Shown here piece by piece: positions 1 to 39,092 of a stretch of 39,092 nucleotides of DNA. The stretch lies in the IMG/VR virus record IMGVR_UViG_3300032293_000686, positions 1-39,092 of that record; one strand, 5' to 3'. The notes under the pieces were generated by a model. That model saw nothing but the letters and a program-made list of their open reading frames with translations, ran no database searches and had not been told where the DNA came from. A program made the position numbers and the translations under genes. This DNA is from a virus. Position 1 is the stretch's first letter. Each line of letters begins with the position of its first letter.

Positions 1-41
1 ATCTTTGACGCTTAAGACTGGATTTTGCAATGGCCCCCATA
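1..41. other. Left contig end, no gene
   Basis: Forty-one bases lie beyond the stop of the leftmost HNH gene. They contain no gene and no repeat of the right end. Read on the minus strand and joined to the right end, they would form a roughly 95-nt spacer between the HNH gene and the small terminase, a position where cos or pac sites often lie. This is inference. Confidence 0.4.
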
Positions 42-830
42 TCAGTTATCCCCATACAATGGAAGCATCAGTTGCATCCCTGCTTCGATTGCATTGCCCT
101 TCGCCGTATTGCATCGCCTGCAAAGCAATTGCACGTTAGACCATGCGTGTAGCCCGTTCTTTGACAACGGAACCATATGGTCAATGGTTGCTTCGTTGTC
201 TAGGTTGTAGCCCTCCGGCTTGACGCATTTGACATTGCACTTAACGCAACGCCATTTGCTTTTCTTTGCCAACTCCGCAAGACCTATGTTTTCCCCAATG
301 CCGTTAGCTCTCATTCGATGCTCTCTATTTCTCTTGGCATGCTTCTCCGAACACTTTCTAGAACAAAATGATCGCATGCTAGCCCTAGATGTAAACAAAG
401 TCATCTTGCCGCATCGTTTGCATTCAACAACGCCTTTTTGCATTGCGTCAATCCTGGCCTGACGCCTTGCCTCTTGCTTTATTCTTTTGGCCTCTAGCCT
501 TTCTTCCTTAGCTTTTAGCCTTTCTTGCTCTTGTGCCTTTAGTCTAACTTGCGTTCGCTCTCTCAACTTCCTGTTGTGTTCGTAATCATCGGTGGCGTAG
601 TAAACGCTCTTCCAGCTGCATGCACACTCAAGGTCGCAGAATACCCTATTGCCTTTTAACGCCGACCGTTTCTGAGCATCGCCTAACACCTTGACCGAAC
701 CACAAAAGCAGCAAGCGTTGGAAACGCGAACAACCCTGTGCTTGTTTCTACTGGCCGCAAACTCCGGCGACAACTTAAACTGAAATGGATACTCAATAAA
801 CCTTGTGTGCTCTGGGCTTCGCTTGCTCAT
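42..830 (-). CDS. HNH endonuclease with zinc-binding regions
   Basis: This 262-residue protein is probably an HNH homing-type or packaging-associated nuclease. The C-terminal module has paired cysteines near 195 and 198, DH at 217-218, N232, then CRRCN at 237-241, which is the usual HNH pattern with a zinc-knuckle frame. Two further cysteine groups (about 40-71 and 137-160) suggest additional zinc sites, separated by a highly charged helix (86-128). It starts at an ATG overlapping the stop of the preceding HNH gene (ATGA), so the two are translationally coupled. On a circular map it lies just upstream of the small terminase; in HK97-like phages such HNH proteins assist DNA packaging. The fold is secure, the packaging role inferred. 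Confidence 0.85.
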   Translation of the reverse strand: MSKRSPEHTRFIEYPFQFKLSPEFAASRNKHRVVRVSNACCFCGSVKVLGDAQKRSALKGNRVFCDLECACSWKSVYYATDDYEHNRKLRERTQVRLKAQEQERLKAKEERLEAKRIKQEARRQARIDAMQKGVVECKRCGKMTLFTSRASMRSFCSRKCSEKHAKRNREHRMRANGIGENIGLAELAKKSKWRCVKCNVKCVKPEGYNLDNEATIDHMVPLSKNGLHAWSNVQLLCRRCNTAKGNAIEAGMQLMLPLYGDN

Positions 831-1210
831 GCTTGACCTCTATCCATCGCCTCTGCGTAGTTCGCCTCGCTCCATCGCTTGCATGCCATGCCCTCGATCT
901 CATTGCCCTCTAACTCTTCGTGATGCTCGCCACAAACGGCCAACCAATTGCCACGCTGCATCCTTTGTGTTGCATCCTTGCGAATGCTAATGATGTGGTG
1001 CATGTCCCTTGATGGCTTAGCGTGCATGGCACCGTGCAATTGTACGCATCGCTCGCATAACGGATGCTCTGCTCTATACCGTTCGCTTGCTCGTCGGTGA
1101 TCGCTGCCGTGCCCTTCCGCCGTTGTGGAGCGCAAAAGCTGCTTTGACGCTCCACTAAAGCACTCGCAACGGTCTTCAACAATCTTTCCGCATCGGCATA
1201 GTCTAGGCAT
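827..1210 (-). CDS. HNH endonuclease (small)
   Basis: This 127-residue protein has a clear HNH domain: a CERC pair at about 52-55, HH at 71-72, N88, and CGEHH at 93-97. An N-terminal cysteine cluster (C5, C7, C15, C17) may bind another metal. I start it at the ATG at 1210, which overlaps the end of the structural gene before it; the open frame extends a little further upstream but without a better start. It resembles the small HNH proteins next to terminases in HK97-type phages that cooperate with the terminase in DNA cleavage. Having two consecutive HNH genes is unusual; one may be a free-standing homing nuclease. Confidence 0.85.
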   Translation of the reverse strand: MPRLCRCGKIVEDRCECFSGASKQLLRSTTAEGHGSDHRRASERYRAEHPLCERCVQLHGAMHAKPSRDMHHIISIRKDATQRMQRGNWLAVCGEHHEELEGNEIEGMACKRWSEANYAEAMDRGQA

Positions 1211-2555
1211 CCTTGCTCGCTGCCTCCTGCACGGTGAGTACCCCAAAGGCTATCACGCTGTTACCGCTGGTTATGTCTCGCATGCTCCAACGGTAGTTAC
1301 CAAGGTTAGCCGTTACCGCTGTGGTTATCGTGACCGTAAAGGTCTGACTGCTTTTTGTGATCGCTGCGTTTTCGATGACTAGCACGTCATTGCCGTCGTT
1401 GTCCTCAACCACGAACCGAAGCGTCAACGAGGTTAAGGTAAAATCAGTAACCACACTGACTGATCTGGATTCGTCGCGGTAGAAGGTCAAGGTTGTGCCT
1501 GCTACACGCTCTGGCGTTGATGCTGAGACTGGGTAGACGTTGACGGTAGTTGAGCCACCGCCACCACCGCCAGCCGGTGCCATCGAAAGAGCAATCGTAT
1601 CGAATCTGAATTGACCCGATCCATCGCTTTCAATCATCGAATCCAATCGCGTCAAGACTTGCAACGTACCTACTGCCGTTGCGATCTCTGTTGCTGCATC
1701 CGCCGCCAGTGCCCTTGCAGAAATCGCACCAGTGATAAACGCATCTTCCGGTATCGAATCAGGCTCAGCATCGTGCAGTACCGATGCAACGTGATGACTA
1801 CCGGTGACCGCAACTTCGCGTTGCGTTGAGTTGCCTATTAGCACCTGCTTGCCGAAGGAGTTGTTGGGCCAAGTGTCGGTTGTAAGTTGCTCCCAAACCA
1901 AGATAGCAATTGACTCATCAAGAGCGTTAGCGGCTAAAGCCTGACCGCCTAACTCGTTGACGGTGCCAACATCAGTGACCGTTGGTATTGTCACCCCAGG
2001 CTGATTCGGCTGTAGCAACACCCGACCGCTTCCGTCAATGCTCATCGTTGCAAAATTGCTAGGCACCAGCCCACTTTGATATGCACCCACCGAAGAGTCC
2101 ATTCTTCCGCCACTTAACGCTGCTGGCAACCTGCTTTGAATGTTTTGAGTGTCCGCTTCGATGTCTGCGAACTTCGATAGCCCGAACGCCGTTGCGTCTT
2201 GGTAGTCGACCGAATCCAACTCAATGTAGAGATTCACAGGCACCATGTTAGTAGCACCGCGAAACTGTATTACCGCTTCGACTCCGCCATCTAGTACCGC
2301 ATCCGGTATGCCGACTTCATACCAACCCGGCATGTTGGTATTGTCAACCGCCACGAATCCGCCGCTGGTATACGTCCCAAGCGTAGCCGTTACCAAGGTG
2401 ATCTGAATATCGTTCGCTAAATCGGATGCGTAGTAGTAAGCGACAAGCCCCGCCGAATTGAAGACAAGGTTTGCAAGCCCTGCTCCGGTCGTACTTGATG
2501 AGTCGGCAATAAAAATCAACCTACGCTTGCTTGCAGTACCTCGCTTGATTTTCAC
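1203..2555 (-). CDS. Putative tail fibre or baseplate structural protein
   Basis: This 450-residue protein has no enzyme motif. The first 120 residues look beta-rich, a middle segment (about 126-145) is helical and polar, a run of six glycines (329-334) forms a hinge, and the last 110 residues are threonine- and valine-rich like an immunoglobulin-type or carbohydrate-binding beta domain. It starts at GTG in a GTGA overlap with the preceding gene. Together with that gene it sits after the lysis region and before the HNH-terminase junction, where some phages place receptor-binding proteins. I do not recognise the family; adhesin or fibre is inference from composition. Confidence 0.6.
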   Translation of the reverse strand: MKIKRGTASKRRLIFIADSSSTTGAGLANLVFNSAGLVAYYYASDLANDIQITLVTATLGTYTSGGFVAVDNTNMPGWYEVGIPDAVLDGGVEAVIQFRGATNMVPVNLYIELDSVDYQDATAFGLSKFADIEADTQNIQSRLPAALSGGRMDSSVGAYQSGLVPSNFATMSIDGSGRVLLQPNQPGVTIPTVTDVGTVNELGGQALAANALDESIAILVWEQLTTDTWPNNSFGKQVLIGNSTQREVAVTGSHHVASVLHDAEPDSIPEDAFITGAISARALAADAATEIATAVGTLQVLTRLDSMIESDGSGQFRFDTIALSMAPAGGGGGGSTTVNVYPVSASTPERVAGTTLTFYRDESRSVSVVTDFTLTSLTLRFVVEDNDGNDVLVIENAAITKSSQTFTVTITTAVTANLGNYRWSMRDITSGNSVIAFGVLTVQEAASKDA

Positions 2556-3208
2556 TGATCCGCTCCCCCTCTAATGTTTACTTGCCTCGCCGAACCGCTG
2601 CTAATGCCGTACAAATCCGACTCGATTAACGTCAGCATCAACGAGCGATAAAACGCCGAAGTTGCTTGCACCACGTTGGTCGATGCCCACGTTGCTGTTC
2701 GGTTGAGTTGATAGTATTGCTTTGCTTGCCAAGTCGAGCTATCTGTTGCCGATTGCAAGTCAGTCGTAGCACCCGGAGCAAGTAGAGTGTTCGACGTATT
2801 CGAGTTTAAGACGTACGCCAACAACGCCGCATTCGCCGCATCAGTTTTGACCGTGCCCGCCGTTTGTGCAGGATACGCGATAGTCGCACTCGTACCTGTT
2901 TGCGTGCTGATAAACTCAGGCACAACAATCGTATTCGCTCCACCACGCCATACCGTCGCAAATAGATGATCGGCATTTGTCCACGTTCCGCTAGTCTCTG
3001 CATTACTTTGAGCGTGCTTGTACGCAACTAACACCGCTCCACCTGCAACTCCAGCAGAGTACGAAGTTACCCAGCCGCTAGGCTTCGTTGGCACAGTAGC
3101 CGAGGCGTGATTCATCGAGTGGACGACGATCAAGTCGCCCGCCGCATGGCTTGGAATGCTGATCGAGTCCGATAACGCCGATCCGTTTCCCTGCAAGGCG
3201 ATTGTCAC
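2552..3208 (-). CDS. Putative phage structural or adhesin protein
   Basis: This 218-residue protein is rich in Ser, Thr, Ala and aromatic residues with alternating hydrophobic positions, typical of a beta-sandwich virion protein. No catalytic motif, signal peptide or membrane segment is visible. It starts at GTG within a GTGA overlap with the upstream gene and itself overlaps the downstream 450-residue protein, so the three form one translational unit. A role in the tail tip or capsid surface is inferred from composition and neighbour; the family is not recognised. Confidence 0.55.
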   Translation of the reverse strand: MTIALQGNGSALSDSISIPSHAAGDLIVVHSMNHASATVPTKPSGWVTSYSAGVAGGAVLVAYKHAQSNAETSGTWTNADHLFATVWRGGANTIVVPEFISTQTGTSATIAYPAQTAGTVKTDAANAALLAYVLNSNTSNTLLAPGATTDLQSATDSSTWQAKQYYQLNRTATWASTNVVQATSAFYRSLMLTLIESDLYGISSGSARQVNIRGGADQ

Positions 3209-3717
3209 AGAGTAGGCTCCGTTTCTGCGTTACCGTCCCATGCTTCCATTGCCGCACAGTAGGCATTGTATCGCGTCGATGCAATCACCTTCTTTTCACG
3301 CTTGATCGCTCCTAGTTGCATACCGCTCAAGACAGTTGCAACGAGGTCTTTTGAGGGGTTAAGCTTGTGCAGCTCAAGTAGACTCACAACCCGCTTGACA
3401 TGCTTCGCCAACTTCGATGAATTAGGCACTAAACCAGCCGCCTCGAATAGATATAGGGCTTCTTGGATTTCCGGTCGCGTCAGCTGCAATCCGGGCTGAC
3501 CACCTAGAGCATAAACCGCCCACTTCGAGCCGTTGTTCTCAAGTGCATTACGAAGGGCTTCGGTGCCACTGTTGCCCAGCACGTCCGCAACGCCGCCCCA
3601 TGTATAGTTGTCGTTATCAAGGTACTGCCATGCGAGCTCGTTCAACTCCGCCCACACTTCATCGATTGCCTTAGTCTGCCAATCGTCTATCTGTTCAATC
3701 AGGTCGCTTAATCGCAT
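3205..3717 (-). CDS. Hypothetical alpha-helical protein
   Basis: This 170-residue protein is predicted mostly helical, with acidic N-terminal helices, an aromatic-rich stretch (about 29-43) and a basic C-terminal third. The start is an ATG preceded by an AAGGGG ribosome site. It is followed by the two putative structural proteins with overlapping stops and starts, so it may be a chaperone or attachment partner for them, but nothing in the sequence proves it. I do not recognise the family. Confidence 0.5.
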   Translation of the reverse strand: MRLSDLIEQIDDWQTKAIDEVWAELNELAWQYLDNDNYTWGGVADVLGNSGTEALRNALENNGSKWAVYALGGQPGLQLTRPEIQEALYLFEAAGLVPNSSKLAKHVKRVVSLLELHKLNPSKDLVATVLSGMQLGAIKREKKVIASTRYNAYCAAMEAWDGNAETEPTL

Positions 3718-3742
3718 TGCTTGCCCCTTTGTAGTTGCTGGT

Positions 3743-4048
3743 CTAGCGTTCGTTTATGCCCACTTTGCACCGGTCGGTTTGCGTCTTAATGTGGGCGATG
3801 TCCGTACGACAATCTCGCAACTCGTTGCTAATCCTTTCCATCGTTTCGCCAGTCTTCACAAGCGTCTTATTGGTAGCGTCCAAGTGTTGCGTAGTCGATT
3901 GAAGATGGGATATAGCAGCGTCCTTGAGGGGTATGACAACCGCCGCAAAGAATGCGTTTGACGCCGACCGAGCATAGAAGGCGATGCCGAAAACAATAGC
4001 CACCGCTAGCCCGTTGTTAAACAACCATTTCGCTGTTTCTTCAGTCAT
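3743..4048 (-). CDS. Holin-like protein, one membrane segment plus coiled coil
   Basis: This 101-residue protein has a single hydrophobic segment at about residues 12-26, followed by a long polar helix (about 40-90) of coiled-coil character and a basic C-terminus. That layout matches BhlA/haemolysin XhlA-like holins and also some i-spanins. It overlaps the thioredoxin-like gene upstream by an ATGA junction and closes a cluster of membrane proteins. A lysis role is likely from context; holin versus spanin cannot be decided from the sequence. Confidence 0.6.
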   Translation of the reverse strand: MTEETAKWLFNNGLAVAIVFGIAFYARSASNAFFAAVVIPLKDAAISHLQSTTQHLDATNKTLVKTGETMERISNELRDCRTDIAHIKTQTDRCKVGINER

Positions 4049-4479
4049 TTTACCAACTCCGCGTTGAGTCTATCAAGGGTCATATAGCCGCTGATCTCTA
4101 CCGTCTTATCGCCATCCGTAACGATGAAGTGAGGCACCCTAGGTACATCATCAGGATCGCCATACGCGAAAGTATAACCGGATTGCTCGAATTTGCATTG
4201 TTCGCATCGCTTCCATCGTTGGCAAGGCTCGCACCAATCCGCTGAGAAGATGACGATTTCACGTTTGATCGCTTTCGGTTTGTCGCTTGGGCTTGGGGCA
4301 GGATCGGCAACAACCTCAGGCTCAATCAGCGTCTTTGTGGCTTGCTCAAGTTGGCTAATCAACTCACTCGAAGTCGGTGCAATGTCGCATTGCGTAGGAT
4401 CGACTACCGGCGGGCTCTGTGACCAAAACAACAACGCAAAAAACAATAGCACCATAACCAAACCTCCTTGCTTGCTCAT
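4045..4479 (-). CDS. Membrane-anchored thioredoxin-like protein
   Basis: This 144-residue protein starts with a signal anchor (about residues 5-20), then a proline- and acid-rich linker to about 72, then a compact thioredoxin fold. The active-site motif WCEPC lies at 82-86, a second CEQC pair follows at 92-95, and the cis-proline loop appears as RVPHF near 114-118. The fold should face outward from the membrane. The ATG at 4479 overlaps the peptidase stop (ATGA) and has GAGG eight bases upstream. Its position directly after the cysteine peptidase suggests that it keeps a thiol enzyme reduced or forms disulfides in lysis proteins; this is inference. The C-terminal fold is short compared with full thioredoxins (about 75 versus 105 residues). 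Confidence 0.75.
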   Translation of the reverse strand: MSKQGGLVMVLLFFALLFWSQSPPVVDPTQCDIAPTSSELISQLEQATKTLIEPEVVADPAPSPSDKPKAIKREIVIFSADWCEPCQRWKRCEQCKFEQSGYTFAYGDPDDVPRVPHFIVTDGDKTVEISGYMTLDRLNAELVK

Positions 4480-5294
4480 CCCAATGGCCTCGATGTTAGC
4501 CACGCTACACTACGCGGCCCTGGTAGGCTCAAGTCGCTAATTCCGACGATTGACGTGTATTGATGCTTGCAAAGTGCATCGATGACCGATGGGGCAATTT
4601 CCGTCCAGGAATCGTTATGGCTATTGAGACGCCAAATGTAATTACGTCCCTTGCTGTCTTTGCGTTTGGAGTAGCCTAGCCACGCCGTAGCGTGACCGTC
4701 ACCACCGCGAAGACTGATCGATTCAATAACGCCGCTGGAAGCGTAAAAACTATCATTCCATGTAGTTCCGGTATGCACCGCACCCGAACCGCTCGCAAGG
4801 TACTTGAAGATATCCTCGTAAGACTCTAACCACGTATGCGACCTAATGCGATATGGCGACGCCTCAAGCCGCATCTGATCGGTAATAAGGCTCCGTGCGT
4901 TGTTTGGGTATGGAGTGCGATATGGCAACGCTGATTCGAGTAGATACCCAATCTCTTTTGCAACCCTCAATCCGCCGCTAATCGTCGATCCTTGATCGCG
5001 TCCAAGTAGTCCATCGATCCGCTGCGACTCAAGGTAGGCGAACAACTGCGAGAACTGCCTTTTCTCGCTTACCGCTCCGTGCCCAAGTGCAAGCAGATAC
5101 TCGCCGCAATTAGTCAGCGAAAAACCTTGGCAGGACGACATGTTTAACTGCTTATCGTGCCTCATCAGTTTTCGCGGGTCGATCTCATCAGGGGCTGCGA
5201 AGTCTTTTAGTGCAAACGGCATGGATACCGAGTTGCTTTGCAGTTCGTCGCGTCGCTCTAGAGCCGGATCGTAGCCGGTAAAAAATTCGCTCAT
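4476..5294 (-). CDS. Papain-like (C1-type) cysteine peptidase
   Basis: This 272-residue protein shows the papain signature in order: Gln49, six residues before catalytic Cys55 (the spacing of Gln19 and Cys25 in papain), His201 in the segment GGDGHATAWLGY, and Asn224 in WRLNSHNDSW. There is no signal peptide or propeptide of normal size, so it would be made as a mature cytosolic enzyme of about the papain-core length. It lies between two membrane proteins and the thioredoxin-like gene in the presumed lysis region, so it may act as an endolysin-type or host-attacking peptidase, or process virion proteins. No other endolysin was recognised in the window. Catalytic assignment is strong, biological role inferred. 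Confidence 0.8.
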   Translation of the reverse strand: MSEFFTGYDPALERRDELQSNSVSMPFALKDFAAPDEIDPRKLMRHDKQLNMSSCQGFSLTNCGEYLLALGHGAVSEKRQFSQLFAYLESQRIDGLLGRDQGSTISGGLRVAKEIGYLLESALPYRTPYPNNARSLITDQMRLEASPYRIRSHTWLESYEDIFKYLASGSGAVHTGTTWNDSFYASSGVIESISLRGGDGHATAWLGYSKRKDSKGRNYIWRLNSHNDSWTEIAPSVIDALCKHQYTSIVGISDLSLPGPRSVAWLTSRPLG

Positions 5295-5479
5295 TCGCTA
5301 GCCTTATCCTTCCTATGTCTTCGCATGGCTGATTTTACACTCCAGACATAAAGCCGCTCGGCAATTATAGACAGTAGCAACCAAAGGAAAATGTAGACCA
5401 GTGAAAGCCAGCCAATAAACAGCAACGCCGCAAAAGCATCGAGGACACAATCACAGAGTTTGCAGCATCCGTAATGCAT
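5291..5479 (-). CDS. Small membrane protein with CxxC-type N-terminus
   Basis: This 62-residue protein has a Cys-rich N-terminus (CCKLCDC at about 5-11), one long hydrophobic segment or hairpin from about 14 to 41, and a basic tail. I start it at the ATG at 5479, which overlaps the previous stop as TAATG with GGGGG just upstream; an in-frame GTG two codons earlier is an alternative. In a cluster with holin-like, peptidase and thioredoxin-like genes it may be a holin, antiholin or membrane partner. Family not recognised. Confidence 0.6.
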   Translation of the reverse strand: MHYGCCKLCDCVLDAFAALLFIGWLSLVYIFLWLLLSIIAERLYVWSVKSAMRRHRKDKASE

Positions 5480-5850
5480 TACCACGCCCCCGCTATGTCA
5501 CGATTCAACTTCGCAATCTCAGCCTCTTTGCCCTCAAAGCTAGCCGGTAGTTTCAGTTCATCGATTGCGTTGTAGACCTTATCCAATGCTTCCCGTTGCT
5601 TCGCTCCAGCATTCGCCGCGATAAACTGCGTCCATTGCTCTTGGTTCACAATCTCCCGCTTTTCGATCTTGCTTGCCGCCTCAAGGAATGCCGCCCGGTA
5701 CGCCGCTCGAATGTTGGGCAAGGTTGATGCTACAACGCCCTTAATGTCGGCGGGCTTCGGATCTACGTTAGCCGGTCGCTGGAATGCAAAAAAATAGATT
5801 GCACCCGCTGCAATGACCCACGGCAACCAGTTTTGTTCCGGCTTACTCAT
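5479..5850 (-). CDS. Membrane-anchored helical protein, spanin-like layout
   Basis: This 123-residue protein has a hydrophobic segment at about residues 8-23 followed by an extended, mostly helical polar domain with heptad-like spacing. An N-terminal anchor with an external helix is the layout of inner-membrane spanins, and the neighbouring genes are also membrane proteins. No lipoprotein partner is adjacent. The start is ATG inside the preceding gene's end (eight-base overlap). Assignment rests on topology and position only. Confidence 0.5.
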   Translation of the reverse strand: MSKPEQNWLPWVIAAGAIYFFAFQRPANVDPKPADIKGVVASTLPNIRAAYRAAFLEAASKIEKREIVNQEQWTQFIAANAGAKQREALDKVYNAIDELKLPASFEGKEAEIAKLNRDIAGAW

Positions 5851-6145
5851 CGTCGTTGCTTTCTGCCTCGATTTCCGCCTCTGCGTAGAGTTGAGCTGCC
5901 GAGGGAGCGTTGGAGTATTGGGCTTGAGGGATCGCGGATAAAAAGCCGTTTTCCTTCGCCCAGAAGTAGAGGCGAATCGCCATCTGAACCAGCATGATAA
6001 CCGTCACCGGATCCAGTTCGTAGACGGTCTTAGCATGCTGTCGGTACGCCCTACGGAACGCTTGACGGTCGCCGCCAGTCTCGTTGTAGATTCGTATCGC
6101 GTCATCTGGGCGCCATGCCGTTTCGCATCTTTTAAAAAGACTCAC
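5843..6145 (-). CDS. Hypothetical protein with amphipathic hydrophobic helix
   Basis: This 100-residue protein has a basic, aromatic N-terminal half, a hydrophobic helix at about 45-63 that could insert in the membrane, and an acidic C-terminus. It begins with GTG in a GTGA overlap, preceded by GGAGG. It is co-transcribed with the membrane proteins of the lysis region. I do not recognise its family. Confidence 0.5.
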   Translation of the reverse strand: MSLFKRCETAWRPDDAIRIYNETGGDRQAFRRAYRQHAKTVYELDPVTVIMLVQMAIRLYFWAKENGFLSAIPQAQYSNAPSAAQLYAEAEIEAESNDDE

Positions 6146-6495
6146 TTTGCCACCTCCGGTTCGATTGGCTTTACCTCAGGCGGTCGCACCGAGTAGCCGA
6201 GAATAACACTACAGGCCAAGTAGACCGCCAACGTGATTTCATTCGCGGCAATGGGTATCTTGTCTTTGAGAAGAGTTACCGCGATAGATGCCAATGCTGC
6301 GATGACTCGTGGGTCTTTGAGTGCGTTCGCTAACTTGCCAATCGGATTGATGGAGTCGCCCATAATGAGCGTGCCGATTGACGTTGCAATCAACTCAAGT
6401 TGCTCTTGCGTGATAGGCAACCGATCCTTAAAAAGCATAGCGGCTATCGATACTGCGAACGCGACAAACCGCTTTGAACTCGTAATGGCCTGCAT
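6142..6495 (-). CDS. Membrane protein with internal tandem duplication, holin candidate
   Basis: This 117-residue protein consists of two related halves. The first (about 9-50) and second (about 59-100) share the pattern hydrophobic helix, then LFKDRLPI or LLKDKIPI, then a second hydrophobic helix ending in GDS or GYS. That gives up to four short membrane segments with a pseudo-twofold repeat, followed by a proline-rich acidic tail. The ATG at 6495 has GGGAGGG four bases upstream. It is the first gene after a candidate promoter and heads the presumed lysis cluster, so holin is the simplest guess. Confidence 0.6.
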   Translation of the reverse strand: MQAITSSKRFVAFAVSIAAMLFKDRLPITQEQLELIATSIGTLIMGDSINPIGKLANALKDPRVIAALASIAVTLLKDKIPIAANEITLAVYLACSVILGYSVRPPEVKPIEPEVAK

Positions 6496-6518
6496 ACAAC
6501 CCTCCCTTGGTTCCCTGC

Positions 6519-6546
6519 ATTGTAGCAAGTGCCAAGGGGATTGCAA
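6519..6546 (-). promoter_or_regulatory. Candidate promoter for the lysis cluster
   Basis: In the 58-nt gap after the RuvC-like gene the minus strand carries TTGCAA (6546-6541), a 16-base spacer and TACAAT (6524-6519), a good match to a sigma-70 promoter. It lies 24 bases upstream of the start codon at 6495. Prediction by eye only. Confidence 0.55.
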
Positions 6547-6553
6547 ACTTCGG

Positions 6554-7066
6554 CTAGATGATAGATCTTTTACGCAAATCCTCAATCCAGTACTCCCCGT
6601 CTTTTGCCGGAGTCTCCGCCGCGTAAACCGCAACCGCTAACGCCGCCCAGTAGTGACTACTAACGCCAAACAATGGCCCCGGTGCTTTCTTCGTGCCTAC
6701 GGCGCCGAAGCGGTCAATCAACGCTTTGCGAATGTTTGCATCCTTCGCCCTCATCGAGTTGCAAAGGTGCATTTTCACTGACTTCCTCGGTACTAGCCTA
6801 ACCTCAGTGCCAATCGTGCCCGCTAGCCATCCGATACCGGCCACCGTGCGAAACACTTCTTGTCCGACCGCCATGCCGTACGACTCGATCCACTCGCATG
6901 CAACTGTCTTGACCTTGCAAACCATGTCGAGTTTTTCAAACTTCGTGAAGTGGATAAAACTGCTAAACGTGCCTAACTCAACGACTCGTTTTTCGTCCGC
7001 ATCCCACCAAACGAACGCATGTTCCTTCGGCCCTGGGTCGATGCCTAAGACTATGTTTTTACTCAC
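6554..7066 (-). CDS. RuvC-like Holliday-junction resolvase family protein
   Basis: This 170-residue protein has the RNase H/RuvC fold layout. The first strand ends in GIDPG (Asp10), a conserved acid follows in CEWIESYG (Glu58, Glu61), and the C-terminal helix has SSHYWAALAVA, where many relatives have an Asp or His before the Ala-Ala helix. It lacks the size of bacterial RuvC but matches compact phage versions. It probably resolves branched DNA during recombination or before packaging. It starts with GTG, preceded by GGAGGTGA, and overlaps the diphosphohydrolase-like gene by eight bases. Confidence 0.75.
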   Translation of the reverse strand: MSKNIVLGIDPGPKEHAFVWWDADEKRVVELGTFSSFIHFTKFEKLDMVCKVKTVACEWIESYGMAVGQEVFRTVAGIGWLAGTIGTEVRLVPRKSVKMHLCNSMRAKDANIRKALIDRFGAVGTKKAPGPLFGVSSHYWAALAVAVYAAETPAKDGEYWIEDLRKRSII

Positions 7067-7607
7067 TGGTCACCTCCTCTGAAACTCCCTCGACCATATC
7101 TGGATGAAAGTACCGATCCTCCATAGCACCAGACTGGACTATTAACTCGACCGCAAAAAACAGCCTTGCGATTGCGTGTACTAAGTGCATCTCGCCTTGA
7201 TCGCCTATGCGATGCTCGTTAATGTGATTCATCGCATGATTCAGGTGATCTCGAACGCTGATTTTCTTGTGGTTCTCTTCGCCGTACTTCCTCGCACCGA
7301 AACCAACGCATTCAGCGACTAGCCGCAACGCTATTGGGTCGATGCAATCATAACGGGATTGTATAAATGCTTGCTTGCCGGTCGTCTGTGCGTTGTCAAC
7401 TGTCACGCATTCCTTGACGGCTGGGGCAGGTTCGAGTTCGTGTTCTGAAAACCAACCGCGTCTTTGATCGTCTTTTGCTTTCACGAAAACGGATATTTTC
7501 TTGCTAGTTCTTACAATCTCGTCCACAACGCAAACATCCTGAAACAAATAAGAACCGGGCTTGCTCACCAACACCCAATCACCAACCTTAAACTTCGTTT
7601 CGCTCAT
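7059..7607 (-). CDS. dATP/dGTP diphosphohydrolase-like protein with N-terminal SH3-like domain
   Basis: This 182-residue protein has two parts. Residues 5-58 look like a small KOW/SH3-type beta barrel. Residues 84-157 form a helical domain with RYDCIDPIALRLVAECVGF, then GARKYGE, a histidine- and asparagine-rich helix (HLNHAMNHINEH, 121-132) and GEMHLVHA, which match the domain annotated as dATP/dGTP diphosphohydrolase N-terminal in phages. It may act on nucleotide pools or clear a damaged or disfavoured purine nucleotide. The domain match is from memory of the family pattern; enzymatic activity is not proven. ATG with GGGAGG upstream. Confidence 0.65.
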   Translation of the reverse strand: MSETKFKVGDWVLVSKPGSYLFQDVCVVDEIVRTSKKISVFVKAKDDQRRGWFSEHELEPAPAVKECVTVDNAQTTGKQAFIQSRYDCIDPIALRLVAECVGFGARKYGEENHKKISVRDHLNHAMNHINEHRIGDQGEMHLVHAIARLFFAVELIVQSGAMEDRYFHPDMVEGVSEEVTSE

Positions 7608-7816
7608 TTCTTCCTCCCTCTCAAAACTGGATTATCCGGTCTGACGTACTTCGCCAGTTCCGCTCGTAACTCTTCGCTTCGATCTCTAAATCGCGTACGG
7701 TCTTTCGCCGTCGTCGCAAGCTGCGATTGAAGCGATTTGATTTCGCTTGTTTGCTCTGCGAGCAGTGCTTGTAAATGCTCGATTTCGCGAGCCATGTTCG
7801 TTAGGCTAATGGTCAT
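7604..7816 (-). CDS. Small coiled-coil protein
   Basis: This 70-residue protein is a single predicted coiled coil (about 8-56) with leucines at heptad spacing, followed by a basic tail ending RGRKK. It lies between DnaB (TAATG overlap) and the diphosphohydrolase-like gene (overlapping). It might be a helicase accessory or loader partner, but there is no motif to show it. Confidence 0.55.
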   Translation of the reverse strand: MTISLTNMAREIEHLQALLAEQTSEIKSLQSQLATTAKDRTRFRDRSEELRAELAKYVRPDNPVLRGRKK

Positions 7817-9129
7817 TAAAAGTCTCCGTGAAATGTTTCCGCGTCTTTGAACGCATCGCTGAACCGCTTGCCGTCGAACTTGAGGTTGAATCGCCCTACC
7901 TTGCCGTTTCGCTGCTTCTCAAGTAACACCGCGGCATCTTGAGCGTCCCGGCTTTCGCGGTGCAGCAGCATCACAATATCCGCATCCTGTTCGATTGCTC
8001 CTGAATCTCGCAGCATGTTAATACTAGGCTCTTCACCCTCAGCCGCCCGGCCCAACTGACACAACACCAGTAACGCGATATTGAGTTGCTTGCTGACTCT
8101 CGCAAGTTCGCCGCTTATCTGCGTCACCCGCTCGTAAATCTTTTGATGTGGACTGCTACCGCGAATCAGTCCGAGGTAGTCAACTATAACAAGCCTCACG
8201 CCACGCTTGGCAACCTCCGCCCTTAGCCGCGATTCGATGCGAGCCATCGAGATACCCGCCGCTTGCCACACGTACAACGGCAACTGCTTCGCTTCACTGC
8301 AAGCCTTGAGCATTCGCAAGCAATCCGCGTCAGTGTATGACGCATTCTGCATTTCACTAATACGCATGTCGGCGTTCTTTACGAATTGCCGCTGGCCGAT
8401 TTGCTGATTACTCATCTCAAGCGATACGAATAGCGTTTGATCGTTATTCGCCGCCGCGTTTTGTGCAATATCCATCGCCAGAGCCGACTTGCCTATCGAC
8501 GGTCTAGCGGCAAGGATCGCGTACGATCCAAGCGGTATTCCGCCACTTAGAGCGATGTCAATCTCCCTGAACCCAGTCCTCACTACCGCCGCTGTCCGCC
8601 TGTTTGCTCGTGCGTCTTCCAAAGTCTCAAGATACTGCCCCATCAAGTCGCCAAGGTGCTGAACATCTTCGCCGCCAATGCTCTTGGCTTTAAGTAAACG
8701 CTGCTGAGCGTTACTGACAACCGAATCAGGATCGAATGCAAGCGATGACGCCTCTGATACTGCCCACTCCAACGCCACCAATACCCGTCTACGCTCTGCC
8801 CATTCTGCTACCTGCTCCGAGTGATAGACGATGTGACCCGGTACGGTTTTCGTAACGAGATCAGCGAACCCAACATCGCCGCCGATCTTGTCGAATACGC
8901 CACGCTTGCGAAGTTCCGAAAGCATTACCGATTCGCGGTGAAACTCTACGCCATCTTTCGCCATCGCTTGGAATGCTTGCCATGCGTCCGCCATCGGTTG
9001 GTGGATGAAGTCGGCTGAATCCAGTGCATCGGCTACCGCGTAGAAGTCACCCGGACGTAGGATGATGCCCGCAATCAGTTGCTCTTCGATTGCTCGGCAT
9101 GTCTCAAAGTGGCTTGGATGTAGTGGCAT
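7816..9129 (-). CDS. dnaB: Replicative DNA helicase, DnaB family
   Basis: This 437-residue hexameric helicase unwinds DNA at the phage fork. The N-terminal helical domain (1-105) starts with an ATCRAIEEQLIAG-like pattern, a linker follows, and the RecA-type motor has Walker A ARPSIGKSA at 208-216, SLEMS at 236-240, Walker B LVIVDYLGLI at about 313-322, and an arginine-finger region in LRDSGAIEQDADIVMLLHR. The length is normal for the family. It directly follows the replication-initiator-like gene, with 0-base spacing, as in many phages where the initiator loads the helicase. Confidence 0.95.
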   Translation of the reverse strand: MPLHPSHFETCRAIEEQLIAGIILRPGDFYAVADALDSADFIHQPMADAWQAFQAMAKDGVEFHRESVMLSELRKRGVFDKIGGDVGFADLVTKTVPGHIVYHSEQVAEWAERRRVLVALEWAVSEASSLAFDPDSVVSNAQQRLLKAKSIGGEDVQHLGDLMGQYLETLEDARANRRTAAVVRTGFREIDIALSGGIPLGSYAILAARPSIGKSALAMDIAQNAAANNDQTLFVSLEMSNQQIGQRQFVKNADMRISEMQNASYTDADCLRMLKACSEAKQLPLYVWQAAGISMARIESRLRAEVAKRGVRLVIVDYLGLIRGSSPHQKIYERVTQISGELARVSKQLNIALLVLCQLGRAAEGEEPSINMLRDSGAIEQDADIVMLLHRESRDAQDAAVLLEKQRNGKVGRFNLKFDGKRFSDAFKDAETFHGDF

Positions 9130-9936
9130 TTACGCAGGCTCCCAGTTTTCGTCAATTACGGGCAATGTGGATTTTTTAGGCTTGGGTGACGTGTAGCCAC
9201 CTTGCCCTACGTTACTTGGGCGATACTCCGGCTTGATCCCTTGGTACTCGTTGCCGATGGCGAACTCGATTGCGTATATCAAGTGAGATGGACTGTCGTA
9301 GCCTCTTAGGGACTTCGAAACGTTCGCCCGGCTCTTGATCTTCTTGCCTATGCTCGCTCGCATGGCTTCAAAGTCACTTAGGGCTTGTCTCACCTCTGGG
9401 GTATCGAACCCGTCCGGTATGTCCCATTCGCCTAGCGAAGCCGCTTTGCTTGTCCCCTTAGGGGGTAGGGGGTTATTAATCTTTGGAAGTAGGACGTTGG
9501 AAGTAGGAAGTAGGGAGCATTGCGTTGGCATTGCGTTCGCATATGCGTTCGCATTGCGTTCGCATCCGTCATTTTCCGGCCGTAATTTCGGATTCCCTTT
9601 GTTTTCCTTGCTCCATCGCTGTTCGGCCGATCTTTTCGCCTTCTCGATGATCTCAAGCTTTTTCGCTCGTTCGATCTCAAGTCGCTCGTTGTACAGTTCT
9701 CCAGCATTGCCAACGCATAGCTTTCGCATAACCGAACGCATATGCGTTCGCATTGCGTTCGCATCGACTCCAGCAATCTTACAAAGAGTCGGCTCGTCAT
9801 CTGGAATTGACCCGTTCGACCATTGATAGCACAACAGGCGGATGTAGATACCGACCGCTTCCGCTTCCATGTGATAGGTGCCAGCGATGAAGTCATCAGC
9901 AAAGAAATCGAACGAGGGCGGTTTTTTACGCGCCAT
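9130..9936 (-). CDS. DUF1376-type replication initiator/helicase loader
   Basis: This 268-residue protein carries an N-terminal DUF1376-like domain (about 5-95), with the pattern FDFFADDFIAGTYHMEAEA and YIRLLCYQW that resembles a winged-helix DNA-binding fold, then a charged linker rich in Asn and Ala, and a C-terminal domain (about 175-245) of the type seen in phage helicase loaders. I chose the ATG at 9936, preceded by AGGTG, over an earlier start at 9966. It overlaps the HNH gene by 11 bases and leads directly into dnaB. The linker is encoded by the iteron-like repeats listed separately, as in lambda O where the origin lies inside the initiator gene. Confidence 0.8.
   Translation of the reverse strand: MARKKPPSFDFFADDFIAGTYHMEAEAVGIYIRLLCYQWSNGSIPDDEPTLCKIAGVDANAMRTHMRSVMRKLCVGNAGELYNERLEIERAKKLEIIEKAKRSAEQRWSKENKGNPKLRPENDGCERNANAYANAMPTQCSLLPTSNVLLPKINNPLPPKGTSKAASLGEWDIPDGFDTPEVRQALSDFEAMRASIGKKIKSRANVSKSLRGYDSPSHLIYAIEFAIGNEYQGIKPEYRPSNVGQGGYTSPKPKKSTLPVIDENWEPA
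9485..9565. repeat. Iteron-like repeat cluster, candidate replication origin
   Basis: Four near-tandem copies of TGCGTTCGCAT start at 9521 (one mismatch), 9532, 9544 and 9555, spaced 11, 12 and 11 bases. Each copy is itself an interrupted palindrome. Just before them, GGAAGTAGG-type repeats occur three times between 9485 and 9513. All lie inside the replication initiator gene, where lambda-like phages keep their origin. They also encode an Asn-Ala-rich stretch, so a purely coding explanation is possible. Confidence 0.5.
9733..9764. repeat. Second iteron group with perfect 18-bp palindrome
   Basis: The palindrome CGAACGCATATGCGTTCG occupies 9733-9750 and overlaps two direct copies of TGCGTTCGCAT at 9743 and 9754. 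This is the same unit as in the cluster about 180 bases away, giving six forward copies plus one inverted within the initiator gene. It may be a second initiator-binding block. Confidence 0.45.
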
Positions 9937-10225
9937 ATGTGCACCTGTCGCAAGTTGGTGATCCATTTTTGATATGCCTTGCTTTCAACGCCACCCGCCC
10001 GCACTTTTCGCACCTATGCTTATCGCAGTGGCATTCGTGGCATATGTGGACAAGGTTCTCCGGTGGATCGTATTCGCCCCATTTGCAGTAACGGATGTGG
10101 TGAAACTCCGTCGCGGTTTTCGTCCTGCAAGACTCGCATGTTCCTCCGGATCGCTCCTCGACAATGCCGCAAGCCCATCGGAATTGATCGGTGGATAGGT
10201 ACTCTTCATATGTCGCGTAACTCAT
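9926..10225 (-). CDS. HNH endonuclease with zinc ribbon tail
   Basis: This 99-residue protein contains a CESC pair, the HNH segment EFHHIRY, PENLVHICHECH with the central Asn and last His, and then two more CxxC pairs (CEKC and CDRC) forming a C-terminal zinc ribbon. Numbering is from the ATG at 10225, which overlaps the stop of the preceding gene (ATGA); the frame is open further upstream but inside that gene. Probably a nuclease, either a homing type or a recombination or packaging helper. Confidence 0.8.
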   Translation of the reverse strand: MSYATYEEYLSTDQFRWACGIVEERSGGTCESCRTKTATEFHHIRYCKWGEYDPPENLVHICHECHCDKHRCEKCGRVALKARHIKNGSPTCDRCTYGA

Positions 10226-11640
10226 CTTGCGTATCCTTTCGGCTGGCCCTTTGGTAACTTCATCCCTGGCCTTGAAAGCCCAAGGTTTTCTTTGAGATAG
10301 TAGGGGACTCCAGCCTGCTTGCATTGCGTGACAACATCGAAAACCCAATCAAAATCCGGCGCAAACTCCTCAACCCGTCCATCCGGCTGATTCGTCGATG
10401 TTTGCGAACCGATTACAACCAAGTTACACCAAGAAAGATCGTTAAACCGAATCGTCTCAAGCATTGGCTCAAGACTGATCCACCGAACCACCTTGTCGCT
10501 AGTGATTTTTTGCATATCGGACTCGACCCGCTTAACGTCAGACTGCTGGATCACGGACGCACCGTACCAAGCATTTTCAATCAACGGCATTTTCGAATAC
10601 CTCGCTGGCCACTTCGTGAGAAACAAATACTCCCATTGAGGCGACTTGATGCAAGCATCGAAAACCGACTCAATCCATGCATCAGGAACCCACTTGCCGA
10701 ACAAGTCGGCCATTGAGCATACAAACACCCGCCCGTCTCTCGGATCGCTTGAATCGGGCTTTGCCGTGTTTCTTGGGGCTGCCAGCCTGTAGCCGTGATA
10801 CGTCGGCTCAAACTTGTTAGGGTAGTAGTCTGCCATTCGCTCCGAGTGTGCGATTTCCCTAGCGTAGCAAAACTTGCATCCATGCTCGCACCCTGTGACC
10901 GGATTCCAAGTCCAAGAGGCCCAATCGACCGAATCATTTGTCTGATTAAAAACCACTTTCTTCGGCATTGGAATCAAAGTCTCCTTGCCGGTCGCCGTAA
11001 TGATAGGAACGAGGTTTTCCGATGGGGGTGAAGGATTTTCAATTGGCAACGCGGCTTTCTGCCTCTTAACCTTTTGAGCCTCCTTGTAGGCTTCCTCAAG
11101 CGTCGAATCGTCCTTCAGTTTCTCCGGTGCGTGCTCGGCAACGGTGGCAATCTTGTCAATTGACCTCCCGCTAGTACCGACCCGCTCGCCAACCTTGTCG
11201 CGGGATTTGCCGGTGTCGGTCAAGGCGGTGGAAATGTTTCCACTACCTACTTGCTGCCCTGGCTTTGCCTGGGTTGACTCCATGCGTTTTTTTGCTTGCT
11301 GCTTTTCATGGTCGACCCAAGCCAAGCCAAAAACAGCGAGTTGCTTTGTGCTCAAGTGCCTTCGAGCGATATTCTTCGAGAACGCCACCTCCCAAGGATC
11401 GGAAGTCGTTTTGATGAATCTAGGCTCGATCTTGCCTCTGTAGCAAGCCATCAATCGATTGCGACCGTCAAGCAGTTGCCCATCCGAGGTTAGGACGATA
11501 TCCTCCATCAGTCCCTTAAATGCAATGTCTTGCTCTAGTTTCTCTCTGTCTTCATCGCTGATTTCAGGCACCGCCAAGCATGCCGGATGTACGGCCGTAA
11601 TCTCTGGGTAGTGAATCAGGATGTCGTTAAGCGTTTCCAT
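10222..11640 (-). CDS. ParB-like domain fused to three-Cys radical SAM (Gp37/Gp68) domain
   Basis: This 472-residue protein joins two modules. Residues about 15-115 match a ParB/Spo0J-type N-terminal domain, with GQLLDGRNRLMA at 55-65 and a helix starting HLSTKQLA, followed by a helix-turn-helix-like segment (about 146-165) and a charged linker. Residues about 235-465 match the phage Gp37/Gp68 (DUF5131) family with the CEHGCKFCYA motif; Cys251, Cys255 and Cys258 form the CxxxCxxC iron-sulphur site of radical SAM enzymes. The partner gene typical of this family, TcmP, lies directly upstream with a 14-base overlap. The substrate is unknown; DNA targeting by the ParB part is inference. ATG with GGAGG upstream. 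Confidence 0.8.
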   Translation of the reverse strand: METLNDILIHYPEITAVHPACLAVPEISDEDREKLEQDIAFKGLMEDIVLTSDGQLLDGRNRLMACYRGKIEPRFIKTTSDPWEVAFSKNIARRHLSTKQLAVFGLAWVDHEKQQAKKRMESTQAKPGQQVGSGNISTALTDTGKSRDKVGERVGTSGRSIDKIATVAEHAPEKLKDDSTLEEAYKEAQKVKRQKAALPIENPSPPSENLVPIITATGKETLIPMPKKVVFNQTNDSVDWASWTWNPVTGCEHGCKFCYAREIAHSERMADYYPNKFEPTYHGYRLAAPRNTAKPDSSDPRDGRVFVCSMADLFGKWVPDAWIESVFDACIKSPQWEYLFLTKWPARYSKMPLIENAWYGASVIQQSDVKRVESDMQKITSDKVVRWISLEPMLETIRFNDLSWCNLVVIGSQTSTNQPDGRVEEFAPDFDWVFDVVTQCKQAGVPYYLKENLGLSRPGMKLPKGQPKGYAR

Positions 11641-12439
11641 TGTATTCCTCCTTGGTTAAGAACAGTTGTTTTACTTGGTCATCGAAGGTTTCCCGCTGCG
11701 TTCGATAGCTAGCCGCCCCGACTCCCTTGGGCCAAAAACCAAACGCCTTCTTGGTTGCCATCGCCTGAAAGTCCTTCGCCCATGAAGACGGAAAACTTAG
11801 CAAGTACGCCCACATTGAAGCGTCGCTTTGCAGCCAAAACAGCATCGCGTCGTGATGCTTTGGGAGATGCAATGTAAGCATGTTGATATAGCCGAACCAT
11901 CCAAGACGCTCTTCATAGGATAGTCTTTTGGCACCGCCGACATTGCAGCCAAGCGTCACCAAGTAGTTTGTATGCCGATTCCAAGACGCCACGAAAGGCC
12001 CAGTCAACGGCATATGCGAAACCGCGTTCGGATCGCAATGCACAAAGACCGCTTGATTGTTTTCAAGCATCGGAAGCTCGTAGTTCCTGGCATCTCCATT
12101 GACCAATGCAACCTTGCTCTTGTCCATGTATTCGCAATTACTAGACAACTTCTCAAAGGTATAGATATCCTTCTCGATCACGTCGAGGCGAAAGTTAAAT
12201 CCCTTCGACTTTAGGTAACTCCCGTGCTTGTAAAGCATTCGAGGCGATGCTTTATGCGACCCGTCTTCCGGCTCGTGGCCATCTCCACCGCAAAGGTCTA
12301 CCATCAAGAATGGATTCGCCTTGCATGGAACATGGGGCCGATTGAGCGCAAGAACCCCAACGATTTTTCCAACCGCCTCATTAAGCAAAAAATGCTTGAA
12401 TGGAGTGCGATTGGATTTTCCGACTCCGTGCGTCTTCAT
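11627..12439 (-). CDS. TcmP-like three-Cys-motif partner protein
   Basis: This 270-residue protein has a methyltransferase-like beginning, MVDLCGGDG at about 46-54, an acidic end of strand 2 (DVIEKD), VNGDAR and FVHCDPNAV, resembling motifs I, II, III and IV of class I SAM-dependent enzymes. This matches the three-Cys-motif partner (TcmP) family, which accompanies Gp37/Gp68 radical SAM proteins, exactly the gene that follows. Function of the pair is unknown. I use the ATG at 12439 with AAGGG seven bases upstream; an in-frame TTG at 12445 is less likely. The leader upstream has an unusual interlocked repeat structure, so expression may be RNA-controlled. Confidence 0.65.
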   Translation of the reverse strand: MKTHGVGKSNRTPFKHFLLNEAVGKIVGVLALNRPHVPCKANPFLMVDLCGGDGHEPEDGSHKASPRMLYKHGSYLKSKGFNFRLDVIEKDIYTFEKLSSNCEYMDKSKVALVNGDARNYELPMLENNQAVFVHCDPNAVSHMPLTGPFVASWNRHTNYLVTLGCNVGGAKRLSYEERLGWFGYINMLTLHLPKHHDAMLFWLQSDASMWAYLLSFPSSWAKDFQAMATKKAFGFWPKGVGAASYRTQRETFDDQVKQLFLTKEEYNGNA

Positions 12440-12458
12440 ACGCAATCCCTTGTAAACC

Positions 12459-12548
12459 CTCCAGTGCCCTCGTTTTGCCCGCCAGTTGCGTGAGTACGCA
12501 AAGACACGAAGGCACTGGAGTTGTTTTGTGTTTTAGTCTGGCGGGCAA
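12459..12548 (-). ncRNA. Structured leader with interlocked inverted repeats (pseudoknot order)
   Basis: On the minus strand, segment A (12548-12538, 11 bases) pairs perfectly with A' (12485-12475), and segment B (12520-12507) pairs with B' (12472-12459) in 13 of 14 positions. The order A-B-A'-B' is that of a pseudoknot. Between A and B lies a 17-nt A-rich single strand; between B and A' lies a perfect 6-bp hairpin TTGCGT-ACTC-ACGCAA (12501-12486). A candidate promoter is just upstream and the TcmP-like start codon is 20 bases downstream. It could be a regulatory leader, a stable small RNA or a DNA-level protein-binding site. Confidence 0.55.
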
Positions 12549-12561
12549 GCCATTTCGCTAA

Positions 12562-12596
12562 ATTGTACTTTTCGTCAATCCGTAGGCATATGCCTA
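12562..12596 (-). promoter_or_regulatory. Candidate promoter with 14-bp palindromic operator
   Basis: The perfect palindrome TAGGCATATGCCTA lies at 12596-12583 and is followed on the minus strand by TACAAT at 12567-12562, a good -10 element. No good -35 hexamer exists at the right distance; the palindrome covers that place, so an activator or repressor may bind it. The predicted start near 12555 would put segment A of the structured leader at the very 5' end of the transcript. Confidence 0.4.
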
Positions 12597-12612
12597 GTCG
12601 AAAGAACGCCCC

Positions 12613-12744
12613 GCCCCTTTCGGGGCAGGACGTGGAGGTTGATACGGTAGTTAGGTGAGACACCGGCACTTACCGCGCACCAGCCCGTTTGGCGGGATTC
12701 CTGCCCCATGAAAGCAGGCACCTTTGCCCAGGCGAGCCAACCTG
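12613..12744 (-). other. Hairpin-rich intergenic block downstream of methyltransferase
   Basis: After the methyltransferase stop the minus strand contains a row of short perfect stems: CAGG/CCTG (12744-12729), GGCA-AAGG-TGCC (12728-12717), CCTGC/GCAGG (12718-12700, competing with the previous one), CCCG-CCAAA-CGGG (12696-12684), a nested CGGTA/TACCG enclosing GGTG-TCT-CACC (12675-12645), and GCCCC-GAAA-GGGGC (12626-12613). The last has a weak T-rich tail and may terminate transcription. No protein-coding frame is convincing. It may be a structured RNA or just a 3' untranslated region. Confidence 0.45.
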
Positions 12745-14097
12745 TTAGTCGAAGAGGGTAGGTTGACGAGGCTTGTCGGCTTCGCGCTGAATCCTTGCCC
12801 GTGCAATCTCGATGTATTCCGCTTCTCGCTCAATGCCGATAAACCGAAAGCCTTCGAGGATTGCCGCCTTCCCGGTTGATCCCGAACCCGTGAAGGGATC
12901 GAGTACAATTCCGCCCGGTGGAGTTACAAGCCTGCATAGGTATCGCATCAGGTCAGTCGGCTTGACTGTTGGGTGGTGGTTGCGAGATGCGGCTTTGAAT
13001 CGATCTCTGTTGCAGCCTTCGTCGTCTATTGGCATCGCGCCACCCATTCCGCTCTGGTGAACCCTCAGTTCCATCGCCTCGCACCCTGCATCCCTGTCCG
13101 CTTTGCTTGCCTTGGCGGTGTAGAAAAACCGGGCTGCAGAACCCTGGTCGCCGTTCCAGTAAATCGGCTTTGGTTTTAATCCTCCGCCATTTCCTGGAGA
13201 CCACATAGACTCGTCACCACTCGGAGTCTGACCTCTCCAGTTTCCACTTTTTGTTACCGGGAAAAGCTGCAGAACCTCATCGCTTCCATCGTGGATGAAG
13301 TTTGCAGGCCATCGGCCAAGTTCCATTTTTTCAAGGTACGGCTGCAGCGATGCTGGCCCGTTGTCAAACTTTCCGTATGCAGTTCGGTTTTTATTTTGAT
13401 CCTGGCACGCCCTTTGCGCTGCTGCTGCTGCTGCTGCTGCTGATTCCATGTCACTGGATGAGACAAAACCCACCCTGCAACCGTCCACGTTTAAACCCCC
13501 TGTGCCATGCTCTAGCACGTTCGCCGCTACGGTTGAGGCGAAAGGCTTGCGAGCCATTGTGACTGGCTCAAACGCCGGTTTAAGAGCCGTCCCCCATCCT
13601 TGCCACTGCTTAGCGGCTTCGGTTGCGGGTATCTCGACGCCCGGTTGATACTCCCTGCCATTGTCTTTGATCCAACTGCCCGTCTTGTCCTGATCCGCGC
13701 CGGGAATCATCCGCTTAACTGGATCACCCACAGGAATCTTTTTCCGCTCTGCCCCTGCTGCCTTATCAATCGCCTTGCTGATATCGTGCGACTTTGGGAA
13801 CCCTGAGCCGTAGACCCATGCAATCAAATCACGGATCTCGAATCCGGCATCCTCGATTCTTACTGCCATTCGGTGCTGCGTTCGAGTACCCGCAAAGGCT
13901 AGCAAGTGTCCGCCAGGTTTGAGAACCCGCAAGCATTCCTGCCAAACCTCAACGGCTGGCACGTCGTAATCCCATCGCTTACCCATAAAGGATAAGCCGT
14001 ACGGTGGATCCGTAACGACTGCATCGACCGAACAATCGGGAAGCGTTTTAAGCACCTCCAAGCAATCGCCGTGATGCAGTTGGTATCTACTCTCCAT
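12745..14097 (-). CDS. Site-specific DNA methyltransferase (TDPPYG, beta-type order)
   Basis: This 450-residue amino-methyltransferase has the catalytic motif TDPPYG at about 29-34 and the SAM-binding motif DPFTGSGST near residue 405, giving the catalytic-first order of the N4/N6 DNA methylase family. DPPY favours N6-adenine. The roughly 300-residue insert between the motifs includes GWGTALKPAFEPV, typical of many phage enzymes, and a run of eight or nine alanines encoded by a triplet microsatellite. No restriction enzyme is next to it, so it is probably an orphan enzyme protecting or regulating phage DNA. The ATG at 14097 has GGAGG nine bases upstream; a TTG three codons earlier is less likely. 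Confidence 0.9.
   Translation of the reverse strand: MESRYQLHHGDCLEVLKTLPDCSVDAVVTDPPYGLSFMGKRWDYDVPAVEVWQECLRVLKPGGHLLAFAGTRTQHRMAVRIEDAGFEIRDLIAWVYGSGFPKSHDISKAIDKAAGAERKKIPVGDPVKRMIPGADQDKTGSWIKDNGREYQPGVEIPATEAAKQWQGWGTALKPAFEPVTMARKPFASTVAANVLEHGTGGLNVDGCRVGFVSSSDMESAAAAAAAAQRACQDQNKNRTAYGKFDNGPASLQPYLEKMELGRWPANFIHDGSDEVLQLFPVTKSGNWRGQTPSGDESMWSPGNGGGLKPKPIYWNGDQGSAARFFYTAKASKADRDAGCEAMELRVHQSGMGGAMPIDDEGCNRDRFKAASRNHHPTVKPTDLMRYLCRLVTPPGGIVLDPFTGSGSTGKAAILEGFRFIGIEREAEYIEIARARIQREADKPRQPTLFD
13418..13441. repeat. Trinucleotide microsatellite (GCT)8
   Basis: Eight uninterrupted GCT triplets on the plus strand encode most of the polyalanine run of the DNA methyltransferase on the other strand. 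Length changes would add or remove alanines without breaking the frame. Confidence 0.85.
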
Positions 14098-14129
14098 TTG
14101 TCCCAACCTCCGTTTCGCCGCCTTGCTCC

Positions 14130-14144
14130 GAGCAACCGTTGCTC
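14130..14144 (-). other. Short hairpin between methyltransferase genes
   Basis: GAGCAA-CGG-TTGCTC is a perfect 6-bp stem with a three-base loop in the 84-nt gap between the two methyltransferase genes. There is no T-tract, so it is not a normal terminator. It could be an RNA-processing or protein-binding site. Confidence 0.3.
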
Positions 14145-14181
14145 CTTTGCTTGTCGGCTTGTAAAAACCAAACCTGTTTTC

Positions 14182-14964
14182 CTAAAACAAAACACCCTGT
14201 GCGAGTCTCTGCTTCGATATCTCGATGTAGTCGGGATTAACTTCGATGCCAATGTACTTGCGTCCGTTGTGCTTTGCCATCTTTGCTGTAGTGCCTGACC
14301 CGCTAAACGGATCAAGTACGATATCGCCTTCGTTGCTCCAGGATAGGATGTGATCGCGGGCTAGGACTTCTGGAAATGTTGCCGGGTGATTAGTCTCAAT
14401 TCCTCTGTGCTGATGTCTCACAAGCCACCAATTCCATCGAACGCCATGTTTGTTAATTATATTGCCTTCGCACGCTCGCTTAGCCATGCTTCCGTCTTTA
14501 CGTCGCTCCATTCCATGAACGTCTCGCCCAGCAGACTTGTTAATACGGTCGTTTAGTAAGTTAATCGACTTCGGCGCGCCTCGACTAAACACAAACATAT
14601 ACTCAAACGCCGCGTAATATCTAACAGTATCTGGGAACGCGCATTGATCCTTTGCGTAAATCATCGTATCGTGCAATCGAAAACCGATCTCCATGAACCG
14701 CAATGCTTGCCTGAAACTAGTCCCCGTTTCGCTGCCATTCACGGTCGCGTCATTGACAATCCAGACGACTACACCACCGGGCTTAATCAGTCTCCAGAGT
14801 TGCTGCGCAACGCCGTAGAAGTCCCACAAATGCCCTCCGTAGGTTCTTAGGTCGTCGTATGGTGGCGACGTAACTACAAGGTCAATCGACTCGCTAGGCA
14901 TCTTGCGCATCACCTCGCAGTTATCGCCGCAGATTATTACGTCAGTTTGAAGTTCACTGTCCAT
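14182..14964 (-). CDS. Site-specific DNA methyltransferase (TSPPY)
   Basis: This 260-residue enzyme has the catalytic motif TSPPYDDLR at about 32-40 and the SAM-binding motif DPFSGSGTT near residue 220, again in the catalytic-first order. SPPY is typical of N4-cytosine methyltransferases, though some methylate adenine. The PGGVVVWIVNDATV segment is typical of the family. The ATG at 14964 has GGAGGG six bases upstream and is preferred over the ATG at 14970, which leaves no room for the ribosome site. With the second methyltransferase downstream, the phage would carry two different methyl marks. Confidence 0.9.
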   Translation of the reverse strand: MDSELQTDVIICGDNCEVMRKMPSESIDLVVTSPPYDDLRTYGGHLWDFYGVAQQLWRLIKPGGVVVWIVNDATVNGSETGTSFRQALRFMEIGFRLHDTMIYAKDQCAFPDTVRYYAAFEYMFVFSRGAPKSINLLNDRINKSAGRDVHGMERRKDGSMAKRACEGNIINKHGVRWNWWLVRHQHRGIETNHPATFPEVLARDHILSWSNEGDIVLDPFSGSGTTAKMAKHNGRKYIGIEVNPDYIEISKQRLAQGVLF

Positions 14965-15217
14965 TCGCATCCCTCCTAGCTGCTTCGGTAATCTCGTCGG
15001 CTACCTTCCAATACCGCAAGTCAATCTCAGCTTCCCAGTGCTTTTTTACAACTCGCAACATGTACTTGCGAATGTCATCGAAGTTACGGAACCAATAGTC
15101 ATCAATGCCGATTGCAAACTCATTGCTAGTCAATGGAAGTCGATGCCCTTGCAACTTGTGTTCGATGCCGTGCTTTTGCAAGATGCGATGTGCTGCTGAT
15201 TGTTCGTTGTTGGTCAT
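14954..15217 (-). CDS. Hypothetical protein
   Basis: This 87-residue protein is rich in aromatic and charged residues and predicted alpha/beta, with no metal or membrane motif. It overlaps both neighbours by a few bases (ATGA-type junction upstream), so it is part of the methyltransferase operon. I do not recognise the family. Confidence 0.5.
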   Translation of the reverse strand: MTNNEQSAAHRILQKHGIEHKLQGHRLPLTSNEFAIGIDDYWFRNFDDIRKYMLRVVKKHWEAEIDLRYWKVADEITEAARRDANGQ

Positions 15218-15417
15218 GATTCACCCGCCTTTTCTGCGCATCGCTTACAGAGTGCTAAGCCGTCAGGAATTGAGATAACTGCAATACCGCATTTGCGACA
15301 AGGCGATATGTCCATGCCTGATCTGTCAAGTAGTTCGGAGAGTCGCCAATCGAGCGATTTAGCTTCGGCAATCACCTGACTAATGAACTCACACCGTTTG
15401 CACTTTGCTTGAGTCAC
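15214..15417 (-). CDS. Small zinc-ribbon protein
   Basis: This 67-residue protein has a CKRC pair near residues 6-9 and a full zinc ribbon in its C-terminal half, CRKC at about 40-43 and CKRC at about 57-60. It starts with GTG overlapping the previous stop as TAGTG. It probably binds one zinc atom and a nucleic acid or protein partner; no catalytic motif is visible. Confidence 0.6.
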   Translation of the reverse strand: MTQAKCKRCEFISQVIAEAKSLDWRLSELLDRSGMDISPCRKCGIAVISIPDGLALCKRCAEKAGES

Positions 15418-15761
15418 TACAGCACCTCAAAGCCTTTTGCGGTAACTCGGATCGTCTGACCGCCTGGCGTGCTGTACACGCCGTTAACTCGCAGTTCTTG
15501 GTGATCGTAAAACACCACCTGCCGGATCGCGTGCCACTTGCCGGTCTTGTCGTTTGCATACTCAACTCGGTCGTCACTGATCAGTAGCCATGCACTGCAA
15601 GCCTGCGACCAATACGCATCGCTTGCGAGCCTGTCTTCGTCTTTACCAAGCAAACGCCACCAGCTGGGGATCTTATGGCGGGATCGCGAACTATCCGAAG
15701 ATGTTGGATTGTTGGTTTTAGTATCTTCGCTCACTTTGTTAACCTCGCTACTCGTTTCCAC
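15417..15761 (-). CDS. Hypothetical protein
   Basis: This 114-residue protein has a disordered Ser/Thr/Asn-rich N-terminal third (about 1-30), then a tryptophan-rich segment and a C-terminal beta-rich part (about 55-114). The ATG start lies inside the end of the preceding gene. No family is recognised; dense packing and normal codon use in the operon argue that it is real. Confidence 0.5.
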   Translation of the reverse strand: METSSEVNKVSEDTKTNNPTSSDSSRSRHKIPSWWRLLGKDEDRLASDAYWSQACSAWLLISDDRVEYANDKTGKWHAIRQVVFYDHQELRVNGVYSTPGGQTIRVTAKGFEVL

Positions 15762-15952
15762 TCGTCATTGACCGCAGTTGGCACGTTGCCCCCTGCTCGT
15801 CTTAGTTCAAAATACGCGGCCCTCGTTGCATCAAACTCCGAAAGCCCTTCGACAATCATAATTGCAACACGTTCGCGGAATGCTTCAACTACGCTCTGCT
15901 CGCTGCAAGTTCGCACCGTAGGCACCGCTTCTTGGTCAATGGAATATTGCAT
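15731..15952 (-). CDS. Hypothetical small helical protein
   Basis: This 73-residue protein is predicted helical, with FRERVAIMIVEGLSEFDATRA-like amphipathic character often seen in small phage proteins next to recombination or replication genes. I start it at the ATG at 15952, which has GGTGG eight bases upstream; an ATG at 15967 lacks one. It overlaps the zinc-finger gene by 64 bases, which is long for this genome and lowers certainty about the exact start. Confidence 0.5.
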   Translation of the reverse strand: MQYSIDQEAVPTVRTCSEQSVVEAFRERVAIMIVEGLSEFDATRAAYFELRRAGGNVPTAVNDEWKRVARLTK

Positions 15953-16272
15953 GTATTGCACCACCATTTCGCATTCTGATACTCGCCTTCGTTGTTAAGT
16001 CGTTGACGCATTGGCCGAATGCCGTTGCGTACTTTGTTCAGTTGCTTCGCCCGATGCGGTGACATGCCAAGCATCTCTTCGTTCCGATGACGATCAGCCA
16101 AGCGTTCGAGGCGAAGTATAACACCTCGATCCTTCGCAATCTCGGCCATCTCCGAAACTACCTCGGAGTAACTCGATCCCGCAGCGATTGCCCTAGAGCA
16201 TGCGCTGCAATGCTTGTCACCGCTCTTGATGTAGCAGGGCGAAAGAACCTTTTCGCAGCATCTACACCGCAT
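15889..16272 (-). CDS. Protein with two zinc-ribbon halves
   Basis: This 127-residue protein begins with CRCC and CSAC groups (about residues 3-26) and ends with CNTC and CLRC (about 105-122), which would each hold a zinc atom, joined by a basic helical middle. The paired-ribbon layout suggests nucleic-acid binding. The ATG start has GAGGG upstream and overlaps the preceding gene by 11 bases. The family is not recognised. Confidence 0.6.
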   Translation of the reverse strand: MRCRCCEKVLSPCYIKSGDKHCSACSRAIAAGSSYSEVVSEMAEIAKDRGVILRLERLADRHRNEEMLGMSPHRAKQLNKVRNGIRPMRQRLNNEGEYQNAKWWCNTCNIPLTKKRCLRCELAASRA

Positions 16273-16615
16273 CTAGGCCCTCGCCTTCCTCGACTTCAAA
16301 TGTTATGCGAGTAATTCCGAACGCGTTGACGGTCGACGCATTGCTAGGCTTGTCAAGCCATAGCGAATAACTCCCATCGCGTTCGACCAAAGCCCACCGC
16401 TCGATCTTCATTCGCGGCTTGACTTCGATAAGGTCGTACCCATGCTTTTCTGCTTCGTTAAATCTGCCAATTTCAGTATGCCGGACAGGCCACCATTCGC
16501 CACCCTTGAAAACCGCACCATGAACCGGATACGCTCCGCCGCCATCCGTTGCGTAAATGCGAGCCTCTCGACCTTCCCGCGTTTTGTACTGCTTATCCTT
16601 GCTGATCTTTTCCAT
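16262..16615 (-). CDS. Conserved-type phage hypothetical protein
   Basis: This 117-residue protein opens with a charged segment followed by EARIYATDGGGAYPVHGA and a tryptophan-rich beta region, a pattern I recall from short uncharacterised phage proteins. The C-terminus is acidic. It starts two bases after the stop of the clamp gene with GAGGG upstream, so it is translated with it. Function unknown. Confidence 0.6.
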   Translation of the reverse strand: MEKISKDKQYKTREGREARIYATDGGGAYPVHGAVFKGGEWWPVRHTEIGRFNEAEKHGYDLIEVKPRMKIERWALVERDGSYSLWLDKPSNASTVNAFGITRITFEVEEGEGLDAV

Positions 16616-16617
16616 CG

Positions 16618-17709
16618 CTACACCCTCGCCATCGGCATAATAACCCCAAGAACATCACCGGAAGCTAGTACAACCGGATCGCCTGAATTCTTGTACTTAA
16701 CTTCCACCGTTTGCTCTTTGCCGAGCGAACGAAGGAAGTCTGCAAGGTACGTATGATCGACGGTTAACTTTGCCGCCGTGTCCGCCTCGCATCCCATCAC
16801 AACGCTAGATGCTCCAACCTCGGCTGTCTTCGCAGTCGCGGTCAGTTCGCCGCTACTGATAACAAGGTCGATGCCCCGGCTATCTTGATCGTTAACGATT
16901 GCCGCTTGACGAACCACGCTCAAGAACTTCTCGGCATCGCATCGAAGCGTAGATGCTCCATCAGTCGATGGCACAACCTTCCGCCAGTCTGGATATCGCC
17001 CTTCAACTAATCGCGTCTGTAGCGAAATGTCGCCGCATACGAACACCGCCGAACGGTTGTCGATCATTACATCAACTCCGCATCCCTCAGCCGCTATGAT
17101 GCGTGAGACGGCCTGTAGTGGGCGAATAGGCACAATGCCGCTTACCGCTGCAACCTGCCCCGCTAACTGGCAAGATGATACCGCAAGCCTTCGCCCGTCA
17201 GTTGCAACGCAAGTGAGCCTCTCGCCAATGTCGACTAGCACTCCGCCGAGTTGATACCGCGTAGATGTTAAGTCTGTTGCGTAGATCGTTTGACGGATCG
17301 CATCAGCTAACGCAACGCCCGGTACTCCCGCCGCTCCCTCTGCCGCGTCAATCTTGACCGAGGGAAACTCATCAGGGTTAGGCATCGAGAGACTGAACCC
17401 GCCGGATTGCGTTGTGATCCGCAATTGGTTATCTACCTCGATATCGACCGAATCGCCGCCGCAATCCTTGAGGATCGGTATTACCTTCGAGGGGAGCAGT
17501 AACGCTTTGCCCGGACTCGAAACGTATTGAGCCGCATCGGCGACATCGCAAACGATTGACAGTTCATTGTCGGTCGCCTGCATGTTCTTTGATTCGTCGC
17601 AAGTAAACTTGACGTACCTCAAAACTTCGTTTTGCGGCTTGCTTCCAACAATCGACGCCGCGATTTCGAGCGACTTTAAGAACGGGACTCTTTGTACTGT
17701 GACTTTCAT
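16618..17709 (-). CDS. dnaN: DNA polymerase III beta subunit (sliding clamp)
   Basis: This 363-residue protein matches bacterial DnaN in length and layout: three repeated clamp domains, with QLGGVLVDIGERLTCVATDG typical of domain 2 and the C-terminal VVLASGDVLGVIMPMARV that ends every beta clamp and forms part of the partner-binding pocket. It would encircle DNA and tether a polymerase or nucleases. No polymerase is encoded in the window, so it probably works with the host replicase or redirects it. The ATG at 17709 has GGAGG upstream. The leader before it contains a candidate RNA switch and a small overlapping lipoprotein-like reading frame. Confidence 0.9.
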   Translation of the reverse strand: MKVTVQRVPFLKSLEIAASIVGSKPQNEVLRYVKFTCDESKNMQATDNELSIVCDVADAAQYVSSPGKALLLPSKVIPILKDCGGDSVDIEVDNQLRITTQSGGFSLSMPNPDEFPSVKIDAAEGAAGVPGVALADAIRQTIYATDLTSTRYQLGGVLVDIGERLTCVATDGRRLAVSSCQLAGQVAAVSGIVPIRPLQAVSRIIAAEGCGVDVMIDNRSAVFVCGDISLQTRLVEGRYPDWRKVVPSTDGASTLRCDAEKFLSVVRQAAIVNDQDSRGIDLVISSGELTATAKTAEVGASSVVMGCEADTAAKLTVDHTYLADFLRSLGKEQTVEVKYKNSGDPVVLASGDVLGVIMPMARV

Positions 17710-17791
17710 ACCTAACCTCCATAAGATCATAAACAACCGGCTTTGCTTGGCATCCTGCCAGCATCGCCAACAATAAAACTAAACGCATCAT
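17564..17791 (-). CDS. Small lipoprotein-like reading frame overlapping the clamp gene
   Basis: The frame encodes up to 75 residues. It starts MMRLVLLLAMLAGCQAK, a basic residue, a hydrophobic stretch and a lipobox LAGC, then runs into the clamp gene in another frame. The start has the strongest possible ribosome site, GGAGG five bases from the first ATG and eight from the second. The part after residue about 28 is out-of-frame clamp sequence with no sign of selection visible to me. It may be a tiny lipoprotein (Rz1-like overlap) or a leader peptide that couples ribosomes to the clamp start. Confidence 0.45.
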   Translation of the reverse strand: MMRLVLLLAMLAGCQAKPVVYDLMEVRYESHSTKSPVLKVARNRGVDCWKQAAKRSFEVRQVYLRRIKEHAGDRQ

Positions 17792-17794
17792 GCT

Positions 17795-17876
17795 ATCCTC
17801 CAAAGGATCGGCGATACCGTCGCATCGCTCAGTACGGAGCGTGAAGCCCTCTTCGACTGATCCACTGGACGATCCT
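17795..17876 (-). ncRNA. Candidate RNA switch upstream of clamp gene
   Basis: On the minus strand P1 is AGGATCG (17876-17870) with CGATCCT (17810-17804), seven pairs. Inside, TCAGT (17860-17856) pairs with ACTGA (17833-17829), enclosing GGGC-TTCAC-GCTC (17849-17837), and GCGAT (17828-17824) pairs with ATCGC (17815-17811). These abut without gaps, forming a compact three-way junction. The 3' strand of P1 can instead form ATCCT-TTGG-AGGAT (17808-17795), which hides the GGAGG ribosome site. The two states exclude each other, as in a translational riboswitch or RNA thermometer. I match no known class. Confidence 0.55.
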
Positions 17877-17878
17877 GT

Positions 17879-17890
17879 CCGCTTTCGCGG
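17879..17890 (-). other. GNRA-capped hairpin after recT stop
   Basis: CCGC-GAAA-GCGG follows the recT stop codon immediately. It is a stable tetraloop hairpin without a T-tract. It may protect the recT 3' end after processing, or cap the 5' side of the leader structure downstream. Confidence 0.5.
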
Positions 17891-18535
17891 TTACTCGAAC
17901 TCTTTTCGCATCGCTTCGACGATGCCGCCGACTCGTTTCACTGGAGTTGACTCAACGTCGATGACGTCTCTTGCTTCGTCATCCGTTGCAATGCCTAGCG
18001 ACAACTCAGGAGCATACGCCCGAACGAAAAACGATGCTGATCGATACCGCAACATTTGCTCCGGCATTGTCTTCCACTTCGAGCCGGACTTGTCAAACCA
18101 GCCCTCCGCTTTCGCCATCGCAATTGTAATCTCTGTTGACTCCAAGATTTCGCCAGTTGTACCGCATACCGCAGAGCAAACGCAACCGTAATCATCTTTG
18201 CCTTTACTGCCTGTGAAGCGATAACGAAGCGGACTAAACTTGCCGCTTGCGTTAGCAGTCGCAATCAAAAATTGACTCGACCACGCTGGCCGCCCATGAA
18301 CGATATACAAATTTTGCATTACCATCAGCGGATCAGCACCGAGCCGGTTAGCCATGTTTAGGGCAACCAGGCAGTTCGGCAAGTTGTTTTGGTAGTCCTT
18401 TGGAATCAACGTTGACTTACTCAATGCCGTTGCGACTCGTTGGGCAAGTGCAAACCCGTCTGAATCGCCTAGCCCTGCCTCAATAACCTTGACCGCTTCA
18501 ACGGGCTTTACTTCTGTTGTAATATCCGAACTCAT
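17891..18535 (-). CDS. recT: RecT family single-strand annealing protein
   Basis: This 214-residue protein matches RecT annealases, which coat single-stranded DNA and pair it with a complementary strand. Typical features are the ALNMANRLGADPLMVMQNLY helix pair (about 53-72), GRPAWSSQFLIATAN, the EILESTEITIAMAKAEGW stretch, and SGSKWKTMPEQMLRYRSASF. It is shorter than E. coli RecT (269) but of usual phage size. The start overlaps the stop of the RecE-like gene (TAATG) with GGAGG upstream; the pair forms a phage recombination system. Confidence 0.9.
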   Translation of the reverse strand: MSSDITTEVKPVEAVKVIEAGLGDSDGFALAQRVATALSKSTLIPKDYQNNLPNCLVALNMANRLGADPLMVMQNLYIVHGRPAWSSQFLIATANASGKFSPLRYRFTGSKGKDDYGCVCSAVCGTTGEILESTEITIAMAKAEGWFDKSGSKWKTMPEQMLRYRSASFFVRAYAPELSLGIATDDEARDVIDVESTPVKRVGGIVEAMRKEFE

Positions 18536-19341
18536 TATCGCCTCCTAGATGGTAAACACAACACAACCTCGCCGACTTGCCAATCTGCAAGCCAGTCATT
18601 TTCTTCCACTCTTCGCCGGTACTCTGCAATCAACGCATGGTACTCGTCACGCCCTTGCTCGATGTCGTCTTCGCTCAACTTGTAAACCGCGACTTCGTAC
18701 GGCTCCGTTTTGCTGACAACGCCAAACAAAAACCGAAAAGGCTTGCCATACATTGCCTCAAGCGTATCTAGGTAGATCGCGGCTTGCCGATGATATCCGA
18801 AATCCAACGCTGACCATCGCCACTTCGATGGGCTTGCATCTTGCGTTGTCTTTAGGTCGAGGATGACCGACTGCCCGACAATCACGCAATCCGGTTTGCA
18901 CTTAAGCGAAGTCGTCCAGCCGTCATCGTGACGCCAAGTCATCGAGTAAGGCCGCTCAAAGTCGCATTCGTGACCCATCAGGTCGGCGATTGTAGCGTGA
19001 GACTGAAACGCGTTTGCAATCTTCTTAACCTCGTCGAACTCGTCTTGCATGATCCACTTAGAGGACGGGTCAATCGTCGTCAACCACTCCTCAAACGCTT
19101 TGGTATCGCGTCCGTAACTCTTGCCGGTCTTCGGGTTAATCGGCCCTTCGTGAATGTCGTATTCTTGATGGAATCGGTCAGGCTCAAGTGCAAGCATGTG
19201 AACCGCTGAACCCAATGCCATCGCTTCCGTTTCCTCGCCCTTCATCGTCTTTGCGACGTATTGAGCGTGAAAGCTTTGCGGACTCTTCGCAAGGACGGAA
19301 AGCGAACTGTTGCTTAGTGCGTCGATCTCGTAGTAGTTCAC
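18535..19341 (-). CDS. RecE-like exonuclease, PD-(D/E)XK fold
   Basis: This 268-residue protein resembles the nuclease core of RecE (exonuclease VIII). It has the N-terminal YYEIDALSNSSLSVLAKSP region, GSAVH at 44-48, KPD at 149-151 and LDLKTT at 161-166, supplying the acid-x-lysine catalytic pair, then a helix with YHRQAAIY that is typical of the family. It would chew double-stranded ends to expose single strands for RecT, the next gene. It starts with GTG in a GTGA overlap with the gene upstream. Confidence 0.88.
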   Translation of the reverse strand: MNYYEIDALSNSSLSVLAKSPQSFHAQYVAKTMKGEETEAMALGSAVHMLALEPDRFHQEYDIHEGPINPKTGKSYGRDTKAFEEWLTTIDPSSKWIMQDEFDEVKKIANAFQSHATIADLMGHECDFERPYSMTWRHDDGWTTSLKCKPDCVIVGQSVILDLKTTQDASPSKWRWSALDFGYHRQAAIYLDTLEAMYGKPFRFLFGVVSKTEPYEVAVYKLSEDDIEQGRDEYHALIAEYRRRVEENDWLADWQVGEVVLCLPSRRR

Positions 19342-19574
19342 TTCGCACCGTCGCTTTCTGCGAGTTGCTCTAGCAGTTCATCGGATATAGCCAGAACCGC
19401 AGCCATCAATCCGTCAATCGGAACAGAACCGCTTTCATGATTCGCAAGAATGCCAGGCAATGCCATCCCCGCGAACCACTCACGCTTGGTCAGCCCGCCG
19501 CCGTCTTGATCCGGAAACGCATTGCGTTCTCCGTTCAATTTGGCCTTGCGTTCAATCTTTTCTGTATCCACCAT
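19338..19574 (-). CDS. Hypothetical small protein
   Basis: This 78-residue protein has a basic-acidic N-terminal helix, then GGGLTKREWFAGMALPGILA, and an acidic helical C-terminus. The pattern of T-x-R-E-W-x-A-x-M is common in small phage proteins beside recombination genes. I prefer the ATG at 19574, eight bases from GGAGG, over the in-frame GTG at 19583. Function unknown. Confidence 0.6.
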   Translation of the reverse strand: MVDTEKIERKAKLNGERNAFPDQDGGGLTKREWFAGMALPGILANHESGSVPIDGLMAAVLAISDELLEQLAESDGAK

Positions 19575-19575
19575 C

Positions 19576-19665
19576 TCACTCACCTCCCATTAAAAACCAC
19601 AGTACCAAACCGACCACGCTTAGCACGGTGCCAAGCTCGCAAAGGTCAGATAGTAAGTAACTCAT
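19576..19665 (-). CDS. 29-residue membrane microprotein
   Basis: A short frame encodes 29 residues, starting MSYLLSDLCELG and continuing with a hydrophobic helix VLSVVGLVLWFLM. Its ATG overlaps the stop of the gene upstream (ATGA), and its end contains the GGAGGTGAG ribosome site of the gene downstream, so it fits the gap exactly. One membrane segment is predicted. Reality is supported by the tight overlaps; function unknown. Confidence 0.55.
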   Translation of the reverse strand: MSYLLSDLCELGTVLSVVGLVLWFLMGGE

Positions 19666-19901
19666 TCGCAATCCTTCACGCCGGACGCCTCTTGCGTTGC
19701 AACTACCGGAACCATGCCGTTACCGGGCTTCAGCCTGATGTTTAACCGACGAGACTTAGGGTTGTAGTCAAAAACTTGCAAAACAAAAACCCTGCCGTGT
19801 TGCGTAAAAATGTCACCGGCGGCTTGACCACCGGCGCATTCAACAACGGCATCGATCGAAAAGGAACCAATCTTCCGAGTTTGAAAATACTCTTTGTCCA
19901 T
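19662..19901 (-). CDS. Hypothetical small protein
   Basis: This 79-residue protein is predicted to be beta-rich, with a central GGQAAGDIFTQHGRVFVLQV segment and basic LNIRLKPGNG. No cysteine cluster or membrane segment is present. The ATG lies directly after the stop of the 34-residue microprotein. Family not recognised. Confidence 0.5.
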   Translation of the reverse strand: MDKEYFQTRKIGSFSIDAVVECAGGQAAGDIFTQHGRVFVLQVFDYNPKSRRLNIRLKPGNGMVPVVATQEASGVKDCE

Positions 19902-19904
19902 GTT

Positions 19905-20009
19905 CTACTCGCAATCGTCGCAATGCGTTACACCAGCAAAAAGGATCGCAGCGACGCCCGCAGCGAAACCAAGTCCGAAACAACCGATAACCGTAAGAAT
20001 TAAGGCCAT
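19905..20009 (-). CDS. 34-residue membrane microprotein
   Basis: This short frame encodes 34 residues, MALILTVIGCFGLGFAAG followed by more hydrophobic residues and a CDDCE tail, one membrane segment with a terminal cysteine pair. The start has a near-perfect ribosome site, GGAGG followed by six bases and ATG, and the frame fits precisely between the stop and start of its neighbours. Likely real; function unknown. Confidence 0.65.
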   Translation of the reverse strand: MALILTVIGCFGLGFAAGVAAILFAGVTHCDDCE

Positions 20010-20010
20010 G

Positions 20011-20214
20011 CTACACCTCCAAAAACTGAATGTCATCAAACTCGAAACCGTCCGCGAACACTTCGCGATACTTGATCTCTACAAAGGTAGTCATCTCACC
20101 CGCTGTCATCCCCGCAGGAATGCCAGTTGTAATCGTTCGCGTCGATGTGATTATGTCGTCACCGTTTCGGACGTATCGCACGAAGTACAATTCCACCGGC
20201 TGATACAGCATCAT
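20011..20214 (-). CDS. Hypothetical small protein
   Basis: This 67-residue protein is beta-rich, with aromatic residues early and Thr- and Ile-rich strands in the centre. Two ATG codons stand at 20214 and 20211; the first overlaps the previous stop (ATGA) and has GGGGTGAG upstream. No family is recognised. Confidence 0.5.
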   Translation of the reverse strand: MMLYQPVELYFVRYVRNGDDIITSTRTITTGIPAGMTAGEMTTFVEIKYREVFADGFEFDDIQFLEV

Positions 20215-20411
20215 CGCTCACCCCTTCGCACTCGCTCGCCTAGTTGCTTGCGTAGGTCTTTAGGCTTTTCGCCTGTAACGCGAGCCGCTCGATCTAAGCA
20301 AGCCTCACCGACAAATTCGGAAAGCGTTACGCCCTCAAACGATGCCGCTTTGCGGATCGCTTGCACCCATGCGGCGGGCTGTGTTGTGTCTAGCCGTGCT
20401 GTGTCGTTCAT
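20211..20411 (-). CDS. Small protein, possibly ribbon-helix-helix type
   Basis: This 66-residue protein has a short strand (TARLDTTQPAAW) followed by two helices containing IRKAASFEGVTLSEFVGEAC and a basic C-terminus. A strand and two helices with LSEFVxEA resembles ribbon-helix-helix DNA-binding proteins such as DUF1778 antitoxins, but no toxin gene is adjacent. ATG with GGGAG upstream. DNA binding is inference. Confidence 0.5.
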   Translation of the reverse strand: MNDTARLDTTQPAAWVQAIRKAASFEGVTLSEFVGEACLDRAARVTGEKPKDLRKQLGERVRRGER

Positions 20412-20605
20412 CGATCTCCCTTTCGCACTGCTTCAAGTAACCGCTCGACTTGGGACTCAAGTTCCGCAACTTGGTTTTTCAGTCGCGTGATTTCCACCTC
20501 ATCGCGTCTCAATGCCTGTTGCAAGGGCTGGATATGCTCGGCGATTCGCCCTAGCCCAGCCGCGACCTCTAAGAAGTGGTCGTATGTTGATGCGTTCTTA
20601 CTCAT
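20408..20605 (-). CDS. Small coiled-coil protein
   Basis: This 65-residue protein is helical, with leucines at heptad positions from about 30 to 60 (LKNQVAELESQVERLLEAV) and a basic end. The ATG at 20605 overlaps the end of the gene upstream by eight bases. Probably a dimer; function unknown. Confidence 0.5.
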   Translation of the reverse strand: MSKNASTYDHFLEVAAGLGRIAEHIQPLQQALRRDEVEITRLKNQVAELESQVERLLEAVRKGDR

Positions 20606-20819
20606 CCTTCTCGCCCCTCCGAATAAAATCCAAAAACTTGTGTATCTCATGCGACGCCCTGCTAAGCGTCAAACTCAACTCGATCATCTTGCCCAGATGG
20701 GCATGTCCAACGTGATCGCCTTTCGACGTATCCGGCATCAAGTCAAGCTGCTGAGCGATTGTGTCGAGCAGCATGCTGGCCGTGTTAATCTGTGCGTTGT
20801 AGTGGTCGTGGATGCTCAT
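20598..20819 (-). CDS. Hypothetical helical protein
   Basis: This 73-residue protein is helical, with several histidines and a C-terminal acidic end. The ATG at 20819 has GGAGCGG upstream and follows the preceding gene after a few bases. Family not recognised. Confidence 0.5.
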   Translation of the reverse strand: MSIHDHYNAQINTASMLLDTIAQQLDLMPDTSKGDHVGHAHLGKMIELSLTLSRASHEIHKFLDFIRRGEKDE

Positions 20820-20829
20820 TAAGCCGCTC

Positions 20830-21111
20830 CTACGCTGTAAACACCTCGACAAAGTCGACATACTCAGCGGCACTCATTGCACCGCGTTTTTCTCGCAACG
20901 TCGCAAACGCCGCTTTCGCTTCGCGGATGGTTCGGAACTCAACTTCGTGCCATACGTCGCCATCGTTGGTGATCTTCGCAACGATCTTTGCTCTGTCTGA
21001 CCAGCCACCCTTTGCAAGTCGTGCAATCACCTTCAACGGCCCTCTGATCTTATTGCCGTGACGCGAAAACTCCTTGCCACAAATTACAACACACTCGTTA
21101 TCAAATTTCAT
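20830..21111 (-). CDS. Hypothetical small protein
   Basis: This 93-residue protein starts at the ATG at 21111 with GGGAG nine bases upstream. It has a beta-rich first half (with Cys and basic residues) and a helical second half with AKAAFATLREKRGAMSAAE. It is the first gene after the terminator at 21141 and therefore may begin a new transcript or be reached by read-through. Function unknown. Confidence 0.5.
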   Translation of the reverse strand: MKFDNECVVICGKEFSRHGNKIRGPLKVIARLAKGGWSDRAKIVAKITNDGDVWHEVEFRTIREAKAAFATLREKRGAMSAAEYVDFVEVFTA

Positions 21112-21140
21112 CGCTCTATCTCCCAAGAAAACTAGATACT

Positions 21141-21176
21141 AAAAACACCCGCCGAAGCGGTTTCGCCGTTCCCGGC
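21141..21176 (-). terminator. Rho-independent terminator with tandem tetraloop hairpins
   Basis: On the minus strand GCCG-GGAA-CGGC (21176-21165) is followed by GAAA, then CCGC-TTCG-GCGG (21160-21149) and GTGTTTTT (21148-21141). The second hairpin with its UUCG loop and T-run is a classical terminator; the first is an extra GNRA-capped stem. It lies between two small genes and splits the operon. Confidence 0.65.
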
Positions 21177-21187
21177 TCGTCAGTTGG

Positions 21188-21436
21188 CTAGCGGGATGCC
21201 TTCGCAATTTGCTCCCACTGTGCTAACCGCTCCTCGTGCAGTAAAAACGCTTCGCCGCTCTCCTTGTGCTTTCCGTTGCTATTAACCTTGCGACCAAGCC
21301 GCAATCCGTCCTGATTCTTTCGCACTTGAAGCAAACAAACTCCGCCGTGAGCCGCTCGGTTTTCGTTGCGTGATACGCTTCCTGTATAGCCCACGATTGC
21401 CACGGTAGCCCAGTTGGTTGTTACAACTGTTTTCAT
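21188..21436 (-). CDS. Hypothetical small protein
   Basis: This 82-residue protein has a beta-rich N-terminal half (VVTTNWATVAIVGYTG), a basic middle with CLLQVRKNQ and a helical end. It is the only gene between the promoter-like region at 21489-21543 and the terminator at 21141, so it could be an independent transcript. ATG at 21436 with AAAGG upstream. Family not recognised. Confidence 0.5.
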   Translation of the reverse strand: MKTVVTTNWATVAIVGYTGSVSRNENRAAHGGVCLLQVRKNQDGLRLGRKVNSNGKHKESGEAFLLHEERLAQWEQIAKASR

Positions 21437-21488
21437 CTGCTCAACCCTTTACTTGAGAAACTTGCTAGCACCCGCTAGCGATGCGTAA

Positions 21489-21543
21489 AGAATATCGGCA
21501 ATCAAAAACCGCCACAAGACTACTAATTTCAAAACTTAGTAGT
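21489..21543 (-). promoter_or_regulatory. Candidate promoter and operator palindrome
   Basis: TTGTGG (21517-21512), a 17-base spacer and TATTCT (21494-21489) make a moderate promoter on the minus strand. Immediately upstream is a perfect inverted repeat ACTACTAA/TTAGTAGT (21519-21526 and 21536-21543), a likely operator or upstream hairpin. Two GCTAGC hexamers follow at 21464 and 21474. Prediction by eye. Confidence 0.4.
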
Positions 21544-21586
21544 TTTCCGTCAAAAAGTGCGCTTGACCAATGAAAACATTGGGAAA
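21541..21586 (-). repeat. 46-bp intergenic repeat, copy 1
   Basis: Read on the minus strand this element begins TTTCCCAATGTTTTCATTGG and matches the copy at 21809-21854 in 38 of 46 bases. It contains the perfect palindrome CCAATG-TTTT-CATTGG. Both copies begin a few bases after the stop codon of the preceding gene, so it is probably a regulatory module rather than coding sequence. Confidence 0.6.
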
Positions 21587-21589
21587 AAT

Positions 21590-21793
21590 TTATTCCGCTG
21601 AAATGGCAACGTATAGAAAAACACTCAAAAACCACCCCGCGGAACCGAAGCAAGTCGCACGAAGGCAAAAGGCGTCGTCCACTCCAGCGATGACGCAAGC
21701 AAAAAACGAGATGAAGATCAAAGCAGTTGAGACCAATCCGCTAGATCCGAATGCAAGCAGCAATCCCTCTTCGTGAGTTAGTTTTTTCTTCAT
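21590..21793 (-). CDS. Small membrane protein
   Basis: This 67-residue protein starts MKKKLTHEEG at 21793, with GGAG seven bases before the ATG, and has two hydrophobic helices (about 11-35 and 48-63) separated by a short loop with two cysteines. The frame continues open further upstream through the 46-bp repeat but without a comparable ribosome site. Two-helix membrane protein of unknown role, bracketed by both copies of the repeat. Confidence 0.55.
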   Translation of the reverse strand: MKKKLTHEEGLLLAFGSSGLVSTALIFISFFACVIAGVDDAFCLRATCFGSAGWFLSVFLYVAISAE

Positions 21794-21808
21794 GATTGCT
21801 CCGATACG

Positions 21809-21854
21809 ATTTTTCAGTCGAAAACCACGTTTGACCAATGAAAACACTGGGAAA
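21809..21854 (-). repeat. 46-bp intergenic repeat, copy 2
   Basis: This copy lies between the HExxH protein and the membrane protein. One stem base differs from copy 1 (CCAGTG-TTTT-CATTGG), so pairing is weaker. It begins immediately after the preceding stop. See copy 1. Confidence 0.6.
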
Positions 21855-22103
21855 TTATTTTCTGTAACCAAGCCGAAAAAGCACCCTCGCTAGGTCACTT
21901 GCCGTCTCTGTTATCGATTCTTCGGCCAAATCCCAGTGGCATGCATGTAGCATTTCGTGGATGAGAACGTCCAATTCCCGCTCTCCCGATAGATTGGGCT
22001 GAACGGTTATCTTTCGTTCGTCAGCGTTACATAGCCCGTCGAGTTTACGAGGTAGTTTTTCGCGTTCAATCCGCCAGTATTTCCCGCGTAGTCGGCACCG
22101 CAT
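21855..22103 (-). CDS. Compact HExxH metallopeptidase-like protein
   Basis: This 82-residue protein has HEMLH at 49-53 in a helix, the zinc-binding and catalytic motif of gluzincin or SprT-like proteases, followed by ACHWDLAEES with Glu61 or Glu62 as a possible third ligand. Its length is much below normal peptidases, but small phage versions exist. The ATG at 22103 overlaps a 12-residue frame upstream (TAATG). Could be a DNA-protein crosslink or anti-host peptidase, or an inactive binding fold. Confidence 0.65.
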   Translation of the reverse strand: MRCRLRGKYWRIEREKLPRKLDGLCNADERKITVQPNLSGERELDVLIHEMLHACHWDLAEESITETASDLARVLFRLGYRK

Positions 22104-22141
22104 TATTCGCCCCCTAGTTCGCAAAACAGGTCTTTAGGCAT
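22103..22141 (-). CDS. 12-codon micro-ORF linking two genes
   Basis: ATG at 22141 follows the phosphoesterase stop directly (TAAATG) and the frame ends in TAATG on the start of the HExxH gene. The predicted peptide is MPKDLFCELGGE. The exact fit suggests a translational coupling device, but an ORF of this length can occur by chance. Confidence 0.25.
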   Translation of the reverse strand: MPKDLFCELGGE

Positions 22142-23137
22142 TTAGCCACCTCGAACTATTCCGCCTTCGGCAATGCGTAGATTGGTCACGTCGAAGTCAC
22201 CGTTCGCCGATGTTTCGACGTATGCAAAGCCATGATTCCATCGGTTAATCCGTGCGTACTCTGCGTTGAGATCACACAAGCAACCCGTTGACCATACGAA
22301 GCATTCATCGTGGAACATGTTCGGTTCACAGTGGCCGCTAGTCTGATGAGAGTGCCCAACAAGTACCGTATGTTTGGTTCGCATCCAAGCCCCTCTAGCC
22401 GCGTTCACTGGGCTTGAGATTCCCTTGGGCAATTCGTGCCCGTGAAGTATCGGCAACTTGCCTAGCATGATTGGCCGTTGGTCTTCGACCCACTCGATGC
22501 CATGCTTGTTGAGTTGCAAGAGTTCGGGGAGTTGCAAAGGATTCAAGTCCCAAATTTCAGGAGCCTTGGCCCATACGAATTTATTCCAACGCTCTTCGTG
22601 ATTGCCCGCCTTGTAGATAATGCGAACCTTTGGGAAGCGTTTGCGGATGTGCGTTAGCGATTGATCTACCATTTCTAATTCGCGCTTCATGCCAACGCGT
22701 TCGGGATTCTTATCCCACTTGCTGGCCGCGTAGAAGTCAGCCGCATCCCCGTTGATTAGAATCGTGTCAATCTTCTTCTTTGCCAACCAACTCAACGCCG
22801 TTTCAATCGCTACGTCGCTGTGATACGGCAAGTGCAAGTCCGAGATGATCCCGCATCGCATCTTGCCCTTAATGTCGAACGTACGCCAAGGCTCTGCAAG
22901 CGATGGCGGCATTGGCGGCAATTGTCCAGCGATGCCCTTGGATCTAGGTTGCGTTGCCCAGCTCTTGGCACGCTTGCCAGTTGCACCACGAATCAACCTG
23001 ATTGACGATCTAGCCGACTCAACGCTAAACGCTTCGGGATGCTCCTTCGCAAGCCTCTTCGCTAACGTTAAATTTGCCGTTTCTGGAAACTTGCTGCAAA
23101 GTGCTTCAGCCCATTCCCTCGCCTTGCTCCGTGCCAT
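22142..23137 (-). CDS. Calcineurin-like metallophosphoesterase
   Basis: This 331-residue enzyme has all motifs of the family in order: DLH in GIISDLHLPYH, NGDAAD, GNHEERW, HGH in ILHGHELPKG, and GHSH in VLVGHSHQ. These bind two metals and cleave phosphate esters, in phages possibly nucleotides or nucleic-acid ends. The N-terminal 65 residues are basic and helical, perhaps DNA-binding. The ATG at 23137 has GGAGG seven bases upstream and is preferred over the GTG at 23140. Confidence 0.9.
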   Translation of the reverse strand: MARSKAREWAEALCSKFPETANLTLAKRLAKEHPEAFSVESARSSIRLIRGATGKRAKSWATQPRSKGIAGQLPPMPPSLAEPWRTFDIKGKMRCGIISDLHLPYHSDVAIETALSWLAKKKIDTILINGDAADFYAASKWDKNPERVGMKRELEMVDQSLTHIRKRFPKVRIIYKAGNHEERWNKFVWAKAPEIWDLNPLQLPELLQLNKHGIEWVEDQRPIMLGKLPILHGHELPKGISSPVNAARGAWMRTKHTVLVGHSHQTSGHCEPNMFHDECFVWSTGCLCDLNAEYARINRWNHGFAYVETSANGDFDVTNLRIAEGGIVRGG

Positions 23138-23243
23138 CACTCCGCCTCCAAATTGCGTCAGCCTCTTCGACGGTCAACTCGGCTTTTCCGAGCTTGCGGT
23201 TTACCCAGTTATGTAGATTGTAGCCCCAAAGCCAATAGGCTGT
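23106..23243 (-). pseudogene. Orphan HNxVN-type module after the glycosyltransferase stop
   Basis: Directly after the glycosyltransferase TAA, the same frame stays open for 45 codons and encodes YWLWGYNLHNWVNRKLGK, then ELTVEEADAIWRR. This closely resembles the segment at residues 82-107 of the same glycosyltransferase (WHNKVNRKLETNELSIDEA and on). There is no start codon before the conserved part. It is either the truncated C-terminus of a once longer protein, a remnant of a duplicated gene, or a read-through domain. Confidence 0.5.
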
Positions 23244-24242
23244 TTACGCTAGCCCTTTTGACTTCCATGCTTCGACGACTCGCTTTGCGTTCGCTAGCTT
23301 CTCATTCGACCCTGCAAAGTGAACGATGTAAGCATCGTTGATCCGATTCCAAAAACCAGGGAAGTAAATCTGCCAGTTCATCCGTGAATCGAGTTCTTCA
23401 TAGCCAAGCCTAAACGCCGACTGCTCAACGTAGAACTGCTCGGAAGTGTGATTCGTGTTAAGAGTTCGCGGAGGCTGCGCCCAAACTTCGGCGTGTGATT
23501 GTTTGCAATATACAACGCCAGAGTTTAACGCAACGTCTTTTTGCTCAAATTGCTCGTTGGCACTACGCCCAACAACTTCACGCTGCGAGGATATCCAATC
23601 GCGTTCTTTGTGATACTGCCAGTCGTCGTGTATTAGCAATCCGGCATTGCCGCCAAATAGACATGGAGCATCATTACGTATTAAGCAATCCGCATCAACG
23701 AACAAAGTCTCTTCGTATTGCTGAGCAAAATGCAACGCTCTGAACTTCTCGAATCCCCACCACAGTTCCGTCTGGTTCGTCAATTCGATGTAGTCAGCAT
23801 CGTTTCGCAATGCGTACAACTGCAAATATGGCCGCGTAAAATCAAGCAATGATCGAAACGCCTTGCCGATTGCAATCGTCACTAAGCATCTCGTACGCTG
23901 CGTTTTCGGTCTTTGGTGACGCCATAGCAACAGAGCCTCATCTATGCTTAACTCATTCGTTTCCAGTTTGCGGTTAACTTTGTTGTGCCATTCAATCCCA
24001 CGAACAAAAAATGCTTCTGGGCTTGTAAAGTCTGGCGGTAGCTCTTCTTCAATCTTTGCGAAACTAGCAGCGCACGAGCAACCGACTGTCGGTATATGTC
24101 GCTTCCACTCGGTAAAAAAATCCGGCGTAGGATTTTGCTCCAGATGAAGCCTAGACCACACTGGAAGCGTCAACGATCTAACGTGCGTATCCTGTTTGCT
24201 TGACGGATCAATCGGCAATCCGTTGACGGTAATCTTTACCAC
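23244..24242 (-). CDS. Glycosyltransferase, DXD type, with N-terminal Cys/HNxVN module
   Basis: This 332-residue protein has a sugar-nucleotide type DXD motif, FVDADCLI with Asp183 and Asp185, followed by GGNAGLLIHDDWQ and NSGVVYCKQSHAEVW, the layout of GT8-like enzymes. Before it lies a helical module with CSC at 55-57 and WHNKVNRKL at 85-93, reminiscent of the CxxC and HNxVN motifs of sulfhydryl-oxidase folds. I choose the GTG at 24242, which overlaps the stop of the Cys-rich tail gene; the frame is open further upstream. Its place in the tail module suggests it glycosylates virion proteins or host receptors. Substrate unknown. Confidence 0.75.
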   Translation of the reverse strand: MVKITVNGLPIDPSSKQDTHVRSLTLPVWSRLHLEQNPTPDFFTEWKRHIPTVGCSCAASFAKIEEELPPDFTSPEAFFVRGIEWHNKVNRKLETNELSIDEALLLWRHQRPKTQRTRCLVTIAIGKAFRSLLDFTRPYLQLYALRNDADYIELTNQTELWWGFEKFRALHFAQQYEETLFVDADCLIRNDAPCLFGGNAGLLIHDDWQYHKERDWISSQREVVGRSANEQFEQKDVALNSGVVYCKQSHAEVWAQPPRTLNTNHTSEQFYVEQSAFRLGYEELDSRMNWQIYFPGFWNRINDAYIVHFAGSNEKLANAKRVVEAWKSKGLA

Positions 24243-25300
24243 GACAGAATCCACTTCTTTCCAGCCATAAAGGGGATAGAGATACTCCAAGTATTGCAAA
24301 CCTCAGTAGCCGCAGGATCAAGCTCTAAGCATGTATTGTCGTCGCAATTACCTTCGACCACTAGTGCCAATTCAGAATCGCAACTACAACGGAATGTTTC
24401 ATCGTTGTAGTTTTCATCCTTTCCGCCGAAAAACTTTCGCGTTGGGCTAGGCCAATCCTTGCAGCACTCAACGTCCTGGCCGGCGATAGGGCTATCAAAG
24501 TCTACGTAGATTTGAGTCGGGTCAAGTGGATTGTTCTTCAATGTCTTGACTACTCGTGACCTCGTAATGCACTTCGTGTAGTAGGTCACAACAGGATTCC
24601 CGCCGATCCCAGTTGCAATCGGATCATAGCTAGGGTCAAGCGCCGCAGGATAGGCATCAACGCCATCGCAAGCCGTCCCGCTTCCAGCAGCGGCAAGGCT
24701 CAATTCAGAAGCCCATTCGTATATAGTGATGACGTACAAAACGTCCATCGTTGCCGTAACCAGATAGCCGCATTCATCCAAGTCCATATCACCGACTTCT
24801 GAATTGCAAGCCTCGTTTGGTATCTTGCATCGAGCGATATTTACTTTGAGATTTTGAAGTCCGTACTTAACCCTCGCTTGGGTTTGAAGCCTTAAGCAAT
24901 AGTCTCGCGTTCCGATCCCAGGGAAGAATTTAGTTCCTGAACATTGGCTTTCTTCGATGATTACCCATTCTGTATCATTTGTGTATTCAAACGCATACCC
25001 GTACGGATAAAAATCTTTGTATTCGATCCAGCATGACATATCCTCGTCATTGTCAAACGACTGACATTCCGAGCATGCCGGAAAGTAATCAGACTGCAAG
25101 TCAACGCTTAGAATCGAGTTGTCTAAGTTGAATTCGGTAATCTGCCAGTTTAGTTTTTGGCGAACCGTATCGACGCATTGAGAAGGTACACCAGGCGGGA
25201 GATCGGCAAAGAATCGACAATAGTAATCCGGCAAGTCAGGCATTTCACCCGCTCCACAGCAACAGCATCCACCGTTACAACACTTGCCAATCGTGCCCAT
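24236..25300 (-). CDS. Cysteine-rich putative tail tip protein
   Basis: This 354-residue protein contains 25 cysteines, starting with KCCNGGCCCCG in the first 17 residues. The rest is beta-rich with regularly spaced cysteines, many acidic residues and aromatic positions, and no enzyme motif. It follows the tape measure and two distal tail genes, so it probably belongs to the tail tip. Disulfides or metal clusters may stabilise it. ATG with GGGAGC upstream. Family name not known to me. Confidence 0.6.
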   Translation of the reverse strand: MGTIGKCCNGGCCCCGAGEMPDLPDYYCRFFADLPPGVPSQCVDTVRQKLNWQITEFNLDNSILSVDLQSDYFPACSECQSFDNDEDMSCWIEYKDFYPYGYAFEYTNDTEWVIIEESQCSGTKFFPGIGTRDYCLRLQTQARVKYGLQNLKVNIARCKIPNEACNSEVGDMDLDECGYLVTATMDVLYVITIYEWASELSLAAAGSGTACDGVDAYPAALDPSYDPIATGIGGNPVVTYYTKCITRSRVVKTLKNNPLDPTQIYVDFDSPIAGQDVECCKDWPSPTRKFFGGKDENYNDETFRCSCDSELALVVEGNCDDNTCLELDPAATEVCNTWSISIPFMAGKKWILSW

Positions 25301-25309
25301 GCTTGCTCC

Positions 25310-25639
25310 CTAGCAAACCTCGACCGCCAAAAATCTATTACCTACTCTAAACAGCATAACCCAAGCATCATCTAGTATTCGAGTCCCTGGGTTTAGCACG
25401 TCTACGCCATACATGGCCGTTGCGACTCCAGCATCGTCAATGCGTTGCACAACCGCTTGCCCCGTTCCGAGCGTCGTGCCTGACCTCGCTGTAATTGATC
25501 CGTCAGTAATTGCCAACAAGCAATCCGCTGCTTGCTGAACCGAATCGCCATTGCCTCCACTGCTAATCTTACCACCGATCATTCGCAGAATTTCGGTGGA
25601 GTCCGCGTCGTTAAAAGCATAAAGCACTTCATCAGGCAT
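25310..25639 (-). CDS. Hypothetical distal tail protein
   Basis: This 109-residue protein starts at an ATG overlapping the stop of the gene before it (TGATG). It is beta-rich with GGKISSGGNGDSV and ends in a hydrophobic strand plus Cys. Located between two presumed tail tip proteins, it is probably a small structural or connector component. Family not recognised. Confidence 0.5.
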   Translation of the reverse strand: MPDEVLYAFNDADSTEILRMIGGKISSGGNGDSVQQAADCLLAITDGSITARSGTTLGTGQAVVQRIDDAGVATAMYGVDVLNPGTRILDDAWVMLFRVGNRFLAVEVC

Positions 25640-26523
25640 CAGGATGTCCTTATGAAGGATGAGAAGTTGATTTCCTTTTTACACCTAAAAGTAAGCGTTG
25701 CCGGGTCGCTTGCTTTCGCTCCGGTCGTGCCGTCAAGCCCGCCTATGATCCCAAAGGTATTGGTATCGTCCATGTACCGCTTTAGCTCTGCACCGTCTTT
25801 GTAATACGGCCCTACGTCAAGCCTCAGTTCATCGTGCTTATCTGGGTCGTATGTCACCTTGTACTTGACCCGCCACGCTGCGAAGCCTGCGTACGATCCT
25901 AGCTCAGCCTCGACCACTTCGAGAAGCAATGTTCTAGCGTCGAAGACCTGCCCGATAGCGTCAAAGGAAGCGCTATTCACAGTGTCGTTTCGATCTAAAA
26001 ACACTTTGAGTTTTTGCGAAGCGTCTTCAAACTGCACGAAGGAAAACTGGCAAAGTGATCGGGTCTCAGTCAGTGGCGAATCGAATGGAGTGCCCGCTGA
26101 GTTGACGGGTTTTTTAGCCGTCGGCGTAGTTCGATCTGCGACTAGTACCCGCTCCTTGGTAACAAACGAATCGATCTTAAACACCGGCACCCACGTTGTG
26201 GGGTCTGGGGAGTCTGGATTCTCTTGCGACTGCTTTTGCTCTTCGGTGCCCGTTTGAAACTTCGCATCGACAGTCCAATAGAGCGGATGCTTTTCGTCAC
26301 GCTCGGCGGTCAAGTCATCGCATACCAAGCCTAGCGGCCCATACAGCAACCCGACGCGGGGCAAGCCTGGAGTTTCAGTCAGCACCGATAGACGCGAAGT
26401 AGACTTATCATCCGTCTTGACGCGAAAACTCCACGCCTCACCGAAGACTAGCGAAAAGCCTTGCCCCTTGCGAACAAATCCGCTGCCCTTGCGTAACTCA
26501 TTGCCGACTAACTCATTCGCCAT
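25639..26523 (-). CDS. Putative minor tail protein
   Basis: This 294-residue protein lies directly after the tape measure, where siphoviruses place the distal tail protein. It is beta-rich, with GQGFSLVFGEAWSFRVKTDD near the N-terminus and a C-terminal GLDGTTGAKASDPATLTFRC, and has no enzyme motif. ATG with GGAGG upstream. Distal tail or baseplate role is inferred from position; the family is not recognised. Confidence 0.55.
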   Translation of the reverse strand: MANELVGNELRKGSGFVRKGQGFSLVFGEAWSFRVKTDDKSTSRLSVLTETPGLPRVGLLYGPLGLVCDDLTAERDEKHPLYWTVDAKFQTGTEEQKQSQENPDSPDPTTWVPVFKIDSFVTKERVLVADRTTPTAKKPVNSAGTPFDSPLTETRSLCQFSFVQFEDASQKLKVFLDRNDTVNSASFDAIGQVFDARTLLLEVVEAELGSYAGFAAWRVKYKVTYDPDKHDELRLDVGPYYKDGAELKRYMDDTNTFGIIGGLDGTTGAKASDPATLTFRCKKEINFSSFIRTS

Positions 26524-26528
26524 CGTGA

Positions 26529-28760
26529 CTACCTCCTAAAAGCGATTCGCGGTGCATTCTCGGCAAGTAGCGTTTGCTTCTTGGTTTCCGCTAGCAAGTC
26601 CTCTGCGAGTTTCTTTTGCTCGGCTTGCTGCTTGCTCTTTGCGTTCTCTTGTTGCATGAAGGTGAACGCTTCCTTAGTCCCTGCCTTGAGTGTCGGTGCG
26701 ATGTTCTTGGCAATCTCTTCGCCTACTCCAGTGAACTTATCCGCTGCCCCTTGTCGGCTTTGTTGCTGTGCTTCAAACGCTGATCGTGCAAAGATAGATT
26801 GCTCTGCCATCGCTGCCCGTTTGCGGATTCCTTCCTTTTGCTTCTCGTTGTCGCCAGCCTCTGCGAGTTGCCGCCTAAACACTTCGTCAAGCGTTGCGTA
26901 CTCTTTGCGTAACGAGTCACTAGATAGAAAATTCTTCTCTTTCATCGCTGCGACTTGCTTTTCAATTTCAAGTTGCTTGTTAGCCGCTTCTACGGATGCG
27001 TGTATCGCGTTCAGTTCATTTAGCCGCTTAGTTTCTTCCATGTCCATCAATGCGGCTTGGGCTTGCATCCTCTCGCCTTCCGTCATCTGAAAGGTATCGT
27101 CGAACAACTTCGCTTTGTCGTAGTTCTCGGCACCCATGCCCGCCTTGCGTCGCTCTTCGCTGATCTGGTTGATGCGACTAGCAAACGCTGAACGCTCGCT
27201 TTCCATCTTTCGATTGTCAAACTCAATCGCCTCTTTAGATGCTTTAGCGGCTCGCTCCCGCTCATCCGCAATCTGCTTCGACAGTCTAGCCCTTTCGCGT
27301 TCCTGATCTGCCATTCGCTTTTCTATGCGTTCAGACTCGGCGTAGATTTCTTTTTCTTGTTGCGTCAACTCCTTCTTTTGCTTTGATGCTTCGACTAGCG
27401 AAAGGATGCCATCGAGGGCCTTGTCTACACCCGGCTTAATTTCACGCTCGCCGATTGCCGTTACGAACTGCTTAAACTCGCTCTGCAACTTCGACATCTT
27501 AACCGATGTAGTCGTTGCCATCTTTTCATTCATGCCGTAAAACAGCCCGCCTTTTTTCGCGGCGTTTTCAAATGCCGTTGCTACCATCTCGGCACTGATC
27601 GACCCTTCCTCCATCCGCTTGCGTAGCTCTGCCATGCTAACGCCGGTATCCTTGCTAATCTGCTGCAAGGGATTGAAACCAGCGTTGACAAGTTGCAAGA
27701 CTTCTTGCCCTGTCAATTTCCCCGCGGCTTGCACCTGCCCGAACGCTAACGCCATCGCCTGAAAGCGTTGAGCATTGCCCATTGATATTTCAGACATGGA
27801 CTCCATAACCGGCACAACGTTTCGTACACTCACTCCAAATTGCATTAACGTCTTGGAAGCGTCTTGGAAGTCAGTTGCGCTCAGTGCCGATGCTTGATCC
27901 AAGCGGATAAACTCCGCCATCAGTTTTTTAGTTGCCTCTTCCGATTGCGTGAAAACAGTTATCTGCGCCCTGACTTGCTCGACTTGCATAGCAAGCCCCA
28001 TAGCATGCTTGCCGAAGTCGGTAAGCCCCTTAACCGCTCCGAGTGCAGCACCCGCGACGGCTAAACCGCTTATCGCTGATGTGGCTTTATTAATCGCAAC
28101 TGGTGCCGATGCTCCAAAACTATTCGTTGCGTCTGACTGCCTGCGAATGCCTTCGAGGTACGTTTGGAAGTTCGCTTGTCTTGCGTCTTCGGCTTGCTTG
28201 GCTTTTAACTTTGCGTCGGCTAGTTTACGCTCTGAGTTTGCCGCCCTGTCCGCATACATTGCCGCTAGACCATGCTTCTTTGCGAGCATGTCAACTGCTA
28301 GATTGTATTGCGTTGCGTCAATCTTCCCTTGCTGGAACTGCGAGTCAAGGAACTTGACGTCGTTCGCCATCTTTTGAACTGGCGTGAGTGAAGCACTGAC
28401 GATTAACCCAAGCCGCTGAGCCTCTGCCGCTAATGCTTTTTCGGACTCCGCTGCTTTCCTTGACGCCTCTGCTAGTTTCTCTTCTGCCTTTGCTGCGTTC
28501 TCGGCATACGTCGCAGTCAATCCGTGCTTCTTGGCTAGATTGTCAATCGTGCGATTGTAAGCATCCGCCGTAAGCCCACCCGCCGCGAATGCCCTGTCGA
28601 GTAATGCGACATCCTTCGCCATCTTTTGCATCGGAGTTTCCGACGCTCTTACCGCCCTAGCAATAGAGTTCAATTCATGGCGTGCAAACTCACCATTCTT
28701 TTTGAGTTCCTCAATCTTCAAACCAATTGAGATGTTAGCGACGTTTACAGTAGTTGCCAT
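26529..28760 (-). CDS. Tail tape measure protein
   Basis: This 743-residue protein sets tail length and is ejected with DNA. The N-terminal part holds two copies of a 63-residue helical repeat (about 42-104 and 124-190) with the pattern QKMAxDVxxLD and LAKKHGL. Residues about 220-420 match the tape-measure core of HK97-like phages (FGQVQAAGKLTGQEVLQLVN, SISAEMVATAFENAAKKGG), and the rest is a long charged coiled coil ending in a basic tail. At about 0.15 nm per residue it predicts a tail near 110 nm. It starts at an ATG that follows the frameshift gene directly. Confidence 0.92.
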   Translation of the reverse strand: MATTVNVANISIGLKIEELKKNGEFARHELNSIARAVRASETPMQKMAKDVALLDRAFAAGGLTADAYNRTIDNLAKKHGLTATYAENAAKAEEKLAEASRKAAESEKALAAEAQRLGLIVSASLTPVQKMANDVKFLDSQFQQGKIDATQYNLAVDMLAKKHGLAAMYADRAANSERKLADAKLKAKQAEDARQANFQTYLEGIRRQSDATNSFGASAPVAINKATSAISGLAVAGAALGAVKGLTDFGKHAMGLAMQVEQVRAQITVFTQSEEATKKLMAEFIRLDQASALSATDFQDASKTLMQFGVSVRNVVPVMESMSEISMGNAQRFQAMALAFGQVQAAGKLTGQEVLQLVNAGFNPLQQISKDTGVSMAELRKRMEEGSISAEMVATAFENAAKKGGLFYGMNEKMATTTSVKMSKLQSEFKQFVTAIGEREIKPGVDKALDGILSLVEASKQKKELTQQEKEIYAESERIEKRMADQERERARLSKQIADERERAAKASKEAIEFDNRKMESERSAFASRINQISEERRKAGMGAENYDKAKLFDDTFQMTEGERMQAQAALMDMEETKRLNELNAIHASVEAANKQLEIEKQVAAMKEKNFLSSDSLRKEYATLDEVFRRQLAEAGDNEKQKEGIRKRAAMAEQSIFARSAFEAQQQSRQGAADKFTGVGEEIAKNIAPTLKAGTKEAFTFMQQENAKSKQQAEQKKLAEDLLAETKKQTLLAENAPRIAFRR

Positions 28761-29446
28761 TTACTTCGCTCCTAATCCAAACATCGCTTTTACCTGTCCT
28801 GCCATTTGCGTCGATGCTTTAGCGGCTTGCTTTAGCATCGTTTTTGAGCTCCGTTTTGGCCGTCTGTAGCGACTCGGCATAAAGTCAGCTACATCGGGCA
28901 TCTCTTGACCTGCTCTAGCGTATAGTGGCAAGTTGATAGCGTGGACGATGGACGCGGTTTGCTCCCACTCTTCGCCTATCGGCTCGATGGAATCAAATGC
29001 AATCCACTGATTTAACGCTCCCGATGGCAGGCTCTTAATCCATGCCATCGGGTCAACAATCCCCCAACGCAACGCAAGCCGGAATGCGATTGTTAGCCGC
29101 CGGTTGCGTCTGATTTTTTTGCTAGTGCTTCGATCTCGCCTGCGTCGTATTCGGATAGCTTCAAGGCTTGCTCGTAAAGGCTCCCGATGATTGACTTAGG
29201 CAAGGGCTTAAGCGTGTCAGAATCCTTTACGATCCGTTCGCCATCGCTACCCACCAAGCAGTACGACACAAGCAAACGCCGATGCTTCGCAAAATCGAAC
29301 TTCTCGCCCGACTGCATTGAGACTTCCATGTCCGCTGCATCAGACTCGCATAACTCCCGAAGCGTAAACACTTCCGAACCGATACGAACCTCGATTGTGC
29401 GAAGTGGACGCGATGCCGCTGCTAGAAACCGATCCAGTTCACTCAT
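28761..29446 (-). CDS. Tail assembly chaperone fusion made by -1 frameshift
   Basis: The downstream frame (28761-29114) has no ATG or GTG start and is joined to the upstream chaperone by a -1 shift at A-AAA-AAA (29120-29114). The fusion is 228 residues: 111 from the first frame, then IRRNRRLTIAFRLALRWG and a C-terminal domain with SGALNQWIAFDSIEPIGEEW and a PDVADFMP end, which match the DUF4035/gpGT-type tail assembly protein. As in lambda gpG/gpGT, the short and long forms should both be made and bind the tape measure during assembly. Confidence 0.85.
29093..29446 (-). CDS. Tail assembly chaperone, short form (gpG-like)
   Basis: This 117-residue protein is the unshifted product. It begins MSELDRFLAAA at an ATG overlapping the stop of the previous gene and ends KKSDATGG just after the slippery heptamer. 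Predicted strands and helices (TIEVRIGSEVFTLREL, then an acidic helix) resemble small chaperones between the tail tube and tape measure genes. An in-frame start 14 codons earlier has no advantage. Confidence 0.8.
   Translation of the reverse strand: MSELDRFLAAASRPLRTIEVRIGSEVFTLRELCESDAADMEVSMQSGEKFDFAKHRRLLVSYCLVGSDGERIVKDSDTLKPLPKSIIGSLYEQALKLSEYDAGEIEALAKKSDATGG
29114..29120 (-). promoter_or_regulatory. Slippery heptamer for -1 ribosomal frameshift
   Basis: Seven consecutive A residues on the minus strand lie in the X XXY YYZ phase of the chaperone frame (GCA AAA AAA TCA). The -1 frame is open from here to 28761 and encodes the conserved C-terminal domain. The zero-frame stop is 19 bases downstream. 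Confidence 0.85.
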
Positions 29447-29741
29447 CGTCTTCCTCCTCCTCGATGATTCGCTTTGCTTCCTCGACAAATTGCCGAGAGA
29501 ATTGCTCAGGCGGCTCGATATCGATCTGATAACCCAAAGCGTTCATCGCTTGCATCTCAATCGATGCCATTTCGCCTTCGGTCAGATACTCATGCGGGAA
29601 GTTAAACAACGCTTGTAGTTGCACCTTCTCGCCATGTGGCAAGTAGCCCACCAAGACTCCATCGAATAGCACCTGAAACTGTGCCAACGGAACATCGACC
29701 CCGTCGGCTCTCGTACCAAATTGTTGCTTTAGAGCAAACAT
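29439..29741 (-). CDS. Hypothetical tail assembly protein
   Basis: This 100-residue protein has a beta-rich first half, a helical second half and an acidic C-terminus (EEEEDDE). It lies between the tail tube and chaperone genes, with AGAGG before the ATG. It may be a tail chaperone or a tube-associated protein. Family not recognised. Confidence 0.55.
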   Translation of the reverse strand: MFALKQQFGTRADGVDVPLAQFQVLFDGVLVGYLPHGEKVQLQALFNFPHEYLTEGEMASIEMQAMNALGYQIDIEPPEQFSRQFVEEAKRIIEEEEDDE

Positions 29742-29753
29742 AAAAACCTCTTA

Positions 29754-30176
29754 CTAAGCGACTGTGTAAGTCAAAGTTGTTGCGCCGTCGAATTGCAGCG
29801 TGTAACTGCCCTTCATAATAACGCCCTTTTCGCAACTTGGGAATTTTACGTTCTTGACGAACGCTGTGCCCTGGACGCTTCCGGCTCCTGGAAAAGTAAT
29901 CGTTACGGAGATTCCCGCGTATGGCTCCGATGTTGGAATCATTGCAGTCGTGATCGGCACCGCAGCACCGAGCCAATTAAACTCAACCTCGATCTCTGGA
30001 TTCTTTCGCAGGTCGCTTGGTCGCAATTGCTCATAGAGCGTGGTGCCCAAGTGCGTGATATCCAGAGCATCGACGGAGATATTGAAGTCTCCAATCCGAG
30101 TGATCTGAGTTGTCACCAAACCAGTACCGGAAATGGTCGCCCCCAACCCGGTATCTGCGACGGTCAAAGCTGCCAT
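29754..30176 (-). CDS. Major tail (tube) protein
   Basis: This 140-residue protein is beta-rich and matches the HK97/lambda-type tail tube in size and order: ITRIGDFNISVDALDITHL at about 26-44, where the loop often carries NISVDALDxTxL, then EIEVEFNWLG, a Gly-rich loop and KGVIMKGSYTLQFDG. It forms the hexameric rings of the tail. ATG with GGAG upstream, right after the terminator gene. Confidence 0.85.
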   Translation of the reverse strand: MAALTVADTGLGATISGTGLVTTQITRIGDFNISVDALDITHLGTTLYEQLRPSDLRKNPEIEVEFNWLGAAVPITTAMIPTSEPYAGISVTITFPGAGSVQGTAFVKNVKFPSCEKGVIMKGSYTLQFDGATTLTYTVA

Positions 30177-30178
30177 GT

Positions 30179-30595
30179 TTAAGGCTCCTTGTAATGCACC
30201 AAGAGGTCGAAACTAACCAAATACCGATGCTCTTGGTTGCCATCGGTTGGAGGATCTTGCATATACTCATCGCCGCTGTCGAAGTCGATACCGCAAAATG
30301 TATAGCCATCAACAACGCCGCGAAACGAATCAATTCCCGTCTCTCGAATTGCTCTGCTGATCGCACTTGCCGCCGTGCGAGTCAATGCGAAGCATTCGAG
30401 CGTTATTCGTGCATGGGCGGACTTGCCTAGCCCGCTTACCATGTGATCGCGTTGCGTCGAGATGACGTAGTAAATGACCGCTGGTAGCGTTGCCTTTTGT
30501 ACAAGTACGTCTGGATACATACGTTGCCCTATAAGCGTTGATACGCTTGCGTAGGAGAGCAACTTTGTACGCAACGCTTCGCCAATGGCCGACAT
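30179..30595 (-). CDS. Tail terminator/completion protein (DUF3168-like)
   Basis: This 138-residue protein begins with a helix and SVSTLIGQRMYPDVLVQKATLPAVIYYV-type pattern in which R-x-Y-P and P-A-V-x-Y are characteristic of the DUF3168 family, and continues with a strand-rich domain. Such proteins cap the tail tube and connect it to the head. The ATG overlaps the previous stop (TAATG). Good match in position and size. Confidence 0.8.
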   Translation of the reverse strand: MSAIGEALRTKLLSYASVSTLIGQRMYPDVLVQKATLPAVIYYVISTQRDHMVSGLGKSAHARITLECFALTRTAASAISRAIRETGIDSFRGVVDGYTFCGIDFDSGDEYMQDPPTDGNQEHRYLVSFDLLVHYKEP

Positions 30596-30930
30596 TACAG
30601 TTCCCCGCTAATGATGCCGATAGTTCGCGTTGCCGCTTCGCTAGATCCGCTGACAATGCGTAGCAACTTAACCCCTTCAAAGACATCTGGATTGAGTGCA
30701 ATGTAACGACTAGCCCCTACGTTAACGCTGTACTGCGTGCCCTCGTTGTAGAGGTTGTAGAAGTTCGTTCCCTGATCGGCTGACGCTTGAAACGTAAACG
30801 CCGTGCCATTCAAAGCCGAGGGGGTGACAATCGCAAGCGGCACACGTCCGCCTTGCATCGTCAACGATGTTGAGGTCGTTCCGCTCGATGCGATGGTTAC
30901 GGTGTCTGTGAGTGTAATGTTTCTAGCCAA
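30595..30930 (-). CDS. Small beta-rich virion protein
   Basis: This 111-residue protein is Ser, Thr and Gly rich with regular strands (TFQASADQGTNFYNLYN) and no cysteine. It starts at TTG (30930), seven bases from a good AAAGGAG site, an uncommon start codon in this genome. It lies between head-tail joining genes and may be a capsid decoration or tail accessory protein. Family not recognised. Confidence 0.6.
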   Translation of the reverse strand: MARNITLTDTVTIASSGTTSTSLTMQGGRVPLAIVTPSALNGTAFTFQASADQGTNFYNLYNEGTQYSVNVGASRYIALNPDVFEGVKLLRIVSGSSEAATRTIGIISGEL

Positions 30931-31471
30931 GACGTAGCTCCTTTATCTCTTTTTGCAATCGGTCGAGAAATGCCGCTTCCGCCTGCGACCTCGTTTGGTC
31001 ATACGCCCGAACTGGTGCCCGTTCGTTGTTTGGGAAGTTCGCCGTTTGTGCTTTCGTGCCCACGGTTGCATAGTATTGATTCCCGCGACGCGAAGTCCTC
31101 AAAACTTGCTGGCCGGGCTTGCCCCAAAGATATCGAGTGTACGACGTGCCTTTCTTGTACGGCATAACGAACTGCTGTTTGTTGCCCTTTGGATACTGGG
31201 CACCCACATAAACAACCACGCCGCTTTTGCCTACTTTGTGGCCGATGTGCTTGCGTGAGTCGTTGCTAAATGCCGGATTGTCTTTGTACTTTTTGCTCCA
31301 TCGCTTCCGACTGCCGCTCTCTCTCGATGATCTCGATAGCGGCTCTGTTGCCCTTGCGATAGGCTTTGCAAACTCACCCAAGCATCGACCAAAAGGCCCG
31401 TTACGAAGCGTTAGCGGGATCGCTCCGATTGCCTTTATCAAGTCCATGTTGATTTCGATGCTGCTACCCAT
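30923..31471 (-). CDS. HK97 gp10-like head-tail or tail completion protein
   Basis: This 182-residue basic protein resembles the HK97-gp10 family: a short N-terminal helix, a central basic segment with KSGVVVYVGAQYPKGN, YTRYLWGKPG and a C-terminal helix. It lies exactly where the gp10-like gene is expected, after the head closure protein. ATG at 31471 overlaps the previous stop (TAATG); an upstream TTG is rejected. Confidence 0.65.
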   Translation of the reverse strand: MGSSIEINMDLIKAIGAIPLTLRNGPFGRCLGEFAKPIARATEPLSRSSRESGSRKRWSKKYKDNPAFSNDSRKHIGHKVGKSGVVVYVGAQYPKGNKQQFVMPYKKGTSYTRYLWGKPGQQVLRTSRRGNQYYATVGTKAQTANFPNNERAPVRAYDQTRSQAEAAFLDRLQKEIKELRLG

Positions 31472-31812
31472 TACATCACCACCGAGCAAATAAGGTCGAT
31501 GTACCTTCGCAAGCCATCGACTGGATTAATGTGCGTGATGCCGTAGTTTTCTCCGTCGTAAACCACTTGCATCTGCGTGTTGTATCCGCTTCGATACCTG
31601 ACGCGAAAAACCGCCCTTGTCCCTGCTTCGAGTTGCCTACCTCGCATCGACTCGGTGCCGCCCGTTGGGTAATACTCGCAAGGCTCACCAACAACGTAAT
31701 TAGACCACGATACAACCGGTTGACCTGATGCGTCTTGCGTCTCAGTCTTTTGCTGTATCGTGCATCGCTGGCGAAGTCGGCCAACGCGTAAATCTCTAGG
31801 TCGTCCGCTCAT
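31471..31812 (-). CDS. Head-tail joining (head closure) protein
   Basis: This 113-residue protein matches the phage head-tail joining family (SPP1 gp16-like). The pattern GRLRQRCTIQQKTETQDASG followed by WSNYVVGEPCEYY and FRVRYRSGYNTQMQVVYDG is typical. It closes the capsid after packaging. The ATG overlaps the connector stop by an ATGA junction. Confidence 0.85.
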   Translation of the reverse strand: MSGRPRDLRVGRLRQRCTIQQKTETQDASGQPVVSWSNYVVGEPCEYYPTGGTESMRGRQLEAGTRAVFRVRYRSGYNTQMQVVYDGENYGITHINPVDGLRRYIDLICSVVM

Positions 31813-32378
31813 GGGTAACTGCTCCGCATGTAACGCCGAACTAACATCTCATACGGTCGCATCGTCTGTAATGCTTCGGACATAAGCATGTCGCGGTTCT
31901 CAAAGTAATGAGCCACCAGCAACTTGATAGCCGCCTTAGCCGCCTCTGGTACACTCTGCCCGTCTTGCGAGTAACCGCACTTGTACTGGATCGTCCAAGC
32001 GTCCCAACGCGATGCGGTCGCTGGTAGGCTTACTTGATAGGCAAGCCTGAACTGATCGACGTGCAATTGATACAAACTGCTCGATAGCGTCTGTAATGCG
32101 TTGTTGCCGTCGTAGTATTGGATCGAGGTTATCGAGTGAATTGGTGATCGCAATAACGTAAATCCATCGAAGAGCGAACCAACCCGCAATCGAAGCGTTT
32201 GGTAGCAAGTCACCGTGTCGGTATCATGCTCCCACTGCTCCCTAGCCGCCTGAATCAAGGCGGACAAGTGAACATCGTGCGTAGTGTCGCTACTTGCTAT
32301 TTCGAGTTGTTTTTTTGCTTCGCTGAGTGTCACCGGCTCGGTCGTCGGCCCTGTCACTAGCTCTGGTATCAATCGCAT
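31809..32378 (-). CDS. Head-tail connector, gp6/phiE125 gp8-like
   Basis: This 189-residue protein begins with PVTLSEAKKQLEI and HLSALIQAAREQWEHDT, the two helices of the gp6-like connector family, and continues with TCYQTLRLRVGSLFDGFTLL, SITSIQYYDG and a C-terminal helix with PEAAKAAIKLLVAHYFENRD. It forms the ring under the portal. I use the ATG at 32378 with AGAGGA upstream; a TTG at 32396 is possible. Confidence 0.85.
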   Translation of the reverse strand: MRLIPELVTGPTTEPVTLSEAKKQLEIASSDTTHDVHLSALIQAAREQWEHDTDTVTCYQTLRLRVGSLFDGFTLLRSPIHSITSIQYYDGNNALQTLSSSLYQLHVDQFRLAYQVSLPATASRWDAWTIQYKCGYSQDGQSVPEAAKAAIKLLVAHYFENRDMLMSEALQTMRPYEMLVRRYMRSSYP

Positions 32379-32484
32379 TTGCGAGTCCTCTAGCAATCAT
32401 CAACTCAGCCTGTCCGATAGGCACTGCCACCAGCCGATAGCCGGCTGGTAGCCCTTGCCAAAATTGATTAAGGATCAAATCCAT
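32290..32484 (-). CDS. Small protein in connector gap, uncertain
   Basis: The 64-codon frame starts five bases after the stop of the decoration-like gene and its first 40 residues (MDLILNQFWQGLPAGY, then VPIGQAELMIARGLANA) look protein-like. The last third overlaps the connector gene in another frame and looks random. The ribosome site is weak. It fills an otherwise empty 110-base gap but may be non-coding. Confidence 0.35.
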   Translation of the reverse strand: MDLILNQFWQGLPAGYRLVAVPIGQAELMIARGLANAIDTRASDRADDRAGDTQRSKKTTRNSK

Positions 32485-32488
32485 CTGA

Positions 32489-32947
32489 TTAGACCACTCG
32501 GCAAACGTCACCGTCAGCCGCACCCGTCGAGGTTGTCGGGGCAATCTTGCCACGAGACAGGACTGCAACGGCTGCGATGTAGCCACCGCTGGTTCCATCG
32601 CCAAAGGTTGCAACAACCTTCAGGAATGGCTCCTTACCGCGAAGGTCAACCTGGAAGACGCAAGTCTGCCCGTCATCGGTCGCACTTGGAAGAGCGAGAG
32701 TTGCACCCCCAAGACCAGAGCCACCGTTGAAGGTTGCTCCAGTTATGTCGGCATAACTTCCGCCGCTCGTCGATGAGGCTTGCAACTTCAATGCGGTCAT
32801 CGCAATATCGGTTGCACCGAGTTGCACGATAATCGTCGCGTAGTCGTATCCCCTGGTATCAACAACATCGGCCGTAGCCGTGTTATTGTCAATCAATGCA
32901 CCGGGTTTAATCGCGGTGACAAACTTGCATTGCTGTAGTGGATTCAT
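32489..32947 (-). CDS. Capsid decoration or head accessory protein
   Basis: This 152-residue protein is beta-rich, Ser, Thr and Gly rich, with YATIIVQLGATDIAMTALKL and a GGSYADITGATFNGGSGLGG loop, typical of small proteins encoded after the major capsid gene that bind the capsid surface. No enzyme motif. ATG with AAAGGA upstream. Confidence 0.65.
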   Translation of the reverse strand: MNPLQQCKFVTAIKPGALIDNNTATADVVDTRGYDYATIIVQLGATDIAMTALKLQASSTSGGSYADITGATFNGGSGLGGATLALPSATDDGQTCVFQVDLRGKEPFLKVVATFGDGTSGGYIAAVAVLSRGKIAPTTSTGAADGDVCRVV

Positions 32948-32981
32948 AACGTCAATTCCTTTCGTTGAGTGGTTCAGTTAA

Positions 32982-34298
32982 TTACGCTGCGGCCTTGACT
33001 TGCACAATCGGCCCTGCGTTGCTTGCATCTCCGATTTCGTGAACGTTGTAGTCCCAGCGAGTGATCGACCTGAAAGCGGTTTGGTCAAACTCCATGTAAC
33101 GCGAAGAGTCAGCAACAACGCTCACTCCGCGTCGAAGTCCCAAGGTCGATGCCATCGACAAGTCACCGATGTACGCCAACTTGGTTCCTCCGCTGATCGT
33201 GCTTGGCATAACTTGCGTGAACTGCACCGGGTAGCCCATGAACTGCAAGACTGGCCCGCTTCCGAGGTCGACGTAGTTGTTGCCGCCGGCTGCAAGTTGC
33301 AAGCGAGCAAGGACATTCCAAAAGACCGCCTTGTGACAGAACCAGACCGGATTCATTCCGGCAAATTCAGGCAACTTGCCGACCGCTTCTTGGAAGACTG
33401 CGATAGTCAATCCTGCGGCTGTATTCTGGCCTGCCGCTGCGGTCGCAACGGATCCCGCTGCAAGTACGTTGGCTAGTCCATTGATGCCGCCGTATGCGGT
33501 GGTACCGTCACCGAGAAACGCGGCTTGATCCAGCTTGAGGGCATGGGCTTGAGCCATTTCCATCGCCAAATAATCAGCGATGGCGATAACCGCGTCTTCG
33601 TTGAGTTCGTTGCTGACGCGGGTCAAGGTAGCCCACTTGTGGGCGGTCAGCGAGACTTGCCCCAAAGATGGATCGCTAGCAGTGATTTCGCCCGCCTCAC
33701 CCACTGCGTAGGCGGTAAGACCGCTGACGCGTCGAGGGATCGTCACGGTATCGCTGCCCATTGGGTAGGTACGAGCGAAACGCGAAGTAACGCCGTAGGT
33801 CTCCATCAGGGAGATAACCGACGTTTCAAACTCAGGCGGCACAAGTACGCCACCTCGCAAGTCGTCATTCTCGCCCATCGCGTTCAGGACGCCGTTATCT
33901 CGGCACCATTGGCGGGCTTGGGAGTTGCCGTTTAACGCACGGAAAAACTGACCGGCCTTAAACGCATCGCGTTCGGCGTCTGGCCCCTTGAAGGCTTTCA
34001 GCTTTCCGGTAGCCCGTGCGGTTGCAGGGATGCGGAATGCCGATGATTCAACGCTTCGAGTTTCGTTGACTTGTCGAACAGTGTTGCTAACCGCAGACTC
34101 GATGCGGATTGCTCGTTCGCGTTCCTTGCTCAAGTTCTCAATCTGACCGGCTTTGCCGTCAGTGCCGACGATTGCGTCGATCTCGGTTTGATCTTCTGCG
34201 GAGAGTTCACGCCCTTCGCTGGTCGCTACGTCCTGAATGGCCTTAACCCTGGCTTGCAAGGCTACGATCTCTTCGCCAATTTGCTTCGCGGTTTTCAT
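32982..34298 (-). CDS. Major capsid protein, HK97 fold
   Basis: This 438-residue protein has a helical N-terminal delta-domain (about 1-110) with coiled-coil character that is cleaved after scaffolding, then the HK97-fold core: RGGVLVPPEFETSVISLMETY, FARTYPMGSDTVTIPRRVSG, KWATLTRVSNELNEDA, FLGDGTTAYGGINGL and YMEFDQTAFRSITRWD. The start is the ATG at 34298 with AAAGGGAG upstream; the open frame runs back to 34358 but through a structured leader. It follows the protease as in HK97, apart from one small gene between. Confidence 0.93.
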   Translation of the reverse strand: MKTAKQIGEEIVALQARVKAIQDVATSEGRELSAEDQTEIDAIVGTDGKAGQIENLSKERERAIRIESAVSNTVRQVNETRSVESSAFRIPATARATGKLKAFKGPDAERDAFKAGQFFRALNGNSQARQWCRDNGVLNAMGENDDLRGGVLVPPEFETSVISLMETYGVTSRFARTYPMGSDTVTIPRRVSGLTAYAVGEAGEITASDPSLGQVSLTAHKWATLTRVSNELNEDAVIAIADYLAMEMAQAHALKLDQAAFLGDGTTAYGGINGLANVLAAGSVATAAAGQNTAAGLTIAVFQEAVGKLPEFAGMNPVWFCHKAVFWNVLARLQLAAGGNNYVDLGSGPVLQFMGYPVQFTQVMPSTISGGTKLAYIGDLSMASTLGLRRGVSVVADSSRYMEFDQTAFRSITRWDYNVHEIGDASNAGPIVQVKAAA

Positions 34299-34319
34299 AC
34301 CGACTGCTCCCTTTGCTGT

Positions 34320-34358
34320 GTGGCAGTCGATAAACCAAGATAGCGGCATGACTGCCAC
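34320..34358 (-). promoter_or_regulatory. Inverted repeat in capsid gene leader
   Basis: GTGGCAGTC (34358-34350) and GACTGCCAC (34328-34320) are perfect complements separated by 21 bases, just upstream of the AAAGGGAG ribosome site of the capsid gene. The stem may affect translation or mRNA stability. Confidence 0.45.
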
Positions 34359-34436
34359 GGTGTTACTTAAAACATTTCCCGTGTGTCACTGCCGCTAATT
34401 AGTTGCAGAGTGTAGGCACTTCTGGCCCACGCATTA

Positions 34437-34465
34437 AACCTAGCAAGTCGTTAACGCGTTGTCAA
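34437..34465 (-). promoter_or_regulatory. Candidate strong promoter for capsid gene
   Basis: A perfect TTGACA (34465-34460), a 17-base spacer and TAGGTT (34442-34437) face the capsid gene across a 163-nt gap. The -10 is imperfect. An internal promoter here would explain high capsid expression, with a leader of about 130 nt. Prediction by eye. Confidence 0.5.
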
Positions 34466-34671
34466 GCACTATCAATCCACCCGCAATCGCCACATTCATA
34501 CTTTATTCCGATGCACGCGCCGCCAAAACGCGGAGGATCGTCGTACCACTTCGCCTCCCAAACTAACTTCTTGCAATCCTCGCACTCTTTCGAGGACTCC
34601 TCCCACGCTTCATCACTCCAATAATTAGGAGCATCGTCTGGATACGCACTTCGATTCTCATGGCTACTCAC
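34462..34671 (-). CDS. Small zinc-ribbon protein between protease and capsid
   Basis: This 69-residue protein is acidic, with CEDC at about 36-39 and CGDC near 62-65 and aromatic residues between, a likely zinc ribbon. It starts with GTG six bases from GGAGG and overlaps the protease stop. A small accessory gene between protease and capsid is unusual. Family not recognised. Confidence 0.6.
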   Translation of the reverse strand: MSSHENRSAYPDDAPNYWSDEAWEESSKECEDCKKLVWEAKWYDDPPRFGGACIGIKYECGDCGWIDSA

Positions 34672-35282
34672 TTCAAGCCTCCAGCATACTGAGCCATCTT
34701 TGCTTTGAGTAAATTGACTCTTGCTTGGTCGAATGCGTTCGAGGTCTTTCGCTTCTTGTTGCCGCTCTCGACTCGACCCGTAGCAAAGCCTAATTCAATC
34801 GCCTTCTCGACTTCGTACCACGACTCGTTCGCCATCGCAGTTTCGATTTCGCTCTTCGATAATTTCGCGTATTGCGAATAGATATCGGCAAGGCTTGCGT
34901 CATACGACTCAAGAGCGTTAATTACCTTTGCCAGTTCTTCGCGGTTGCCGAATGCAAACCCCATCGCACGGTGGATCATGAGTCTTGACCCGTCCGCCAT
35001 CAACCGCTTAGCACCGCCTAGGAAAATAATCGATGCCGCCGATGCCGCCAACGAATCGTTGATCGTTGTAACCTCGCCTTTGTGGGATCTAAGTGCGTTG
35101 TAGATGCCGATTCCCTCATCAGCCGCACCTCCTGGTGAGTTGATGCGGACGGTTACCGCATTTGAGCCAAAAGAGCGAAGAGCATCGACAACGCCACGCT
35201 GCGTAATCGGGTTTTCGTCCCATCCATCGCCAACTACGCCCGATAGCAGGATTTCATTTAGTTCCGCCTTGATTTCAATCAT
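34668..35282 (-). CDS. ClpP-like prohead protease
   Basis: This 204-residue serine protease has the ClpP/S14-type layout: VRINSPGGAADEGIGIYNAL, then INDSLAASAASIIFLGG, in which the catalytic Ser is the one in the AASAAS segment, then LMIHRAMGFAFGN with the catalytic His, and later SLADIYSQYAKLSKSEIETAM. It processes the capsid delta-domain and portal during maturation. It overlaps the portal stop by ATGA. Length is normal. Confidence 0.9.
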   Translation of the reverse strand: MIEIKAELNEILLSGVVGDGWDENPITQRGVVDALRSFGSNAVTVRINSPGGAADEGIGIYNALRSHKGEVTTINDSLAASAASIIFLGGAKRLMADGSRLMIHRAMGFAFGNREELAKVINALESYDASLADIYSQYAKLSKSEIETAMANESWYEVEKAIELGFATGRVESGNKKRKTSNAFDQARVNLLKAKMAQYAGGLK

Positions 35283-36847
35283 TTTCCACCCCTTTTCAGG
35301 TCAAAAACCCTGTTTTCCCACGTTTTTACCTCGTTTTCGACCGCTTTTTTGAGCGATTCGCCCCCGTTTTTAGCCGCTAATTCGGCCAGAATTAGCGTTG
35401 ATTTCTCGCAATGGATGCGAGCTAGATCGCGGTCAAGGCCGATTGCTTCGATCTTATCCGCTAGTTTCGCTTGCCACTTAGGGTAATTCTTGCCAATCCA
35501 AGCCACAAATTGAGACTTACCGGATGCGTTGATCGCGTTGTTGCCCTCTGTTTTGATGAGGTCGCGAAGCATTTGCTCAACTGCCATCGCGTTTTGTGCG
35601 TCTTCGGTCGCGTCCTCTGCGTCGTCCTCTGGCGTGTCCTCGACTTCATCCACCGACTGCTCGCCGGTCGCTTCGGAAATGGCGGGATTGATAAACTCGT
35701 CACCGCCAACGTAGGGATTAAGATCCAGTTTTGCTCTGCATTCATTCGGGTTCATTATCCGCGACGCAATCGCCTTGCTGAATGATTCCATCGTGGTTCG
35801 CAAGTCCGTTCGATACAATGCCGCCGCATTGAACTTGAAGTAAACCTCGCCGGTTTGCTTTTCTTGCCGAGTTCGCAATTTCATATCGCACTGCTCCTCA
35901 AACTTGACTAGCCAGCGGTCGAGGGCTTGCATGTACGCAAGGTTCTTTTGTTCGAGCGAATTGTACGAGGTGCTTTCCCCGTCGCCTGGCATTCCTTCGA
36001 GTCCGAAGAGCATGCCGATATCTTGCCTAGTAAAGCGTTGCAGCTCGGCAAACTGTGCATCGTTGTTGGACATTGATACCGCGTTAGCCTTGACACCTTC
36101 GCGCAACAAGCCTGCTTTCGCTGAGTTCTCCGCTCCAGCTTCGACTTTGTTAAACGCGTCAATAAACTCTTTCGCGTCCTCTGCTTTGCGAAACGCTCCA
36201 GCAGGCGCTTCAAGGAAGAGTTTGCCCCTAAATCCGCGTCGCAATTGCGTGTTCGTAAACTTGGTTTGCTCTACACCCGTCGAAAACGTAATGTTCGCAA
36301 TATCCAACAATCCGATTCCCTCAACGCCATCGTATGAGAATCCTGGCAAGTGTAAGACGTCGGCATCTGGGAAAATTAAGTATCCGTTCTTGTCCGTATC
36401 GAACCCGTCGAAGAGGTCTTTTTTGGTTTGGTCTTCCGGTTGCGTTACGTGCCACTTCTTGCCGTTGTAAATGATCGTCCAGGTGTTTTCAGGCAGCATC
36501 GGGATCAACTCAACCGGCCTGCCTGACTTGCGAATAATTGCCGCTCGACCGTTGCCACGCATCAAAGCATGCGACAACATCTGCTCCTTAAATGTCGTCG
36601 GGCTTTGCACCTTGTTGGGCTCCTCCCTTAACAGGATGTAGCCGGGATGCTCGGTATCGTTTACGGCTCCGTCACCCTCACGGCGTTTGACGTCGATAGG
36701 TAGCCGTCCAAAGTCACCCGTCAGTTTGTTATGGGCATACCATGCTGGCGGTACTCCGAGAGCTTCGCGTACGCCGACCCTTCGACCGTTGCTGAACTGG
36801 TCTTCACTCAAACCCATCCATTGCAATAATGCGGTCATCAGTGACAT
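35279..36847 (-). CDS. Portal protein, HK97 family
   Basis: This 522-residue protein forms the dodecameric DNA entry vertex. The HK97 portal pattern is clear: VPPAWYAHNKLTGDFGRLPI near the start, LLSHALMRGNGRAAI-like QMLSHALMRGNGRAAIIR, FSYDGVEGIG, TQLRRGFRGKLFLEAP, FTRQDIGMLFGL and SYNSLEQKNLAYMQALDRW. The acidic stretch at about 400-420 (EDTPEDDAEDATED) precedes a helical C-terminus that may act as scaffold or cleavage tail. ATG with GGGAG upstream. Confidence 0.93.
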   Translation of the reverse strand: MSLMTALLQWMGLSEDQFSNGRRVGVREALGVPPAWYAHNKLTGDFGRLPIDVKRREGDGAVNDTEHPGYILLREEPNKVQSPTTFKEQMLSHALMRGNGRAAIIRKSGRPVELIPMLPENTWTIIYNGKKWHVTQPEDQTKKDLFDGFDTDKNGYLIFPDADVLHLPGFSYDGVEGIGLLDIANITFSTGVEQTKFTNTQLRRGFRGKLFLEAPAGAFRKAEDAKEFIDAFNKVEAGAENSAKAGLLREGVKANAVSMSNNDAQFAELQRFTRQDIGMLFGLEGMPGDGESTSYNSLEQKNLAYMQALDRWLVKFEEQCDMKLRTRQEKQTGEVYFKFNAAALYRTDLRTTMESFSKAIASRIMNPNECRAKLDLNPYVGGDEFINPAISEATGEQSVDEVEDTPEDDAEDATEDAQNAMAVEQMLRDLIKTEGNNAINASGKSQFVAWIGKNYPKWQAKLADKIEAIGLDRDLARIHCEKSTLILAELAAKNGGESLKKAVENEVKTWENRVFDLKRGGK

Positions 36848-36861
36848 TCGGCATACTCCCT

Positions 36862-38562
36862 TTAAGTAACGTATAAACTACCAGAAGACCGCTCTTTTTG
36901 CAAACTTGCGATTCGATACGCCATTACCGCCGCAACGATAGGATCAATCTTGTCTTTGCTGTTCTTCTTGTCAAACATCCACCTATCTTGACGGTCTTTG
37001 CAGATAATTGCATTGTTGGCGCACCATCGAAGCAACCTGGAGTCCGAGAAGACTAGCCGCCCCTCTTGCATCAGTTGTATGAAGTCGCGAATAGCCTCGT
37101 TGAAGTTGGCTTGATTTTGTGCCATGCGAGCCGCTACCGCTCCAGTCTTTTCTAACTTCTCGCCTAGTTGCTGTCCGTTGTAAGGGTCATACGCTACGGT
37201 CTGAATCTCATACGCTTCTAGCTCTTCAATGAGCGATGCGGTCAAGTCCTCGATAGGATACTCGCATTTGTACAACTCTTCCGTGTGGACGAATTCAGCG
37301 AACGGCATTGCGGAGAGATCGCGTTTTGAGTCAGCCGCAATGAATGCCCGCGTTTTTATTTCGTAGCGGTAAACAGTTTTACCCTTGTCGTCGACGGCAA
37401 CCGGGAAGCGTCCGCAAATCGCATACGCTGCGAGGTCGTCCCTTGACCCAAGGTCAACACCCGCTCCAAGTCCGTCAGCCTCACGCCAGTCAGAATGAAC
37501 GCCAACGCATCGATCAAACGCCGCTAGATCAAAGGCTTTTTCAGTCGAAGAGACTACGCGATTGCCGTGATACCTCGTAAAACGATTCACGCCCAACGCC
37601 GTTGATTTGTCTTCGTTCCATCGCTGGCGAAGATAGTCCGCTTTGATCGAAACATTGAGATTCGGATTAGCCTTTTTCCAATTCGACTCGTCGGCTGGAT
37701 CGTCCTTTTCATCGAGTTCGTAAATCAACGCGAAGAGCGATTCATCTTTGTGTATGCCGCTCACTACGTTCGTTGCGTACGTGTACTCATCAAGCCACAA
37801 TAACGAGTCATCCGCACCGGCTGTTGTGATGATAAGATGCAATGGTTGCGAGCGTGATCCGCTGCCCGTTACCATCGTGTCGTAAAACTTGCGGTGGTAC
37901 TCGCCCCAGGCGTGCAACTCATCCATCACAACGCAATGCGGATTCAGGCCGTCGAAGGGCTTTTCGCTCGATACCTTGCGGATGAAGGATAGATTGTGCC
38001 TGTAAGTGATCGTCTCGTTTTTTATGTCCGTGTACTTTTGCAATGGGTGAGACTGATCTACCATCCGTTCGCATTCGCTGTACACAACGTCCGCTTGCTC
38101 TTTTTTCGTCGCTGTCAAAAGTATCTGCCCGACCGCTTCCGGTTTGCGTGTCTTTGGGTCAATGTCAGCCATTGCTAAATAATGGCACAAACCAGCAATC
38201 ATTGTGGACTTGCCATTCTTGCGAGCCATCGACCAGTAGACTTTTCTGAAGCGTCGAGAATTGTCGTCGTTTCGCTTCCATCCGAAGATATTCCACAAGC
38301 CGAACAACTGCCAATCTTCAAGGATGAGCGGATGCCCTGCAAACTCCCCTATACTGTGGCGCAACACCAACGGGAAGAAGTCGCAAACCGCGGTTGCGTG
38401 TCGTTCGTCGAAGTGATACGGAAAGTCTTGAGTGCTTTGATGCTCAAAGTCAAGTCGATAACGGCGTACGGCATCTTTCACACGGTCGCAGGCGATTATC
38501 TCGCCACTTTCAACCGCTTCGCAGTAGTCTTCGACTCGTTGTCGAACGCCGCTTGCTATCAC
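36862..38562 (-). CDS. terL: Terminase large subunit
   Basis: This 566-residue packaging motor has an ATPase domain with a Walker A-like WSMARKNGKST, Walker B CVVMDELHAWG and coupling motif LIITTAG, and a C-terminal RNase H-fold nuclease with the acidic residue in GVDLGSRDD, a second in VAYDPYNGQQLGE, and the last near DPIVAAVMAYRIA. I start it at the GTG in a GTGA overlap with the small subunit, with AAGAGGG upstream, rather than the upstream GTG at 38583. Family of HK97/phage Terminase_1. Confidence 0.93.
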   Translation of the reverse strand: MIASGVRQRVEDYCEAVESGEIIACDRVKDAVRRYRLDFEHQSTQDFPYHFDERHATAVCDFFPLVLRHSIGEFAGHPLILEDWQLFGLWNIFGWKRNDDNSRRFRKVYWSMARKNGKSTMIAGLCHYLAMADIDPKTRKPEAVGQILLTATKKEQADVVYSECERMVDQSHPLQKYTDIKNETITYRHNLSFIRKVSSEKPFDGLNPHCVVMDELHAWGEYHRKFYDTMVTGSGSRSQPLHLIITTAGADDSLLWLDEYTYATNVVSGIHKDESLFALIYELDEKDDPADESNWKKANPNLNVSIKADYLRQRWNEDKSTALGVNRFTRYHGNRVVSSTEKAFDLAAFDRCVGVHSDWREADGLGAGVDLGSRDDLAAYAICGRFPVAVDDKGKTVYRYEIKTRAFIAADSKRDLSAMPFAEFVHTEELYKCEYPIEDLTASLIEELEAYEIQTVAYDPYNGQQLGEKLEKTGAVAARMAQNQANFNEAIRDFIQLMQEGRLVFSDSRLLRWCANNAIICKDRQDRWMFDKKNSKDKIDPIVAAVMAYRIASLQKERSSGSLYVT

Positions 38563-39038
38563 CCCGTCGCCCTCTTTAGCCACTCCTCGAATACGTCCTC
38601 CTCTTCGGCTTGTGGTGCCCTCAATCGTGCCCTTGATGATGGAGTCAAGCCTAGTTCGGCCTCACGCTTTAAGCACCTGTCAGCGAACTTGTGGAACTGA
38701 TTTGCTTCGGGCTTGGTGGATGTATTGCCCTTTTCATTCATCTCGCTAACGATGCCGCCCTTAATGTGGCTCCAAAGCGAAATCATCATCGAGTAGTCGA
38801 GACAATAACCCGCAATCAAGCCTTGATCCGTTGCATGCAGCAAACTCATTTCGCGTAACTGGTCGCACACCCAAAACCAACGCGATTTAGCAACGGGATC
38901 GGCCTCAACGTGTTCGGGAATCTTGGGGTCGGAGAGCTTTGGCTTAGGCTCTTCGTGGTTGCGTCGTTGCGGGTTTTTCGCAAAGGCTCCACTAGCGTCT
39001 TTGACGGCTGATGATAGTGGTTTTCGGCCTTTTACCAT
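38559..39038 (-). CDS. terS: Terminase small subunit, P27 family
   Basis: This 159-residue protein matches P27-like small terminases: a basic N-terminus with GRKPLSSAVKDASGAF, a proline stretch with PEHVEADPVAKSRWFWVCDQL, then ATDQGLIAGYCLDYSMMISLW and a final ADRCLKREAELGLTPSSRAR. It recognises the packaging site and hands DNA to the large subunit. ATG with GGAGGG upstream. Confidence 0.9.
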   Translation of the reverse strand: MVKGRKPLSSAVKDASGAFAKNPQRRNHEEPKPKLSDPKIPEHVEADPVAKSRWFWVCDQLREMSLLHATDQGLIAGYCLDYSMMISLWSHIKGGIVSEMNEKGNTSTKPEANQFHKFADRCLKREAELGLTPSSRARLRAPQAEEEDVFEEWLKRATG

Positions 39039-39092
39039 TTTTCAACCCTCCAAAATCCAAAACCGCCATTTTTGTGGAGCATTACGGAAGCC
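39039..39092. other. Right contig end, no gene
   Basis: These 54 bases upstream of the small terminase contain the GGAGGG ribosome site and T/A-rich runs, with no gene. A promoter or cohesive end may lie across the join with the left end but cannot be proven here. Confidence 0.5.

Follow-up and report, generated by a model that had tools for sequence, protein, structure and literature searches.

What does a 90-nt stretch carrying two long, interlocked inverted repeats do just ahead of the first gene of a phage replication operon? The stretch (12459-12548) belongs to a viral DNA of 39,092 nt, IMG/VR record IMGVR_UViG_3300032293_000686, analysed over its whole length and called the window here. 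A sequence-only reading had proposed a candidate pseudoknot RNA or DNA element at this place, and the two inverted repeats, the 6-bp hairpin and the 17-nt A-rich linker that it described are all present where it had put them. The surrounding genes are on the minus strand, which is therefore the strand of interest. Read 5' to 3' on that strand, the element and its surroundings are:

12583..12596, perfect 14-bp palindrome TAGGCATATGCCTA shortly before the -10 box, with no second copy in the window
12562..12567, minus strand, -10 box TACAAT, without a TTGACA-like -35
12538..12548, minus strand, S1a, the 5' arm of stem 1, UUGCCCGCCAG
12521..12537, minus strand, L1, a single-stranded A/C-rich linker of 17 nt
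12506..12520, minus strand, S2a, the 5' arm of stem 2, CUCCAGUGCCUUCGU
12502..12504, minus strand, UCU right after S2a (GUCU separates S2a from the small hairpin), found in nearly all relatives
12486..12501, minus strand, small hairpin of 6 bp, UUGCGU-ACUC-ACGCAA, abutting S1b
12475..12485, minus strand, S1b, the 3' arm of stem 1, CUGGCGGGCAA
12474, minus strand, L3, one A separating S1b from S2b
12459..12473, minus strand, S2b, the 3' arm of stem 2, ACGAGGGCACUGGAG
12454..12456, minus strand, terminator-like U-run after S2b, 3 U in the window
12447..12451, minus strand, Shine-Dalgarno-like AAGGG of the first gene
11627..12439, minus strand, first gene in the window, TcmP-like
10222-11640, minus strand, DUF5131 / rSAM_mob_pairA-like gene, paired with the TcmP-like gene
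9130-9966, minus strand, primosomal/initiator-like protein of the replication operon
7816-9129, minus strand, DnaB helicase of the replication operon

S1 has 11 bp in the window. S2 had been described as 14 bp with one mismatch; the repeat is real and the mismatch is not, since C.A on the plus strand becomes G.U on the minus strand and S2 thus has 15 pairs. The TACAAT element lies 13 nt ahead of S1, and the interval from S2b to the ATG at 12439 (GGUUUACAAGGG on the minus strand) spans 19 nt.

We compared the arrangement with chance expectation. Under a strict definition (interlocked Watson-Crick pairs of at least 10 and at least 11 bp), matches were found in 2 of 300 first-order Markov versions of the window and in none of the 300 within 90 nt. 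When G.U pairs and loops of up to 60 nt were allowed, 60 of 200 shuffles contained one. The view that chance is a very unlikely explanation is therefore upheld by the strict definition and not by the loose one and, loose matches being so common in shuffles, it falls to the relatives to supply the deciding evidence.

Protein queries (the TcmP-like and DUF5131 proteins and two DnaB proteins) and DNA patterns served to gather relatives from IMG/VR. The resulting contigs represent one poorly known phage group, with DnaB and TerL only about 30% identical to those of known phages; a genome scan returned distant relatives only. An interlocked-stem finder, which gave no match in 977 kb of shuffled window, located the element in about 50 IMG/VR contigs (count, 53), always on the coding strand and directly ahead of the first gene of the replication operon. 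Contigs without it mostly end before the site. In two, L098 and L102, the region is covered and the element is genuinely missing; it is therefore dispensable or replaceable. The loss of complementarity in phages that keep the flanking genes had been named beforehand as evidence against the element; these two contigs aside, most relatives retain the complementarity with new sequences.

The stems fall into about a dozen unrelated sequence types. Across 17 stem combinations, Watson-Crick pairs outnumber G.U pairs by 401 to 30. In MAFFT alignments, S2 shows double changes at 15 of its 16 pairs (covariation score 0.704, against 0.235 for shuffled alignments) and S1 shows changes on both sides at 7 of 10 pairs (0.597 against 0.169). 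The score of neither stem was attained in 500 shuffles, the signal of both was lost when the partners were slid by 1-3 columns, and RNAalifold recovered S1 unaided from the full alignment. The search for homologues and covariation that had been suggested as a check is thus decisive, both stems covarying, and it is nearly certain that 12459-12548 on the minus strand forms a genuine RNA pseudoknot with the interlocked order A-B-A'-B'. Where pairs deviate from Watson-Crick they are G.U on the coding strand, and would be A.C on the opposite strand, which identifies the coding-strand RNA as the functional molecule. As the length of the element, 81 to 95 nt among relatives, does not keep to multiples of three, it is non-coding.

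These data also bear on the idea of a recombination or replication site in the DNA, be it an origin, a cruciform or a target of recombination. The adjacent replication genes, the long inverted repeats and the borders of the exchanged cassettes described below, which coincide exactly with the element, would suit such a site. An interlocked order, G.U departures and an A/C-rich linker that are specific to one strand, and a fixed place between the -10 box and the start codon do not, and we consider a DNA-level function very improbable. A switch between two alternative hairpins, likewise put forward, is not borne out either: S1 and S2 have no bases in common and are thus not mutually exclusive, and they are sterically compatible. 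An alternative 5' hairpin within S1a, set against S1, gave a permutation P of 0.024 in a loose search, a marginal value that leaves it unproven.

The fold is retained throughout the group within narrow limits. S1 comprises 9-14 bp, L1 13-18 nt (62% A, 26% C), S2 13-17 bp, usually with CCC at its start and GGG at its end, and L3 0-5 nt; UCU followed by a small hairpin abutting S1b is common to the relatives. Pseudoknot-free folding always yielded S2 and the small hairpin and missed S1. Crude A-form geometry permits both stems at once if S1, by its outer end, stacks against the inner end of S2, L1 then running along about 25 bp; the short L3 makes classic H-type stacking infeasible in most alleles under the same geometry.

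HDV-like ribozymes have a 7-bp P1 and a catalytic C between P1' and P2'. Their order of parts (P1, P2, hairpin P3, P1', P2') is that of the present element, which differs by the 13-18-nt linker between S1a and S2a; an HDV-like ribozyme was rejected, S1 having 9-14 bp and L3, at 0-5 nt, having no invariant C. The window and eight relatives had no match in Rfam 15 at the gathering threshold, and scans of the window and L003 at weak E-values gave sub-threshold chance matches only. We used a covariance model, R1, to look for a wider distribution: in 740 kb of loci its matches were confined to this phage group, and it matched none of 150 unrelated genomes, a weak result as that scan had no positive control. 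A second scan, with the -10 pattern, gave mostly chance matches in other phages. Altogether, we put the probability that the locus encodes an RNA pseudoknot leader constituting a new family at about 0.95.

The leader sits close behind its own promoter. The -10 box precedes S1a by 8-13 nt in all relatives, which also have a common TAT(T/G)YCC-like motif at the -35 position. A scan for sigma70-like promoters on both strands of 12400-12780 found none, the presumed real promoter being missed by it as well. Some relatives have imperfect inverted repeats of other sequence in place of the palindrome TAGGCATATGCCTA, a possible operator at which a repressor or an activator could bind.

Further upstream (12608-12747, minus strand), between the stop codon of a methyltransferase gene and the promoter, lies another structured RNA, about 150 nt long. 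It contains an invariant CUGGUGCGCGGUA and covarying helices such as CCUGC/GCAGG, CCAACG/CGUUGG and CCCAUU/AAUGGG, has no match in Rfam, and is represented in relatives by 31 different sequences, among them that of L102, a contig without the pseudoknot. In L006 an HNH-endonuclease-like gene (797-1273) follows directly behind it; L016, L026, L027 and L030 have such a gene at the same position, and in all five contigs this insert separates the second structured RNA from the pseudoknot leader.

The distance from the end of S2b to the AUG is 19-26 nt across relatives. The element is thus placed, in every relative, 8-13 nt behind the -10 box and just beyond the ribosome footprint, as would be expected of a passive 5' end module whose pseudoknot, by sequestering the 5' end within a few nt of the start, guards the replication mRNA against 5'-dependent decay and keeps the ribosome site accessible. 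Shape alone would matter to such a module and stem sequence would drift, in keeping with stems that vary freely in sequence while the structure is kept. It leaves the U-run unexplained, and the distribution of the alleles (see below) is not what it predicts. We rate this protective role as unlikely, although it ranks first among the rival explanations; below it, with decreasing likelihood, come a leader that senses a protein or ligand, an antiterminator resembling put, a DNA site and, last, a type III antitoxin.

Which gene does the leader serve? The sequence-only reading had placed a regulatory leader before the TcmP-like gene; an RNA leader behind its own promoter, on the minus strand, stands, and the tie to that gene does not. 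In L006 and L007 the TcmP-DUF5131-HNH block is missing and the same leader abuts a replication-initiator gene, and the first genes of the remaining relatives are further replication-initiator, primosomal or unassigned types. As the leader persists ahead of varying first genes, it cannot be a TcmP element. Leader types and first genes are also reassorted: L027 has the leader of L016 and the gene of L006, and L028 has the leader of L024 and the gene of L016, which shows that the leader belongs to the operon, with its helicase loader/initiator and DnaB, and not to a single protein. The TcmP-like protein had no match in Pfam, NCBIfam or PHROG. The block at 10222-12439 (minus strand), a TcmP-like and ParB/DUF5131 radical-SAM-like pair with an HNH gene, is present or absent ahead of the replication genes. 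The phage also has a sliding-clamp-like DNA polymerase processivity factor, RecT and an exonuclease VIII-like protein (16618-17736 and 17891-19341, minus strand).

The interchangeable first gene weighs on two further explanations. In T4, T2 and RB69, the gene 32 leader contains a pseudoknot and gp32 binds its own leader to repress translation; a report from 2010 calls it possibly the sole viral pseudoknot used in translational autoregulation (PMC3014915). Here too a pseudoknot lies upstream of the start of a phage replication gene, with much longer stems and an extra hairpin. An autogenous leader of the gene 32 type was rejected, since phages that carry one and the same leader allele have different first genes. 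A broader version, in which a phage replication protein or a metabolite is bound through the conserved single-stranded A-rich L1 and UCU, draws on the fact that these are the most conserved unpaired parts and that the operon codes for nucleic-acid-binding replication proteins. Autogenous control by the freely swapped first gene is excluded for it as well, the conserved positions are few for a ligand pocket, and alleles differ in their stems rather than in the conserved loops; we find such a sensing leader slightly less probable than the protective role.

A type III toxin-antitoxin system, with the pseudoknot as RNA antitoxin and the downstream gene as its partner, would have the same order of promoter, pseudoknot RNA, terminator-like stem and gene, an order described for the antitoxin RNAs ToxI and CptI (PMC5086642). 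That order is all they have in common. The present element has longer stems and occurs in single copy, not as tandem repeats, in the window and its relatives, and the variable downstream gene, of initiator/helicase-loader or TcmP-like type, matches no endoribonuclease or toxin family. We hardly credit this explanation.

We compared the alleles in 16 contigs whose DnaB genes are 87-90% identical. Leaders of the same type are 99-100% identical and those of different types 58-76% (shuffled control, 54 +/- 6%), in contigs whose promoters are 88-96% identical. In the clearest case, L006 and L027 have unrelated pseudoknots despite near-identical flanks, with 24 of the last 25 bases upstream and 398 of 400 downstream identical, and a single dataset, 3300042914, contains several leader types (L033, L047 and L101). 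Leader alleles are thus swapped as cassettes between otherwise near-identical flanks. A passive module predicts gradual drift, and these alleles are discrete and internally conserved. We infer that they are closer to immunity or incompatibility loci than to neutral drift under structural constraint; the identity within alleles could also reflect recent spread instead of selection.

In relatives S2b is followed by N-UUU, with a T frequency of 0.86-0.91 at +2 to +4, about 0.5 at +5 to +7 and about 0.05 just beyond. The U-run is present in nearly every allele, with up to 6 U, and is short or lost in L002 (GUCUCAC) and L033 (CUUAUC). Given this U-run, the locus may yield the stable phage RNA suggested earlier. 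The U-run also suggests the opposite of the activity of a cis-acting put-type antitermination RNA, whose fold binds RNA polymerase so that it ignores the terminators of the operon. A near-terminal position ahead of a long phage operon, a complex fold and independence of the first gene would fit such an RNA; the stems, its presumed polymerase contacts, are unrelated between alleles, and we think it improbable.

The best-supported reading is that of a pseudoknotted leader RNA at the 5' terminus, by which the replication operon is controlled. As its mechanism we tentatively propose attenuation together with allele-specific recognition, to which we give slightly less than an even chance; the terminator-like stem S2 is probably the route of attenuation. 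Transcription would start a few nt ahead of S1a. Folding of the small hairpin would be followed by pairing of S1a with S1b over the A-rich linker and then of S2a with S2b, giving a rod of about 25 bp whose pairs are those that covary and alongside which the A/C-rich linker is predicted to lie. Because the GC-rich S2 directly precedes the U-run, RNA polymerase may pause or terminate there and release an RNA of 90-100 nt. Termination at S2 would attenuate the initiator and helicase genes, and readthrough would express them. The stem sequence itself may be recognised, either by a cognate factor or by an RNA that the same allele supplies in trans, as alleles that are conserved within and cassette-swapped between identical flanks suggest. 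The A-rich run preceding S2a counts for an attenuator, and the pattern of GC-rich stem and U-run is seen in most alleles, L002 and L033 having lost it. Against attenuation, some members have a short U-run, the window with its UUU among them, for which the case is weak, and the terminator "loop" of about 35 nt, partly paired, is unusually long for an intrinsic terminator. A trans partner with long complementarity was not found in the window, which contains only scattered 11-mers.

Structured leaders are already known from phage and plasmid replication genes, and the fold described here matches no Rfam family. In the replication operon of phage P4, likewise headed by a structured leader, pairing of a leader RNA causes premature transcription termination and sets immunity, as summarised in PMC4825925. 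There the processed CI RNA pairs with seqA and seqC, whereas here two interlocked pairs are self-complementary; a P4-type third complementary copy (at least 11 nt, in the right place) is absent from the window. Unlike in P4, no lysogeny gene was seen; the large ORFs of the window and the families tested included no integrase, so that classical prophage immunity is not indicated. The repZ leader of ColIb-P9 (IncI/IncB) and the repA leader of IncL/M plasmids also contain a pseudoknot, in the mRNA of the initiator, and the RNA sequence determines incompatibility, according to works cited in PMC10724649. In those plasmids a countertranscript RNA competes with the pseudoknot; here the topology differs, and no antisense gene came to light in the promoter scan of 12400-12780, which also overlooked the presumed real promoter. 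Neither P4 CI, repZ/repA, gene 32 nor the type III antitoxins match in topology or in all defining features, and a full-text literature search, with subscription journals mostly outside its scope, returned no description of this element or fold.

A more specific possibility, which we hold to be unlikely on present evidence, is that the leader RNA released by one allele acts as a repressor on the replication operon of any phage sharing that allele, so that RNA self-recognition types would mediate superinfection or copy-number exclusion. Frequency-dependent selection would then maintain many stem alleles per population while the fold remained fixed. A fixed fold, total change of the stems and precise cassette exchange are the expected signature of self/non-self RNA recognition and, if this is true, these phages would possess an RNA incompatibility system comparable to those of plasmids. 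The persistence of one fold through exchanges of its stem sequences, among phages that are otherwise alike on either side of it, points to a form of RNA control of phage replication that is new.
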